NCBI GenBank assembly: GCA_000169355.1
Contig: AAXX01000004.1
Span: 1 to 64,000 of the forward strand
Direction of reading: 5' to 3'
Origin: Flavobacteria bacterium BAL38
GTDB taxonomy: Bacteria; Bacteroidota; Bacteroidia; Flavobacteriales; Flavobacteriaceae
DNA length: 64,000 bases
Shown: positions 1 to 64,000 of the stretch, piece by piece
Layout: every line of letters begins with the position of its first letter
Numbering within the stretch: the first letter of the stretch is position 1
Notes under the pieces: generated by a model
What the model was told of the DNA's origin: nothing
Databases searched by the model: none
Seen by the model: only the letters and a program-made list of their open reading frames with translations
Made by a program: the position numbers and the translations under genes

Positions 1-299
1 GATTTTGTAGAATACCAGCCATAAATTCCAGCGACTGTTACACAACACATAAAGAATAAAGCGATATGGTTGCTCCAATTTTTATCAGAAATAAATAACA
101 ACCATAACAGTCCTGCCGCTAAAAATCCGTTATATAAACCTTGATTTGCTGCTAAAACTTTTGTTTTTTCAAATAAATCTTCTGGTAAACTTCTAAATAC
201 TTTTTTTGCTTTTGTTGTCCATGCAAACATTTCAAGACACAAAAAATAAAGATGGAGTAGGGCTATAATTATAATTAATATCTGGAAAACTAATTTCAT
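1..299 (-). CDS. DUF1304 family membrane protein (3' part missing)
   Basis: The gene reads leftward off the window edge; 99 codons are present, starting from the ATG at 299-297. The protein opens with a hydrophobic segment (about residues 3-20), followed by a cytoplasmic-looking stretch containing EMFAWTTKAKKVF and the block LAANQGLYNGFLAAGLLW. That block is the hallmark of the DUF1304 (COG3759) small integral membrane proteins, usually about 115-120 residues, so roughly 20 residues are missing. At least three membrane segments are visible. Family function is unknown. Its ATG overlaps the TGA of the upstream small membrane protein (ATGA overlap), so the two are probably translated from one message. 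Family assignment is fairly sure; function is not known. Confidence 0.8.
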   Translation of the reverse strand, partial: MKLVFQILIIIIALLHLYFLCLEMFAWTTKAKKVFRSLPEDLFEKTKVLAANQGLYNGFLAAGLLWLLFISDKNWSNHIALFFMCCVTVAGIYGWYSTK

Positions 300-478
300 T
301 TATCCTTTTTAAGTAAAACAATTATTAAAGAAATAATTGCAAAAGCCTCCGTTAGCATTCCAATAATTAGCATAAATCCTGCTCCTGGCCAATGCATTAT
401 TTTAAATAATGAACCTATAGTTGTTATCACCATTCCTATAAGGAAAAAGACTAATGGAACTGTATATTTTTTTTTCAT
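296..478 (-). CDS. Small GldL-like two-helix membrane protein
   Basis: Sixty residues. After the start MKKKYTV there is one hydrophobic helix (about 8-24), the motif LFKIMHWPGAG, and a second hydrophobic helix (about 35-56) ending in a lysine-rich tail. The F-K-I-x-H-W-P-G-A signature between two helices resembles the N-terminal membrane hairpin of GldL, the motor component of type IX secretion and gliding. The long cytoplasmic region of real GldL (about 200 residues in total) is absent. It is therefore a GldL-like stand-alone hairpin and not the motor gene itself. It overlaps the DUF1304 gene by 4 bp and follows the rimK-like gene, so it may belong to the same transcript. Function is unknown; a motor-related role would be pure inference. 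Confidence 0.7.
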   Translation of the reverse strand: MKKKYTVPLVFFLIGMVITTIGSLFKIMHWPGAGFMLIIGMLTEAFAIISLIIVLLKKDK

Positions 479-503
479 AATCTATCTAATTTTGAACACT
501 GAA

Positions 504-1871
504 CTATTTCCACTTAAAGTTTTTCTCAATTGCTTTTATCATTTCGCCAGCAATGTCTTTTTGAGTCGCTCCTTCAATTCCTTCTAAACCTGGTGAAGAG
601 TTTACTTCTAATAATAAAGGCCCTTTAGAAGATCGAATAATATCTACTCCTGCAACTTTTAAGTTCATGGCTTTAGCCGCTTTAATTGCGATTTTCTTTT
701 CCTCTGCAGTTATTTTTACAACAGAAGCAGTTCCGCCCATGTGAATATTTGCTCTAAATTCACCCGGAGCAGCTTCTCTTTGCATTGCAGCAACTACTTT
801 TCCGTCTACTACAAAGAGTCTTAAATCTTTACCGTTTGCTTCTTTAATAAACTCTTGAACTAAAATGTTTGCATTTAAACTTTTAAACGCATTAATTACA
901 GATTCAGCAGCCTTTTTAGTTTCTGCTAAAACAACACCTTTTCCTTGTGTTCCCTCTAATAATTTTACTATCAAAGGCGAACCACCTACCATTTTAATTA
1001 AATCGTCTGTATCTAAAGGTGAATTTGCAAATCCAGTGGTAGGAATATCAACTCCGTTATTTAATAATAATTGTAATGAAAATAGTTTATCTCTGGATTG
1101 CGTAATAGCCGATGCGTTATTTAAAGCAAATACTTTTAAAGCTTCAAATTGTCTTGTTAAAGCACAACCATAATAGGTCATACTAGGGCGAATTCTTGGA
1201 ATAACAGCATCAAAGTCATTAAGTACTTTTCCACCTCTGTAGTGAATTTCAGGAGTATCAGCATCTAATTTCATGTAGCAGTACTTTAAATTTAGGAAAT
1301 GCATTTCATGACCTCTTAATTCGCCTGCTTCTAAAATTCTTTTGTTACTATATAATTCAGGATTACTTGCTAATAATCCAATTTTTAGCCCTTTTTTAGA
1401 TTCATTTGTTGCGTAATAATATTCTTTAAGTTTTTCGGTAGTTGGTTGTCCTAATAAATATCTTTGTTCTGGATCAACCAAAACACGTCCTGACATGGCT
1501 TCGCGCCCTAAAAGCATACGAAAACCCATGGAATCTCTATTCGTTAAAGTAACTTCAATTTCCCATGTTTTTCCACCAATTTCTAGTTTGGTTTTGATAA
1601 CATATCGTTGTTCTCTAAACCCACTTGAACTTTTTACGACTCTTTTATCTACTAAAGGAGCTTCACAATGAATAATTGCCTTTGCATTGTTTTGAATTGG
1701 ATTGATGTCAAATTTGACCCAATTTTCACTATCTTTTTCAAATGTAACAATATTAAGTGCATGAATTGCCGAAGTTTTAGCTCCAGAGTCTACACGTGCT
1801 TTAATTGTTGGAATACCCAAAGTAGGGAAGGAACACCATTCTTCACTACCTACAATAACTTTGTCTAACAT
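504..1871 (-). CDS. rimK: Fused RimB-like zinc protease / RimK-type ATP-grasp ligase
   Basis: The 455 residues hold two modules. Residues about 1-145 match the retropepsin-like 'ATP-dependent zinc protease' family (RimB), with the active-site-like motif VDSGAKTSA (Asp28-Ser29-Gly30). Residues about 165-455 form a RimK-type ATP-grasp: [18 protein letters not shown] is the nucleotide-binding loop, LVQEFI and [17 protein letters not shown] follow, and [14 protein letters not shown] carries the Mg-binding Glu/Asn. RimK adds glutamate residues to the C-terminus of ribosomal protein S6; in Pseudomonas RimA, RimB and RimK act together. Here protease and ligase are one chain, which makes joint action likely, but the target is inferred. 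Start is the ATG just right of a long AT-rich gap. The gene is on the same strand as clpC but separated from it by a terminator. Confidence 0.85.
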
Positions 1872-1938
1872 TTTTAAACGAATAAATTAAGAATCTAATG
1901 TAATATATTTTTTAATATATTTTTAAAATTGTTTAAAA

Positions 1939-1965
1939 TAAAAAAACCAAGCTATGAGCTTGGTT
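1939..1965 (-). terminator. Intrinsic terminator of clpC overlapping its stop codon
   Basis: On the minus strand the arms AACCAAGC and GCTTGGTT (1958-1965 and 1945-1952) enclose a 5-nt loop and are followed by a run of T. The clpC stop codon (1954-1952) lies inside the hairpin, so the last codons of clpC form one arm. Confidence 0.8.
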
Positions 1966-4501
1966 CTTCTAATTTTTTAATAACTATTTTGAGTTCTTGA
2001 TTATCAGCATCTAAATCCATAAAAATTTGATCACCTTCATGAATTTTAGAAGTAATAATTTCTTCTGCTAATGCATCTTCAACATATTTTTGAATAGCTC
2101 TTTTTAACGGTCGAGCTCCAAATTGTTTGTCAAAACCTTTTTCGGCAATATAATCTTTAGCAGCGTCAGAAAGTTTTAAGGTATAACCTAATTCTTTTAC
2201 TCTCAAATATAATTTATCTAATTCAATATCAATAATTTTATCAATATCATGTTTTTCAAGTGCATTAAATACAATTACATCGTCAATTCTATTTAAAAAC
2301 TCAGGTGCAAATGCTTTCTTAAGCGCATTCTCTATAATTCCTTTAGAATTGTCTTCGGCTTGTGCTGTTTTTGAAGCTGTTCCAAACCCAACACCTTGTC
2401 CAAAATCTTTTAATTGACGCGCTCCAACATTAGAAGTCATGATAATAATCGTATTTCTAAAATCAATTTTACGACCTAAACTATCTGTTAAATGTCCGTC
2501 ATCTAAAACTTGAAGCATCATGTTAAATACATCTGGATGTGCTTTTTCAATCTCATCTAAAAGTACTACACAATAAGGTTTTCTTCTTACTTTTTCAGTT
2601 AATTGACCACCTTCTTCATATCCAACGTATCCCGGAGGCGCTCCAACTAATCGAGAAATGGCGAATTTTTCCATGTATTCACTCATATCGATTCGTACTA
2701 ACGCATCTTCAGAATCAAACAATTCTTTAGCAATTACTTTTGCTAATTGTGTTTTTCCAACACCAGTTTGACCTAAGAAAATAAAGGAACCAATTGGTTT
2801 GTTTGGGTCTTTTAAACCTGCACGATTTCTTTGTATTGATTTAGCAATTTTTAACACCGCTTCATCTTGCCCAATTACCTTACCTCTAATTAGTTCAGGT
2901 AAGTGAGCTAACTTATTACTTTCAGTTTGTGCAATACGGTTTACTGGAATTCCGGTCATCATAGAAACTACATCGGCAACGTTATCTTCTGTAACGGTAA
3001 CTTTGTTATTTTTAGAATCTTCTTCCCATTGTTCTTGCGCAATAGCTAAATCTTTTTCGATGCGTTTTTCATCATCTCTAAGTTTAGCTGCTTCTTCATA
3101 TTTTTGTTTTTTAACGACAGTATTTTTTAGTTCGCGTACTTCTTCTAACTGACGTTCTAATTCCAAAATTTGTTTCGGAACATCAATATTGATAATGTGA
3201 ACACGAGACCCTGCTTCATCTAATGCGTCAATAGCTTTGTCTGGAAGAAAACGATCGGTCATGTAACGATTTGTTAATTTAACACACGCTTCAATAGCTT
3301 CTGGTGTATAAATTACATTATGATGATCTTCGTATTTAGGCTTAATATTATTTAAAATGGTAATCGTTTCTTCAACAGATGTTGGCTCAACAATTACTTT
3401 TTGAAAACGTCTTTCCAGTGCACCATCTTTTTCAATATACTGACGATATTCGTCTAAAGTTGTTGCGCCCACACATTGAATTTCGCCTCTTGCTAAAGCC
3501 GGTTTAAACATGTTAGAAGCATCAAGTGAACCTGTTGCTCCACCTGCGCCAACAATAGTATGAATTTCATCGATAAACAAAATGATGTCATCGTTTTTTT
3601 CTAATTCATTCATAACCGCTTTCATTCTTTCTTCGAATTGACCACGGTATTTAGTTCCAGCTACTAAACTAGCTAAATCAAGTGTAACCACACGTTTATT
3701 GAATAAATTTCGAGACACTTTTTTCTTAATAATACGCAAAGCCAAACCTTCTGCAATTGCAGATTTACCTACACCTGGCTCACCAATTAAAAGAGGATTG
3801 TTTTTCTTTCTACGGCTTAAAATTTGAGAAACACGCTCAATTTCTTTTTCACGTCCTACCACAGGATCTAATTTACCTTCTTCTGCCATTTCTGTTAAAT
3901 CGCGTCCGAAATTATCTAAAACAGGGGTTTTTGACTTCTTATTGGTTTTATTTCCTGAAGGAGGGTTGTTAAATGCGCTTTCTTTTGAACTGTCATCTTG
4001 TCCTGAATCGTCATTAAACGACTCAGCTTTGGGCAAGTTTTCTAAATAATCGTCTTCGTTTGTCATCATGGCTGTATATTGTTCTTTAACGGTTTCATAA
4101 TCTATTTTTAATTTACTCAACAACTTGGTTGTAGGATCGTTTTCATTGCGTAAAATACATAGCAATAAGTGAGCTGTACTAATTTCTGAATTATTAAAAA
4201 GTTTAGCTTCTAAAAAAGTGGTCTTTAAAGCCCGCTCGGCCTGACGTGTAAGATGTAAATTCTTCTTTTCAATATTTTGAATTCCATTAGGATTTGCAGG
4301 ACTTAAAATCTCTACTTTTTTTCTTAAGTGAGATAAATCTACAGCTAAATTGTTTAAAATATTGATAGCCTTTCCATTACCATCTCTAAGTATGCCTAGC
4401 ATTAGGTGTTCAGTGCCTATAAAGTCATGACCTAATCGTAAAGCTTCTTCTTTACTGAAGGTTATAACGTCTCTAACTCTTGGTGAAAAATTATCGTTCA
4501 T
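1952..4501 (-). CDS. clpC: ClpC-type AAA+ unfoldase (Clp protease ATPase subunit)
   Basis: 849 residues from the chosen start. It unfolds proteins and feeds them to ClpP in the cytoplasm. Seen in order: double Clp N-domain (about 1-145), an acidic/Ser-rich linker, AAA1 with Walker A GEPGVGKS (240-247) and Walker B ILFIDEIH, a UVR-like coiled coil with YEEAAKLRDDE, and AAA2 with GQTGVGKT and VVLLDEIEKAHP. The hydrophobic GVGFG loop near the end is the type used to dock ClpP. The length and the short middle domain fit ClpC, not ClpB. The open frame extends 16 codons upstream, but MNDNFSPRVRDVI at 4501 matches family N-termini and the upstream residues do not. It is divergent from gyrA, with a 254-bp shared intergenic region. 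Confidence 0.96.
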   Translation of the reverse strand: MNDNFSPRVRDVITFSKEEALRLGHDFIGTEHLMLGILRDGNGKAINILNNLAVDLSHLRKKVEILSPANPNGIQNIEKKNLHLTRQAERALKTTFLEAKLFNNSEISTAHLLLCILRNENDPTTKLLSKLKIDYETVKEQYTAMMTNEDDYLENLPKAESFNDDSGQDDSSKESAFNNPPSGNKTNKKSKTPVLDNFGRDLTEMAEEGKLDPVVGREKEIERVSQILSRRKKNNPLLIGEPGVGKSAIAEGLALRIIKKKVSRNLFNKRVVTLDLASLVAGTKYRGQFEERMKAVMNELEKNDDIILFIDEIHTIVGAGGATGSLDASNMFKPALARGEIQCVGATTLDEYRQYIEKDGALERRFQKVIVEPTSVEETITILNNIKPKYEDHHNVIYTPEAIEACVKLTNRYMTDRFLPDKAIDALDEAGSRVHIINIDVPKQILELERQLEEVRELKNTVVKKQKYEEAAKLRDDEKRIEKDLAIAQEQWEEDSKNNKVTVTEDNVADVVSMMTGIPVNRIAQTESNKLAHLPELIRGKVIGQDEAVLKIAKSIQRNRAGLKDPNKPIGSFIFLGQTGVGKTQLAKVIAKELFDSEDALVRIDMSEYMEKFAISRLVGAPPGYVGYEEGGQLTEKVRRKPYCVVLLDEIEKAHPDVFNMMLQVLDDGHLTDSLGRKIDFRNTIIIMTSNVGARQLKDFGQGVGFGTASKTAQAEDNSKGIIENALKKAFAPEFLNRIDDVIVFNALEKHDIDKIIDIELDKLYLRVKELGYTLKLSDAAKDYIAEKGFDKQFGARPLKRAIQKYVEDALAEEIITSKIHEGDQIFMDLDADNQELKIVIKKLEEPSS

Positions 4502-4682
4502 AGCAATTGTAATATAAGTAAAAGTACAAAGTTCTATAAGTATATACAAAAATCATACCTTATAAAAGTACAGATATGCTAAATGACAAAAAATATTTGA
4601 CAATAGAAAGAAAGTGCAATAGGATTTATAACCAATTTGTAAACAAAATTGTTAATAAATAGTCGAAATTAGTGTTTTAAAA

Positions 4683-4715
4683 TTTGTCCTAAAAGTTCAA
4701 AAAGCCGTATATTGG
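4683..4715 (+). promoter_or_regulatory. Candidate gyrA promoter (Bacteroidota type)
   Basis: TTTG at 4683-4686 and TATATTGG at 4708-4715 resemble the Bacteroidota -33 TTTG and -7 TAnnTTTG elements, with one mismatch in the -7 box and a 21-bp spacer (slightly long). It would start transcription about 30 bp before the gyrA ATG. A TTGGCACG sequence overlaps the same place. Confidence 0.3.
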
Positions 4716-4755
4716 CACGTTTTAGTACTAATAGATAATTTTAATATAAATACTT

Positions 4756-7311
4756 ATGTCAGAAGGAGAAAAGTTAATTCCTATTAACATTGAGGAAGAA
4801 ATGAAATCAGCTTACATCGATTATTCGATGTCTGTTATTGTGTCGCGTGCACTTCCTGATGTTAGAGATGGTTTAAAACCTGTTCACCGTAGAGTACTTT
4901 ATGGAATGTATGATTTGGGAGTTAACTCAAGATCTGCCCACAAAAAATCGGCGAGAATTGTCGGAGAGGTTTTAGGAAAGTATCACCCACACGGAGATAC
5001 CTCAGTTTACGACGCAATGGTACGTATGGCTCAGGAATGGAGCATGCGTTATTTATTGGTTGACGGACAAGGGAATTTTGGTTCAGTAGATGGTGATAGT
5101 CCGGCGGCAATGCGTTATACTGAAGCCAGAATGAAAAAGATTTCGGAAGAAATGTTGGCTGATATCGATAAAGAAACAGTGGATTTCCAATTGAACTTTG
5201 ATGATACCTTACAAGAACCAACAGTTATGCCAACTAAAGTTCCTACCTTATTAATTAATGGAGCTTCGGGTATTGCAGTAGGTATGGCTACTAACATGGC
5301 GCCTCACAACTTAACTGAAGTTGTTGATGGTATTTTGGCTTATATCGATAACAATGATATTGAAATTGATGAGTTAATAAATTATATCAAAGCTCCCGAT
5401 TTTCCAACAGGAGGTATTATATATGGTTATGAAGGGGTAAGAGAAGCCTTCAAAACAGGAAGAGGTCGTATTGTTATGCGTGCTAAAGTTGGTTTTGAAG
5501 AAGTAAATGGTAGAGAAGCTATAATTGTTACTGAAATTCCTTATCAAGTGAATAAGGCAAATATGATTAAACATACTGCCGATTTAGTTAATGATAAAAA
5601 AATTGAAGGAATTTCTAACATTCGTGATGAATCGGATAGAAATGGTATGCGTGTGGTTTATGAATTAAAGCGTGATGCAGTTCCAAACGTAGTTTTAAAC
5701 ACTCTTTACAAATATACACAATTACAATCTTCATTCAGTGTAAATAATATTGCATTAGTAAAAGGTCGTCCGCAAATGTTAAATCTAAAAGATTTGATTT
5801 ATCATTTTGTTGAACACCGTCATGATGTTGTAGTTCGTAGAGCTCAATTTGATTTAAGAAAAGCAGAAGAAAGAGCTCACATTTTAGAAGGTTTAATTAT
5901 TGCTTCTGATAATATTGATGAAGTTATCAAAATTATTAGAGCTTCTAAAGATGGAGATGAAGCTAGATCAAGTTTAATAGAACGTTTCAAATTATCGGAA
6001 ATTCAAGCACGTGCAATCGTAGAAATGCGTTTAAGACAATTAACAGGTCTTGAGCAAGATAAATTACGCGCTGAATACGAAGAAATTATGAAATTGATTA
6101 CGTATTTGAAAGAATTATTGGCAAGCAAAGAAATGAGAATGCAGGTAATTAAAGACGAATTAGCGGAAATCAGAGATAAATATGGAGATGAGCGTCGTTC
6201 ACAAATTGAATATTCAGGTGGCGATGTTAGTATTGAAGATTTAATTGCAGATGAAAGTGTAGTAATTACTATTTCTCATGCAGGATATATCAAACGTACT
6301 TCATTATCAGAATACAAAACACAAAATAGAGGAGGAGTTGGGCAAAAATCGGCGGGTACAAGAGATCAAGATTTCTTAGAGCATTTATTTGTGGCAACAA
6401 ATCATCAATATTTAATGTATTTCACACAAAAAGGTAAGTGTTACTGGATGCGTGTTTACGAAATTCCTGAAGGAACTAAAGCAAGTAAAGGTCGTGCTAT
6501 TCAAAACTTAATCAACATAGAAAGTGATGATAAAGTAAAAGCATTTATTTGCACACAAGACTTAAAAGACCAAGACTACATTAAGAGCCACAATTTAATC
6601 ATGGTAACTAAACAAGGTCAAGTTAAGAAAACATCTTTAGAGAAATATTCTAAGCCTCGTGTAAACGGTGTTGCAGCTATTACAATTAAAGAAGGTGATG
6701 AATTATTAGGTGCAAAATTAACTAATGGTTCAAGTCAAGTATTAATTGCTGGAAAATCGGGTAAAATGGTTCGTTTTGAAGAAGAAAAAACGCGACCAAT
6801 GGGTAGAACTGCATCTGGAGTTAGAGGAATTACATTAGCGGATGAGAATGATGAAGTAATTGGAATTGTGACGGTTAACAAAGAAGATGTGAACGAAACA
6901 CAAATTTTAGTAGTTACTGAAAACGGTTACGGAAAACGTACTAAATTAGTTGAAGAAGATGGAGTAGATGTATACCGAATTACTAATCGTGGAGGAAAAG
7001 GTGTAAAAACATTAAACATTACTGAAAAAACGGGTGCTTTAATTGCTATCAACAATGTAACAGACGACGATGATTTAATGATTATTAATAAATCGGGGTT
7101 AACTATTAGAATGATGGTTTCTGATTTAAGAGTAATGGGTAGAGCAACTCAAGGTGTTAAATTGATTAACATTAAAGGTAACGATTCTATTGCAGCAGTT
7201 ACAAAAGTACTTCGTGAAGACGAAGAAATTGTTTTAGACGAAAATGGAGAAATTTCAGACGCTGAAAATGGCACTGATATTGATTCAACAGAAGAAGAAA
7301 CACAAGAATAA
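4756..7311 (+). CDS. gyrA: DNA gyrase subunit A
   Basis: 851 residues, normal length. GyrA cuts and rejoins DNA in the A2B2 gyrase that introduces negative supercoils using ATP. The N-terminal winged-helix/tower domain shows [20 protein letters not shown] and [12 protein letters not shown], and the catalytic tyrosine is Tyr121 in [10 protein letters not shown]. The C-terminal half is the DNA-wrapping beta-pinwheel, with NRGGVGQK and NRGGKGVK motifs resembling the GyrA box, which supports gyrase over topoisomerase IV ParC. An acidic tail closes the protein. In the quinolone-resistance region Thr82 and Asp86 occupy the E. coli Ser83/Asp87 places; threonine there is, from memory, normal in flavobacteria, so no resistance change is evident. 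A terminator follows directly. Confidence 0.97.
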
Positions 7312-7320
7312 AAAAGTATA

Positions 7321-7346
7321 AAGCCCAAATTTATTTTGGGCTTTTG
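7321..7346 (+). terminator. Intrinsic terminator after gyrA
   Basis: Arms AAGCCCAAA (7321-7329) and TTTGGGCTT (7335-7343) with a 5-nt loop, followed by TTTT, lie 10 bp after the gyrA stop. Confidence 0.8.
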
Positions 7347-7368
7347 TATAATCTAGAATTTTAGAACC

Positions 7369-8475
7369 ATGAAAAAATTAGTATTAAGTGCAGCATTATT
7401 CTTATCTGTTGCAACATTTGCTCAAAAAGATGAGCTAAAAACATTAAAGAAAATTTATAGTAAGAATACAATTTCTGAAAAAGACTTACAAGAATATAAA
7501 ACAGCAAGTGATGCGTTAGAATCATTAGCTTCAGAAGAATCTGATAAAGTATATGCTAAGTTTTATAAAGTAATGTATCCTACAGTTGTTTTAGCTTCTA
7601 AAGGAGAAAAAGCAACCATGCAAGATCAAATGAAATTATATAATCCAGAATTTATAAAAGATTATGGAGCTGTAATTAATGAAACTATTGATTTTGAGAA
7701 AAAATCTGGAAAAAAAGTGTATTCTGATGAATTAATTCAAGAAAAAGCAGAGTTCAAAAAAGGTTTGTCTGCATTAGCTATGAATTTAAATACTACTTCA
7801 AAATTTAAGGAATCATCAGCATTGTTTTACTCTTTGTATACTTTTGATCCTAAAGAAGAAGGTAAATCGCTAAAAAATGCAGCTATACTAGCAGTACAAA
7901 GTGAAGATTATAAATTATCTCAAAAAATGTATGAAGAATATGCTAATAGCGATTATTTAAATAATGGTTTTACCTATTACGCAATAAATAAAGCAAGTGG
8001 TAAAGAAGACGAATTTGGTTCTAGAACAGAGAGATCTCAATTTATTACTTTAGGTTCTCATGAAAAACCAAGAGAAGTAAAAAATTCAACAAAAAAACAT
8101 GAAATTTTAAAAGTCTTAGCATTGCTTTATTCTCAAAATGCTGAGCTTGAAAAAGCAAAATCTACCTATAATACAGCTAGAAAATTAGCTCCAAATGATG
8201 AAGAATTAAAAAAAGGTGAATTTCAAATTTACTATAACTCTGGATATGCTTTATTAGCCGATGAAGAAAAGATAGTAAACGAAATTAATGCATCACGAGA
8301 TAATCCAAAAAAATACGATGAGCTTGTAAATAAAAGAAAAGATATGTTTGCGAAAGCATTACCTGATTTTGAAAAAGCTTATTCTATAGATTCAAGTAAT
8401 GAGAATTTAAAAAGTATTTTGAAAATGTCTTATGATATTTCAGGGCAACCTGAAAAAGCTAAAGCTATAAACTAA
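7369..8475 (+). CDS. Exported TPR-like protein
   Basis: 368 residues with a clear signal peptide (MKKLVLSAALFLSVATFAQ, cleavage after about residue 19). The mature part is almost wholly alpha-helical and charged. Helix pairs of TPR character are recognisable near the end (ALLYSQNAELEKAKSTYNTARKLAPND and ALPDFEKAYSIDSSNENLKSI), with alternating small and aromatic residues. No catalytic motif is seen. Such periplasmic TPR proteins are common in flavobacteria and usually act as scaffolds, but no partner can be named. It is probably a single-gene unit, since terminators lie on both sides and it follows gyrA by only 57 bp. Confidence 0.75.
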   Translation: MKKLVLSAALFLSVATFAQKDELKTLKKIYSKNTISEKDLQEYKTASDALESLASEESDKVYAKFYKVMYPTVVLASKGEKATMQDQMKLYNPEFIKDYGAVINETIDFEKKSGKKVYSDELIQEKAEFKKGLSALAMNLNTTSKFKESSALFYSLYTFDPKEEGKSLKNAAILAVQSEDYKLSQKMYEEYANSDYLNNGFTYYAINKASGKEDEFGSRTERSQFITLGSHEKPREVKNSTKKHEILKVLALLYSQNAELEKAKSTYNTARKLAPNDEELKKGEFQIYYNSGYALLADEEKIVNEINASRDNPKKYDELVNKRKDMFAKALPDFEKAYSIDSSNENLKSILKMSYDISGQPEKAKAIN

Positions 8476-8481
8476 ACAAAA

Positions 8482-8508
8482 AATCCCAATGAAAATTGGG
8501 ATTTTTTT
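8482..8508. terminator. Bidirectional terminator between TPR gene and nlpC gene
   Basis: Arms AATCCCAAT (8482-8490) and ATTGGGATT (8495-8503) with a GAAA tetraloop are followed by T's on the plus strand and preceded by A's, so the hairpin can stop both converging transcripts. Confidence 0.85.
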
Positions 8509-9268
8509 ATATAATTTTTTTAATAACTCTAAGTTTATGAGTATGTCTGTTAATTTCTGAATTATAAATTCCTAAGTGATCTAATCTATCTATTCTTACT
8601 TTACCAGAAGCATGTATAATGTAGTTGTTTTCCATCATAATACCTACATGAATAATATTGCCTTCTTCATTGTCGAAAAACGCTAAATCTCCAGGTTCAC
8701 TTTCTTCAATAAAACTCAATGCTTCACCTTGTGTTGCTTGTTGCGAAGCATCTCTAAGTAGCTTATAACCATTTAATTTATACACCATTTGGGTAAATCC
8801 AGAGCAATCTATCCCGAAAGGCGATTTTCCACCCCACAAATAAGGTGTGTTTAAATACATGAAAGCTGTTTTAATTAAATCAGATTTCGATTTTTCGCCA
8901 CAAACTTTTAAACCTTCAAAACTGTATTTGTTGGTGTTTATTTCTTCGTTATCTAAAAATGATAAAGAAGCGCCCAATATAATAGAAGTCAATTGATTGT
9001 TTGGTGTAGTAATATATTCTACTAAATCGGCATTTAAAACAATTGGTAAACTAGATAAGATGTTATATTGTTCTTCATTTATAACTTGATATTGTTTGGA
9101 ATCAATCCAACCTATGTAACCATCAAATGCAAGTTCTACCTGCACCCATTTGGCTGTCATTTCAATAATTTTAAAGTGTTCGCCAAAGAGTAATTGCGAA
9201 ACTTGTTCGCTTCTATCGCTGGCTTCGGCTCTAACGGGTACTATAGATAAATTACAAATTCCAAACAT
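8507..9268 (-). CDS. NlpC/P60 peptidoglycan endopeptidase with SH3 domains
   Basis: 253 residues. Residues about 1-120 hold two bacterial SH3-like domains (first: VRAEASDRSEQVSQLLFGE...WVQVELAFDGYIGWI). Residues 128-253 are an NlpC/P60 domain with catalytic Cys155 in FGIDCSGF, His207 in IIHVGI and a third polar residue at His219 in YIIHASG. Family members cleave the D-Glu-gamma-diamino-acid bond of cell-wall peptides. No signal peptide or lipobox is present: the chain starts MFGICNLSIVPVRAEA, directly with the SH3 domain. It may therefore act on cytoplasmic muropeptides in recycling, as YkfC-type enzymes do; that is inference. It follows the thiolase gene on the same strand, 86 bp apart. Confidence 0.88.
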   Translation of the reverse strand: MFGICNLSIVPVRAEASDRSEQVSQLLFGEHFKIIEMTAKWVQVELAFDGYIGWIDSKQYQVINEEQYNILSSLPIVLNADLVEYITTPNNQLTSIILGASLSFLDNEEINTNKYSFEGLKVCGEKSKSDLIKTAFMYLNTPYLWGGKSPFGIDCSGFTQMVYKLNGYKLLRDASQQATQGEALSFIEESEPGDLAFFDNEEGNIIHVGIMMENNYIIHASGKVRIDRLDHLGIYNSEINRHTHKLRVIKKII

Positions 9269-9284
9269 GTTGGTAAAAATAAAA

Positions 9285-9339
9285 AATGATGAATTAAGAA
9301 TTTAATTACAAATGTAACTAAATTTCAAAATTCATCATT
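9285..9339. repeat. 11-bp inverted repeat between thiolase and nlpC genes
   Basis: AATGATGAATT (9285-9295) and AATTCATCATT (9329-9339) are perfect inverted copies 33 bp apart. They lie in the 86-bp gap between two minus-strand genes. There is no T-run, so it does not look like a classic terminator; it could be an mRNA processing stem or an operator pair. Confidence 0.5.
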
Positions 9340-9354
9340 AGTAAAAGTTATAAA

Positions 9355-10533
9355 TTATGCTCTTTCAATAACAATTGCCGAAGCACCACCACCACCATTA
9401 CAAATAGCAGCTGCTCCAATTTTAGCATTATTTTGATTTAAAACATTAATTAAAGTAACAATAATTCTAGCTCCAGAACATCCTAGAGGGTGTCCTAATG
9501 AAACAGCTCCACCGTTTACATTAATTTTATCATTGTCTAATCCTAAGATTTGTGCATTAGCTAATCCAACCACAGCAAAAGCTTCATTGAATTCAAAGAA
9601 ATCAACATCAGCAACGGTTAAACCAGCTTTGTCTAATGCTTTTGGTAATGCTTTTGCAGGTGCAGTTGTAAACCATTTTGGCTCTTGTGCAGCATCAGCA
9701 TATGATTTAATATAAGCTAAAGGTGTTAATCCTAAAGATTGTGCTTTTTCTTCGCTCATTAAAACTAAAGCCGCGGCTCCGTCATTAATAGTGGAAGCAT
9801 TAGCAGCAGTAACTGTTCCTTCTTTTGTGAAAACCGCAGCTAATGAAGGAATTCTATCTAACTTAACATTAGTAAATTCTTCATCTTTAGAAACAACGAT
9901 AGCATCACCTCTTCTTTGAGGAACTTCAACCGGAACAATTTCTGTATCAAACCTACCAGCTTCCCAAGCAGCCGCAGAACGCTCATACGATTGAATTGCG
10001 AAGTTATCTTGATCTTCTCTTGTAATATTATATTCAGACGCACATAAGTCTGCACATACGCCCATAGCGTTATTATCGTATGCATCGGTAAGTCCGTCTT
10101 TTTGCATCCCGTCAATTAACGAAGTAGGTCCAAATTTAACACCGTTTCTTAAATGAACGTAATGCGGAATTAAACTCATGTTTTCCATACCACCTGCCAC
10201 TACGATTTCAGCATCTCCGGCAATAATAGCTTGAGCGCCTTGCATAACAGCTTTCATACCACTAGCACAAACTTTATTTATAGTTGTACAAGCTACATTT
10301 TCAGATAAACCAGCATATAATGCAGCTTGTCTTGCAGGAGCTTGGCCGTTTCCAGCTTGAACTACATTTCCCATTAAAACTTCGTCAACTAATTTAGGGT
10401 CTAAATTGATTTTATTTAAAGCGCCTTTTATGGCAGCTGCACCTAACTTAGTAGCTGGTACACTAGATAAAGCTCCCATAAAACTTCCAATTGGAGTTCT
10501 TACGGCAGAAACGATAACTACTTTTTTGTTCAT
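9355..10533 (-). CDS. Acetyl-CoA C-acyltransferase (thiolase)
   Basis: 392 residues, full length for a class II thiolase. It catalyses the reversible condensation of two acetyl-CoA to acetoacetyl-CoA, or thiolytic cleavage of 3-ketoacyl-CoA. The nucleophile is Cys89 in INKVCASGMKAVMQGAQ. The His motif GGAVSLGHPLGCSGAR and the C-terminal ICNGGGGASAIV with the second catalytic Cys are both intact. FFEFNEAFAVV is the NEAF motif. Sequence alone does not separate a biosynthetic acetoacetyl-CoA thiolase from a beta-oxidation enzyme, and no fatty-acid oxidation genes lie next to it. It has a 324-bp upstream gap and is transcribed away from the tRNA cluster. Confidence 0.93.
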   Translation of the reverse strand: MNKKVVIVSAVRTPIGSFMGALSSVPATKLGAAAIKGALNKINLDPKLVDEVLMGNVVQAGNGQAPARQAALYAGLSENVACTTINKVCASGMKAVMQGAQAIIAGDAEIVVAGGMENMSLIPHYVHLRNGVKFGPTSLIDGMQKDGLTDAYDNNAMGVCADLCASEYNITREDQDNFAIQSYERSAAAWEAGRFDTEIVPVEVPQRRGDAIVVSKDEEFTNVKLDRIPSLAAVFTKEGTVTAANASTINDGAAALVLMSEEKAQSLGLTPLAYIKSYADAAQEPKWFTTAPAKALPKALDKAGLTVADVDFFEFNEAFAVVGLANAQILGLDNDKINVNGGAVSLGHPLGCSGARIIVTLINVLNQNNAKIGAAAICNGGGGASAIVIERA

Positions 10534-10857
10534 GATAGAAAGGTTTTTTATTTGAATTGCGAAATTACTATTTTTATTCTAATTTTAATAAAGAAAATAT
10601 GATTATTCTATTGAAAAAAGCAAATGAAATTAATTATTAATAATTAAAATTGATTTCTGTGGTTTAGTGTATTAATTTTGGTTTTCATCTAAATTGAATT
10701 AATTTATAAAAATAATACTTTTGTTATTGTATTGAATATTAGAGCTTTTAAAATTTATATTAAAAAATTATTAAAAAAACTCTAATAATAGTTGTATATT
10801 AAGGAATGAAAACATACATTTGCAACCGCAAAAAAGATAAGTTCTTACAGAATAATA
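10534..10857. other. AT-rich intergenic region upstream of the thiolase and tRNA genes
   Basis: A gene-free stretch of 324 bp, very AT-rich with many short A and T runs. The left part must carry the minus-strand thiolase promoter; a TAATTTCG on the minus strand about 35 bp before that ATG is a weak -7 candidate. The right end carries the tRNA promoter. No open frame or repeat of note was seen in the middle. Confidence 0.6.
10792..10822 (+). promoter_or_regulatory. Promoter of the tRNA cluster (Bacteroidota type)
   Basis: TTG at 10792-10794, a 20-bp spacer, and TACATTTG at 10815-10822 fit the Bacteroidota primary-sigma consensus (TTTG, about 19-20 bp, TAnnTTTG). Transcription would begin near 10829, about 30 bp before the first tRNA. 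Confidence 0.65.
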
Positions 10858-10941
10858 GGAGAGGTGCCGGAGTGGTAACGGAGCAGATTGCTAATCTGTC
10901 GACGGGTAACCGTCGCCAGGGTTCGAGTCCCTGTCTCTCCG
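10858..10941 (+). tRNA. tRNA-Ser (anticodon GCT)
   Basis: 84 nt. Acceptor arms GGAGAGG and TCTCTCC pair with a closing G-T; the discriminator base is G. Anticodon loop TTGCTAA sits on the stem CAGA/TCTG. An extended variable arm (GTCGACGGGTAACCGTCGCC region) is typical of serine tRNAs, and the T-loop is TTCGAGT. CCA is not encoded. It decodes AGC/AGT. Confidence 0.95.
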
Positions 10942-10955
10942 CTTTTTTTTGTTTT

Positions 10956-11030
10956 CGGGGTGTAGCGTAGCCCGGTTATCGCGCCTGCTTTGGGAGCAGG
11001 AGGCCGCAGGTTCGAATCCTGCCACCCCGA
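10956..11030 (+). tRNA. tRNA-Pro (anticodon TGG)
   Basis: 75 nt. Acceptor CGGGGTG pairs with CACCCCG and the discriminator is A. The anticodon stem CCTGC/GCAGG encloses loop TTTGGGA, giving TGG at 34-36. T-arm GCAGG-TTCGAAT-CCTGC. CCA is not encoded. It lies 14 bp after tRNA-Ser. Confidence 0.95.
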
Positions 11031-11044
11031 CGATAATAATTTTA

Positions 11045-11118
11045 GGTTGCGTAGCTCAGCTGGATAGAGCAACTCACTTCTAATGAGTAGGTCCCAGGTT
11101 CGAATCCTGGCGCGATCA
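11045..11118 (+). tRNA. tRNA-Arg (anticodon TCT)
   Basis: 74 nt. Acceptor GGTTGCG pairs with CGCGATC using two G-T wobbles; the discriminator is A. D-arm GCTC/GAGC, anticodon stem ACTCA/TGAGT around loop CTTCTAA (TCT at 34-36), T-arm CCAGG/CCTGG. It decodes AGA/AGG, and AGA is common in these AT-rich genes. It lies 14 bp after tRNA-Pro, so the three are cotranscribed. Confidence 0.95.
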
Positions 11119-11120
11119 CA

Positions 11121-11149
11121 AAAAGCCTTGCATTTGCAAGGCTTTTTTG
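11121..11149 (+). terminator. Terminator of the tRNA cluster
   Basis: The 8-bp arms GCCTTGCA and TGCAAGGC (11125-11142, 2-nt minimal loop) are followed by six T's and preceded by four A's, directly after tRNA-Arg. Confidence 0.9.
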
Positions 11150-11173
11150 TTTTTGGTAGTTTCTTATAATATT

Positions 11174-11203
11174 TTTGTTTTGTTGAAAAGTTTTATATAT
11201 TTG
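11174..11203 (+). promoter_or_regulatory. Candidate promoter for the 276-residue exported protein
   Basis: TTTG at 11174-11177 and TATATTTG at 11196-11203, spaced 18 bp, match the Bacteroidota -33/-7 pattern without mismatch in the -7 box. The predicted start of transcription is about 20 bp before the ATG at 11229. Confidence 0.55.
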
Positions 11204-11228
11204 AGAGTATAATGAGCAATACTCCTTT

Positions 11229-12059
11229 ATGAAAAGAATCCTTCTAATCATATTTCCAATTTTATCTTTTTCTCAAGTTAAAGTCTTGAGTGATATTGAT
11301 TTTTTAAAAAATGAATATAAACTAGTCTTTACTCATGAAAGAGCTTATGATACAATTAATCAAATTTCTCATACATTTAAAGATTTTGTGATTTCAGATA
11401 AAAAAGAATTAATTGAATTACAAAATAACTGGATTGCAACTGAAGAAACAGATGAACTAATGGAATGTGGATATGATTATAGTATTTATCTAATTAATAA
11501 AGATTCTATCATAGGAAAGATGTATGTGAATATTAGTTGTGGATTTGTATTTGCGTCTGGAATTGGTAAAACTTGTGTTTTTGAAGGTAATCCTTTTAAA
11601 AAATTAAAAGTTGACAAACCTATTTATAGAAAGTGTTTTTCTTCAAATTCAATTGAAGAAGCAAGAAAAATACATCATAAAATAATCGCAAAACAAGGAG
11701 TTTATTATCCTCTAAAGAAATTAAATAATTGGATACATTTTGAAGGAAAGGCTTACATTAATATTAAAACAAAAAATGATTCTTTAAAAAGTTGTCAAGA
11801 TATAACAAATGATTTTGACGAGAAATTTGGGAAGTTAAAGCAGTATATTGACTTCAGAGGATTCAGTAAGGATAATTATAGTGGTTGGATATACTGTAAT
11901 AAAACTATTTTTGATGATTTAATTTCAAATAAATCAGAATGGGAAAATTACGATGTTAACATTAAAATTGATTCATGGAATTCTTTTACTGGTCAAAAAA
12001 TAGATTTTATTGTATGTGTTTTTTCTGAGAGTAATAAGAAAATTCAAAAAATTAATTGA
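11229..12059 (+). CDS. Hypothetical exported protein
   Basis: 276 residues that I do not recognise. The start MKRILLIIFPILSFSQVKV is a short signal peptide, so the product is probably periplasmic or outer-membrane associated. The mature part is mixed alpha/beta and lysine-rich with several cysteines (for example MECGYDYS, VNISCGF and SCQDI). A tandem-like pattern of aspartate/asparagine-rich strands is seen but no known motif. It sits alone between the tRNA terminator and a convergent minus-strand operon, has its own promoter, and its codon use and base composition look like the neighbours. It could be a lineage-specific gene inserted next to the tRNA cluster, but no attachment-site duplication was found. 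Confidence 0.7.
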   Translation: MKRILLIIFPILSFSQVKVLSDIDFLKNEYKLVFTHERAYDTINQISHTFKDFVISDKKELIELQNNWIATEETDELMECGYDYSIYLINKDSIIGKMYVNISCGFVFASGIGKTCVFEGNPFKKLKVDKPIYRKCFSSNSIEEARKIHHKIIAKQGVYYPLKKLNNWIHFEGKAYINIKTKNDSLKSCQDITNDFDEKFGKLKQYIDFRGFSKDNYSGWIYCNKTIFDDLISNKSEWENYDVNIKIDSWNSFTGQKIDFIVCVFSESNKKIQKIN

Positions 12060-12091
12060 TTATTACTTATTTTAAATTATTCAATCTACAA

Positions 12092-12661
12092 TTACTCCAC
12101 ACACTTCAAAAACTCTATAAAATAACTATCTGGTTTGGTTTTTGATTGTAAATTTTCAGAGATTAATTCACTTTTTAAGATGTAATCTTTAGTTTCTGCG
12201 TCAAATTGAATTCGCATTATGCTAATGGGACTAGTTTTTAAATCTTCGTAATTACTTTTTGTAAAATAAAAATAACTGGTTAATATTCTAATGTTGTTTT
12301 TTTCATTTTCGTCATACATTAATTCGCTACAATTTTCATCGTTAGCACTTAATAAGGTTAAGATTTTACCATTAGCCAATTGCAATATAATTTTTGATTT
12401 TTTTGTAATACAATTGGTTTTAATAAAATCTTTACTTTTTTGTAATTGTTGAATACTCAACATAGGAATATCATTATTATTCAATAGAGAAAAAAATAAG
12501 TATTCGTTAGAGTTACCAAATATTTTTTCGTGCATTAATACTTTTGGTAATACTTTTAAAGATGTAGAATCTGTTTTTTCTTCAATATCGTAAATACAGT
12601 CTTTTTTTTGAGCGGTAACACTTAACATAAGTAACAATAAAAGCGATAAAAGGTATTTCAT
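12092..12661 (-). CDS. Hypothetical exported protein, last gene of the tsaD operon
   Basis: 189 residues from the ATG at 12661, chosen because it gives a clean signal peptide (MKYLLSLLLLLMLSVTAQ) and avoids overlap with the upstream gene; the frame also has an ATG seven codons earlier. The mature domain contains QLANGKILTLLSANDENCSELMYDE and ends in YFIEFLKCVE. It looks like a small beta-rich fold that monitors or binds something in the periplasm, but I recognise no family. It lies 5 bp downstream of the methyltransferase gene and is probably cotranscribed with it. Confidence 0.7.
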   Translation of the reverse strand: MKYLLSLLLLLMLSVTAQKKDCIYDIEEKTDSTSLKVLPKVLMHEKIFGNSNEYLFFSLLNNNDIPMLSIQQLQKSKDFIKTNCITKKSKIILQLANGKILTLLSANDENCSELMYDENEKNNIRILTSYFYFTKSNYEDLKTSPISIMRIQFDAETKDYILKSELISENLQSKTKPDSYFIEFLKCVE

Positions 12662-12666
12662 TTGGA

Positions 12667-13863
12667 TTATAATTTGGTGCAAAGTAAAATTATTTTTTCA
12701 TTATTCATATTCGTGGTAAAAAAAGCAAAAATTGTTCCACCATCTTGAATTTTATATTTTTTCTTTATTTCTTCAGGTTTTATGGGGAAATTACGGGTTG
12801 AAACATTCATTTTTTTACCTTGAATGTAGGCTGAAATTTCTTTCTTTTGAAACGGAACAATCGCATCAATACTAAATTTTCTACCCGGAAATTCTACTAT
12901 TTCATCAGAAGTATATAAATGAGAATGTTGGTGCAATTTATTGACTAAGAACAACTCAGAAACGGCTTCAAAAGCTCCTGATTTCATTAAAGAAGCATTT
13001 GGTTCATATACGTATTTTTTTGGCAAACTATAACGAGCAGAATAGTTTTTTGAGCTTTCAATTCGAGTAATCGTTTGTTTTTCTTTTTCAATATTAACTG
13101 CTATAATTTCGGGTGATTCCGTAAAGTCTTTTTCAATTTTCCAAAGTAACTCCTTAACTTCATTATCAACTGCAACGACGTGAATTTCAGCAACATTTTT
13201 CAATTCCAATAAACCGGCATGAAGATCTAAAATAGGAGCAGTTTTAATTAAAAGGGTATTAGTGAATTGATAATAAAAATCTTGTAATTCCACTACATTA
13301 GGTAAACAATCGGCCAACATGAATACTTTCCCTTTGGTGTCATTTCGTCGGGAAGGATCTATGTAAATGCAATCGAATTTTTGGGTTTCGACAGGCTCAG
13401 CATGATAATTCTTTAAAAATTCAGTACTATCGCCTTGATAACATTTGATGTTAGTTGCATTTAAAACTTTAAAATTATGTTTTACAATTTTCGATAAATC
13501 AGAATTTAACTCGCAATGAATAACCGTTTTGAATTGTTTTGAAAAATAATAATCGTCAATTCCAAATCCGCCAGTACAATCGATTATTATTTCTCCTGAA
13601 ACCAATGAAGATTTGTATTTTGCGGTAGTTTCTGAAGACGTTTGTTCGATAGAAATTTTCTCTGGATAAATGATATTTTCTGTAGAAAACCACGTTGGAA
13701 GTTTATCTTTTGCTTTCTTTTTTGCAATGATTTGATTGATAATAATGCTATAATTTACATCGGAAAATGGATTTTTTTTCAAAGCCAATTTTGAACTATC
13801 CGAATTCAAATTTTCAGTAATAAAATCTTGTATTTCAGTATGTAAAAGAGATTCTAAATTCAA
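12667..13863 (-). CDS. Class I SAM methyltransferase with THUMP-like C-terminal domain
   Basis: 398 residues. After a helical N-terminus (1-90), the Rossmann methyltransferase core starts with motif I IIDCTGGFGIDD (about 93-104). It continues through the acidic end of beta-2 (VIHCELN) to the motif FDCIYIDPSRRND. DPSRR takes the place of the usual catalytic motif IV and is typical of this bacterial family, whose C-terminus (about 325-398) is a THUMP-like domain. THUMP domains bind RNA, so an RNA substrate is likely, but the target is unknown. The gene starts 2 bp after the AI-2E permease gene in the tsaD-rsmE operon, which also favours an RNA-modification role. Confidence 0.85.
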   Translation of the reverse strand: MNLESLLHTEIQDFITENLNSDSSKLALKKNPFSDVNYSIIINQIIAKKKAKDKLPTWFSTENIIYPEKISIEQTSSETTAKYKSSLVSGEIIIDCTGGFGIDDYYFSKQFKTVIHCELNSDLSKIVKHNFKVLNATNIKCYQGDSTEFLKNYHAEPVETQKFDCIYIDPSRRNDTKGKVFMLADCLPNVVELQDFYYQFTNTLLIKTAPILDLHAGLLELKNVAEIHVVAVDNEVKELLWKIEKDFTESPEIIAVNIEKEKQTITRIESSKNYSARYSLPKKYVYEPNASLMKSGAFEAVSELFLVNKLHQHSHLYTSDEIVEFPGRKFSIDAIVPFQKKEISAYIQGKKMNVSTRNFPIKPEEIKKKYKIQDGGTIFAFFTTNMNNEKIILLCTKL

Positions 13864-13865
13864 AA

Positions 13866-14960
13866 CTATAAGTTTTTTGTAAGTACTTTAATAAACTTAT
13901 TATCTGGAAAAAATTCTTTACCAATTACTTTTAATGAAGTGTAAAACGGAACTGCAATAATCATTCCTACGATACCAAATAAAATGCCCGTAATTAAAAT
14001 TACTAAAAATATCTCTAAAGGATGTGAGTTGGTACTTTTGGAAAAAATTAGAGGAGAAGTGAAATTATTATCGATAACTTGAACTAATGACATTCCAATT
14101 AAGACATAAATCGCTGTTGGCAAAGTTTCGGATGCAAAATCAGCCCCAGTTCCAATTCCGCTTGTCATAATTAATAAACTTGCTACAATTGAAGCAATTA
14201 ATGGTCCAACGTAAGGAACAATATTAAATATGGCGCAAAGTAAGGCTATTATGATTGCGTTTTCTACACCAAAAATAAAGAATATAATGATGTATAAAAT
14301 CATAATTATGGTTAATTGCAATAATAAACCAAGAAAATAACTTGATAATAAACGATTTATGTCGTGAATAGAGTTTAGTATTTTTTCTTTTTGATTTTCA
14401 GGGAGTAGTTTTTTAAACTTACTATAAAAGGAATGATTTTCTTTTAAAATGAAAAAAGTTATAAAAAGGACAGAAGCAAATCCTACACTAAAATTTCCTA
14501 TTGTGTTTAAAAAACTATTTAAAAAATTAGGAATAAACTCAAAAGTTGTAAACGAAGATAATTTACTGCTTTCTATTAATTGTTTTGTGTTTATGTTATA
14601 AGAATCTAAAAAAATAGTAATGTTTTCAAGAAGTAAATGGTAGTTTCTTTCTAGTGAACTAACATCTAATAAAGATAAATTTTCACTTTGTGCAAGTATA
14701 AGCGGAACAAAAAGTAAAATGAAGCCCGAAATGATTATAAACGCAACAACTATAGCAGTTATAACTGCTAGCGTATTTTTAAACTTAAATTTTCTTTTTA
14801 AAAAATTTACTAAAGGATTTAATAATAAAGAAATTACAATTGCTACAAGACAATAAATTATAACGGTTGTGATTTTGTACAAAAAAAATAATGCCAAACA
14901 ACTGACTAACAATATTGCAACTGCTTTTACGATTCCTACGGTAATATCTTTTGAAGTCAT
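13866..14960 (-). CDS. AI-2E family transporter (PerM-like permease)
   Basis: 364 residues, the usual length. Two hydrophobic helices lie near the N-terminus (about 10-45), one follows at 60-85, then comes a soluble region (about 95-150) rich in Ser/Asn and four to five further helices. The late segment VPYVGPLIASIVASLL with its PYVGP motif and the ending helix GIVGMIIAVPFYT are signatures of the AI-2E/PerM family. Members have been linked to autoinducer-2 export, Na+/H+ antiport or general efflux, so the substrate cannot be stated. It begins 4 bp downstream of the broken DUF4159 gene in a compact operon. Confidence 0.9.
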   Translation of the reverse strand: MTSKDITVGIVKAVAILLVSCLALFFLYKITTVIIYCLVAIVISLLLNPLVNFLKRKFKFKNTLAVITAIVVAFIIISGFILLFVPLILAQSENLSLLDVSSLERNYHLLLENITIFLDSYNINTKQLIESSKLSSFTTFEFIPNFLNSFLNTIGNFSVGFASVLFITFFILKENHSFYSKFKKLLPENQKEKILNSIHDINRLLSSYFLGLLLQLTIIMILYIIIFFIFGVENAIIIALLCAIFNIVPYVGPLIASIVASLLIMTSGIGTGADFASETLPTAIYVLIGMSLVQVIDNNFTSPLIFSKSTNSHPLEIFLVILITGILFGIVGMIIAVPFYTSLKVIGKEFFPDNKFIKVLTKNL

Positions 14961-14964
14961 GTGC

Positions 14965-15605
14965 TTAATTTTTAAAAACGTAGTTTATAATATTTGCACC
15001 CATTTTAAGTGCTTTTTCTCTTACTGTTTGTGGATCGTTATGAACTTCTGTATCTTCCCATCCATCGCCTAAATCTGCTTCATACGTGTAAAGTAAAACG
15101 ATTCTGTCTTCTATAAATATCCCAAAAGCTTGTGGCTGCTTATTATCGTGTTCGTGAATTTTAGGCAAACCATTTGGAAAGCGTAAGGTTTTTGAAAGAT
15201 AATATGATTGGCAGGAATTACTGTTAATGGATTATCAGGAAATACTTTTTTTATTTCTTTTCGAATGAATTCGTCCATTCCATAATTATCATCAATATGT
15301 AAAAAACCACCAGAAGTAAGGTAGTTTCTAAGATTAATTACATCGTTAGCACTAAAAACAACATTTCCATGACCTGTCATGTGAATAAAAGGATAGGTGA
15401 ATATTTCGGCACTTCCTACTTCAACAGTTCCTACTTTTGTATTTAATGTTGTGTTTATATTTTGATTGCAAAACTTAACTAAATTAGGTAATGACGTCGG
15501 ATTTGCATACCAATCGCCACCACCAGCATATTTGGCAACTGCAATTTCTTGGGAAACTCCCCAATTCCAAAGCAACAAAATTCCAACTAAAATTAATTTA
15601 TTCAT
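14965..15605 (-). pseudogene. DUF4159 family exported protein, interrupted by a one-base deletion
   Basis: Two frames together give one DUF4159 protein of about 213 residues. The first frame (start MNKLILVGILLLWNWGVSQ at 15605, a signal peptide) carries YPFIHMTGHGN and GGFLHIDDNYGMDEFIRKE, the family's core motifs. It then runs out of homology at KPYAFQMV. The second frame resumes with LPKIHEHDNKQPQAFGIF and DLGDGWEDTEVHNDP. The join lies at about 15172-15184; adding one base to the TTCC stretch restores KPYAFPNGLPKIHEH. The sequence there is not a recognised slippery site, so a true deletion or a sequencing error is more likely than programmed frameshifting. The start overlaps the end of rsmE by 8 bp. 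Family function is unknown. Confidence 0.85.
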
Positions 15606-16302
15606 TCTGTAATGCAATTGTATGACAAGCCACTAAAGCGGCAGTTTCTGTTCGTAATCTTGTATTTCCCAAAGTTACTGGAATAAATTGATTAGCAATC
15701 GCTAAATTAATTTCTTTTGTAGAAAAATCACCTTCTGGACCTATTAAAATCGTGATTTTTTCATTATGTTTGATTTCATTTTTAAACGATTTTTTATCTG
15801 TTTCTTCACAATGCGCAATAAATTTTTGTCCTTCGAAATTCAATTTTACAAATTGAGAAAGTGAGGTAGGTTCGTTTATTTTAGGTAAATAATAGTGTAA
15901 GGATTGTTTCATAGCAGCTTGAATAATTTTTTCAGCTCTATCAATTTTATATACTTTTCGTTCTGAATGATCGCAGATAATTGGTGTGATTTCATCAATA
16001 CCAATTTCAGTAGCTTTCTCTAAAAACCATTCTAATCGGTCGTTCATTTTAGTAGGAGCAACCGCAATGTGTGTGTAAAAAGCAACAGGTTCTTGAAAAG
16101 TTTCTTTTGCAATTTTAACTTCGCATTTTTTTTCGGAAGCCAAAATAATTTCCGACTCAAATAAAAAACCTAATCCGTTAGTGATAAATATTGTATCACC
16201 TTCTTTTTTACGTAATACTTTAACTATGTGTTTACTTTCTTCTTTGTCAAAAAAGTAGGTTGAATCTCCTTGTTTTATTTCGGAATTATAGAATAGTTGC
16301 AT
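15598..16302 (-). CDS. rsmE: 16S rRNA m3U1498 methyltransferase RsmE
   Basis: 234 residues. RsmE methylates N3 of U1498 in 16S rRNA using SAM. The N-terminal PUA-like domain shows EESKHIVKVLRKKEGDTIFITNG. The C-terminal SPOUT/trefoil-knot domain shows WFLEKATEIGIDEITP, ILIGPEGDFSTKEI and LGNTRLRTETAAL, the three conserved RsmE blocks. Length and motif order are normal. It starts 5 bp after tsaD and its end overlaps the following DUF4159 gene, so it is translated within the same operon. Confidence 0.95.
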   Translation of the reverse strand: MQLFYNSEIKQGDSTYFFDKEESKHIVKVLRKKEGDTIFITNGLGFLFESEIILASEKKCEVKIAKETFQEPVAFYTHIAVAPTKMNDRLEWFLEKATEIGIDEITPIICDHSERKVYKIDRAEKIIQAAMKQSLHYYLPKINEPTSLSQFVKLNFEGQKFIAHCEETDKKSFKNEIKHNEKITILIGPEGDFSTKEINLAIANQFIPVTLGNTRLRTETAALVACHTIALQNE

Positions 16303-16307
16303 AGTTT

Positions 16308-17330
16308 TTAAAATTCAATTCGTGCTTTTGATGTTATTTCGGCATTACTAAAATTCCCTTCTAAAAAGTTATAGTAACCTACAATTCCAATCATGGCTGC
16401 GTTGTCGGTTGTGTATTCAAATTTTGGAATATAAGTTTTCCAGCCGTATTTTTTTTCAGCTTCTTTCAATGTGGTTCTAATGCCTGAATTTGCCGAAACA
16501 CCACCACCAATGGCAATTTTGTTAATTCCAGTTTCGGCAACTGCTAATTTCAACTTATCCATTAAAATATTGATAATGGTAGATTGAATAGAAGCGCAAA
16601 TATCTGCTTTGTTTTCTTCAATAAAATTAGGATTTAATGCCGCATTTTTCTGAATAAAATATAAAATCTGAGTTTTTAAACCACTAAAGCTAAAATTTAA
16701 TCCAGGAACTTTTGGCTTAGTAAAAGGAAATGCTTTTGGATTGCCTTCTTGAGCAAATTTATCTATTAACGGTCCACCAGGATAGGGAAGTCCTAATATT
16801 TTTGCCGATTTATCAAATGCTTCTCCTACAGCATCATCTGTTGTTTCTCCAATAATTTCCATATCAAAAAAACTAGTCACTTTTACAATTTGAGTATGTC
16901 CGCCTGAAATAGTTAAAGCTAAAAACGGGAATGTTGGTTTTTCGTAACCTTCTTCTGCTATAAAATGAGCTAAAATATGCGCTTTCATATGATTTATAGC
17001 AATTAAAGGAATGTCTAAAGCCATACTCATAGATTTCGCAAAAGAACCACCAACAAGTAACGACCCCATTAGTCCAGGGCCTTGAGTAAAAGCAATACAA
17101 TTTAAATCTTCTTTTGTAATCCCTGCTTTTTTAATTGCTACATCAACTACAGGAACAATGTTTTGTTGATGTGCTCTTGAAGCGAGTTCAGGAACAACGC
17201 CACCATATTCTTCATGTATAGCTTGTCTGGCAACAATATTAGATAAAACAATATCGTTACAAAGTATGGCTGCCGATGTATCATCACATGAACTTTCTAT
17301 GGCTAAAGTAAATATTTTTTTTTCTAGCAT
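16308..17330 (-). CDS. tsaD: tRNA N6-threonylcarbamoyladenosine synthase subunit TsaD
   Basis: 340 residues. TsaD transfers the threonylcarbamoyl group to A37 of ANN-decoding tRNAs, together with TsaB and TsaE. It has the ASKHA fold. LAIESSCDDTSAAIL opens the first lobe; HMKAH (His114, His118) supplies the metal ligands; SGGHTQIV and the late GGGVSANSG are nucleotide/phosphate motifs; and TDNAAMIG closes the site. It is the first gene of a compact minus-strand operon and is divergent from tamB. tsaB and tsaE are not in the window. Confidence 0.97.
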   Translation of the reverse strand: MLEKKIFTLAIESSCDDTSAAILCNDIVLSNIVARQAIHEEYGGVVPELASRAHQQNIVPVVDVAIKKAGITKEDLNCIAFTQGPGLMGSLLVGGSFAKSMSMALDIPLIAINHMKAHILAHFIAEEGYEKPTFPFLALTISGGHTQIVKVTSFFDMEIIGETTDDAVGEAFDKSAKILGLPYPGGPLIDKFAQEGNPKAFPFTKPKVPGLNFSFSGLKTQILYFIQKNAALNPNFIEENKADICASIQSTIINILMDKLKLAVAETGINKIAIGGGVSANSGIRTTLKEAEKKYGWKTYIPKFEYTTDNAAMIGIVGYYNFLEGNFSNAEITSKARIEF

Positions 17331-17384
17331 TTTTAGGCACGAAATTTGAATTAAAGATATTGTAAATTATCTTACAAAATTCCT

Positions 17385-17392
17385 TATTTTTG
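17385..17392 (+). promoter_or_regulatory. Candidate -7 element of the tamB promoter
   Basis: TATTTTTG matches TAnnTTTG. The nearest upstream TTG gives a spacer of 22 bp, longer than usual. A start near 17399 would leave a short leader before the tamB coding region. Confidence 0.4.
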
Positions 17393-17495
17393 TTGGATTA
17401 CTACTAAATAGGTAATTGATTGCAAATTTAAAACAAAAGATTGTATCAAAAAATTTAAAAAAATAGTATTTCGAATTATAATAGGAATTCTCCTG

Positions 17496-20400
17496 TTGTT
17501 ACTTCTTTTGGGAGTTCTTTTGTCATTACCTTCAGTTCAAACGTATTTAGGTAAATATGCAACAGAAAGCATAAATAAATCATTTGGAACAAATATTACT
17601 ATTGGTACAGTTGCCGTAACTCCTTTTGGAAGTGTTAAATTAGGCGAAGTATTGGTTTTAGACCATCATAAAGACACTTTGTTTTATATAAAAAAACTAA
17701 ATACATCTATTCTTAGTTTCAAAAAAATTTATGATCCAGGACATCCGTATCTAAAAGATGTAATAATGCATGGTTTAGATGTTCGAATCATAAATTATAA
17801 AAATGAAAATTATACGAATTTAGATAAATTCATTGAAGCTTTTGATGATGGTTCTCCGTCTTCGGGTAAATTTAGAATGAAAGCAAATAAAATGACCGTA
17901 TTTACTAGTCGTTTTCAATATATAGATCATAATCTTTCTACTCCAAAAATGCTCGATTTTACTCAGCTTAACGGCGTAATTGAAGATTTTTTCATAAAAG
18001 GAGCAAATGTAACTACGTATATAAACAAATTATCATTTCAAGACCATAGAGGATTAAAGGTTGAAAATATTACATCTGATTTTACTTATACCAAAAAGAA
18101 TATTTTACTAAATGATTTAACTATGAAAACTGCCGAGTCTGAAATGATTGGTAGTGTAGAGTTAAAATACGATCGCAAAGATTTTTCAGATTTTAATAAT
18201 AAAGTAATTTTTGATGTTCAATTTGATAAAGCATCAATAGCTACTAACGATTTGAATTATTTTTACAATGAGTTTGGAAAGAACAATGTATTTTATGTTG
18301 ATACACATTTAGTAGGTACATTAAATAATTTTACTACACATAATTTAAAATTAGTTGATAAAAATCAATCCGAAATTATAGGATCAATTAATTTTAAAAA
18401 TCTTTTTGGAAAAGGAAATCAAACTTTTTACATGAAAGGTAATTTTGATAGACTAACTTCAAGTTATCAGCGTTTAGTAGCAATTTTACCTCAAATTCTT
18501 GGAAAAAATTTACCTTCTACTTTAGATAAGTTAGGAACCGTAAATATGGTTGGAGGAGTAGAATTGACTCAGAAATACATAAATGCCGATGTTTATTTAA
18601 TGTCTAAGTTGGGCGAGTTAGAAAGTAATCTTTCTATGCAAAATATAGATTTTATAGATAATGCATTGTATAAAGGAACTTTAGTATTAAATAATTTTGA
18701 TTTAGGAACTTTATTAGGAAAGCAAGATATTGGAAAAGCTACCGTAAACTTAGAAGTAGATGGAAGAGGATTTACGCAAAAATTACTAAACACAGCCATA
18801 AAAGGCGATATTCAAAAGTTTTACTATAATGGTTATAATTACCAAAATATAACGGTTGATGGTAGTATGAAAATGCCATATTATAAAGGCTATTTTAATA
18901 GTAATGATCCTAATTTAAAAATGGATTTTGATGGTATTATCGATTTAAGTTTGACTGCTAAAAAATATGATTTTAAAGCTCAAATTGATTATGCCGATTT
19001 GTATGTTTTGAATTTAGTGGATAATGATTCTGTTTCTATTTTTAAAGGAAATATTAGTTTTAAAGCAGATGGAAATTCTATTGATGATATAGCTGGAATA
19101 TTAAAAATTAATGATGTTTCGTATCAAAATAGTAAAAATGCTTACTTTTTTGAAGATTTTGAAGTAGTTTCTTCTTTTGATTCTGAAAGAGTTAGAACAA
19201 TTGATATTAATTCACCTGATATAATTACCGGACAAATTGTAGGAAAATATAAAGTTAACCAACTTCAAAAAATGGTAGAAAATGCTCTTGGAAGTTTGTA
19301 TGCTAATTATTCTCCAAATAAATTAGATAAAGGACAATTCTTAGATTTTGATTTAACTATTTATGATAAAATTGTAGAAGTGTTTGTGCCAGATGTAAAA
19401 ATTTCTGAAAATACTAAACTAGAAGGTAAAATTAATGGAGATGAAGGAAGATTTGTATTCGATTTTACATCACCAAATATAATAGCTTATGAAAATATCA
19501 TTGAAAATGTAAAAATAGATATCGATAACAAAAATCCTTTATATAACGCATACATTACCGTTGACTCTATTAAAAATAGCACCTATAAAATTGCCGATTT
19601 TAATCTTATAAATGTAACGTTAAATGATACTTTGTTTGTACGTTCAGAATTTAAAGGTGGTCCAAAGAGTCAAGATTCATATGATTTAAATTTATATCAT
19701 ACTATTAACGAGGAAAAACAATCTATTTTAGGTTTTAAAAAATCAGAAATTAAGTTCAAAGACTATTTGTGGTTTATTAATGAAGGAGAAAACAATGATA
19801 ATAAAATAGTTTTTGATAAGAATTTTAAAAATTTCAATTTTGAAAAATTAAGTTTATCTCATAACGATCAAAAAATTGATTTTTTTGGAACAATGAGAGA
19901 TTCAACTTATAAAGATTTTAAATTGTCATTTGATGATGTAGATCTAAATAAAGTAACCCCAACATTAGATAGTTTAGATTTTGGTGGAAAGATAAATGGA
20001 AATATAACATATAAACAAAGTAAAAATTTATATGAACCTATTTCTAATATAACAATTGATAGTCTTAAGATAAATAAATTTTTGTTAGGCGATTTAGATT
20101 TTAGAATAGAAGGAAATGAAAATTTTAACGAGTTTAAAGTCAATTCTAGCTTAAAACAAGATGGTGATGAACGCTTTTTTCTAGATGGAGATATTAACTT
20201 TGTTGGAGATCAATCGACTTTAGATTTAGTTGCAGGTTTTGAAAAATTTAATTTAGCGCCATTTGGTTCATTACTGGGCAATGTTTTGTCTGATGTAAGA
20301 GGAAATGCAACCGGAAGAACAACAATTGAAGGTTCGTTAACGGAACCCGAAATTGATGGTAGACTCTACCTTAATGACGCAGGTATGCGTGTTCCGTATT

Positions 20401-21929
20401 TAAATGTTGACTATGATTTTGAAAAAAATGCCATAGTAGATTTAACAGAACATCAATTTAGTTTAAGAAAAATAGAAGTTACCGATACCAAATACAAAAC
20501 TAAGGGTGTAATTGATGGAACTATAAAACATGATAAATTAGGCGATTGGGGACTAGATTTACATTTAATATCGGATAATATTTTAGCTTTAGATACAAAA
20601 GATTCAGATGATGCCTATTATTACGGAACTGCATTTATGAAGGGTAAAGCAAGTATTACAGGATCTATTGATGCATTAAATATTAAAGTAGCAGGAGAAT
20701 CTGAGAAAGGAACTTCCATTAAAATTCCGGTTAACGATGATGAAGATATTGGCGATAATTCGTTTATTAATTTTATGACAGTTGAAGAATTTCAAAAATC
20801 ATTAACTGAAAATAAGAGTAAAGAAAATCGTTACCAAGGGATAGAACTTGAATTTGATTTTGATATTGATACGGATGCCGAAATTGAAATTATTTTAAAT
20901 CGCGAAACAGGCCACGCTATGAAAGGTACTGGAGTAGGATCTATGTTTATGGAAATTAACACATTAGGTAAATTTCAAATGAACGGAGATTTTATTGTTC
21001 AAGAGGGTCAATATAATTTTAAATATGGTGGCATTATAGATAAAAAATTCAGTGTAGATAAAGGAGGAACTATACGTTGGGATGGAGATCCAATGAATGC
21101 TGTTTTAGATTTAAAAGCAACTTATAAAACAATGGCTAACCCAGCTGTTTTAGTAGAAAGTGCTTCTTTTAACAGAAAAGTAGATACTAATGTTACTATC
21201 TTATTAAATGGAAATTTAAGTAATCCACAACCCGATTTTAATATTGATTTCCCAACCGTAAGTTCGGTGTTAAAAAGTGAAATAGACTACAAATTACAAG
21301 ATAAAGATACACGACAAACTCAAGCTTTTGCATTAATGGCAACGGGTTCTTTTGTTACAGCAGAATCAACAGGAAACGCTGCATACGGTTCACTTATAGA
21401 GGGTGCTAGCTCTATTATTAATGGTCTTTTTGCAGACCAAGACAGTAACTTACAATTAGGTTTAGATTATTCACAAGGAAATAGATTAACCGATATTTCT
21501 GATAGAGTTGGTGTTACTATGAACACAAGAATTAATGATAGAATTACTATTAATGGTAAAGTTGGGGTTCCAGTTGGTGGTGTAACAGAAACCGTTATTG
21601 TTGGTAATTTAGAAGTTCTAATTCAAATTAATGAAGATGGTACATTAAATGCTCATGTATTTAATAGAGAAAACGATATCAACTACGTAGGAGAAGGAAT
21701 AGGATATACGCAAGGCTTAGGAATTACTTATAATGTTGAATTTGACACATTCAAAGAAATGATGCAAAAAATATTCAGAAGCAATAAGAAAGTAGATCCA
21801 TCAAAATCTCAAGATGATTTTCCAGATTCTGAATTTCCACCAGAATTTATCGAATTCATAAATCAGCGAAAAGCTAAATCTGCTGAAGCTTTAAAAGAGG
21901 AACCAATTAAAGTTCCAGAAATCGATTAA
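17496..21929 (+). CDS. tamB: TamB-like translocation/assembly module protein
   Basis: 1477 residues from the TTG at 17496. TamB proteins are anchored in the inner membrane, span the periplasm as a long beta-taco and carry lipids or assist outer-membrane protein assembly. An N-terminal hydrophobic helix (LLLLGVLLSLPSVQTYLGKYA) is followed by about 1100 residues of repeated beta-strand pattern and a C-terminal DUF490/TamB domain, with LILNRETGHAMKGTG-like and FQMNGDFIVQEGQYNFKYGGIIDKKF motifs and a long Asp/Asn-poor tail. The same frame is open back to 17460 with a basic, membrane-like sequence (KIVFRIIIG) but no ATG, GTG or TTG before a TAA at 17457. The annotated start therefore truncates the membrane anchor. 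A one-base change in the A6 run at 17458-17463 would join a longer N-terminus. Confidence 0.88.
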   Translation: MLLLLGVLLSLPSVQTYLGKYATESINKSFGTNITIGTVAVTPFGSVKLGEVLVLDHHKDTLFYIKKLNTSILSFKKIYDPGHPYLKDVIMHGLDVRIINYKNENYTNLDKFIEAFDDGSPSSGKFRMKANKMTVFTSRFQYIDHNLSTPKMLDFTQLNGVIEDFFIKGANVTTYINKLSFQDHRGLKVENITSDFTYTKKNILLNDLTMKTAESEMIGSVELKYDRKDFSDFNNKVIFDVQFDKASIATNDLNYFYNEFGKNNVFYVDTHLVGTLNNFTTHNLKLVDKNQSEIIGSINFKNLFGKGNQTFYMKGNFDRLTSSYQRLVAILPQILGKNLPSTLDKLGTVNMVGGVELTQKYINADVYLMSKLGELESNLSMQNIDFIDNALYKGTLVLNNFDLGTLLGKQDIGKATVNLEVDGRGFTQKLLNTAIKGDIQKFYYNGYNYQNITVDGSMKMPYYKGYFNSNDPNLKMDFDGIIDLSLTAKKYDFKAQIDYADLYVLNLVDNDSVSIFKGNISFKADGNSIDDIAGILKINDVSYQNSKNAYFFEDFEVVSSFDSERVRTIDINSPDIITGQIVGKYKVNQLQKMVENALGSLYANYSPNKLDKGQFLDFDLTIYDKIVEVFVPDVKISENTKLEGKINGDEGRFVFDFTSPNIIAYENIIENVKIDIDNKNPLYNAYITVDSIKNSTYKIADFNLINVTLNDTLFVRSEFKGGPKSQDSYDLNLYHTINEEKQSILGFKKSEIKFKDYLWFINEGENNDNKIVFDKNFKNFNFEKLSLSHNDQKIDFFGTMRDSTYKDFKLSFDDVDLNKVTPTLDSLDFGGKINGNITYKQSKNLYEPISNITIDSLKINKFLLGDLDFRIEGNENFNEFKVNSSLKQDGDERFFLDGDINFVGDQSTLDLVAGFEKFNLAPFGSLLGNVLSDVRGNATGRTTIEGSLTEPEIDGRLYLNDAGMRVPYLNVDYDFEKNAIVDLTEHQFSLRKIEVTDTKYKTKGVIDGTIKHDKLGDWGLDLHLISDNILALDTKDSDDAYYYGTAFMKGKASITGSIDALNIKVAGESEKGTSIKIPVNDDEDIGDNSFINFMTVEEFQKSLTENKSKENRYQGIELEFDFDIDTDAEIEIILNRETGHAMKGTGVGSMFMEINTLGKFQMNGDFIVQEGQYNFKYGGIIDKKFSVDKGGTIRWDGDPMNAVLDLKATYKTMANPAVLVESASFNRKVDTNVTILLNGNLSNPQPDFNIDFPTVSSVLKSEIDYKLQDKDTRQTQAFALMATGSFVTAESTGNAAYGSLIEGASSIINGLFADQDSNLQLGLDYSQGNRLTDISDRVGVTMNTRINDRITINGKVGVPVGGVTETVIVGNLEVLIQINEDGTLNAHVFNRENDINYVGEGIGYTQGLGITYNVEFDTFKEMMQKIFRSNKKVDPSKSQDDFPDSEFPPEFIEFINQRKAKSAEALKEEPIKVPEID

Positions 21930-22064
21930 TTCGTATTTTTTTAGTACAAAAATCAAAAAGTTATTAACGAAAACGTTTGAATTTGCTGCTATTATTAAAT
22001 AGTTAGCAAAAAATACTCTTTTTTAATATTTCGTTTTATAACTTTACATAAACAAACAAAAATT

Positions 22065-24084
<2,020 letters not shown>

Positions 24085-24098
24085 TTTATATATTTTCA

Positions 24099-24128
24099 AA
24101 ATCCCGTAATTTATTTACGGGATTTTTG
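24099..24128 (+). terminator. Intrinsic terminator after gapA
   Basis: Arms ATCCCGTAA (24101-24109) and TTACGGGAT (24115-24123) with a 5-nt loop, followed by TTTT, end the pfkA-gapA unit. Confidence 0.88.
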
Positions 24129-24198
24129 TAATTTAACACTAACATAAAAGCTATTAGGATTTTTTAAATTCTAATTTACTTTAACTCACAAGTTTATT

Positions 24199-25050
24199 AT
24201 GAAATTATTAGTTGACAGTGGATCTACAAAAGCTGATTGGATAGCAATTGATGATAATGGTAAAGTATTATTCACAACTCAAACATTAGGTCTAAATCCA
24301 GAGGTGTTAGACAAAGATCAAATTATTCATCGTCTTGAAGAAAAATTTGATATCTCGCACAACAAATTAAAAGCAACTCATTTGTTTTTTTATGGAGCAG
24401 GTTGCGGCACTGATAGAATGAAAAATTATTTAAATGATATTTTTCAAGACTATTTTTTAAATGCTAAAATTACGGTTCACGAAGATACTTTTGCTGCCTT
24501 TTATGCAACAACTCCTAAAGACGAAGAAGCCATTGTATGTATTTTAGGTACAGGTTCTAATTGCAGTTATTTTGATGGTAAAACCTTGCATCAAAAAGTA
24601 CAATCGTTAGGATATATTGCAATGGATGATGGTTCTGGAAATCGTTTTGGCAGACATTTAATACGAGGTTACTATTTTAATACAATGCCAGCAGATTTAG
24701 CTAAAGAATTTCAAGAAGAATACAATTTAGATGCCGATTATATTAAGCATAATTTATATAAAGAGTCAAATCCTAATGCTTATTTAGCAACATTTGCTAA
24801 GTTTATTATTAAGCATAAAGATCATCCGTATTGTAAAAAAATCATTAAAAAAGAATTAAAAAAGTTTACAAAAAATTACATCATGCAATATGAAAATGCA
24901 AAAGATGTTCCAGTACATTTTATTGGTTCTATTGCTTTTTATTTGATTGATGAATTAACAGCAATTCTAAACAAGTATGATATGAAAATAGGAAATGTAC
25001 TTAGAAGACCTATTGATGGCTTAATCGCATATCATATATTAAATAAGTAA
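24199..25050 (+). CDS. BadF/BadG-type sugar kinase, N-acetylglucosamine kinase-like
   Basis: 283 residues with the ASKHA kinase fold. Phosphate-1 motif LVDSGSTKADW at the N-terminus, a central FYGAGCGTDRMK, phosphate-2 motif ILGTGSNCSYFDG, and DDGSGNRFGRHLIRGYYF, which is characteristic of the bacteroidotal BadF/BadG/BcrA/BcrD ATPase branch annotated as N-acetylglucosamine kinase. VHFIGSIAFYL forms the adenosine motif. It would phosphorylate an amino sugar in the cytoplasm; substrate specificity is inferred, not shown. It lies between two terminators after gapA and before mgsA, so it is probably its own transcription unit. The setting fits carbon and cell-wall sugar metabolism. Confidence 0.85.
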   Translation: MKLLVDSGSTKADWIAIDDNGKVLFTTQTLGLNPEVLDKDQIIHRLEEKFDISHNKLKATHLFFYGAGCGTDRMKNYLNDIFQDYFLNAKITVHEDTFAAFYATTPKDEEAIVCILGTGSNCSYFDGKTLHQKVQSLGYIAMDDGSGNRFGRHLIRGYYFNTMPADLAKEFQEEYNLDADYIKHNLYKESNPNAYLATFAKFIIKHKDHPYCKKIIKKELKKFTKNYIMQYENAKDVPVHFIGSIAFYLIDELTAILNKYDMKIGNVLRRPIDGLIAYHILNK

Positions 25051-25067
25051 TTTCTTAAAATTTATTC

Positions 25068-25107
25068 AATCCCAAATCTTTGTTCAATTGATTTGGGATT
25101 TTTTTTT
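25068..25107 (+). terminator. Intrinsic terminator between sugar kinase and mgsA
   Basis: Arms CCCAAATC (25071-25078) and GATTTGGG (25090-25097) with an 11-nt loop are followed by a run of T. It overlaps the upstream part of the open frame that contains mgsA, which supports the internal mgsA start at 25133. Confidence 0.82.
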
Positions 25108-25132
25108 ATATTTAGGATTGAAAAATATTACT

Positions 25133-25504
25133 ATGGAAATCGCAATTATTGCACACGACGGAAAAAAAGCAGATATGGTTCAGTTTTTAAACAAAAACAA
25201 AGCTATTTTATCAAAAGAAAATATCAAAATTATTGCAACAGGTACAACCGGTGGAAAAGCTGAAGCTGCTGGTTTTAAAGTTAAAAAAATGCTGTCTGGA
25301 CCTTTAGGAGGTGATGCTCAAATTGCAGCTAGAGTTGCTGAAGGTAAAACTAAAATGGTACTTTTTTTTAAAGATCCAAATTCAAGTCACGCACATGAAG
25401 TAGATATTAATATGTTAATACGTATTTGTGATGTCCACAATGTACCGTTAGCTACTAATGAAGCTACGGCTCAGTTGTTATTGTTAGGATTAGACGAGAT
25501 TTAA
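25133..25504 (+). CDS. mgsA: Methylglyoxal synthase
   Basis: 123 residues from the ATG at 25133; the frame opens 15 codons earlier, but that part falls inside a terminator and is unlike the family. MgsA converts dihydroxyacetone phosphate to methylglyoxal and phosphate, a bypass used when glycolytic phosphates pile up. IAHDGKK (His8-Asp9), TGTTGGKAE and SGPLGGDAQIAARVAEG carry the phosphate-binding residues and the catalytic Asp61. FFKDPNSSHAHEVDI carries the conserved His pair. It is a standalone gene close to pfkA and gapA, whose flux it would relieve. Confidence 0.95.
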   Translation: MEIAIIAHDGKKADMVQFLNKNKAILSKENIKIIATGTTGGKAEAAGFKVKKMLSGPLGGDAQIAARVAEGKTKMVLFFKDPNSSHAHEVDINMLIRICDVHNVPLATNEATAQLLLLGLDEI

Positions 25505-25511
25505 TTTGAAA

Positions 25512-26120
25512 TTATTTTCTTTTTCGTAATAATCCAATCATTTGTCCAACACCAATTCCAATATAAGTTCGGTCTTTGTTTATTTGGAATAGAGGAGAAA
25601 GGGTTAACCCATAAAATCTTGAAAAGGGAAATTCTATTTTGGGATTTAGTATCAAACTAAAAGTACTATATCTATTATAATTCCAAGTGTAATTTTCAGC
25701 TAAAAATCCATTATTAATTCTTATCCAATTTTCTGGTTCTTTTATAATTGTATAACCTACTCCTAAAGAAATATTTGCTCTAATAGTTCCACTAGGGTTA
25801 AGTTTATATATTTTCCCAACTCCAATTTGATAATTCTCTAATTGATCATAAGGATTTGCCGCACCAAAAAGTAAAACACCTGTTAAACCAGAAGAATAAT
25901 CTTCGGGTTGTGATTTAGGTTTTCGTATATTTCCTGTGTATCCAATTTTAAAACTATAATTTTCTTTGTAGATATAGTTTAAATTAATATCAACCCCAAT
26001 ATAATTACCTAAATTTAGTTCACCAGAAGTATATAAGGCGTTGTTTTCTTTAAATTGAGCATTTACAAACGTTACGCTTATTATAAACAGTAATATTATT
26101 ATTTTATCTATCGATTTCAT
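25512..26120 (-). CDS. Predicted outer-membrane beta-barrel protein
   Basis: 202 residues. A signal peptide (MKSIDKIIILLFIISVTFVNAQ) is followed by alternating polar/hydrophobic strands rich in Tyr, Asn and Gly (SGELNLGNYIGVDINLNYIYKENYSFKIGYTG, LGVGYTIIKEPENW, PLFQINKDRTYIGIGVGQ). This is the pattern of a small eight-stranded outer-membrane barrel. No named family was recognised. It converges on mgsA with only 7 bp between the stops. A small gap separates it from ridA on the same strand. Confidence 0.7.
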   Translation of the reverse strand: MKSIDKIIILLFIISVTFVNAQFKENNALYTSGELNLGNYIGVDINLNYIYKENYSFKIGYTGNIRKPKSQPEDYSSGLTGVLLFGAANPYDQLENYQIGVGKIYKLNPSGTIRANISLGVGYTIIKEPENWIRINNGFLAENYTWNYNRYSTFSLILNPKIEFPFSRFYGLTLSPLFQINKDRTYIGIGVGQMIGLLRKRK

Positions 26121-26191
26121 TTAAGCTAAATTATAAAAAAAATCCTCACAAGTATAAATTGGAGGATTGTAATTGTATTAAGAAACCGTTA

Positions 26192-26572
26192 TTATTTTAC
26201 AGCTATCATTGAAATTTCGATATTAACATTTTTTGGTAAACAGGCTACTTGCACCGTTTCTCTTGCAGGAGCAGTTGCCTCGTTAAAGTAACTTCCGTAA
26301 ACAGCATTTATACGAGCAAAATCGCCCATATTCATAATAAAAATGGAAGTTTTTATTACGTTTTCAAATGTCATATCGGCAGCTTCTAAAACCGCTTTTA
26401 AATTTTCCATAACTTGTTTAGTTTCGGTTTCAATATCATCTAAAACCAATTCCATTGTTGCAGGATCTGAAGCAATTTGTCCTGATGAATATAAAGTGTT
26501 TCCAACTAAAACCGCTTGGTTGTATGGACCAATAGGAGCAGGAGCTTTTTCTGTAAAAATAATTTTTTTCAT
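26192..26572 (-). CDS. ridA: RidA family reactive enamine/imine deaminase
   Basis: 126 residues, the normal length. RidA hydrolyses reactive 2-aminoacrylate and other enamines released by PLP enzymes such as threonine dehydratase, protecting other enzymes. Motifs: APAPIGPYNQAV at the N-terminus, SSGQIA, TKQVMENLKAVLEAA, and the active-site arginine Arg104 in PARETVQVACLPKNVNIEI. It starts 15 bp downstream of the lptD stop on the same strand, so the two may be cotranscribed although their functions differ. Confidence 0.94.
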   Translation of the reverse strand: MKKIIFTEKAPAPIGPYNQAVLVGNTLYSSGQIASDPATMELVLDDIETETKQVMENLKAVLEAADMTFENVIKTSIFIMNMGDFARINAVYGSYFNEATAPARETVQVACLPKNVNIEISMIAVK

Positions 26573-26587
26573 AATAGGTTACGTTTG

Positions 26588-29284
26588 TTATTGTCTAAAA
26601 ACACGATCTGGTAATTGTCGTTTGTCGTATTTAATATCGCTTAAAATAGAAGAAGAAATACCAATAAAGAATCCCCAATAGGTGTTTTGACCAAACGGAA
26701 CCCAGTTAAAACTCATTCTCCAACTTTCTAAATCTCGTTCAAATCGTAATTGAGTAAATGTAACTCCTTTTTGAACAAAATCATATCCAGATGAAAAACC
26801 TACTTTCCATCTTGGTGCTAATTCAATATTTCCAGAAGCCATTAAAGAATGGGAAGCAATTTCATCTTGCCTATTTGTATTATTGTAATTCATAGAATAG
26901 GCTATTCTTAAATCCCAAGGTAATTTTGTTCGATACCAGTCAGAATTGGGTTCTTTTTTCTTGCCATCTTCATCATTTCCAAATAAACTTTGTCGGTTAT
27001 CACTTAAATCGGCACCTACACCAAATAAATCATCTCCACGACCGCCGTTTTGAACATTTTGTTCAGATGATTTGCTTTTATCGTCGCCTTTTGAACTTGA
27101 AAAACTATAATTTAATGTAATATTTGCTCGTGGTAATCTCAATAAACTTCCGCCATTATCTATATTAAATTTCTCTATTCTCTTTCCTGAATTATCAATA
27201 GCATAAGGGTCAAGAATTGCAGCGAAATTAATATTCATTTTTTGCTTCAATAATTGTGTCCCACCGCTAACAGAAATTTCTTTTAATTTTAACGAATCGG
27301 CATTAAAATCATAACGAGTGGCAAAGTTTAAATTATTTAATAACATTACTTTTTTAGTTTCGCCTTTCTTACTCTCTTTGTCTTTTACTTTGGCTTCAAA
27401 AGTATTACTAACCGAAATATTCATAGCATTTGAAATACTATTTGAAGGCGCTCCAAAAAGACCATTATCAAATTTTGTATAGTTTGAAAAATTTATTCCG
27501 GTTGCGTCTAAAGCATATCGTTCAAAGTACTGATCAAAACTAGGAGTATATCCGTAAGAAATATTAGGTCGAAGAACATGACGAATAGCTTCAATTTTTT
27601 TGTCTTCTCCAAAATTAAATGTTCCGTATATTGTTGTTCCAATACCTACATTAAAATTGTAGGTTCTAAATGATTCAAACCCATTTTTATCAATTGTAAC
27701 TACTTTGTTTTCTATAGTGCTAAAAGATTTTTCAATTGTATTTAATGCCCAAACTTCATTGTAATTTGCACTAGCAGTTACACTAAAATATTTTAAAATT
27801 TTAAAGTTGGTACTAATTGGAATAGAATGTTGAAATCCGGTTCTCGCATCTCTAAACATTTGAGGTTTAAAAAACAAGGAATCTGTAGTACGAATTCTGT
27901 TTTCTCCTCTAATATTATATTGTAAACTTATGTTTTTAATAATCCCTTTTTTTATTCCATCACCAGGAGCAAATGGAAAAATTCGATCTACACTTGCTTG
28001 AAATGTAGGAAGTGTCATATCAATTTGTTGGGTATTTGTATTTTGTGAGTGAGTTGCAGATATCGACATGTTTACCTGTGGAACACTTTTAAAAGTCTTT
28101 GAATATGCAACAGAAGAACTTAAGTTATTGTTTACAGTTGATCCAATATTATTTAAATTAACAGACTGTCTATAATATTGACTACTTCCTAAATTTACAG
28201 AAGCAGAAAATCTTGAATCTGGAGATGCCTTTGAATCTTGGTTATGCGACCACTGAATGTTATATTGTCTTGATTTTAAATAATCAGGAAAACCTTTTTC
28301 GCTTTGTATATTATTCTCAAATCTAAAATTAGCACGGCCATTAAATTTATAGCGTTTTGCATAACTTGTTTCGGCTCGTAAACCATAACTACCATTGGTG
28401 TAATAATCTCCTAAAACGGCTAAATCATAATAATCGCTCAATGCAAAATAATAACCTCCATTTTGTAAAAAGTAACCTTGTTGATTATTTTGACCTGGAG
28501 TTGGCATAATAAATCCGGATGTACTTTTTTCAGACATTGGAAAATATCCAAAAGGCAACCAAATAGGAGTAGGTACATCAGCAATATACATTTGAGTAGA
28601 ATTGATAACTACTTTTTTCTGAGGTACAAATTTTACTCTTTTTACTAAAAAATAATATTCAGGATCTTCAATATTTTTAGATGTGGTAAGTCGAGCATTT
28701 TTCATAAAATAAACCGAATCATTTTCTTTTTTAGAAATTTCGGCTTTTATAAAAAGTTCCCCTTGATTTGTTCTTGAATTCCAAACCTTGGCTCTTTTAG
28801 ATTTGGTATGAAAAATTATAGAATCGGGTTCTACCACATTTTCACCTTGTTTAAAAACAGGTCGTTGTGTATAGTTTCCGGCAGAATCTTTTAATCTTCC
28901 GGCATAGACTAAGTTTTTTTCATAATCTAAAACAATTCTACCAGCTTTTAATTCAAAATCAGTATAATATATTTCAGCTTCGTCATGAAGCGTAACTGTT
29001 TTTTTCTTTTGATCTAGTTTTTCATATTCTTTTGCCTTCATTTTTACTATCCCTTCTAAAAAAGGTTTAGACTTTTTAACAGTATCTACCACAGTAGAAT
29101 CTTTTGTTTTTTCTAAAACTGGTTTTGGTAAAGTAACAGTATTAAGAATTGGGGTTTCTTGAGAAAAAACAGATGTGGTTCCTAATGTTAGTAAAATTAC
29201 TGAAAAAACGATATGAAATAACTTTGTATGCAATGCTTTTAATAGTATTTTTGTAAAAATTTGGCTCACTTTTTGAAGTGTCAA
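26588..29284 (-). CDS. lptD: LptD-like LPS assembly outer-membrane protein
   Basis: 898 residues. LptD inserts lipopolysaccharide into the outer leaflet. A hydrophobic signal region (about 22-41, ending SVFSQ) is followed by an OstA/LptA-like beta-jellyroll (about 60-240, with TLHDEAEIYYTDFELKAGRIVLDYEKNLVYAGRLKDSAG in pieces). A large barrel (about 250-890) then begins with PTPIWLPFGYFPMSEKSTSGFIMPTPGQN, the conserved barrel entry of this family. The called start is a TTG at 29284-29282 that lies inside a TAAGTTTG -7-like sequence, so translation may begin later, for example at the GTG five codons in (29269). It is divergent from the amidase genes. Confidence 0.88.
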   Translation of the reverse strand: MTLQKVSQIFTKILLKALHTKLFHIVFSVILLTLGTTSVFSQETPILNTVTLPKPVLEKTKDSTVVDTVKKSKPFLEGIVKMKAKEYEKLDQKKKTVTLHDEAEIYYTDFELKAGRIVLDYEKNLVYAGRLKDSAGNYTQRPVFKQGENVVEPDSIIFHTKSKRAKVWNSRTNQGELFIKAEISKKENDSVYFMKNARLTTSKNIEDPEYYFLVKRVKFVPQKKVVINSTQMYIADVPTPIWLPFGYFPMSEKSTSGFIMPTPGQNNQQGYFLQNGGYYFALSDYYDLAVLGDYYTNGSYGLRAETSYAKRYKFNGRANFRFENNIQSEKGFPDYLKSRQYNIQWSHNQDSKASPDSRFSASVNLGSSQYYRQSVNLNNIGSTVNNNLSSSVAYSKTFKSVPQVNMSISATHSQNTNTQQIDMTLPTFQASVDRIFPFAPGDGIKKGIIKNISLQYNIRGENRIRTTDSLFFKPQMFRDARTGFQHSIPISTNFKILKYFSVTASANYNEVWALNTIEKSFSTIENKVVTIDKNGFESFRTYNFNVGIGTTIYGTFNFGEDKKIEAIRHVLRPNISYGYTPSFDQYFERYALDATGINFSNYTKFDNGLFGAPSNSISNAMNISVSNTFEAKVKDKESKKGETKKVMLLNNLNFATRYDFNADSLKLKEISVSGGTQLLKQKMNINFAAILDPYAIDNSGKRIEKFNIDNGGSLLRLPRANITLNYSFSSSKGDDKSKSSEQNVQNGGRGDDLFGVGADLSDNRQSLFGNDEDGKKKEPNSDWYRTKLPWDLRIAYSMNYNNTNRQDEIASHSLMASGNIELAPRWKVGFSSGYDFVQKGVTFTQLRFERDLESWRMSFNWVPFGQNTYWGFFIGISSSILSDIKYDKRQLPDRVFRQ

Positions 29285-29355
29285 ACTTACATATATTTTT
29301 TTGCAAAAATAATGTTTTAATAAAATTATAACTTATAAAAAGACTGATATTATCT

Positions 29356-30447
29356 ATGAAGTATAAAATAAACATCAAATCCTTACTTTTTCTTTTATAT
29401 ATTTTGAGTTCTACACTTATGTTCTCTCAAAATTCAACAAAATTTAAAGTCGTTTTAGATGCTGGTCATGGAGGAAAAGACCCAGGAACAATGAGGGGAA
29501 ATATTAAAGAAAAAGATATTGCTTTAGCTGTTGTATTAAAAATTGGTAAAATATTAGAACAAAACAAAGATATAACCGTTATATATACTCGTAAAACAGA
29601 TGTTTTTGTCGAATTAAGAGAAAGAGCAAATATTGCAAATAAGGCTAAAGCCAATTTATTTATTTCGGTACATTGTAATGGTGTAAAAAGTACAGCAGCA
29701 AAAGGGACTGAAACATTTGTAATGGGAATGTCTAGAACTGATACTAATTTAGATATTTCTAAAAAAGAAAATGGGGTAATTTTTTTAGAAGAAAACTACA
29801 ATGAAAAATATAAAGGATTTGATCCTAATAATCCGGCAACGCTATTAGGCTTGAAAATTTTGCAAGAAGAATTTTTAAATCAAAGTATTGAATTAGCGTC
29901 TGATATAGAAAATAATTTTGTTTCTAAAAATAATCGTTATTCAAGAGGTGTAAAACAGCAACCAATTTGGGTTTTAGATGCAACGGTAATGCCGGGAGTT
30001 TTAATAGAATTAGGTTTTGTTTCTCATCCTGAAGAAGGAGCATACATTAGTTCTGAAGGAGGAAAGGAAGAAATGTCTAGTTCAATTTCAAATGCAATTA
30101 TTACCTATAAAAACAAATTTTATAACACTGTTTCCGAAGGAGAAACTCAAACACAAACATCTTCGGATAATTCATCTACGCTAGATAATAACTCTAACAC
30201 AACTGAAAGTAATAATTCAAATTCTAATAAAGTTTATTACAAAGTTCAAATTTGCGCTCTTAGTAAAAAAGTTGCAACAAAATCTTCAAATTTTAAAGGT
30301 TTAAAACCTATTAGTTTTGAAAAAGAGAAAAAAATATACAAGTATTTTTACGGAAAAGAAACCGATTATGATACTTGTAAAATAAAACTAGAAGAAGCAA
30401 AGAAAAAAGGCTTTACTACGGCTTATATTGTTAAATTCACAAATTAA
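29356..30447 (+). CDS. N-acetylmuramoyl-L-alanine amidase with SPOR-like tail (copy 1)
   Basis: 363 residues. It cleaves the lactyl bond between N-acetylmuramic acid and the stem peptide in the periplasm. A signal peptide (about 1-25) is followed by an Amidase_3 domain (30-260): zinc ligands His38 in LDAGHGGKD, the Glu of KEKDIALA and His in FISVHCNG, and the catalytic Glu in VLIELGFVSHPEEG. A Ser/Asn/Thr-rich linker (260-295) leads to a C-terminal region of about 65 residues (KVYYKVQICALSKK to AYIVKF) that looks like a SPOR-type peptidoglycan-binding domain. The next gene is a diverged copy 7 bp away. It is the first gene of a long plus-strand series, divergent from lptD. Confidence 0.92.
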   Translation: MKYKINIKSLLFLLYILSSTLMFSQNSTKFKVVLDAGHGGKDPGTMRGNIKEKDIALAVVLKIGKILEQNKDITVIYTRKTDVFVELRERANIANKAKANLFISVHCNGVKSTAAKGTETFVMGMSRTDTNLDISKKENGVIFLEENYNEKYKGFDPNNPATLLGLKILQEEFLNQSIELASDIENNFVSKNNRYSRGVKQQPIWVLDATVMPGVLIELGFVSHPEEGAYISSEGGKEEMSSSISNAIITYKNKFYNTVSEGETQTQTSSDNSSTLDNNSNTTESNNSNSNKVYYKVQICALSKKVATKSSNFKGLKPISFEKEKKIYKYFYGKETDYDTCKIKLEEAKKKGFTTAYIVKFTN

Positions 30448-30454
30448 AAATTAA

Positions 30455-31570
30455 TTGAAGATGTTGAATAAAATTGTATTTGTATTTTCCACAATGCTTT
30501 TTTTATCGGGGTATAGCCAAACACAAAAATTTAAAGTAGTTTTAGATGCAGGTCATGGTGGAAAAGATTACGGAGCTGTTTATCATGGTAATATTGAAAA
30601 AAATATTGCTTTACAAACAGCGCTAAGAGTAGGTGCTATTTTAGAAAAAGATCCACAAATTGAAGTTGTGTATACACGTAAATCGGATGTTTTTATAGAA
30701 TTGCAGCAAAGAGCTACCATTGCTAATAAATCTAAAGGAAGTATTTTTGTTTCCATGCATTGTAATGCAAATAAAAATCAATCGGCTTCAGGTAATGAAA
30801 CATATGTAATGGGTATTACTCGTAATGCATCCAATTTAGAAGTTGCAAAAAGCGAAAATGAGGTGGTTACTCTGGAAACCGACTATAAAATTAAATATGA
30901 TGGTTTTGATCCGAATTCTCCTGAATCTGTTATAGGAATTTCTATACTTCAAGAAGAACATTTAGATCAAAGTATAGAATTAGCCGGTAGAGTGCAACAA
31001 TTTTTCACAAAAAAAACAGACAGTAAAAATAGAGGTGTAAAGCAAGCAGGATTTTTAGTTTTAAGACAAATAACCATGCCTAGAGTACTAATTGAAATGG
31101 GATTTGTTTCTAATAAAGAAGAAGGCGAATTTTTAAATTCAGAATCAGGCCAAGCTAAATTAGCCGAAGCTATTGCGGGTTCTATCTTGGATTATAAAAA
31201 TGAGTTCTTTAATCCAACAAATACTGATAATGTAAAAGAAGATGTGAAAGTTGTAGCACCAAAAGAAGAAATTGTTAGTAAAGAAACTCCTAAGAAGGTT
31301 GAAAAGGGTAATGAAAAAGGTATTGTGTTTAAAATTCAAATTGCAGCAAGTACAAAAGAATTGCAAACTATACCTTCAAATTTTAAAGGATTAAAGCCAA
31401 TTTCATCCGAATTTACAGGAAGCCTTTATAAATATTTTTATGCATCAGAAAATAATTACAATGATGCCAAGCAAAAATTAGAAGAAGCCAAACAAAAAGG
31501 TTATTCAACTGCTTTTATTGTTGCTTATAAAGATGGAATAAAAATAAACGTAACCGACGCCATAAAATAA
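30455..31570 (+). CDS. N-acetylmuramoyl-L-alanine amidase with SPOR-like tail (copy 2)
   Basis: 371 residues with the same architecture as the preceding gene: signal peptide (MLNKIVFVFSTMLFLSGYSQ, preceded by MK), Amidase_3 domain with LDAGHGGKDYG, the Glu of NIEKNIAL, VSMHCNAN and VLIEMGFVSNKEEG, a Lys/Glu/Pro-rich linker in place of the Ser/Asn-rich one, and a C-terminal SPOR-like region (VFKIQIAASTKE to AFIVAYKDG) plus a short extra tail. The two amidases share most of the catalytic domain but differ in linker chemistry and in details near the active site, which suggests an old tandem duplication with some specialisation. The 7-bp spacing implies cotranscription. Confidence 0.92.
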   Translation: MKMLNKIVFVFSTMLFLSGYSQTQKFKVVLDAGHGGKDYGAVYHGNIEKNIALQTALRVGAILEKDPQIEVVYTRKSDVFIELQQRATIANKSKGSIFVSMHCNANKNQSASGNETYVMGITRNASNLEVAKSENEVVTLETDYKIKYDGFDPNSPESVIGISILQEEHLDQSIELAGRVQQFFTKKTDSKNRGVKQAGFLVLRQITMPRVLIEMGFVSNKEEGEFLNSESGQAKLAEAIAGSILDYKNEFFNPTNTDNVKEDVKVVAPKEEIVSKETPKKVEKGNEKGIVFKIQIAASTKELQTIPSNFKGLKPISSEFTGSLYKYFYASENNYNDAKQKLEEAKQKGYSTAFIVAYKDGIKINVTDAIK

Positions 31571-31605
31571 AATAAAAGTTTATTTTTGTTAAAAATTATA
31601 ATGTT

Positions 31606-32559
31606 TTGAAACTAACAAAAGAAATTAAAACCGCTGTTCTAGTAATTGTATCTATATTTTTATTTATTTGGGGATATAATTTTTTAAAAGGAAAAGACTT
31701 ATTTGAAAGTAGTACACGTGTTTATGTTGTTTATGACAATGTAGCCGGACTTGTAAATTCGGCTCCAGTAACTTTAAACGGTTTAGCTATTGGTAAAGTA
31801 AACGCTATTACTATTCAACCTGATGGAAAGTTATTAGTAGAAATGCAAATTAATACCGACTTTCCAATTTCTAATTCTAGTATAGCTGAAATCTATGATT
31901 CTGGATTAGTAGGAGGAAGACAAATTGCTATTAAACCTAATTTCCAAGATAAAAATTATATTAAAACTGGCGATTATTTAAAAGCTAGTAGCAAGTTAGG
32001 TATTACAGATGCTTTAGCACAACAACTAGAGCCTTTACAATTTAAAGTTCAAAAACTTTTAGACAATGCAGATGTATTGTTTGCAAACGTAAATGATATT
32101 TTAGACGAAAAAACGAAGCAAAATCTTAAAAATAGTATATCTGAGTTAAATAAAACCCTTTCTGAATTTAGTGAGGTTTCCAAAAATCTTAATGGTTTAG
32201 TGGCAGAAAACAAGAATAAACTAAATTCTACCTTAACTAACTTAGATAAAACAACAGCTAATTTTTCAAAAATTTCAGATTCAATTGCTTCTGCTAACTT
32301 AGGGCAAACGGTTAAAAATTTAGAAAAAACATTAGCTAATGTAGATAAAATTATGTCTGACATTGATAGTGGTAAAGGAACAATGGGTAAATTAATGAAA
32401 GACGATGCTATGTATACTAACTTTACTAATACTTCTAAAGAATTAGAATTGTTATTGCAAGATGTAAGACTACATCCAACGCGATACGTAAATGTTTCGC
32501 TTTTTGGAAAGAAAAACAAACCATATGTTGCACCAGTTAATGATTCAATAAAAAAATAA
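31606..32559 (+). CDS. MlaD-family (MCE domain) lipid-transport protein
   Basis: 317 residues beginning with TTG at 31606; an ATG five bases earlier is out of frame and stops at once. One N-terminal membrane helix (about 7-25, VLVIVSIFLFIWGYNFLKG) leads to an MCE domain (about 38-118) with VVYDNVAGLVNSAPVTLNGLAIGKV and EIYDSGLVGGRQIAI. A long helical, coiled-coil-like region (about 130-285) follows with repeated heptads (LNKTLSEFSEVSKNLNGLV and similar). MlaD-like proteins form periplasmic rings that pass phospholipids between membranes with an ABC ATPase and permease. Those partners are not adjacent here. It follows the amidases by 35 bp. Confidence 0.88.
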   Translation: MKLTKEIKTAVLVIVSIFLFIWGYNFLKGKDLFESSTRVYVVYDNVAGLVNSAPVTLNGLAIGKVNAITIQPDGKLLVEMQINTDFPISNSSIAEIYDSGLVGGRQIAIKPNFQDKNYIKTGDYLKASSKLGITDALAQQLEPLQFKVQKLLDNADVLFANVNDILDEKTKQNLKNSISELNKTLSEFSEVSKNLNGLVAENKNKLNSTLTNLDKTTANFSKISDSIASANLGQTVKNLEKTLANVDKIMSDIDSGKGTMGKLMKDDAMYTNFTNTSKELELLLQDVRLHPTRYVNVSLFGKKNKPYVAPVNDSIKK

Positions 32560-32569
32560 ATTTTATACG

Positions 32570-33898
32570 ATGAATTTTTTAGATAATATTTTCTTCGCAT
32601 TGCTTTTAGCAATTGGTATAGGTTATTTTGCAATTAATGTAAAAAAACTAATTCGAAATATAAAATTAGGCCACGATGTAGATCGTAGTGATAATGCTTC
32701 TGAACGATGGAAGAATATGGCTATGGTTGCATTAGGACAGTCTAAAATGGTAAAACGACCAATAGCTGGTTTTTTACACATTATTGTTTATGTAGGTTTT
32801 GTTGTAATTAATATTGAAGTTATTGAAATTATAATTGATGGTCTTTTTGGTACTCATAGAGTGTTATCTTTTATGGGCGGATTTTATGATATACTTATTG
32901 GTACATTTGAAATTTTAGCTTTATTAGTTTTAATAACAGTTGTTATTTTTTGGATTAGAAGAAACGTTACTAAATTAGCTCGTTTTACAAGTACTGATTT
33001 AAAAGGTAAACCTAGTAATGACGCCAATTATATCTTATATTTTGAAGTGGTATTAATGACGTTATTCTTATTGATGAATGCTGCGGATTTTCATTTGCAG
33101 AATGTTCCAGGGGGATTTAAAGATTATAGTGCTCATGGAAGTTTTCCAATTTCACAATTTATAGCACCAATTTTTAATGGAGTAAATTCAAGTTTAGTTT
33201 TTATTATTGAAAGAGCTGCATGGTGGTTACACATTGCCGGAATTTTAGTTTTCTTAAACTATTTATACTTCTCTAAACACTTACACATTTTATTAGCTTT
33301 CCCTAATACTTTTTATGCCGACTTAAATGCAAAAGGGAAATTAAACAATTTAGAAAGTGTTACAAATGAAGTAAAATTAATGATGGACCCAACAGCAGAT
33401 CATTTTGCAGCTCCAGCAAACCCTGATGCTGTTCCTGCAAAATTTGGAGCTTCAGATGTTCAAGATTTAAATTGGGTTCAATTATTAAATGCTTATAGCT
33501 GTACCGAGTGTGGTCGTTGTACTTCTTCTTGTCCGGCAAATCAAACAGGTAAAAAATTATCGCCTCGTAAGATTATGATGGATACGCGTGATCGTTTAGA
33601 AGAAGTAGGAAGAAATATCGATTTAAATAAAGGAGTTTTTGTTGATGATGGTAAATCATTATTAAACGATTACATCACTCCAGAAGAATTATGGGCTTGT
33701 ACAACTTGTAATGCATGTGTTGAAGAATGTCCAATTAATATTAGTCCGTTATCAATTATTATCGATATGCGTCGTTATTTGGTAATGGAACAAAGTGCAG
33801 CACCAATGGAGCTAAACAATATGATGAGTAATATTGAAAATAACGGTGCTCCTTGGCAATACAATCAAATGGATCGTTTAAATTGGGTAAACGAATAA
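32570..33898 (+). CDS. Membrane-bound (Fe-S) protein, HdrC/D-like, two 4Fe-4S clusters
   Basis: 442 residues. Four to five N-terminal membrane helices (about 4-22, 65-88, 100-125, 150-170, 210-235) precede a cytoplasmic ferredoxin-like part. That part carries two classical cysteine sets, CTECGRCTSSCP (about 311-322) and CTTCNACVEECP (about 379-390), each for a [4Fe-4S] cluster. This combination resembles the membrane/ferredoxin subunits of heterodisulfide-reductase-like and DsrMK-like complexes that pass electrons between quinones and a CCG-domain partner. The next gene encodes that partner type. Substrate and direction of electron flow are unknown. It starts 10 bp after the MlaD-like gene. 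Confidence 0.87.
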   Translation: MNFLDNIFFALLLAIGIGYFAINVKKLIRNIKLGHDVDRSDNASERWKNMAMVALGQSKMVKRPIAGFLHIIVYVGFVVINIEVIEIIIDGLFGTHRVLSFMGGFYDILIGTFEILALLVLITVVIFWIRRNVTKLARFTSTDLKGKPSNDANYILYFEVVLMTLFLLMNAADFHLQNVPGGFKDYSAHGSFPISQFIAPIFNGVNSSLVFIIERAAWWLHIAGILVFLNYLYFSKHLHILLAFPNTFYADLNAKGKLNNLESVTNEVKLMMDPTADHFAAPANPDAVPAKFGASDVQDLNWVQLLNAYSCTECGRCTSSCPANQTGKKLSPRKIMMDTRDRLEEVGRNIDLNKGVFVDDGKSLLNDYITPEELWACTTCNACVEECPINISPLSIIIDMRRYLVMEQSAAPMELNNMMSNIENNGAPWQYNQMDRLNWVNE

Positions 33899-33930
33899 TT
33901 TTACATTAACTATCATAAATAGTATATATT

Positions 33931-34722
33931 ATGTCTGAAAATTTAATTGTACCAACAATGGCCCAAATGATGGCCGAAGGAAAACAACCTGAAATTTTAT
34001 TTTGGGTAGGTTCTGCTGGTAGTTTCGATGACAGAGCAAAAAAAATCACAAGAGCTTTCGTTAAAATTTTAAACAAAGCAAATGTAAATTTTGCAGTTTT
34101 AGGTACAGAAGAAAGTTGTACAGGGGATGTAGCAAAAAGAGCTGGAAATGAATTTTTATTTCAAATGCAAGCTTTAATGAATATTGAATTGCTAAATGCT
34201 TACGAAGTAAAGAAAATTGTAACCTGCGATCCTCATTCGTTTAATTGCTTAAAAAATGAATATCCAAGCTTAGGTGGAAATTATGAAGTTGTTCACCATA
34301 CTCAATTTATTCAACAGCTTTTAAAAGAAGGACGTATTGATTTTAATAAAGACACTTATAAAGGTAGTCGTATTACTTTTCATGATCCTTGTTATTTAGG
34401 TAGAGCTAACAATGAATACCAAGCTCCAAGAGAAATATTATCGCAAACAAATGCACAAATTGTTGAGATGAAACGAAGTAAAAGTTCTGCTTTATGTTGC
34501 GGTGCTGGTGGAGCTCAAATGTTTAAAGAACCTGAAAAAGGGAATATGGAAATTAACGTTTTAAGAACACAAGATGCTCTTGAAACTACTCCAAATATTA
34601 TTGCTACTGGTTGTCCTTATTGTAATACAATGATGACAGATGGAGTGAAATTTGCCCACAAAGAAAACGAAGTTAAAGTGTTAGATATTGCAGAAATAAT
34701 TGCAAATGCACAAAACTTATAA
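33931..34722 (+). CDS. CCG-domain (Fe-S) oxidoreductase subunit, HdrB/LutA-like
   Basis: 263 residues. The cysteine-rich CCG signature appears as FHDPCYLGR followed by ALCCGAGGAQMF, with IATGCPYCNTMMTDG near the end and CDPHSFNCLKNEYP earlier. Such domains bind unusual non-cubane [4Fe-4S] clusters in heterodisulfide reductase HdrB/D and occur in lactate-utilisation LutA and glycolate oxidase GlcF. It lies 32 bp after the membrane Fe-S gene, and the two probably form a quinone-linked electron-transfer unit. No lactate or glycolate dehydrogenase subunit is adjacent, so the redox partner is unknown. Confidence 0.87.
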   Translation: MSENLIVPTMAQMMAEGKQPEILFWVGSAGSFDDRAKKITRAFVKILNKANVNFAVLGTEESCTGDVAKRAGNEFLFQMQALMNIELLNAYEVKKIVTCDPHSFNCLKNEYPSLGGNYEVVHHTQFIQQLLKEGRIDFNKDTYKGSRITFHDPCYLGRANNEYQAPREILSQTNAQIVEMKRSKSSALCCGAGGAQMFKEPEKGNMEINVLRTQDALETTPNIIATGCPYCNTMMTDGVKFAHKENEVKVLDIAEIIANAQNL

Positions 34723-34736
34723 ATTAAAAACTTAAA

Positions 34737-35333
34737 ATGAAAAAAATACTATTATTATTAGTACTTGTTGGAAATATTACTTTTGCTCAAAAACTAACAA
34801 AAGAGCAGTTATCTGAAAAATTAGCTGAAAAAGCTTGTGGCTGTGCTGAAAAACAAGAAATTACAAAAGAAAATTTCGAATTAACAATTGGAATTTGTTT
34901 GTTAGAAGGTATTAGTGCCTATGAAAAAGATGTTGAAAAACATTATGGTAAAGACATTATCTCTAACGATTCAAAAATGGAAGAGTTAGGATATGAAGTT
35001 GGAAAAAAAATGGGATTAAGATGTCCTGTTGTTTTTAAATTCATGTTAGATGATATGGAAGAAGATAATGATACTGATGAACAATTTGAAGTTTCTGGAA
35101 AAGTTTCAGAAATTAAATCAGAACAATTTATAACTTTTATTATCAAAGAAGATTCTGGTAAAACAAATCAATTCATCTTGTTAAGTAATTTTGAAAATGC
35201 TTTCTTATTAACAGATAAGGTTTTAAAAGTAGCTGATGCTGTAGATGTTACGTATTACGAAATGGAATTATTTGATGCTAAATTAGGTCAATTTATATCT
35301 TTCAAAATTGTTTCTGATATCATAAAAAAATAA
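34737..35333 (+). CDS. Hypothetical exported protein
   Basis: 198 residues. The signal peptide MKKILLLLVLVGNITFAQ is followed by a helical cysteine-containing part (LAEKACGCAEK, ITIGICLLEG-like, GLRCPVVFKFML; four cysteines that could form disulfides). A charged linker leads to a beta-rich C-terminal part (about 115-198). I recognise no family. The first half resembles small periplasmic helical proteins common in flavobacteria, and the second could be an OB-like barrel. It follows the CCG subunit by 14 bp and precedes the next gene by 2 bp, so it is in the same transcript. Confidence 0.72.
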   Translation: MKKILLLLVLVGNITFAQKLTKEQLSEKLAEKACGCAEKQEITKENFELTIGICLLEGISAYEKDVEKHYGKDIISNDSKMEELGYEVGKKMGLRCPVVFKFMLDDMEEDNDTDEQFEVSGKVSEIKSEQFITFIIKEDSGKTNQFILLSNFENAFLLTDKVLKVADAVDVTYYEMELFDAKLGQFISFKIVSDIIKK

Positions 35334-35335
35334 AC

Positions 35336-35818
35336 ATGTTTGTACCTTTTGATACTTTACCTGAAGATTCTAAAATATGGATTTATCAATCTAATAGAAA
35401 ATTCTCTGACGAAGAAATTCAGGAAATTGAAACAGAATTAAAGTTCTTTTTAGAAAACTGGACTTCTCACGGAGAACATCTAGAATCGTCATTTGTTACT
35501 CGTTATAATCGATTTATTATAATTGCTGTTAATCAAGAAGTAAAAGCAGCTACCGGTTGTTCAATTGATGCGTCAGTTCAGTTAATTCAGAATTTAGAGC
35601 AAAAATACAATGTTGATTTACTAGATAAAATGAACGTGACTTTTAAAATAGGTGAACACGTTGCATTTAAACCCTTATTAGAATTTAAAAAATTAGCTAA
35701 AGAAAAAGCCGTTTCAGAAAATACAATTGTGTTTAATAATTTATTAAATACATTAGGTGAATGGAAAGATTTCTGGGAAGTTCCTGCTTGCGAAAGTTGG
35801 CACAATAGATTTTTTTAG
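35336..35818 (+). CDS. Conserved hypothetical protein (no ATPase motif)
   Basis: 160 residues, cytoplasmic in appearance. Visible motifs: IWIYQSNRKFS near the N-terminus, LENWTSHGEHLESSFVTRYNRFIIIAV in the middle, and ATGCSIDASVQLIQNLEQKY. Homologues in flavobacteria are, from memory, often labelled 'ABC transporter ATPase', but there is no Walker A, Walker B or ABC signature in this chain, so that label is not supported here. The Cys-Ser-Ile-Asp segment and the paired Trp/His residues are striking but cannot be assigned. It starts 2 bp after the preceding gene and 35 bp before serB. Confidence 0.78.
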   Translation: MFVPFDTLPEDSKIWIYQSNRKFSDEEIQEIETELKFFLENWTSHGEHLESSFVTRYNRFIIIAVNQEVKAATGCSIDASVQLIQNLEQKYNVDLLDKMNVTFKIGEHVAFKPLLEFKKLAKEKAVSENTIVFNNLLNTLGEWKDFWEVPACESWHNRFF

Positions 35819-35853
35819 TAAATATTTCTTATTAAACGTACTTTTAAAACATT

Positions 35854-37077
35854 ATGGCTAGCGATATTTTTTTATTAAATATATCAGGACAAGACAAACC
35901 CGGATTAACTTCATCTTTAACAGCTGTTTTAGCAGAATACGATGCTAAAGTGTTAGATATTGGTCAAGCAAATATTCATGATACTTTATCTTTAGGAATT
36001 CTTTTTCAAATCAAATCTGGAAAAAAATCAGCTGCTGTTTTAAAAGACTTATTATTCAAATCGTATGAACTTGGAATTAAAGCCAAGTTTAAACCTATTT
36101 CTCTTGAAGATTATGAAAATTGGGTTGGGCTTCAAGGAAAAGATCGTTATATAGTTACTCTTTTAGGAGAAAAATTAACTGCCGAACAAATATCTGAAGT
36201 AACAAAAGTAATTTCAGATAAACAGCTAAACATTGATGCTATAAAACGTTTAACAGGAAGATCTTCCTTAGTAAAAGAAGATGATTATCCTAGAGCATCA
36301 ATTCAATTATCAATTAGAGGAATAATTAAAGATAAGTCTGAATTTACAGAAAAATTCATGCAAATTTCAAGAGACTTAGATGTTGATATTGCTTTTCAAG
36401 AAGATAATATTTATAGAAGAAACAGACGTTTAGTTTGTTTTGATATGGATTCTACTTTAATTCAAACGGAAGTTATAGACGAACTTGCCGAACTAGCAGG
36501 AGTAGGAGAACAAGTAAGAGCTATAACAGAATCTGCTATGCAAGGCGAAATAGACTTTAACGAAAGTTTTAAACAACGCATGCAACTTTTAAAAGGTTTA
36601 AAAGAAGATGTTTTAGAAGAAGTTGCTCTTAATTTGCCAATTACTAAAGGAGCAAGAAGACTTATAGACACATTAAAAGCTTATGGTTTTAAAACAGCCA
36701 TACTTTCAGGAGGTTTTACCTATTTTGGTAATTATCTTCAAAAAGAATTAGGTATCGATTATGTTTTTGCAAATCAATTAGAAATTAAAGATGGAACTTT
36801 AACAGGTGGCTACATTGGTGAAATTGTTGATGGAAATAAAAAAGCAGAATTATTAAAAGAATTAGCAAAGAAAGAAGGGATTCATATTAGTCAAACTATT
36901 GCAATTGGTGATGGTGCTAATGATTTACCAATGTTAAATTTAGCTGGTTTGGGTATTGCTTTTCATGCAAAACCTAAAGTTAAAGATAATGCTCAAAGTG
37001 CTATTTCTAGTATTGGGTTAGACGGTGTTCTTTATTTGTTAGGTTATCATGATAGACATATTGATCTTTTACAATAA
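35854..37077 (+). CDS. serB: Phosphoserine phosphatase with N-terminal ACT-like domains
   Basis: 407 residues. It dephosphorylates phosphoserine in the last step of serine synthesis. Residues about 1-90 and 95-180 look like two ACT-type regulatory domains (LLNISGQDKPGLTSSLTAVLAEY opens the first), implying amino-acid control. The HAD phosphatase domain follows: nucleophile Asp197 and Asp199 in CFDMDSTLIQTE, the cap motif AMQGEIDFNESF, LSGGFTYF, and GDGANDLPML with the Mg-binding Asp pair. All key residues are present. It ends a run of closely spaced plus-strand genes; a 151-bp gap follows. Confidence 0.95.
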   Translation: MASDIFLLNISGQDKPGLTSSLTAVLAEYDAKVLDIGQANIHDTLSLGILFQIKSGKKSAAVLKDLLFKSYELGIKAKFKPISLEDYENWVGLQGKDRYIVTLLGEKLTAEQISEVTKVISDKQLNIDAIKRLTGRSSLVKEDDYPRASIQLSIRGIIKDKSEFTEKFMQISRDLDVDIAFQEDNIYRRNRRLVCFDMDSTLIQTEVIDELAELAGVGEQVRAITESAMQGEIDFNESFKQRMQLLKGLKEDVLEEVALNLPITKGARRLIDTLKAYGFKTAILSGGFTYFGNYLQKELGIDYVFANQLEIKDGTLTGGYIGEIVDGNKKAELLKELAKKEGIHISQTIAIGDGANDLPMLNLAGLGIAFHAKPKVKDNAQSAISSIGLDGVLYLLGYHDRHIDLLQ

Positions 37078-37228
37078 TTTTTTTAATTAAAATTGAAAAC
37101 TTTCCAGAACAATTAATGTCGTTAACAACTTTCTTCATAAAATAAACCTAACACCCTTTAATTTAAAAGAGAAATATAGTAATTTGGCATAGATTTAGTT
37201 CTTAGTACAAAAAATCAAACTTTTATTT

Positions 37229-40144
37229 ATGCGACATTTTTTTATACTATTTTTTTCAATAGTTTCAATATCTATATCCTTCTCTCAAAACACTTCATTA
37301 TCTGAGGTAAATTCAAAAGAAATTGCTCAAAAAATATGGGTTGATAGTGTTTATAATCAATTTTCATTTGAAGAAAAAGTCGGACAACTGTTTATGGTGG
37401 CCGCTTATTCTAATAAAGACGAAGCTCATAATAAATCCATCGATAAATTAGTTGAAGAGTATAAAATTGGAGGTTTAATATTTTTTCAAGGCGGTCCAGT
37501 TCGTCAAGCTACTTTAACCAATAGATATCAATCAAAAGCTAAAGTGCCATTATTTGTTGGAATTGATGCAGAGTGGGGATTGAGTATGCGTTTAGATTCT
37601 ACTTATCGTTATCCTTGGAACATGACATTAGGTGCTGTTCAAGATATGAAATTGATTGAGAAAGCCGGAAATCAAATGGCAAAACAATCAAAAAGAATGG
37701 GGATTCATTTTAATTTTGCTCCAGTGGTAGACATCAACACCAATCCTAAAAACCCGATAATTGGAAATCGTTCATTTGGAGAAACTAAAGATAATGTTAC
37801 TGTAAGAGCATTGGCTCTTATGAAAGGATTACAAGACGAAGGAGTTTTTGCAACTGCAAAGCATTTTCCTGGTCATGGCGATACTTCAACCGATTCTCAT
37901 CATACTTTACCTGTAGTAAATTTTGATAGAAAACGATTAAATGAAGTAGAATTGTTTCCATATAAAGAACTAATTAAAAATGGATTATCGAGTATTATGG
38001 TGGCGCATTTAAATGTACCAAGTTTAGAACCTCGAAAAAATTATCCTACTTCAATTTCATATGCTGTTGTAACCGATTTATTAAAAAAAGAATTAAATTT
38101 TGAAGGTTTAATTTTTACGGATGCATTAAATATGAAAGGTGCAAGTAATTTTAAAAAGCCAGGTGATATTGATTTAGAAGCTTTTTTAGCAGGAAATGAT
38201 GTTTTGCTATTTGCCGAAAATGTTCCGGTAGCTATTAAAAAATTTAAAGAAGCTTTTGATAAAGGAATTATTACTGAAGAACGCTTAATGTATTCGGTAA
38301 AGAAAATTTTAATTTATAAATACAAAGCCAATTTAAACAACTATCAACCAATCGTTTTGGATAATTTATACAAAGATTTGAATGCAATTGAATTTGATGC
38401 TTTAAATTATAAACTTTATGAAAATGCAATAACTGTTATAAAAAATCATGATAAGTTAATTCCGATTCGAGATATTGAAAAAGAAAAAATTGCCTATATA
38501 AAATTAGGAAATGACACTTCAGATACGTTTTTGGCTAATTTGAGAAATTATGCTTCTATAACTGAAATTTCAAATAAAAATTTAGATTCTGTTTTAGTTC
38601 AATTACAAGATTTTACGAAAGTAATTATAGGTTATCACAAACAAGATGGTGCGTGGAGAAATCACAATTTGAACTTCAAAGAAATGCTTTGGATTAATCA
38701 AATTGCAAAACAAAACGACGTTATTTTAACCTGTTTTACAAAACCTTACTCGTTAACAAACTTAAAAAACTTTGAAGAAATTGAAACAATTATTGTAGCG
38801 TATCAAAATAACGATATAGCACAAACGATTGCACCTCAAATTATTTTTGGTGCCATGGGAGCAAAGGGAAAATTACCTGTTTCTATAGATGATGAATTTA
38901 AAGTTAATGAAGGAATTGAAACACTAGAAGTGAAGCGTTTAGGATTTGAAATTCCTGAAAATGTAGGTATGAATTCGAAAATTTTAACTAAAATAGATTC
39001 GATTGCTAACTATGCCATTTCTAAGAAAATGACACCTGGAATACAGGTTGTTGTAGCCAGAAAAGGAAAGGTAATTTATCAAAAATCATTCGGAAATCAT
39101 ACTTATGAAGCTACTCAAAAAGTAAACAATACAGATGTTTATGATATTGCATCTTTAACAAAAATTGTGGCTACATTGCCAAATATAATGCAAGAGTTTG
39201 ATCAAGGACATTTGACTTTAGATACTAAGTTAAAAACAATGTTGCCTGCTTCTAAAAATTCAAATAAAGCCAATGCCACTGTTTTAGATATGTTAACGCA
39301 TCAAGCCCGTTTTCAACCTTGGATTCCATTTTATAAAGCAACTTTAGATAGCTTAAATAGACCGAGTACTCATTTTTATAGAAGCGAATTTTCTGATGAG
39401 TTTCCTATTCATGTTGCCGATAATTTGTTTTTAAAGAAAGGATATAACGATACCATTATTAAAACTATTATAGAAAGTGAATTATTGCCTAAAAAGCAAT
39501 ACAAATACAGCGATTTTACTTTTATTCTATTTAAAGAATATTTAGAATTACATCATAAAAAATCTCTTGAATATTTGGCTCAAACTAACTTTTACGAGCC
39601 ACTTGGAGCCAGTTCTATTATGTATAATCCGTTAAGAAAAATGAATGCAAATAGAATTATTCCAACTGAAAATGATACTTATTTTAGACATCAGTTAGTG
39701 CAAGGTTATGTGCATGATATGGCTGCTGCAATGCAAGGAGGAATTTCGGGTCATGCTGGTTTATTTGCAAATGCTTTAGATGTTGCAAAAATTATGCAAA
39801 TGTATCTTCAAAAAGGAACCTACGGAGGTCGAACTTATATTACAGAAAATACTTTTAATAAATTTAATACGTGTTATTTCTGTAAAGAAGGAAATAGAAG
39901 AGGAGTAGGGTTTGATAAACCACAATTAGGAAATGAAGGACCAACGTGTGGTTGTGTCTCGTTAACTAGTTTTGGTCATACTGGATTTACAGGAACCATG
40001 ACTTGGGCAGACCCAGAAAAAGAAATTGTGTATGTTTTCTTATCAAATAGAACCTATCCTGATTCTAATGCGAGTAATAAGTTATCTAAAGAAAACATTA
40101 GAGAAAACATTCAAAAAGTAATTTACGAAGCTATAATTGAATAA
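37229..40144 (+). CDS. Two-domain NagZ-like glycosidase / serine beta-lactamase-like hydrolase
   Basis: 971 residues. A signal peptide (to about residue 20) precedes a GH3 domain (about 35-365). KHFPGHGDTSTDSHH (211-225) carries the Asp-His dyad loop of NagZ enzymes, and the nucleophile is Asp298 in IFTDALNMKGA. A GH3 C-terminal-type domain follows (about 380-590). The last part (about 600-965) is a serine beta-lactamase/esterase-like domain with Ser642-x-x-Lys645 in IASLTKI, a YSD motif and HTGFTG. GH3 NagZ removes N-acetylglucosamine from muropeptides; the second domain could trim or sense peptides or esters. Such fusions are known in Bacteroidota, but the substrate of the second domain is not established. 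The signal peptide places it outside the cytoplasm, unlike Gram-negative NagZ. Confidence 0.9.
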   Translation: MRHFFILFFSIVSISISFSQNTSLSEVNSKEIAQKIWVDSVYNQFSFEEKVGQLFMVAAYSNKDEAHNKSIDKLVEEYKIGGLIFFQGGPVRQATLTNRYQSKAKVPLFVGIDAEWGLSMRLDSTYRYPWNMTLGAVQDMKLIEKAGNQMAKQSKRMGIHFNFAPVVDINTNPKNPIIGNRSFGETKDNVTVRALALMKGLQDEGVFATAKHFPGHGDTSTDSHHTLPVVNFDRKRLNEVELFPYKELIKNGLSSIMVAHLNVPSLEPRKNYPTSISYAVVTDLLKKELNFEGLIFTDALNMKGASNFKKPGDIDLEAFLAGNDVLLFAENVPVAIKKFKEAFDKGIITEERLMYSVKKILIYKYKANLNNYQPIVLDNLYKDLNAIEFDALNYKLYENAITVIKNHDKLIPIRDIEKEKIAYIKLGNDTSDTFLANLRNYASITEISNKNLDSVLVQLQDFTKVIIGYHKQDGAWRNHNLNFKEMLWINQIAKQNDVILTCFTKPYSLTNLKNFEEIETIIVAYQNNDIAQTIAPQIIFGAMGAKGKLPVSIDDEFKVNEGIETLEVKRLGFEIPENVGMNSKILTKIDSIANYAISKKMTPGIQVVVARKGKVIYQKSFGNHTYEATQKVNNTDVYDIASLTKIVATLPNIMQEFDQGHLTLDTKLKTMLPASKNSNKANATVLDMLTHQARFQPWIPFYKATLDSLNRPSTHFYRSEFSDEFPIHVADNLFLKKGYNDTIIKTIIESELLPKKQYKYSDFTFILFKEYLELHHKKSLEYLAQTNFYEPLGASSIMYNPLRKMNANRIIPTENDTYFRHQLVQGYVHDMAAAMQGGISGHAGLFANALDVAKIMQMYLQKGTYGGRTYITENTFNKFNTCYFCKEGNRRGVGFDKPQLGNEGPTCGCVSLTSFGHTGFTGTMTWADPEKEIVYVFLSNRTYPDSNASNKLSKENIRENIQKVIYEAIIE

Positions 40145-40146
40145 CT

Positions 40147-40602
40147 ATGACATCACAAGCAATTACAGTAGATCAATACATCAACGAAGCTCCTGCAGAT
40201 AGGAGAGAAGCGTTGCAAATATTAAGAAATGTAATTTTAGAGAACCTTCCTGAAGGCTTTCAAGAATGTATTAGTTATGGAATGGTTGGATACGTTGTGC
40301 CGCATTCTATTTACCCAAAAGGTTATCACTGTTCACCAGAATTACCTTTACCATTTATGAGTTTTGCTAGTCAAAAAAACAGCATCAACTTTTATCATAT
40401 GGGAATTTATGCTCAACCTGATTTATACGATTGGTTTATTTCGGAATATCCAAAATATTCTAAACAAAAACTAGATATAGGAAAAAGTTGCATACGAATT
40501 AAAAAGCCTGAAAATATTCCGTTTGAATTGATTGGTGAACTAGTAAAAAAAATCACAGTAGCCGATTGGATTGATACATACGAAGCGGCTTTTAAAAAAT
40601 AA
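40147..40602 (+). CDS. DUF1801 domain protein
   Basis: 151 residues, soluble. Typical DUF1801 features are VDQYINEAPADRREALQILRNVI at the start, PEGFQECISYGMVGYVVP and YPKYSKQKLDIGKSCIRIKKPENIP. The fold is like YdhG/FrataxinC-type small proteins; biochemical function is unknown, although some relatives are tied to iron or stress. It starts 2 bp after the glycosidase fusion, indicating cotranscription, and lies 65 bp before bshA. Confidence 0.88.
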   Translation: MTSQAITVDQYINEAPADRREALQILRNVILENLPEGFQECISYGMVGYVVPHSIYPKGYHCSPELPLPFMSFASQKNSINFYHMGIYAQPDLYDWFISEYPKYSKQKLDIGKSCIRIKKPENIPFELIGELVKKITVADWIDTYEAAFKK

Positions 40603-40667
40603 TTTTTAACAAATGTTTTAGAGTTGCCAATTTTATAAATGGTAATTTTATTTCAAAATTAACTTAA

Positions 40668-41798
40668 ATGAAAATTGCTATAGTTTGTTACCCTACGTTT
40701 GGAGGAAGTGGAGTTGTGGCAACCGAACTTGGTTTAGAATTAGCCAAAAGAGGTCACGAAATTCATTTCATTACATATAGCCAACCTGTTCGTTTGGCTT
40801 TATTGAATCCGAATGTACATTATCATGAAGTGCACGTTCCCGAATATCCATTATTTCATTATCAGCCTTATGAATTAGCCCTTTCGAGTAAGCTAGTAGA
40901 TATGGTGAAATTGTATAAAATAGATGTGCTACATGTTCATTATGCTATTCCGCATGCCTATGCAGGTTATATGGCAAAGCAAATGTTAGCCGACGAAGGA
41001 ATACACATTCCTATGGTAACCACACTTCACGGAACCGATATTACATTAGTTGGAAATCATCCTTTTTATAAGCCAGCAGTAAGTTTTAGTATCAATAAAT
41101 CAGATATAGTAACAAGTGTATCTCAAAGTTTAAAAGATGATACGTATCGTTTATTTGATATTAAAAATGATATTGAAGTTATTCCAAACTTTATTGAATT
41201 AAATAAAGAGGAAATAAATGTAAATATTCCGTGTCATCGTTCTTTAATGGCATCTGAAAATGAAAAAATTATTACCCATATTTCAAATTTCAGAAAAGTA
41301 AAACGAATTGAAGATATTGTTAGAATATTTTTTGAAATCCAAAAAGAAGTTCCTTCAAAATTAATGATGGTTGGAGAAGGACCAGAAAAAGAAAATGCGG
41401 AATATTTATGCGAACAATTAGGTATTCAAAATAAAGTAATTTTCTTTGGAAATAGTAATGAAATAGATAAGATTTTATGTTTCTCTGATTTGTTTTTACT
41501 TCCTTCAGAAACCGAAAGTTTTGGTCTTGCAGCGCTTGAAGCTATGGCTTGTGGGGTTCCTGTAATTTCTAGTAATTCAGGTGGATTACCAGAAGTAAAT
41601 AAAGATGGTTTTTCGGGTTATTTAAGTAATGTTGGCGATGTAGCTAAAATGAGTTCAGATGCTATTGCTTTACTTAAAGATGAAACCAAATTAGCTCAGT
41701 TTAAAGTAAATGCTTTAGCAACAGCTAAACTTTTTGATATTCAAAACATATTACCTTTATATGAACAAGTGTATTTTAAAGCTTTAAATTCGAAATAA
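40668..41798 (+). CDS. bshA: N-acetyl-alpha-D-glucosaminyl L-malate synthase (bacillithiol synthesis)
   Basis: 376 residues, a GT4-family glycosyltransferase. BshA joins UDP-GlcNAc and L-malate in the first step of bacillithiol synthesis. The N-terminus MKIAIVCYPTFGGSGVVATELGLELAKRGHEIHF is distinctive for BshA, as are HVHYAIPHAYAGYMAK and TTLHGTDITLVG. The GT4 donor site is seen in VGEGPEK and SETESFGLAALEAMACGVPVI (E-x7-E). Bacillithiol is the low-molecular-weight thiol of many Bacteroidota. bshB and bshC are not in the window. Its stop overlaps the start of the following lipoprotein gene by 1 bp. Confidence 0.94.
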   Translation: MKIAIVCYPTFGGSGVVATELGLELAKRGHEIHFITYSQPVRLALLNPNVHYHEVHVPEYPLFHYQPYELALSSKLVDMVKLYKIDVLHVHYAIPHAYAGYMAKQMLADEGIHIPMVTTLHGTDITLVGNHPFYKPAVSFSINKSDIVTSVSQSLKDDTYRLFDIKNDIEVIPNFIELNKEEINVNIPCHRSLMASENEKIITHISNFRKVKRIEDIVRIFFEIQKEVPSKLMMVGEGPEKENAEYLCEQLGIQNKVIFFGNSNEIDKILCFSDLFLLPSETESFGLAALEAMACGVPVISSNSGGLPEVNKDGFSGYLSNVGDVAKMSSDAIALLKDETKLAQFKVNALATAKLFDIQNILPLYEQVYFKALNSK

Positions 41799-42223
41799 TG
41801 ATCAAAATTTTACCTTTTTTGTTTTTAATAATTTCATGTAGTCCGCCTAAAAAAATTATGGATACCACTTTTACTATTATTTATAATAACCAAATAGGTG
41901 GTTCTGAAAAAGCCGGACATATGGTAATTCAAGATAATGAATCGTATATTCAATTTATCGAATCTTTAAAATTAGAAGAAACTCAATTTGCTAATTTTTT
42001 AAAAGTTGATTTTAAAAAGAAAAACATATTGGTTTTAAATCAAGGTCAGAAAAATTCGGGTGGTTATGAAATTACTATCGAATCTATTGTAAATGATAAT
42101 GATACAATTATTGTAAAGAAGAAAGAAACAGGACCTAAAAAAGGAGAAATGGCTACATCAGTAATTACTACTCCGTATTGTATTGCGTTAATTCCTAAAG
42201 GAAATAAAATAATTGTTGAATAA
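41798..42223 (+). CDS. PrcB C-terminal-domain-like lipoprotein
   Basis: 141 residues. A lipoprotein signal ends at the lipobox LIISC (Cys14). The mature part has KNSGGYEITIESIVNDND and VKKKETGPKKGEMATSVITTPYCIALIPK, which match the PrcB C-terminal domain family (protease-complex-inhibitor-like, PF14343) in strand pattern and in the T/P-Y-C/V-I-A block. PrcB was first described in Treponema as a partner of the PrtP (dentilisin) protease. Here no protease is next to it; it shares a TAATG overlap with bshA, so translational coupling is likely. Function here is unknown. Confidence 0.75.
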   Translation: MIKILPFLFLIISCSPPKKIMDTTFTIIYNNQIGGSEKAGHMVIQDNESYIQFIESLKLEETQFANFLKVDFKKKNILVLNQGQKNSGGYEITIESIVNDNDTIIVKKKETGPKKGEMATSVITTPYCIALIPKGNKIIVE

Positions 42224-42224
42224 A

Positions 42225-42252
42225 AAAAGTCCCAATTTAATTGGGACTTTTG
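42225..42252. terminator. Bidirectional terminator between convergent genes
   Basis: Arms AGTCCCAAT and ATTGGGACT around a short loop, flanked by A's on the left and T's on the right, sit between the lipoprotein gene and a minus-strand barrel gene, so both transcripts can end here. Confidence 0.85.
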
Positions 42253-42260
42253 AATTATAA

Positions 42261-42755
42261 TTAAAATCTGTATCTGATTCCTAAAGCAATATCAGGACCA
42301 AATCCGTCTCTAAAATCAGCATAATCTCCACCAAAATATAATTCTGGTCTAAAATCTAATGATAATTGGATTGGAGCTTCTTGAAAATTATATTCAATAC
42401 CAATATCTCCGGCACCTAATATAAAACTTCCGCTATCTTTAAATCCGTCATTGTTAACGCTCCAGCTTCCTATACCACCACCAACACCAGCATACCAATT
42501 AAAACCACCATCAATATTCCATACCCATTGGTATAAACCTACGATTTTAAAAGCATCAACATCTTTACTGTTTCTCCATCCTAAATCTACTTCTAAACGA
42601 TTGTTAGACCCCATTCCTCGTTGGTAAGAAATTTCTCCTCCAAAACCATCGTTATCACCTAAACGTAATCCTAATGCGTTTTTAGATATGTCCTGTGCTT
42701 GTGTGCTGAATGCTAAACCTAATAGCATAACAGCTGATAAAATTAATTTCTTCAT
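42261..42755 (-). CDS. Small outer-membrane beta-barrel protein
   Basis: 164 residues. The signal peptide MKKLILSAVMLLGLAFSTQAQ is followed by eight amphipathic strands with Gly/Asn turns (ALGLRLGDNDGFGGEISYQRGM, RLEVDLGWRN, WNIDGGFNWYAGVGGGIGSW, IQLSLDFRPELYFGG) and a C-terminal strand ending IALGIRYRF. The final phenylalanine is the usual BAM recognition residue. It resembles the OmpW/OmpX-size porin-like or sensor barrels. No specific substrate can be named. Confidence 0.82.
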   Translation of the reverse strand: MKKLILSAVMLLGLAFSTQAQDISKNALGLRLGDNDGFGGEISYQRGMGSNNRLEVDLGWRNSKDVDAFKIVGLYQWVWNIDGGFNWYAGVGGGIGSWSVNNDGFKDSGSFILGAGDIGIEYNFQEAPIQLSLDFRPELYFGGDYADFRDGFGPDIALGIRYRF

Positions 42756-42770
42756 GTTTAAAAATTTTTA

Positions 42771-42778
42771 CAAATATA
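42771..42778 (-). promoter_or_regulatory. -7 element of the small barrel gene
   Basis: The minus-strand sequence TATATTTG is a perfect TAnnTTTG box about 16 bp upstream of the ATG at 42755. No convincing -33 TTTG is at the right distance. Confidence 0.45.
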
Positions 42779-42927
42779 GCCTTTTATTTACAAGATTTAT
42801 GCCAAAACTATCAATTAGAAAAAGCTTTAAAAACTTTTAAAGTAATAAAAGAAGATGCGTTGTTGATAGATTGATGTAATTATAATCTATCATCCTATTA
42901 GCGAGAATAACATTTAGTATTTTAAGA

Positions 42928-43734
42928 CTAATTAATTACATAAGTGTCTAAAAATTCATCTTGTGTTTGTGTATCGGTTTCAGGCACAAGTAATTCATTT
43001 GCAATAAAACTGCTAATTGTATATGAAGTAACGGTATTTCCATAAACAACACCAATTCCATCTGCTAAATATAAAGTAGAAATTAATACATCTTGTGGCG
43101 CTAAAGCCGTGATTGTTTGAGGCGATCCTAAAACCGTGATAACTGTAGTTACATTTAAGTTTAATTTTATTTTAGTAGATTTTACATTTGTATAAATAGT
43201 TCCATCTGGAGAAGTAAAAGTAGAAAGCGTTTCTCCTCCAAAAGTTTGTAAAGAATAATTTATAGATAAAGGATAACCATTAACAGTTTCATTTATAGTT
43301 CCAGCTTTTGGTGAAGCGTTTAAAGTTTGATTATTTGAAGCATTTTTATCAAAAATAATAAAATCATTTAACGATAAATCTATTGTAAAAGGAAGTGTTT
43401 GATTGGCTGCAATTGCTAAATCCCCTGTTAACAATAATTTACCATTTGATTCTCTTAGTGAATTATTTCTGAGTGTTGATGAATAAAATCCAGTTGCAAC
43501 ATCATTTTTTGTTTTAAATACTTTGTAAGTATTGTTATTTATTGTGTTTTCACTATCAATAAATAATGAATCTCTACTTATTCCAGTTTGTGATTCTACA
43601 TCATAAGTCCAATAGTTACCTATTGCTAAAGGAGTTGAAAAAGTAGTAGCGCTTCCTGAATTAGAATCATCGCTAGAACAAGAGTATAAAATAGTAATTA
43701 AAAGTAGAACTAGTAGGGAACTTATTTTTTTCAT
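42928..43734 (-). CDS. Predicted lipoprotein, unknown function
   Basis: 268 residues. A lipoprotein signal ends at LYSC (Cys19), followed by an acidic/Ser tether (SSDDSNSGSATT). The mature region is beta-rich (AIGNYWTYDVESQ, GFYSSTLRNNSLRESNGKLLLTGDL, SLQTFGGETLSTFTSPDGTIYTNVKSTKIKLNL) with few Cys. The phrase NYWTYDVES is frequent in flavobacterial surface lipoproteins of unknown role. It has a 172-bp gap on its 3' side and is divergent from aroC. Confidence 0.75.
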   Translation of the reverse strand: MKKISSLLVLLLITILYSCSSDDSNSGSATTFSTPLAIGNYWTYDVESQTGISRDSLFIDSENTINNNTYKVFKTKNDVATGFYSSTLRNNSLRESNGKLLLTGDLAIAANQTLPFTIDLSLNDFIIFDKNASNNQTLNASPKAGTINETVNGYPLSINYSLQTFGGETLSTFTSPDGTIYTNVKSTKIKLNLNVTTVITVLGSPQTITALAPQDVLISTLYLADGIGVVYGNTVTSYTISSFIANELLVPETDTQTQDEFLDTYVIN

Positions 43735-43823
43735 TTTTTTATTTTTGGAATACGCTAATATATAAAAGTATTTAGTAACTATTTAATATAGACTTAAAAA
43801 GTTTAATAATAACTCAAAAACAT

Positions 43824-43831
43824 TAACTTTG
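43824..43831 (+). promoter_or_regulatory. -7 element of the aroC promoter
   Basis: TAACTTTG matches TAnnTTTG exactly. Transcription would start near 43838, downstream of the earliest possible in-frame start at 43833, which supports translation from the ATG at 43866. Confidence 0.5.
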
Positions 43832-43865
43832 TGTGTATTATAAGAATTATTTAAAATCAACTGTA

Positions 43866-44927
43866 ATGTCGGGAAATACTTTCGGGAAATTATTAAAATT
43901 AACCACTTTTGGTGAATCGCACGGAGAAGCTTTAGGTGGTATTATAGACGGATGTCCTGCAGGAATATCATTAGATTTTGATTTTATTCGAAATGAAATG
44001 CAAAGAAGAAAACCGGGTCAATCTGCTATTGTTACACAAAGAAAAGAAGAAGATCAGGTGCAGTTTTTATCTGGAATTTTTGAAGGAAAAACTACAGGAA
44101 CTTCCATTGGTTTTGTTATCCCAAATACAAATCAAAAATCTGACGATTATACGCATATAAAAGAAACATATCGACCAAGTCATGCTGATTATGTTTATGA
44201 ACAAAAGTATGGGATTAGAGATTACAGAGGTGGAGGAAGAAGTTCAGCTCGAGAAACAGCTAGTAGAGTAGTAGCCGGTGCAATTGCAAAGCAAATTATT
44301 CCATCTATAAAAATTAACGCATTTGTTTCATCGGTAGGAGAAATTTATATAGATAAACCCTATCAAGAATTAGATTTTTCTAAAACAGAAAGTAATGCAG
44401 TTAGATGTCCGGATAGTGCATCAGCCGAACGTATGGAAGCGCTAATTAAAGAGATAAAAAAACAAGGTGATACAATAGGAGGAACCATAACTTGTGTTAT
44501 TCAAAATGTGCCAATAGGATTGGGCGAACCCGTTTTTGATAAATTACATGCCGAATTAGGAAAAGCAATGTTATCTATAAATGCTGTTAAAGGATTTGAA
44601 TTTGGTAGTGGATTTTGTGGTGCTAAAATGAAAGGAAGTGATCATAACGATTTATTTAATTCTGATGGCACAACCAAAACAAATCTTTCTGGAGGAATTC
44701 AAGGTGGCATTTCAAACGGAATGGATATTTACTTTAGAGTAGCTTTTAAACCAGTAGCAACATTATTACAAAAACAAGAAGTTTTAAATAATAAAGGTGA
44801 AATTATAGAACAACAAGGTAAAGGCCGTCATGATCCTTGCGTTGTTCCAAGAGCTGTTCCTATTGTAGAAGCAATGGCAGCATTGGTTTTGGCCGATTAT
44901 TTTTTACAAAACAAAGTTTATTTATAA
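43866..44927 (+). CDS. aroC: Chorismate synthase
   Basis: 353 residues from the ATG at 43866; the frame opens 11 codons earlier but [20 protein letters not shown] is the family start and the promoter leaves no room for the longer form. It converts EPSP to chorismate using reduced FMN, the last common step to aromatic amino acids. [41 protein letters not shown], and [18 protein letters not shown] are all intact. It is a single gene; no other shikimate gene is nearby. It converges with the following minus-strand gene with 19 bp between them. Confidence 0.96.
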
Positions 44928-44946
44928 TGTATTATACAAAATAAAG

Positions 44947-46428
44947 TTATTGAGGATTGGTTTTAGAAACTAAATAATTCATGTAAATCTTGTTTGAAAT
45001 ATTGTCTTCTAAAATTTCTTTTTTTATGATTTTCTTATAGGTGTTTTTAAATTCAATAGTTTCGTTTTTTGAATAGGGATTTTCAGAAATTTGAATCATT
45101 AATTCAATAATTTTTTTCTCAATATAATTTAATTTGAACACTTTTTTATACTTTTTATTGAATGCATTATAATTATGAAGAACTAATTTGTAATTTTTTA
45201 ATTCATAATGAATAATCATATTTAAAATCTCAGTTTTTATGAATGATTTTGGTCGTTCATCTAGTTTAAATTCGTTTAAAATTAAGTTTACATACTTTAA
45301 ACTTTGAGATAAATTTTTATTAATAAGATGAATGCAAGCAAATTGATAATAGATTCCAATGAAATAATACGGTTCTATATTGTACTTGTTTTCTTTTAAA
45401 GATTTTATAACAATTTGCATTATTTTCGTTCCTTCTTCAAAATTATTATTAAAGATTAAGAATTCTAATTCAGAGTGATGTGTATGGAAAAATATACGCT
45501 CTTTTGCAACGTTCTTTTGAAAATCTAAAATATTCTCAAAACTACGTAAAGCTTCAATTTTATTGTGAAATGTAATATCGTCACTCTTTTTATAAATATC
45601 AATAATTCTAGTGTAAACAGAAATATAATCTAAAGGATTTTCTTCTTTATAAAAAGGATTAAGATCAAAGACTTCAATGGTTTTTTCTAAATTAATGGTT
45701 TCTTTATCTTTATCTTGTAGAATATTAAAATAATTTGCAATAGTTAAAAAATAAAATATTTTCGATTGAACAGAATGGAGTTCAAATCCATCTCTTTTAA
45801 AAATAGGATTCCCTATAATAGAATCAAATTCTTCAATAATTTTATCAAAAGGCATTTTACCTACATTATTTTTTAAAAAGTAGCTATGATAATATAAATC
45901 CGTAATTTCTCTATTCTCTATGATATAGTTAAAATAGGAGTCAATTTTTTCATTTACCGACATAGCTCCATAAAATCCTTTAGAATATCCCATACATTTT
46001 TTTTCCCAGTTGAGAAGTTCTAAAATAAGAATTTCGTTTTCATTTTTAAGACTTAGTTTTTTGGCTTTTCTAATGATCTTTAAACATTCGTCATACAAAC
46101 CTTTATAAAATAAAATTTCTACTGATTTTATATGATTTTGAAGTTTTAAACTTATAGTTTTATCATGATGAAATTCATTTAATGATCTAAGAATTATTTT
46201 GTTTAAATAATTTATATCATATGAAATGTTTTTATCAGAATAATCTTGTTCTTTTACATGTTTTTTTAACGTTTCTTCATTAATTATATCATTAATATTA
46301 ATAATGTTAAAAAGTAGTAGGTATTTATTCTGACTTCCAAAAATATTTTTATTAATAAATATTTTAAAGTATCTTTTTTCGTTCATAGACATTGATTCTA
46401 TGATTTTTTTACATTCTTCTATGATCAT
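44947..46428 (-). CDS. Unrecognised helical protein divergent from the surface-protein block
   Basis: 493 residues, lysine-, glutamate- and isoleucine-rich, with no signal peptide, so presumably cytoplasmic. It starts MIIEECKKIIESMSMNEKRYFKIFINKN and continues as many short alpha-helices with TPR-like spacing (KSVEILFYKGLYDECLKIIRKAKKL, YYFIGIYYQFACIHLINKNLSQSLKYVNLILNEF). No HTH, kinase or other catalytic motif is visible. I do not recognise the family; similar TPR-like proteins appear beside surface-protein genes in flavobacteria, from memory and uncertain. Its base composition is even more AT-rich than its neighbours. The 111-bp gap to the next gene is shared, so the two may be coregulated. 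Confidence 0.72.
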   Translation of the reverse strand: MIIEECKKIIESMSMNEKRYFKIFINKNIFGSQNKYLLLFNIININDIINEETLKKHVKEQDYSDKNISYDINYLNKIILRSLNEFHHDKTISLKLQNHIKSVEILFYKGLYDECLKIIRKAKKLSLKNENEILILELLNWEKKCMGYSKGFYGAMSVNEKIDSYFNYIIENREITDLYYHSYFLKNNVGKMPFDKIIEEFDSIIGNPIFKRDGFELHSVQSKIFYFLTIANYFNILQDKDKETINLEKTIEVFDLNPFYKEENPLDYISVYTRIIDIYKKSDDITFHNKIEALRSFENILDFQKNVAKERIFFHTHHSELEFLIFNNNFEEGTKIMQIVIKSLKENKYNIEPYYFIGIYYQFACIHLINKNLSQSLKYVNLILNEFKLDERPKSFIKTEILNMIIHYELKNYKLVLHNYNAFNKKYKKVFKLNYIEKKIIELMIQISENPYSKNETIEFKNTYKKIIKKEILEDNISNKIYMNYLVSKTNPQ

Positions 46429-46491
46429 ATAGTGTATATTCTAAAGTCCAAAAATAAGGTTTTTTTTCAATACTACTTAGTTTTTTTTATT

Positions 46492-46499
46492 TACTTTTG
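46492..46499 (+). promoter_or_regulatory. -7 element before the beta-helix surface protein
   Basis: TACTTTTG matches TAnnTTTG and lies 40 bp before the ATG at 46540. The expected -33 region is only a T-rich run, so the promoter is not complete on sequence grounds. Confidence 0.42.
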
Positions 46500-46539
46500 A
46501 AAAATTGATTAATAAATAGTTAAATAATCATTAAAATAT

Positions 46540-49500
46540 ATGAAAATAAAATTACTCTCTCTTAAAACATGTTTATTTTTATTCGTTTTTACTTTAAGTG
46601 GAAATGCTTTTGCAACAGATTATTTTGTAAACAATGCGCTTACAGCTGATGATGTTTATACAACTGCTGCTGGGAATAATGCAAATAGTGGTTTGACAGC
46701 AGCATTGCCTAAAGCTACTTTAGCAGCTGCTATAAGTGCAGCTTCAAATGGGGACAGAATATTTGTTGATTATGGAGAATATAATGAAGTAGGTTTAAAT
46801 ATTAACAAATCAGTAGAAATTATTGGTTTAGGCGAAGAGTTGACAGTTTTTAAACGTACATCTGGAGTAAATAGATGGGGTGTAGTTTCAGCTAGTAATG
46901 TTAAAATTTCTAAATTAACTATCACAAATTATAATTTGGCAAGTGATGGAATTGCTCTTTCTATTACATCTGGAACTGAAATTGAGTTTAATAGAGTTCT
47001 TGTATACGCTAATATTGGTAGTGCAGGTCAAGGTGCTGTATTGGTTTCTGGTGCTGCTACTAGTGTAACATTTAGAAATTCAGGAAGTCCTTGTAATCGT
47101 ATATTGTCTGCCAATTATGGAGGAGGCTATAAAATTGTTGGTTCTACGGTTGTATTTGATAATTGCAGTATTAATAACAATGTTGTAACTTCTTTCAATG
47201 GAGGAGGACTAAGAGTTGAAGGCACCACCGCTAATGTAACTATAAATAAATGTACATTTGATGATAATTCCTCACAAGCAGGAGGAGGTATGTGCATAGT
47301 TGCAGGTACCGTAAATATTAATAATTCTTGTTTTACTGGAAATATAGCAGCAGGAAACTCTAACATAGATGGAGGAGGAGCAATTTTTATTCAGCCTGGA
47401 GCGTTAACAAATGTCAATATAAGTAATACTAGTTTTACAAACAATCAAGCAAATAATGCAAGTGCAGATGGTGGAGCTATAAGTGTAAAAAACACAAGTG
47501 GTGTTACTTGTAATATTAATTTTACAACATGTTCTTTTACTACTAATAGTTGTGCAGATAGAGGCGAAGATATTTATTTTGATCAAAGTTTTTCACCAAC
47601 ATTTAATGTCACTTTTAAAAACAATACTTTTTTTACAGTATATAGTGGAACTCAAGTAAATATACATAACGTAGATTTTCCTGCGGCATCAATTAAATTT
47701 GAAGGTTTACTAACTCCTACAGGAACAAGTGGAAATGGTGATATTGTTGCATCTCCAAATGGAGTTTCAATTGATAAACCAGAAATGTCCGGAGCATTTA
47801 CAGAGTCATCTTCTAGTTTACCAACTTCATTACCTCTTACAACTTGTATTGATCGTTTTGATGGAGTTTGTGGAACAGCATCTGCAACAATAACTTGTGT
47901 TACTGAAAATAAATGGGACGGTTCTACATGGTCTAAAGGTACTCCAACTATTTTCCAACATGTTATTTTAAATGCTAATTACAATACACAAACCAATGGT
48001 AATATAAACGCATGTCAAATGACAGTTAAGTCGGGTGTTACACTTGATATTGTTGACGATACTAATGGAACTTATGTATATGTTGTAAATTCTATATTTA
48101 ATAATGGTACAATTAATGTTACTTCTAAAGCTAATTTAGTGCAGGTTAACCATCCATTAGATTTAAATGATGAGCCAATTGCTACACCAAATATTAATTT
48201 CACAAAAAATACAGGAAACAAAATAAGATGGGATTATGTTTATTGGTCTAAACCAGTAAGCAATTCAATTCTTCCAGTATTTAATTCAAAATTTGATATC
48301 AAATATTATTGGGATCCAGATTTTTGTGTTAATGGTGTTAATTTTAGTTATGAAGGTTGGAGAAGTTTAGTTAGTGAACCAACAATAGGTACAGGATTTA
48401 TTACTAGAGTCAAATCATCAGCAGGAACTACACCAACTAATATAACTTTAAATTATTCTGGCACTTCAAATAATGGTGACTATACAGCAATTATTAAATA
48501 TTACGATACAGAACATAATGCTTTTAGAAACTTCACATTACTAGGAAATCCATATCCAGGCGCAATTAATTTTCAAAATTTTTATAACGATAATCAAGAT
48601 AAAATTTATGGCACTGTATATTTATGGTCAGCAAATACTCCATATCCTGGAACGGGACTTTATCAACAAGCGGATTATGCCTCTTTCAATTTAACAGGTG
48701 GAGTTGGTGTGCCAGGTGCTTCTTCACAATCTCCTAACGGATTATTGCCTAATGGTTATATTGCTTCTGCGCAAGGTTTTATGGTGCGAGCTAAAGTTAG
48801 TGGTACCGTATTGTTTACAAATTCTCAACGAACAAAAGATATACCGAGTAATAATCAATTTTACAGAGGTGTAAGTCAAGAAAAAGATAGATTTTGGTTA
48901 CGTTTATTAGACTCAAATGGGAAATATAATGAATTGCTAATTGGATATATTAAAGAGGCTACGAATGATTTTGATGAAGCATACGATGGACCAATTAATT
49001 CTCTTTCCAGAATTAAATTTTATTCTGTTTTAGGAAATGAAAAATTAATTATTCAGGGTAGAGGTGAATTTGTTGAAACGGATAAAGTGTTGGTAAATTA
49101 TTCAATTACGAATCCAACTTCAATGTTAACAATAAGTTTAAATAAAAAAGAAGGTATTTTTAACACCCAAAAAATATATTTATTTGATAAAAAATTAAAC
49201 TTTTATCATGATTTAACCCAGTCAGATTATTTCTTTTATGAAGATGGTACTCAGGATAGATTTGAAATTGTTTACAAGTTAAATAAAGATGATATTAATG
49301 AAAATATTTCAGATGAAACTTCTGTAATAGCCTTCTTAAATAATGGATTGCTAAGTATTGAAAGTAATATTAATATTTCAAAAGTTGAATTATATGATGT
49401 TACTGGAAAAATAATTTTCATTAATGAAATTAATAATACCTCACAATTTTTTCATAAAAACATTGCTGTTTCAAACTGCGTTTATATTCTAAACGTGGTT

Positions 49501-49542
49501 TGCGAAAATGGAGTTAAAAAATCTATAAAAATTTTAAATTAA
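46540..49542 (+). CDS. Parallel beta-helix surface protein with T9SS type-C-like sorting tail
   Basis: 1000 residues. A signal peptide (to about residue 26, ending AFA) is followed by a right-handed parallel beta-helix (about 40-430): repeated short strands and Asn ladders (FDNCSINNNVV, VTINKCTFDDNSSQAGGGM, VNINNSCFTGNIAAG). A globular region with YWDPDFCVNGVNF and LLGNPYPGAINFQNFY (about 460-760) and a region like SRIKFYSVLGNEKLIIQGRGEF follow. The last 75 residues (VELYDVTGKIIFINEIN to KKSIKILN) form an Ig-like T9SS sorting domain resembling type C. The protein is thus predicted to cross the outer membrane through type IX secretion and stay on or leave the surface. It is separated by 12 bp from the next cargo gene. 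Confidence 0.83.
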   Translation: MKIKLLSLKTCLFLFVFTLSGNAFATDYFVNNALTADDVYTTAAGNNANSGLTAALPKATLAAAISAASNGDRIFVDYGEYNEVGLNINKSVEIIGLGEELTVFKRTSGVNRWGVVSASNVKISKLTITNYNLASDGIALSITSGTEIEFNRVLVYANIGSAGQGAVLVSGAATSVTFRNSGSPCNRILSANYGGGYKIVGSTVVFDNCSINNNVVTSFNGGGLRVEGTTANVTINKCTFDDNSSQAGGGMCIVAGTVNINNSCFTGNIAAGNSNIDGGGAIFIQPGALTNVNISNTSFTNNQANNASADGGAISVKNTSGVTCNINFTTCSFTTNSCADRGEDIYFDQSFSPTFNVTFKNNTFFTVYSGTQVNIHNVDFPAASIKFEGLLTPTGTSGNGDIVASPNGVSIDKPEMSGAFTESSSSLPTSLPLTTCIDRFDGVCGTASATITCVTENKWDGSTWSKGTPTIFQHVILNANYNTQTNGNINACQMTVKSGVTLDIVDDTNGTYVYVVNSIFNNGTINVTSKANLVQVNHPLDLNDEPIATPNINFTKNTGNKIRWDYVYWSKPVSNSILPVFNSKFDIKYYWDPDFCVNGVNFSYEGWRSLVSEPTIGTGFITRVKSSAGTTPTNITLNYSGTSNNGDYTAIIKYYDTEHNAFRNFTLLGNPYPGAINFQNFYNDNQDKIYGTVYLWSANTPYPGTGLYQQADYASFNLTGGVGVPGASSQSPNGLLPNGYIASAQGFMVRAKVSGTVLFTNSQRTKDIPSNNQFYRGVSQEKDRFWLRLLDSNGKYNELLIGYIKEATNDFDEAYDGPINSLSRIKFYSVLGNEKLIIQGRGEFVETDKVLVNYSITNPTSMLTISLNKKEGIFNTQKIYLFDKKLNFYHDLTQSDYFFYEDGTQDRFEIVYKLNKDDINENISDETSVIAFLNNGLLSIESNINISKVELYDVTGKIIFINEINNTSQFFHKNIAVSNCVYILNVVCENGVKKSIKILN

Positions 49543-49554
49543 CAAGTTAGTAAA

Positions 49555-52500
49555 ATGAAAGTAAATTTCAGAATAGTTTTAGTGTCATTTATATTGACTT
49601 TGAGTATGTTTAACTCATTTGCTCAAATTACAATTAATAATACATTATATACGCCAACTCAATTAGTAGATGGGGTTTTAGTTCCTTCAACTAGTGGTAC
49701 AGTAATTTCAAATGTTCAATTTAGAGGAGTTTATAATAATTCTTCCCGATACCAAGTTGGTTATTTTTCTACAGCAACTACTACCTTGGCACAAATGGGT
49801 TTTTCTAATGGTATTGTTTTAACTACAGGAAATACATCAACAATTCCACTTGCTTTAGGTTCAAATCCTAGAGCATCACAAATGGCTACAGCATATACTT
49901 CTGGGACACCTGGAGAGTTAAGACAAACAGGAACACCAGCTCCACCAATAATTCAAGATTTAGATGTTTTAGCTGGTGCAAGTAATTATTTCAATGGTGC
50001 AATTTTAGAGTTTGATTTTGTACCAGTTGAAAATTCGGTTTCATTTAGATATGTTTTTGGATCAGAAGAATACAGTGATAATTCAGGATTTATAAATTAT
50101 CAATGTTCTACTTATAATGATAAATTTGGATTTTTAATTAGTGGGCCAGGCATTGTTGGTGGTCAAGGATTTTCAAATAATGCTAGAAATATTGCACGTT
50201 TAGGAAATGGCTCTGAAGTTTCTATTAACTCGGTAAATTCTGGTGTTGTAGGATCAAGTGGAGGTGCTCCTAGTGCGGCTAATTGTTTAGCTGCAAATGC
50301 TGCATGGGTACAAAATACTCCAACGGCTGAATATTTAGGAACTATTGATGGTACACAATTAAATGGAAATACTCGAATTCTAACAGCAAGTCAAACCGGT
50401 TTAACTCCAGGTCAAACGTATCATATTAAACTTATAATTACTGATGTAGGTGATGCTACTTATGACAGTGTTGTGTATATAGAAGCAGGAAGTTTTACTA
50501 CAGAATTTACTTGTGATGCAGGTCCGGATCAAGCTTTATGTAATATTACATCCACTACTTTAGCTGCTGTATCACCAGCAACTGGGACATGGAGTGTTGT
50601 TTCTGGTTCTGGAACTTTTGTTTCTAATACTAATCCAAATACCGTAGTTAATGGTCTTTCTACTGGTGCAAATGTATTTAGATGGACTGCTTCAGATTTA
50701 TCTTGTACTTCAGATGTTACAATTATCGTTAATCCAAATGTAACACCAACCTTTGCTGCAGTTGCACCAATTTGTTCAGGCGCTACTTTATCTGCGTTGC
50801 CAACGACTTCTACTAATGGAATCAACGGAACTTGGTCTCCAGCCCTAAACAACACAACAACTACTACCTACACATTTACACCAACAGCAGGTCAATGTGC
50901 TACAACAACTACTTTAACAATTACTGTTAATCCAAATGTAACACCAACTTTTGCTGCGGTTGCACCAATTTGTTCAGGCGCTACTTTATCTGCTTTACCA
51001 ACGACTTCTACTAATGGAATCAACGGAACGTGGTCACCAGCCCTAAACAACACAACAACTACTACTTACACATTTACACCAACAGCCGGTCAATGTGCTA
51101 CAACAACAACATTAACTATAACAGTTAATCCAACTCCAGTATTAACTGTCTCTTGTGGTGTATCAACAGCTTCAAGTGTTACGTTTAATTGGAATTCTAT
51201 TGCTGATGCTACAAGTTTTAGTTATTCTTATTCTGTAGATGGAGGACCAGCTGTAACAGGTTCTTTATCTAATGCAACGACAACATTTACAATTAATAGT
51301 TTAGCTGCAGGTCAAAATGTAAGTATAACTATTACGCCAGTTGGAAGTCTTTGTGGACAACCAGCAACATCAAATTGTGTTTCATCAAATTGTCCTACAC
51401 CAATAGTTGATACAGTTGGAAATATTTCTGCTTGTTCAAATGCTACTATTTCAGCAATTAACTTTACAAGCCCATCAGCAGGGGTTACTTTTACTTGGAC
51501 AAATACAAATACTTTAATAGGTCTAGGTACAAGTGGAGTTGGTAATATTCCATCATTTACTGCTGCCAATGTAGCAACGCAACAAGTTGCAACAATAGCA
51601 GTAACTGCCAATGATGGTGCGTGTTCAGGACCTTCAATGTTCTTTACAATTACTGTTAATCCAAATGTGACACCAACTTTTGCAGCTGTTTCACCAATAT
51701 GTTCAGCCGCTACTTTATCAGCGTTGCCAACGACTTCTACTAATGGAATCAACGGAACGTGGTCGCCAGCCCTAAACAATACAACAACTACAATTTATAC
51801 GTTTACACCAACTGCAGGTCAATGTGCTACAACAACAACATTAACAATTACCGTTAATCCAAATGTAACACCAACTTTTGCAGCTGTTTCACCAATATGT
51901 TCAGGCGCTACTTTATCAGCTTTGCCAACGACTTCTATTAATGGAATCAACGGAACGTGGTCGCCAGCCTTAAACAACACAACAATTACAATTTATACGT
52001 TTACACCAACAGCAGGACAGTGTGCTACTAATACGACTTTAACAATTACTGTTAATCCAAATGTAACACCAACTTTTGCTGCAGTTGCACCAATTTGTTC
52101 AGGCGCTACTTTATCAGCGTTGCCAACGACTTCTACTAATGGAATCAATGGATCGTGGTCACCAGCCTTAAACAATACAGCTACTACAACTTATACGTTT
52201 ACACCAACAGCAGGACAATGTGCTACAACAACAACATTAACAATTACCGTTAATCCAAATGTAACACCAACTTTTGCTGCAGTTGCACCAATTTGTTCAG
52301 GCGCTACTTTATCAGCGTTACCAACGACTTCTACTAATGGAATCAACGGAACTTGGTCTCCAGCCCTAAACAACACAACAACTACTACCTACACATTTAC
52401 ACCAACAGCAGGTCAATGTGCTACAACAACTACTTTAACAATTACTGTTAATCCAAATGTAACACCAACTTTTGCTGCGGTTGCACCAATTTGTTCAGGC

Positions 52501-54117
52501 GCTACTTTATCAGCGTTGCCAACGACTTCTACTAATGGAATCAACGGATCTTGGTCTCCAGCATTAGATAATATGGTAACCACAACTTACACCTTTACTC
52601 CATTAGCTGGTCAATGTGCTACAAATACAACTTTAACGATTACTGTTAATCCAAATGTAACACCAACTTTTGCTGCAGTTGCACCAATTTGTTCAGGCGC
52701 TACTTTATCAGCGTTGCCAACGACTTCTACTAATGGAATAAATGGAACTTGGTCGCCAGCCCTAAACAATACAACAACTACAATTTATACGTTTACACCA
52801 ACAGCAGGACAATGTGCAACTAATACGACTTTAACGATTACTGTTAATCCAAATGTAACACCAACTTTTGCTGCAGTTGCCCCAATTTGTTCAGGCGCTA
52901 CTTTATCAGCTTTGCCAACGACTTCTACTAATGGAATCAATGGAACGTGGTCACCAGCCTTAAACAATACAGCTACTACAACTTATACCTTTACACCAAC
53001 AGCAGGACAATGTGCTACAACAACAACATTAGCAATTACCGTTGATCCAAATGTAACACCAACTTTTGCTGCAGTTGCCGCAATTTGTTCAGGCGCTACT
53101 TTATCAGCGTTACCAACGACTTCTACTAATGGAATCAATGGATCGTGGTCTCCAGCATTAGATAATATGGTAACTACAACTTACACCTTTACTCCATTAA
53201 CTGGTCAATGTGCTACAAATACGACTTTAACGATTACTGTTAATCCAAATGTAACACCAATCTTTGCTGCAGTTGCACCAATTTGTTCAGGCACTACTTT
53301 ATCAGCGTTGCCAACGACATCTACTAATGGAATCAACGGAACTTGGTCTCCAGCCCTAAACAATACAACAACTACTACTTACACATTTACACCAACAGCA
53401 GGTGAATGTGCTACAACAACAACATTAACGATTACCGTTACTCCAAATGTAACACCAACTTTTACTGCAGTTGCTCCAATTTGTTCAGGCGCTACTTTAT
53501 CAGCTTTGCCAACGACTTCTACTAATGGAATAAACGGAACATGGTCTCCAACATTGGATAATACGGCAACGACAACTTACACTTTTACACCAACAGCAGG
53601 TCAATGTGCTACTGTAACAACAATGACGATAATTGTGAATGAAACACCAGTTGTTTCTATTACTCATGGTTGTAATGGATTAGATTATGAATTAAATGCA
53701 TCAGAAACTTTAAATGCTACATATCAATGGTTTAATAGTAATGGTGATTTAATAGGAACATCCTCTAATATAGTTATTACAGATTCAGACACCTATGAGA
53801 TTCAAGTTACTTTAAATGGATGTATGTCAAGTGATTTTGTAACAATCAGTAATACATTTTGTTTAATTCCAAAAGGTATTTCACCAAATAATGATGGAGA
53901 TAATGACACTTGGGATCTTTCAAATTTAAATGTTGAAAAAGCTCAGATTTTTAATCGCTATGGTATGGAGGTTTATAGTCAGAATAATTATACTAACCAA
54001 TGGGATGGAACTACAGATTCTGGAGATGAATTGCCATCAGCAACCTATTATTATGTACTAACATTTATAAACGGAACAGTTAAAACAGGATGGGTTTATT
54101 TAAACAGATTAAATTAA
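49555..54117 (+). CDS. Repeat-rich T9SS surface protein: choice-of-anchor L, 12 repeats, gliding-type C-terminus
   Basis: 1520 residues. A signal peptide (about 1-24, ending FAQ) is followed by a choice-of-anchor L domain (about 30-320) with FRYVFGSEEYSDNSGF and its NDKFGFLISGP block. A first Ig/PKD-like unit precedes twelve near-identical 66-residue repeats (PNVTPTFAAVAPICSGATL type); a roughly 530-bp different insert (about residues 525-700) separates repeats 2 and 3. The C-terminus (about 1435-1520) reads ISPNNDGDNDTWDLSNL...IFNRYGMEVY...WDGTTDSGDELPSATYYYVL, the gliding-motility-associated type B sorting domain. This predicts export by T9SS and cell-surface display. Each repeat has a Cys pair (PIC and GQCA). 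PorP/SprF follows at 54129. Confidence 0.92.
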   Translation: MKVNFRIVLVSFILTLSMFNSFAQITINNTLYTPTQLVDGVLVPSTSGTVISNVQFRGVYNNSSRYQVGYFSTATTTLAQMGFSNGIVLTTGNTSTIPLALGSNPRASQMATAYTSGTPGELRQTGTPAPPIIQDLDVLAGASNYFNGAILEFDFVPVENSVSFRYVFGSEEYSDNSGFINYQCSTYNDKFGFLISGPGIVGGQGFSNNARNIARLGNGSEVSINSVNSGVVGSSGGAPSAANCLAANAAWVQNTPTAEYLGTIDGTQLNGNTRILTASQTGLTPGQTYHIKLIITDVGDATYDSVVYIEAGSFTTEFTCDAGPDQALCNITSTTLAAVSPATGTWSVVSGSGTFVSNTNPNTVVNGLSTGANVFRWTASDLSCTSDVTIIVNPNVTPTFAAVAPICSGATLSALPTTSTNGINGTWSPALNNTTTTTYTFTPTAGQCATTTTLTITVNPNVTPTFAAVAPICSGATLSALPTTSTNGINGTWSPALNNTTTTTYTFTPTAGQCATTTTLTITVNPTPVLTVSCGVSTASSVTFNWNSIADATSFSYSYSVDGGPAVTGSLSNATTTFTINSLAAGQNVSITITPVGSLCGQPATSNCVSSNCPTPIVDTVGNISACSNATISAINFTSPSAGVTFTWTNTNTLIGLGTSGVGNIPSFTAANVATQQVATIAVTANDGACSGPSMFFTITVNPNVTPTFAAVSPICSAATLSALPTTSTNGINGTWSPALNNTTTTIYTFTPTAGQCATTTTLTITVNPNVTPTFAAVSPICSGATLSALPTTSINGINGTWSPALNNTTITIYTFTPTAGQCATNTTLTITVNPNVTPTFAAVAPICSGATLSALPTTSTNGINGSWSPALNNTATTTYTFTPTAGQCATTTTLTITVNPNVTPTFAAVAPICSGATLSALPTTSTNGINGTWSPALNNTTTTTYTFTPTAGQCATTTTLTITVNPNVTPTFAAVAPICSGATLSALPTTSTNGINGSWSPALDNMVTTTYTFTPLAGQCATNTTLTITVNPNVTPTFAAVAPICSGATLSALPTTSTNGINGTWSPALNNTTTTIYTFTPTAGQCATNTTLTITVNPNVTPTFAAVAPICSGATLSALPTTSTNGINGTWSPALNNTATTTYTFTPTAGQCATTTTLAITVDPNVTPTFAAVAAICSGATLSALPTTSTNGINGSWSPALDNMVTTTYTFTPLTGQCATNTTLTITVNPNVTPIFAAVAPICSGTTLSALPTTSTNGINGTWSPALNNTTTTTYTFTPTAGECATTTTLTITVTPNVTPTFTAVAPICSGATLSALPTTSTNGINGTWSPTLDNTATTTYTFTPTAGQCATVTTMTIIVNETPVVSITHGCNGLDYELNASETLNATYQWFNSNGDLIGTSSNIVITDSDTYEIQVTLNGCMSSDFVTISNTFCLIPKGISPNNDGDNDTWDLSNLNVEKAQIFNRYGMEVYSQNNYTNQWDGTTDSGDELPSATYYYVLTFINGTVKTGWVYLNRLN
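50731..51126 (+). repeat. 198-bp tandem repeats, block 1 (2 units)
   Basis: Two in-frame units of 198 bp (66 residues), starting with AATCCAAATGTAAC and nearly identical to each other, including many synonymous positions. They are separated from the main block by about 530 bp of unrelated coding sequence. Confidence 0.95.
51658..53637 (+). repeat. 198-bp tandem repeats, block 2 (10 units)
   Basis: Ten units of exactly 198 bp (1980 bp) continue the block 1 sequence type. Variants recur in order: units ending GQCATNT, units with TATTTY, and units with LDNMVTTTYTF appear twice (units 7 and 10, with similar neighbours before them), pointing to duplication of multi-unit blocks. The last unit (53440 on) is the most diverged. 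Confidence 0.95.
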
Positions 54118-54128
54118 AAGCAAGTAAG

Positions 54129-55060
54129 ATGAAAGATAGAATTATTCAAGTTGTTATTTTATTTATAGGTGTAGTTGCTTTTGCACAACAAGATCCCCAT
54201 TACACACAATACATGTATAATATGAGTGTAATGAATCCGGCCTATGCGGGTAGTAAAGATAATTTATCTATGGGATTATTATACAGAAAGCAATGGGTTG
54301 AGATTGAAGATGCGCCTACTACAGGTACTCTTTTTTGGTCACGCTCCAGTTGGCAAGAAATGTAGGATTAGGTTTGAGTTTTATCTCAGACAAGATTGGT
54401 CCTGTTGAGGAGAACAATGTTTATGGTGATTTTTCGTATACATTAAATTTAGGAGGCGAACATAAGTTGGCCTTTGGATTAAAAATGGGATTAACTTTTC
54501 ATAATGTAGGATTGTATAGTGATATTAATTACACATTACCACAACCTACCGATCCTGCTTTTAGTGAAGATATTAGCAATACCTATTTTAATTTAGGATC
54601 TGGATTTTTCTATTATACTAACAAGTATTATTTAGGATTATCAGTTCCAAATATGATGCGATCTAAGCATTTGGATATTCAACGTACCGGAGATCAGTTA
54701 GAATTTGGTTCAGAGGTATCGCATTATTTTTTAACAGGAGGGTATGTTTTTGATATTAATGATACGGTTAAGTTCAAGCCTTTTTTCATGATGAAATCGG
54801 CTTTTGGAGCCCCAACCTCTATAGATTTATCAGCGAATTTCATGTTTAATCAAAAATTTGAGGTTGGTGGTACTTATCGTTTACAAGATAGTTTTGGAGC
54901 TATGATAAATTATGCAGTAACGCCATCTTTACGAATAGGTTATGCATACGATCATATTGTTTCGGATTTGAAAGTAACGACGCCTTCATCACACGAGCTT
55001 ATCTTGTTGTTTGATTTGAACTTCCCGAAGAAAGTATCGAGTTCACCAAGATTCTTCTAA
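54129..55060 (+). pseudogene. PorP/SprF family T9SS membrane protein, frame broken by small indels
   Basis: Two frames make one PorP/SprF protein of about 310 residues. The first (ATG at 54129) has a signal peptide ending AFAQ and QQDPHYTQYMYNMSVMNPAYAGSKDN, with YRKQWVEIEDAPTTGTLF, then stops at 54363. The second carries NVGLGLSFISDKIGPVEENNVYGDFSYTL and the whole barrel to the C-terminal SSSPRFF. Between them a third frame reads GHAPVGK, the expected link. Two one-base insertions (in the T6 run at 54331-54336 and in the AAA near 54357-54360) would explain the break. PorP/SprF proteins are outer-membrane partners of specific T9SS cargo; here the cargo is the 1520-residue protein upstream. 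Either the gene is truly broken or the sequence has two homopolymer errors. Confidence 0.85.
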
Positions 55061-55080
55061 CCTAAAGCGACCAAAGTACA

Positions 55081-56958
55081 ATGAGAAAATTATATATAAC
55101 ATTAAGTTTTGTGATGGTAAGTGGAATACTTAGTGCACAAAATCAATACACAAAAGCAGCAGATAAGTTGTTCGATAGATACGAATACGTTGATGCAGCC
55201 AAAGAATATTTAAAATTAGCAGAAGGTAATAAAGCCGATAGCTACGTTTATAAACAATTAGCAGAAAGCTACTATAATGTTTTTAATACCAAAGAAGCAG
55301 TAAAATGGTATGCTAAAGTAGTAGAGCAGAAGCAAGATGCGGAAACGTATTATAAATACGCTCAAATGCTAAAGGCTGAAGGAAACTTCAACGAATCAGA
55401 CAAACAAATGCAACAATTTGCACAATTGGCTCCTAATGACCAAAGAGCTAAAGCATTTGTAAGTAAACCAAATTATCTTCCAGAATTAAAAGGACAAACT
55501 AAATTATATGATATTGCCAAATCAGATGTAAGTAGTGATAAAACAGACTTTGGAGCTGTACTTACCAATGATAACAATGTATATTTTTCAAGTTCAAGAA
55601 ATACTTCAAGAAAAACTAACGGATGGAACGAAGAGCCATACTTAGATATTTATAAAGCAACGTATAATGCTAATGGCACCATTAGCGATGCAGTAGCAGT
55701 TGAGAATATAAATACGAAATGGCACGATGGACCAGTGAGTATCACAAACGATGGTGCAACAATGTATTACGGCAGCGAGAGTTTTAATGAAAAAGAGTTT
55801 ACAAAAGACAAACCAAAGAATGCAAAATTTGGTAAAATTTATCTTTATAAAGCTACTAAAGAAGGTGATAAATGGGTAAACGCAAAACCACTTCCATTTA
55901 ACAATAAAGCGTATGATGTAAGAAATCCAAGTATTAGTAAAGATGGAAAAACATTGTACTTCTCATCGAACATGCCAGGTGGTTTTGGAGGAGAAGACAT
56001 TTGGAAAGTATCAGTAAACGGAGATGAGTATGGAACACCAGAAAACTTAGGTGCAAAAGTAAATACGGAAGCAAATGAGAGTTTTCCATTCATTACCGAT
56101 GATAATGTGTTGTTTTTCTCATCAAACGGAAAAACAGGTTTTGGAGGATTGGACGTGTTTAAGATGGATTTAAACAAAAGCGATGAAGCAATCAATGTAG
56201 GAGAACCAGTAAATACATCAAAAGATGATTTTGCATTTACATACAATACATCAAAGAAAGTAGGTTTCTTCTCTAGTAACAGAGACGGAGTAGATAACAT
56301 CTACAAAGCAGATCCGATTTGTAATTTTAGAGCAGTAACTACTGTAAGAGATGAAATTACAGGAAAAGAAATTGAAGGTGCTTTAGTCGTTTTAACAGAT
56401 GAAAAACAAAATATTCTATCAAGTTTTACAACTGATATATCTGGAAGAACAGAAACAACATTAAAATGCCTTCCAGTTTATATTAGTTATGCAACAAAAT
56501 CAGGTTATGAGAATAGTAATATTTATAAAGTTGAAATTCCAGATAATGAGTTTGGAATTGATATGACAGTAGATATAACGCTAAAACCAATCATGCCAAT
56601 CATAACAGAAGCAGAAGTAATCTTACAACCAATTTATTTTGAGTTCAATAAAAGCAATATTACAGCAGAAGGCGCTGCAGAGTTAGATAAGTTGGTAGCG
56701 GTTATGAATGAGTATCCAGAAATGGTAATATTCGCTAAATCGCATACTGATAGTAGAGGTAGTGATAGTTACAACATGAAATTATCAGACCGAAGAGCAA
56801 AATCTACTGTTCAATACTTAATTAGCAAAGGCATTGCTAAAGAAAGAATATCAGGACAAGGATTTGGGGAAAGTGAACCAAAAGTAGCTTGCAAATCATG
56901 TACAGAAGAAGAACATGCGCAGAACAGAAGAAGTGAATTCTTAATTGTTAAGAAATAA
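55081..56958 (+). CDS. TPR / PD40 beta-propeller / OmpA peptidoglycan-binding protein
   Basis: 625 residues. A signal peptide (MRKLYITLSFVMVSGILSAQ) is followed by TPR-like helices (about 25-125: AADKLFDRYEYVDAAKEYLKLAEGN and AVKWYAKVVEQK). A PD40/WD40-like propeller (about 155-415) shows repeated blades such as SISKDGKTLYFSSNMPGGFGGEDIW and FITDDNVLFFSSNGKTGFGGLDVF. A carboxypeptidase-regulatory-like beta domain (about 420-500) precedes the OmpA domain (about 510-625) with IYFEFNKSNITAEG, SHTDSRGSDSYNMKLSDRRAKS and GFGESEP. OmpA domains hold peptidoglycan. Proteins of this build sit beside PorP/SprF and T9SS cargo genes, as here, and probably anchor the outer-membrane assembly to the wall. 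Confidence 0.92.
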   Translation: MRKLYITLSFVMVSGILSAQNQYTKAADKLFDRYEYVDAAKEYLKLAEGNKADSYVYKQLAESYYNVFNTKEAVKWYAKVVEQKQDAETYYKYAQMLKAEGNFNESDKQMQQFAQLAPNDQRAKAFVSKPNYLPELKGQTKLYDIAKSDVSSDKTDFGAVLTNDNNVYFSSSRNTSRKTNGWNEEPYLDIYKATYNANGTISDAVAVENINTKWHDGPVSITNDGATMYYGSESFNEKEFTKDKPKNAKFGKIYLYKATKEGDKWVNAKPLPFNNKAYDVRNPSISKDGKTLYFSSNMPGGFGGEDIWKVSVNGDEYGTPENLGAKVNTEANESFPFITDDNVLFFSSNGKTGFGGLDVFKMDLNKSDEAINVGEPVNTSKDDFAFTYNTSKKVGFFSSNRDGVDNIYKADPICNFRAVTTVRDEITGKEIEGALVVLTDEKQNILSSFTTDISGRTETTLKCLPVYISYATKSGYENSNIYKVEIPDNEFGIDMTVDITLKPIMPIITEAEVILQPIYFEFNKSNITAEGAAELDKLVAVMNEYPEMVIFAKSHTDSRGSDSYNMKLSDRRAKSTVQYLISKGIAKERISGQGFGESEPKVACKSCTEEEHAQNRRSEFLIVKK

Positions 56959-56988
56959 AGATAGTTTATAGTTGATTTTTAGTTGAAA

Positions 56989-57027
56989 GGGCATTACTTA
57001 ATTTAAGTAGTGCTCTTTCTTTTTTTA
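56989..57027 (+). terminator. Terminator of the surface-protein operon
   Basis: Arms GGGCATTACTT and AAGTAGTGCTC pair with two G-U wobbles (56989-56999 and 57005-57015), followed by a T-rich run. It lies 30 bp after the OmpA-domain gene and should separate that gene from the next adhesin. Confidence 0.75.
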
Positions 57028-57077
57028 ATAAATTATAGAATAAATCTATAAATAATATGTAACTAAGAAATGAAAAA

Positions 57078-57148
57078 TATAATTTTAATTCAGAATTAAG
57101 TTTAAATCTTAATAAAATTAATAATAAATATTCTGAATTAAAATTATA
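57078..57148. repeat. 19-bp perfect inverted repeat upstream of the giant adhesin
   Basis: TATAATTTTAATTCAGAAT (57078-57096) and its exact reverse complement (57130-57148) enclose a 33-nt loop. There is no terminal T-run. It lies about 210-280 bp before the adhesin ATG, so it could form a leader RNA hairpin, a recombinase site or a protein-binding pair; nothing in the sequence decides which. Confidence 0.7.
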
Positions 57149-57162
57149 AATCATATTAAATC

Positions 57163-57194
57163 TAAATATATATGATATTCTTTAAATATATATG
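57163..57194. repeat. 12-bp direct repeats spaced two helical turns
   Basis: TAAATATATATG occurs at 57163-57174 and 57183-57194, start-to-start 20 bp, upstream of the giant adhesin. This spacing puts both copies on one face of the DNA, as for a dimeric regulator. AT richness raises the chance background. Confidence 0.5.
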
Positions 57195-57275
57195 TAAATC
57201 TGAATTACAAAAAGTAGTATTTTTTTAATACTTTTTATAAAAATGGATTTTTAAATTTGAAAAATTATTTATAAA

Positions 57276-57308
57276 AAAGATTATCCTTATAATTAAATAA
57301 AGATTATC
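57276..57308. repeat. 10-bp direct repeats AAAGATTATC
   Basis: AAAGATTATC at 57276-57285 and 57299-57308, 23 bp apart start to start, lies 50-80 bp before the adhesin ATG, where a promoter would be expected. No clean TAnnTTTG box was found next to it. Confidence 0.4.
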
Positions 57309-57358
57309 ATTTAATTAAATATTATAAACTTTAATAGTTTTAAACAAAACCCAAAAAT

Positions 57359-60300
57359 ATGAAATATATATTCAGCCTCTTTATTTTTATGATAGGAATA
57401 TCTGGATTGGCACAAAACATTTTAATTAGTCAAGGTGGAACAGTAAATGTTTCAGGTGGAGAAGTGTTTTATGATGCTGGAGGTCCTGCGGGAAATGATG
57501 GGAATACTAGTTATACAATTACTTTAAGTCCGGCAACTGCAGGCGAAGCTGTTTGTGTAGATTTTACAAGTTTTATATCAAATGGAAATCTTGAAATTTT
57601 TGACGGTCCAAATACAGCCTCAAGAAATATAGGTACATTAAGAGGTGATTATAGTTTAAATTATAATGCGGGTGGAACTCCTTATCGAACAGGTCAAACG
57701 GGTACGCCAGGTGTACCTGATGTTTTGAGTCCTGGAGTATTTTGTTCTAATAATGCATCAGGTGTATTAACATTCAGATATACGGGTCCTTCAGCTTATG
57801 CAGGATGGGTTGGTCAAGTTATTACTTATAAACAAGCATCTGCAGGATGCACTGTTGGTTTAACGGCTTCTCCAAGTACAATCTGTGTTGGAGGTTCTTC
57901 TCTTTTAAGCGCTACAGGTGTTTTAGGAGTTCCTTTAATGAGTAATGATTTTAATACAAGTACGGTTGGTACAGGTTGGTCTAGTACAGCGTCAGTTTCA
58001 TTTCAAAGTGTTTTAACATGTGAGCCAAATTATGGTTATGCTACAAGCAATACAGATAATTCAATTTTCGTATGGATGCAAAATGCTGCTGCTCCAAGAA
58101 CGTTAGAAACAACTTCTTATGATGTTAGTGGTGGTGGTTATTTAAGTTTTGATTTTAGAGAAGCCTCAGATGATAATGGAGGAAATGGATGTGAAGCTTT
58201 AGATGATAATGAAGGAGTTTATGTACAATATTCTACTGATGGGGGAACTTCTTGGAATAATTTAAAATTAATGTTTCCGAGTGTTGAAAGTAATTTTCCT
58301 TCTGCAGCAAACATTGGTTGTGGTACTTATGTTTATGATTGGAATACAACAACTGTACCGTTACCAGCGGCAGCATTATCAGCAAATACTAAATTTCGTT
58401 GGACGCAGAGACAATCTACTTCTGCAACTCAAGATAGTTGGGGGTTAGATAATGTTAGAATAACAAGATATGCAACTGCTACTTTAACAATTACAGATTT
58501 ATCTACAAATACTGTAATTGCTACTACAACAACACCTTCAACTTCTATATCTGTTTCTCCTGCTGTAACAACTACATATAGAGCAACATTAACTGATGGA
58601 GTTACAACATGTACACAAGATATTACAGTAACAGTAAACGGTGGAACAGCAACAACAATAAATTATGCAGGAAGTCCTTTTTTACCTAATGCAGGGGCTT
58701 CTAATGTTACAGTTACAAACGGACCTGTTTCTGGTAGCTATTCAGCTACCCCTGCTGGTTTAACTATAAATACAACAACAGGACAAGTTACACCTAGTAC
58801 AAGTACACCTGGAACATATACTGTTTCTGTTCCAACTGCTTGTGGAACTGCTACAGCCTCTGTTGTCATTTTGTCTTCAACATGTGCAACATGTGCTACA
58901 CCAAGTTGTCCAGTAATTTCAATGACTACTACTACGGCTGCATTAGGACAAACAGGAATTTCAACTAACTTAGGATTAGCGGGTGACCAGTTTGGTAATG
59001 CGCCTTTAGCGCCAGGAGAAAGTATAACAATATGTGTTCCAGTTACCGTGGTTGCCGGATCAACAATTTTAGGTTTTAAACAGTTAACTTCTTCTAGTCC
59101 TGGAGGATGTGGTAATCCTTTAGAACAAGTAATAACATATCAATTAACTGATTCTTCATGTGGAGCTACAATTCCCCCAAATAGAACAAATGCATCATCT
59201 GTTGCAAGCGGATTTAATCCAGAATGGGATGGATTATCTTCAGGAAATTATGTGCTTTGTTTTACTATGAATGTTACTAGCGGAGCATTATGTTCTTCAG
59301 TAGATATTCAAGGTCTTGGTTACTATAATGTTATACCAGCTGCGGTTCCTTGTCAAGATTATCAAATTCAAATGTATTCTGATGATCTTTTATTAAATCC
59401 AATTACTAAAACAGCTTTTGCTTGTTCAGATGCAGCGGTATTTTTAGGACCAGATACCTTTCCAGTAACATTTGATTCAGGTTTACCATTTAATTCGGTT
59501 AATATTGAAATAGTTGCAAATACGGGTAATTTAAATAATTTAGTTATTTATCGATATAATTCTGCTAATGTTTTAGTAGAGACATTAACAGTTCCTGCTG
59601 GCGGAGTATCTAATAATTATTTTTTACGACCTACTGGTTGCTATTATTCTTTAGATAAAACCAATGTAGCTAGTGGTAATTATACGTATACAATTACAGA
59701 CAACACTTCAGGAGTTGTATTGGCTACTGGAACATGGATAATTACTGCTGGTGCAGAATCTTTAAAAACAGGATTATTGTTTTTCCAAGGAACCGGAAGT
59801 TATTCAGGTCCGGGTGTTTCAAATGGATTTGATCCTGCTCCTGCAGGTTCTGTTGGTGATGATTATACAGATGACAGAGGTATAGGTGTATTTGATCCGC
59901 AAGTTGCAGGAGTAGGTTCTCATACAATTACTTATACTTGGGATAATGGATTAGCTGCACCAAATCATTGTACTTTAACCAGAACGATGAATGTTACAGT
60001 GACAGGTCCAAGTGCACCAATCACAACCAATTTATCAATTTGTTCAGGGCAAACAGCTACCTTAACAGCATCAGCGGTTACAGGTACTGTTAATTGGTAT
60101 ACCGCTTCTTCTGGAGGTAGTTCAATATTTACTGGAAATCCATATACTACTCCAGTTTTAACAGCAGCAACATCCTATTGGGTTTCTCAAACAGTGGGTG
60201 GATGTGAAAGTACAAGAACACAAGTAAATGTTTCAATTACTGCAGGTACACCTGCAACATATACATCTACAGTTGTAAATTGTTCTCCAGGCTCTATTTT

Positions 60301-63300
60301 ATTATCTTCTATATTACCTACCGGTACTACTTTTAATTGGGTAAGTGGTCCTTCTGGTTATACATTTCCTGCAGGTTTTCAAACTCCATTAACTACAAAT
60401 ACTAGTTTAACAGGTTTACCAGCAGGTACTTATTGTGTTGATGTAACTTCTCCAAATTCTTTAGGAGGTGTTGTTACTCAAACTTTATTCACTGAAACTT
60501 TTGAATCAGGATTAGGAAATTGGACTTTAGATAATTCTAATGGACCAAATATTTTTGTACTAAATAATGATTATTTAGGAGGAAGTTGTGTGACAGGATT
60601 AGGAACTTTTACAGTTCCTAATGTTCCAAATCAACCTGCAGCGGTTACATCAAGTCCAAATAGTAATTATTTACATATTAAAGCAACTACAACAACTGGA
60701 GCTACATGCGGACCAGGTTCTGTTAACTTTATTCCAAATAATGCAAATTTTGATGGACAAATATCGGATCAAAAAGCTACTCTAAATACGGTTATCAATA
60801 CTGTTGGAAAATCCAACGTTATTTTTAATTTTTATTGGTTAGCCCAAGGAGAAACAAATGCAAGTGGTTCAGATGATTTTGGTAGTATAGAATACAGTAT
60901 AAACGGAGGAACTACTTGGGTACAAGCTGGAGCCAAACTAAGAAGACAGACAACATGGTTGTCTGATTTTAGAACAGATCCTTTATGGGATAATCAAGCA
61001 AATCTTAGATTTAGAGTAAGATGGCAAAATGATGCTAGTTCAAGTATTGATCCACCAATTTCAATCGATCAAATAGTAATTACTGCTGATGTTACTTCAA
61101 TTGCGTCATGTGGTACTACAGTTCAAGAATGTTTTACAATTTTCCCAACACCAGTAACACCAACTATCACATCAGTTGCCGCTAGTTGTTCTGCTGCAGG
61201 AAGTTCAACAATATCAAATTACAGCGCTTCTAATACATACACATTTACACCAACAGGTCCAACAGTAGGAGCAACAGGTTTAATCTCAGGCATGATTCTA
61301 GGAACAAGTTATACCGTAACAGCAACCAATGGTGGATGTACTTCAGTAGCATCAGCAAGCTTTAGTAATGCTGCTCAATTACCAACGCCAGTAACACCAA
61401 CTATCACATCAGTTGCCGCTAGTTGTTCAGCAGCTGGAAGTTCTACAATATCAAATTACAGCGCATCTAACACGTATGCCTTTACACCAGCAGGACCAAC
61501 AGTAGGAGTTGCCGGAGTAATTTCAGGCATGACAGTTGGAACAAGTTATACCGTAACAGCAACCAATGGTGGATGTACTTCAGTAGCATCAGCAAGCTTT
61601 AGTAACGCTGCACAATTACCAACACCAGCAGTACCAACTATCACATCAGTTGCTGCTAGTTGTTCTGCAGCTGGAAGCTCAACAATATCAAATTACAGCG
61701 CTTCTAACACATACACATTTACACCAGCAGGTCCAACAGTAGGAGCAACAGGAGTAATCTCAGGCATGACAGTTGGAACAAGTTATACCGTAACAGCAAC
61801 CAATGGCGGATGTACTTCAGTAGCATCAGCAAGTTTTAGCAATGCGTCACAATTACCAACACCACTAGTACCAACTATCACATCAGTTGCCGCTAGTTGT
61901 TCTGCTGCAGGAAGTTCTACAATATCAAATTACAGCGCATCTAACACGTATGCATTTACACCAGCAGGACCAACAGTAGGAGTTGCAGGAGTAATTTCAG
62001 GCATGACAGTTGGAACAAGTTATACAGTAACAGCAACCAATGGTGGATGTACTTCAGTAGCATCAGCAAGTTTTAGCAATGCGGCACAATTACCAACACC
62101 AGCAGTACCAACTATCACATCAGTTGCTGCTAGTTGTTCAGCAGCAGGAAGTTCAACAATATCAAATTACAGCGCTTCTAACACATACACATTTACACCA
62201 GCAGGACCAACAGTAGGAGCAACAGGTTTAATATCAGGCATGACAGTTGGAACAAGTTATACCGTAACAGCAACCAATGGTGGATGTACTTCAGTAGCAT
62301 CAGCAAGTTTTAGCAATGCGGCACAATTACCAACACCAGCAGTACCAACTATCACATCAGTTGCTGCTAGTTGTTCAGCAGCTGGAAGTTCTACAATATC
62401 AAATTACAGCGCATCTAACACGTATGCCTTTACACCAGCAGGACCAATAGTAGGAGTTGCAGGAGTAATTTCAGGCATGACAGTTGGAACAAGTTATACA
62501 GTAACAGCAACCAATGGTGGATGTACTTCATTAGCATCAGCAAGTTTTAGTAATGCAGCGCAATTACCAACGCCAGCAGTACCAACTATCACATCAGTTG
62601 CTGCTAGTTGTTCTGCTGCAGGAAGTTCTACAATATCAAATTACAGTGCAACTAATACGTATGCCTTTACACCAGCAGGACCAACAGTAGGAGCAACAGG
62701 AGTAATCTCAGGCATGACAGTTGGAACAAGTTATACCGTAACAGCAACCTATGGAGGATGTACTTCAGTAGCATCAGCAAGCTTTAGTAACGCTGCACAA
62801 TTACCAACACCAGTAACACCAACTATAACATCAGTTGCCGCTAGTTGTTCTGCTGCAGGAAGCTCAACAATATCAAATTACAGTGCAACTAATACGTATG
62901 CATTTACACCAGCAGGACCAACAGTAGGAGTTGCAGGAGTAATCTCAGGTATGACAGTTGGAACAAGTTATACAGTAACAGCAACAAATGGCGGATGTAC
63001 TTCATTAGCATCAGCAAGTTTTAGCAATGCTGCTCAATTGGCAGCACAACCTATTCCAACTATCACATCAGTTGCCGCTAGTTGTTCTGCTGCAGGAAGT
63101 TCTACAATATCAAATTACAGCGCTTCTAACACATACACATTTACACCGGCAGGACCAACAGTTGGAGTTGCAGGAGTAATCTCAGGCATGACAGTTGGAA
63201 CAAGTTATACAGTAACAGCAACCAATGGTGGATGTACTTCAGTAGCATCAGCAAGCTTTAGTAACGCTGCACAATTACCAACACCAGCAGTACCAACTAT

Positions 63301-64000
63301 CACATCAGTTGCCGCTACTTGTTCTGCAGCAGGAAGCTCAACAATATCAAATTACAGCGCATCTAACACATACACATTTACACCAGCAGGACCAACAGTA
63401 GGAGTTGCAGGAGTAATTTCAGGCATGACAGTTGGAACAAGTTATACAGTAACAGCAACCAATGGTGGATGTACTTCAGTAGCATCAGCAAGCTTTAGTA
63501 ACGCTGCACAATTACCAACACCAGCAGTACCAACTATCACATCAGTTGCCGCTAGTTGTTCTGCAGCAGGAAGTTCTACAATATCAAATTACAGCGCTTC
63601 TAACACATACACATTTACACCAGCAGGTCCAACAGTAGGAGCAACAGGTTTTATATCAGGCATGACAGTTGGAACAAGTTATACGGTAACTTCAGGAAAT
63701 GGATTTTGTACATCATTAGCATCTATTCCTTTCGATAACCAAGATATGGGAACACCAACCATCACAAACATATCATATAGTTCAAATATTTGTTCAGTAA
63801 GTTCAACTGATATTGTTTTAAGTAGTGACATTATTGGAACAACTTATACTTGGAGTGCAACGGTATCTAATATTACGGGTACCTATGTTACAAATGGAGA
63901 TGAAACGAATATTAATCAAATAGCAACACTAACAGATACTGAGAATATTGGTACTATTACTATGGTTATAATTCCAAGAGCTAATGGATGCGATGGAACG
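57359..64000 (+). CDS. Giant repeat-rich surface adhesin (3' end beyond window)
   Basis: 2214 codons are visible with no stop; the frame was followed at several checkpoints and stays open to the edge. MKYIFSLFIFMIGISGLAQ is a signal peptide. A CUB-like domain (about 20-160) is followed by a reelin-like/choice-of-anchor J-type jelly roll (about 195-385: YLSFDFREASDDN, GVYVQYSTDGGTSWNNLK, DSWGLDNVRI). Mixed Ig/PKD-like stretches follow, then an Ig_7-type domain (about 885-960: ICSGQTATLTASA, WYTASSGGSSIFTGNPYTTP). A second jelly roll (about 1040-1260, with FETFESGLGNWTLDN split by a Thr) leads to eleven 79-residue repeats (about 1267-2131) and a further Ig-like start. No sorting domain is inside the window, but the relatedness to T9SS cargo upstream predicts one downstream. 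Start chosen from the signal peptide; the region upstream is non-coding. Confidence 0.9.
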   Translation, partial: MKYIFSLFIFMIGISGLAQNILISQGGTVNVSGGEVFYDAGGPAGNDGNTSYTITLSPATAGEAVCVDFTSFISNGNLEIFDGPNTASRNIGTLRGDYSLNYNAGGTPYRTGQTGTPGVPDVLSPGVFCSNNASGVLTFRYTGPSAYAGWVGQVITYKQASAGCTVGLTASPSTICVGGSSLLSATGVLGVPLMSNDFNTSTVGTGWSSTASVSFQSVLTCEPNYGYATSNTDNSIFVWMQNAAAPRTLETTSYDVSGGGYLSFDFREASDDNGGNGCEALDDNEGVYVQYSTDGGTSWNNLKLMFPSVESNFPSAANIGCGTYVYDWNTTTVPLPAAALSANTKFRWTQRQSTSATQDSWGLDNVRITRYATATLTITDLSTNTVIATTTTPSTSISVSPAVTTTYRATLTDGVTTCTQDITVTVNGGTATTINYAGSPFLPNAGASNVTVTNGPVSGSYSATPAGLTINTTTGQVTPSTSTPGTYTVSVPTACGTATASVVILSSTCATCATPSCPVISMTTTTAALGQTGISTNLGLAGDQFGNAPLAPGESITICVPVTVVAGSTILGFKQLTSSSPGGCGNPLEQVITYQLTDSSCGATIPPNRTNASSVASGFNPEWDGLSSGNYVLCFTMNVTSGALCSSVDIQGLGYYNVIPAAVPCQDYQIQMYSDDLLLNPITKTAFACSDAAVFLGPDTFPVTFDSGLPFNSVNIEIVANTGNLNNLVIYRYNSANVLVETLTVPAGGVSNNYFLRPTGCYYSLDKTNVASGNYTYTITDNTSGVVLATGTWIITAGAESLKTGLLFFQGTGSYSGPGVSNGFDPAPAGSVGDDYTDDRGIGVFDPQVAGVGSHTITYTWDNGLAAPNHCTLTRTMNVTVTGPSAPITTNLSICSGQTATLTASAVTGTVNWYTASSGGSSIFTGNPYTTPVLTAATSYWVSQTVGGCESTRTQVNVSITAGTPATYTSTVVNCSPGSILLSSILPTGTTFNWVSGPSGYTFPAGFQTPLTTNTSLTGLPAGTYCVDVTSPNSLGGVVTQTLFTETFESGLGNWTLDNSNGPNIFVLNNDYLGGSCVTGLGTFTVPNVPNQPAAVTSSPNSNYLHIKATTTTGATCGPGSVNFIPNNANFDGQISDQKATLNTVINTVGKSNVIFNFYWLAQGETNASGSDDFGSIEYSINGGTTWVQAGAKLRRQTTWLSDFRTDPLWDNQANLRFRVRWQNDASSSIDPPISIDQIVITADVTSIASCGTTVQECFTIFPTPVTPTITSVAASCSAAGSSTISNYSASNTYTFTPTGPTVGATGLISGMILGTSYTVTATNGGCTSVASASFSNAAQLPTPVTPTITSVAASCSAAGSSTISNYSASNTYAFTPAGPTVGVAGVISGMTVGTSYTVTATNGGCTSVASASFSNAAQLPTPAVPTITSVAASCSAAGSSTISNYSASNTYTFTPAGPTVGATGVISGMTVGTSYTVTATNGGCTSVASASFSNASQLPTPLVPTITSVAASCSAAGSSTISNYSASNTYAFTPAGPTVGVAGVISGMTVGTSYTVTATNGGCTSVASASFSNAAQLPTPAVPTITSVAASCSAAGSSTISNYSASNTYTFTPAGPTVGATGLISGMTVGTSYTVTATNGGCTSVASASFSNAAQLPTPAVPTITSVAASCSAAGSSTISNYSASNTYAFTPAGPIVGVAGVISGMTVGTSYTVTATNGGCTSLASASFSNAAQLPTPAVPTITSVAASCSAAGSSTISNYSATNTYAFTPAGPTVGATGVISGMTVGTSYTVTATYGGCTSVASASFSNAAQLPTPVTPTITSVAASCSAAGSSTISNYSATNTYAFTPAGPTVGVAGVISGMTVGTSYTVTATNGGCTSLASASFSNAAQLAAQPIPTITSVAASCSAAGSSTISNYSASNTYTFTPAGPTVGVAGVISGMTVGTSYTVTATNGGCTSVASASFSNAAQLPTPAVPTITSVAATCSAAGSSTISNYSASNTYTFTPAGPTVGVAGVISGMTVGTSYTVTATNGGCTSVASASFSNAAQLPTPAVPTITSVAASCSAAGSSTISNYSASNTYTFTPAGPTVGATGFISGMTVGTSYTVTSGNGFCTSLASIPFDNQDMGTPTITNISYSSNICSVSSTDIVLSSDIIGTTYTWSATVSNITGTYVTNGDETNINQIATLTDTENIGTITMVIIPRANGCDGT
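61159..63753 (+). repeat. 237-bp tandem repeats (11 units) in the giant adhesin
   Basis: Units start with the TPTITSVAASCSAAGS motif at 61159, 61396, 61633, 61870, 62107, 62344, 62581, 62818, 63055, 63292 and 63529, each exactly 237 bp after the last (79 residues). The eleventh is 225 bp and diverged. Nucleotide identity is very high, including third positions; the pairs TPTGP/TPAGP and GATGLIS/GVAGVIS alternate. Each unit carries conserved Cys (AASCSAA and NGGCTS). Confidence 0.96.

Follow-up and report, generated by a model that had tools for sequence, protein, structure and literature searches.

A 198-bp repeat array in Flavobacterium as the probable stalk of a recombining type IX secretion adhesin

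Do the recurring variants of a tandem array record the duplication of whole blocks of units, or the copying of units from place to place? The question is raised by a repeat gene in a 64,000-nucleotide stretch of contig AAXX01000004.1 of Flavobacteria bacterium BAL38 (the window), whose genome (2.8 Mb, 14 contigs) belongs to the genus Flavobacterium. An earlier note on this DNA described ten units, each exactly 198 bp long, between 51658 and 53637, in which three variant types return in order, and proposed duplication of three- or four-unit blocks. All ten units were borne out at this length, and all are in frame. Our preferred reading, which we consider likely, is that they make up an adhesin stalk which recombines, probably varies in length and can be replaced, the units being kept alike by unequal exchange and gene conversion.

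The host gene (49555-54117, forward strand, as are its parts and the two genes that follow it) encodes a predicted type IX secretion system (T9SS) type B surface protein of 1520 aa, identified from the open-reading-frame listing and from profile domains at both ends. The N-terminal part (49555-50730), composed of a choice-of-anchor L domain (NF038133, aa 47-314, 167 bits in an NCBIfam profile search) and a further short domain, ends at the first repeat, and its sequence is retained where four other genomes carry the syntenic gene. It is followed by a detached pair of 198-bp units, A (50731-50928) and B (50929-51126), a spacer of 531 bp or 177 aa (51127-51657) with no Pfam family above cut-off, and the main array of units U1-U10 (51658-53637), giving 12 copies of the unit in the gene. 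The C-terminal tail (53638-54117), which is also recognised by its identity to the counterparts in two syntenic genes, carries the sorting domain at aa 1438-1518. This domain scores 80.4 bits against PF13585 (CHU_C; cut-off 27) and 57 bits against TIGR04131 (cut-off 35), placing the protein in T9SS type B. A whole-protein scan gave three Pfam families at E ≤0.001, and the SprB repeat family, for which Pfam contains a model, is not among them. The Cep192_D3 match on the whole protein (28.1 bits, cut-off 27) is a sum of weak stretches, none of which passes singly, and was set aside as a generic β-sandwich match, as was Polyketide_cyc2, which lies below its cut-off. Judged by its domains, the repeat protein belongs to a known kind, the T9SS type B cargo proteins.

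The 66-aa units are predicted to be all-β and Ig-like. They are 86-100% identical to unit A in protein, and every unit is distinct by nucleotide. Unit A differs from unit 4 at 3 of 198 positions and, once included, is the nearest relative of that unit; B is identical in protein to both. The differences are mostly synonymous (mean pS 0.291, mean pN 0.049), and since pN/pS is low (0.17), the protein sequence of the unit appears to be under constraint, its likeness kept by selection. A single unit (52252-52449) has no Pfam match at E ≤1, single and triple units reach no Pfam family above cut-off, and a PDB sequence search gave no match at E ≤1. All three variant types recur as described: GQCATNT is found in units 2, 5, 6 and 8, TATTTY in units 3, 7 and 10, and LDNMVTTTYTF in units 5 and 8. 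Their placement around units 4-7 and again around units 8-10 was wrong, the ordered triad standing at units 2-3-5 and 6-7-8.

Comparison of the 12 units shows that they group by recurring type rather than by position. The six closest of the 66 pairs (A/U4, U3/U7, U5/U8, A/U9, B/U4 and U4/U9) are all non-adjacent, and neighbours within U1-U10 stand 23.6 differences apart on average, which is no closer than other pairs are. The longest exact repeat in the gene, a 191-nt tract over the A/B junction (50800-50990), is identical to 52321-52511 over the unit 4/5 junction; identity over the first 62 nt, as in B and U5, is present in 4 of the 66 pairs. The mean distance is 11.5% within the gene and 25.6-34.6% to ten other arrays of the 66-aa unit, with 12/12 units closest to their own array, so that the array is homogenised relative to the others. 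Because the types group without regard to position and the array is homogenised in this way, it is clear that units have been copied to non-adjacent places.

The order of the recurring types, with ten units, is not beyond chance. Against shuffled unit order, the best-lag test gives P=0.45 and the collinear-block score P=0.17, and a sub-unit tract/chain score across unit borders is reached in 186 and 295 of 1600 shuffles, depending on the switching cost (P=0.12-0.18; an initial run used 150 shuffles). Repetition of the lag test with the detached pair placed by distance gives P=0.84. Unit order therefore provides no evidence for blocks: the part of the earlier proposal that concerns variant types and the copying of units stands, with no lag-1 similarity, but its three- or four-unit block duplication is significant in no test.

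A specific form of block duplication nevertheless deserves weight, and we regard it as possible though doubtful. Here, a single 792-bp tandem duplication of units 2-5 (hypothetical source block, 51856-52647), made by unequal crossing-over, would have yielded a copy (hypothetical, units 6-8, 52648-53241) from which one unit was later lost. The mutual nearest pairs among U1-U10 are 3/7 (5 differences of 198), 5/8 (10), 4/9 (12) and 2/6 (15); pairs 2/6, 3/7 and 5/8 are collinear, as this duplication would leave them, and the best-scoring tracts run at lag 4 (unit 2.66 to 4.48) and lag 3 (unit 5.19 to 6.46). However, pair 4/9 is out of line with the other three, unit 4 pairing with unit 9 and detached unit A, both of which lie outside the proposed copy, and variants show no linkage over the junctions between units (P=0.55). 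The non-significant order also weighs against it, to a degree set by the low power of the tests once a unit is lost. The lag test detects a planted intact four-unit copy in 60/60 simulations at each of three divergences, a four-unit copy minus one unit in 3, 0 and 4 of 60, and a three-unit block in 25, 9 and 5 of 60; the tract test detects a copy minus one unit in 3 and 2 of 32.

Exchange inside the units, as opposed to copying of whole units, was assessed by nucleotide and by codon, and mosaicism inside units is moderately supported. A Sawyer-type test of runs common to unit pairs against permuted columns gives P=0.007 by nucleotide, with P=0.063 for the longest single run. Incompatibility between neighbouring sites is lower than in permuted data, the observed value being reached in 0 of 5000 permutations when all 42 sites are used and in 153 of 5000 when each codon contributes a single site. 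The codon-level mosaic test yields 122/5000 (P=0.024) for the 12 units and 496/5000 (P=0.10) for U1-U10 alone. Adjacent changes that share a codon account for part of the signal. Third positions by themselves retain little of it (164 or 519 of 5000), and codons without any amino-acid change retain none (3528 and 4400 of 5000; Sawyer P=0.30). The four-gamete test is failed by 320 of 861 site pairs overall and, when only silent informative sites are paired, by 91 of 171, and the latter failures need either exchange or much recurrent mutation.

The fading of the mosaic tests when only silent codons or only U1-U10 are used would suit a history in which units were copied in the past and then diverged by point mutation alone, none of them being mosaics, and the low pN/pS would fit it as well, selection keeping the proteins alike. 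We judge this history improbable: the one-site-per-codon and codon-level tests on 12 units stay at P ~0.03 and 0.02, the silent four-gamete failures would have to be explained, and the 191-nt tract spans a unit junction. That the assembler collapsed, expanded or misordered the repeats is very unlikely, even though two of the four other genomes (F. cheniae and G082) have contigs that stop within the array and one array holds a 731-nt exact repeat, because the longest exact repeat is only 101 nt inside U1-U10 (191 nt in the whole gene), and the units are in frame, 86-100% identical to A in protein and distinct in nucleotide sequence.

In the preferred reading, that of a recombining adhesin stalk, T9SS would export the protein, and the repeats would form the stalk of a surface-anchored molecule, each 198-bp unit encoding one 66-residue Ig-like domain and the units in series holding the N-terminal domain away from the cell. 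The C-terminal domain, once secreted, would be retained on the cell surface by the PorP/SprF and PorE-like proteins encoded next to it, as suggested by their homologues. Unequal exchange and gene conversion would keep the units alike and shift variant types along the array, and the same processes should alter the unit number; in the longer term, another repeat type may take the place of the whole stalk, with the change at the domain edge. The adhesin role, unequal crossing-over as the process and variation in length within the species are what we infer. A structural model of three units is of moderate quality (pLDDT 79.8, pTM 0.50) and contains β strands only; Foldseek and VIA-align searches with it yield weak β-sandwich matches (best PDB E 0.045). 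Among its best structural neighbours is another large repeat protein, the grappling-hook protein GhpA of Aureispira (PDB 9flw, 9flv and others), a weak match within the range of common arrangements (20-26% identity; for 9flw, Z 5.4 and rmsd 14.1 over 193 residues).

Directly downstream, a PorP/SprF-family outer-membrane protein gene (54090-55060; PF11751 above cut-off in both pieces) is split over two overlapping frames near 54335-54365, a break that may be either a sequencing error or a real pseudogene. This neighbour, though frame-broken, adjoins the repeat gene in the manner of T9SS type B cargo. It is followed by a gene for a PorE-like, OmpA-family periplasmic protein (55081-56958), with PF00691 above cut-off and the best-scoring NCBIfam models, CHU_0125_OmpA and T9SS_PorE, below their curated cut-offs. 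According to the portions of PMC9143113 used here, a chain of binding runs from type B C-terminal domain (CTD) proteins through PorP-like proteins and PorE to peptidoglycan, and PorP-PorE-like complexes are postulated to hold non-mobile type B proteins. The F. johnsoniae SprB/SprF pair, as covered in those portions, resembles the window gene in that a type B CTD protein adjoins a PorP/SprF-family gene. Unlike at sprB, a PorE-like gene follows in the window, which matches the postulate for non-mobile proteins, and, unlike SprB, the window protein has no SprB repeat family among its Pfam matches. Because the gene has both PorP/SprF and PorE-like neighbours, a fixed adhesin seems more likely than a gliding one.

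The syntenic gene was identified in four other genomes: F. cheniae (L029, genome G012), the metagenome-assembled genome M30B46 (L030), LMO8 (L031) and G082 (L050). The search for it matched seven genomes, the source genome of the window included. Not counted as syntenic are the genes of 412-420 aa in other surroundings in G149, G171 and G203, that of G396, which runs into a contig end in surroundings as in G203, and an F. cheniae paralogue (L033). Two upstream window genes adjoin the syntenic gene in 4/4 genomes by tblastn, 46540-49542 at 49-72% identity (matched in one or two pieces) and 44947-46428 at 64-85%. On the downstream side, M30B46 has a PorE-like gene match (69%) behind a PorP/SprF-like gene, and in LMO8 a PorP/SprF-like gene lies at the contig end.

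Identity along these proteins breaks off at the edge of the N-terminal part. Per 30 aa, it is 53-97% from aa 31 to 390 in the four genomes, drops to 13-27% in the 30 aa after aa 390 in all four, and is 7-37% in the following 30. The last 80 aa are again 60-80% identical per 20 aa in M30B46 and LMO8, the two genomes in which they could be read. Between these ends, the stalk of M30B46 comprises twelve 67-aa units, ten of them identical in protein (query included), and that of F. cheniae, cut by a contig end, has a unit like the M30B46 67-aa type (81% over 43 residues). LMO8 has seven 79-aa units like those of the second repeat gene of the window (58/79 identical in one pair), and G082 has four full 80-aa units and a partial one, cut by a contig end. 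At E 1e-8, the 66-aa unit of the window has no match in M30B46 and at most one distant copy in each of the other syntenic genomes (68, 63 and 44% identity), arrays at contig ends being invisible to this search. The 79- and 80-aa types have 37 of 79 positions in common, and the 66-aa unit shares 22-27 of 66 positions with the other types in forced global alignments, so that the four unit types are not wholly unrelated. By this comparison of sequences, the stalk after the N-terminal edge is shown to be a different repeat (67, 79 or 80 aa) in 4/4 syntenic genes, which suggests that it has been swapped for a different repeat over longer times.

More tentatively, with the chances somewhat short of even, the locus may be one at which the entire stalk is swapped precisely at a domain boundary while the display domain and the export and anchor domains stay fixed in synteny; the donors would be further adhesin genes, in this genome or in related ones, and the new stalk would then be homogenised in place. 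If so, stalk type, beyond stalk length, would be a fast-evolving property of these T9SS adhesins. Among the open-access papers listed in our literature searches, judged by titles and the beginnings of abstracts, none was on whole-stalk replacement in syntenic T9SS adhesins. Of all the results, the difference in stalk between syntenic genes most deserves to be pursued. It offers a natural comparison between what a stalk must provide, such as reach and stiffness, and what may vary. As a separate observation, ten of the twelve units of M30B46 (L030, 11169-13560) fall into two nucleotide types that differ at five positions and are intermingled along the array, where a 731-nt stretch is repeated exactly; this points to either very recent expansion or assembly trouble.

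Similar units are widespread in the genus: at E 1e-9, the 66-aa unit is matched in 137 of 249 genomes. For a unit this common and yet without a Pfam match, a dedicated family model would be of use. Eleven regions of relatives were chosen by hand, with long arrays and good scores favoured, and are not a random sample; ten of the 11 hold at least four units of 198 bp. Distances were counted only between units of exactly 198 bp, and L089, with a single unit, was left out of the homogenisation comparison. The units nearest to their own array number 4/19 in L081, which is not homogenised, and 16/16, 20/24, 12/15, 20/20, 5/5, 4/4, 3/4, 14/15 and 3/4 in the other arrays. Similarity between neighbouring units, tested in arrays with at least eight exact units (the window and six of the eleven), is strong in four of the six arrays of relatives (L079, L080, L082 and L083), not significant in L081 and L087, and absent from the window array. 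Both this contrast and the exception of L081 in homogenisation tell against the preferred reading. In L080 and L081, two arrays of the 66-aa unit from this genus, an additional step of 222 bp comes at every seventh position and is seen three times per array; higher-order arrangement therefore does occur in this unit family.

Length-variable repeat stalks are known from the Periscope Proteins, which include SasG, Rib, Sgo_0707 and others; the passages of PMC8201768 and PMC9704523 that we draw on describe them mainly from human-associated bacteria and propose that changes in length arise by recombination and are driven by repeat identity at the DNA level. As characterised in those passages, they combine an N-terminal domain, tandem repeats of more than 50 residues, high DNA identity among repeats and surface attachment, all of which are found or predicted here: the units are of 66 aa with a mean nucleotide distance of 11.5% over 12 units, and attachment is predicted from profile matches to the sorting domain and to the PorP/SprF and PorE-like neighbours. 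Periscope domains also fold one by one and line up as a rod; what bears on this here is the all-β three-unit model of moderate quality, with its weak PDB matches. Unlike them, the window protein has a T9SS type B signal and a host in the Bacteroidota, a phylum that does not appear in the same passages; its unit, taken singly, matches no Pfam family, and its whole stalk differs among related species. At the window locus, a T9SS protein of a Flavobacterium has a Periscope-like arrangement of repeats. Within this genus, a putative gliding-motility protein of F. psychrophilum is likewise built of repeats, and section 3.4 of PMC8400371 gives 35-88 units among isolates. Length variation within the species, which the earlier note had expected, is plausible by this precedent.

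Other adhesin genes of the same genome also bear on the mobility of units. A second large repeat protein gene starts at 57359 and runs off the window (57359-64000); its array at 61145-63742 comprises about eleven 237-bp units. This array and one on contig C14 (297365-301141) have common exact tracts of up to 415 nt, with 0-15 differences of 237 between nearest counterparts, in a partly shuffled order: units 4, 6 and 7 of the 61145 array correspond to C14 units 8, 10 and 11, and units 8 and 9 to C14 units 2 and 3. The two regions rest on an underlying duplication (93% over 4.2 kb). Because identical tracts occur in partly shuffled order, the comparison suggests that repeat units move between adhesin genes at distant loci in this genome. 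On contigs C8 and C14, two further PorP/SprF copies each have an open frame (316 and 314 aa); over 2.2 kb, the C14 region is 97% identical to that of the window. The genome holds at least three cassettes of adhesin, PorP/SprF and PorE-like genes, with PorP/PorE stretches 88% (C8) and 97% (C14) identical to those of the window.
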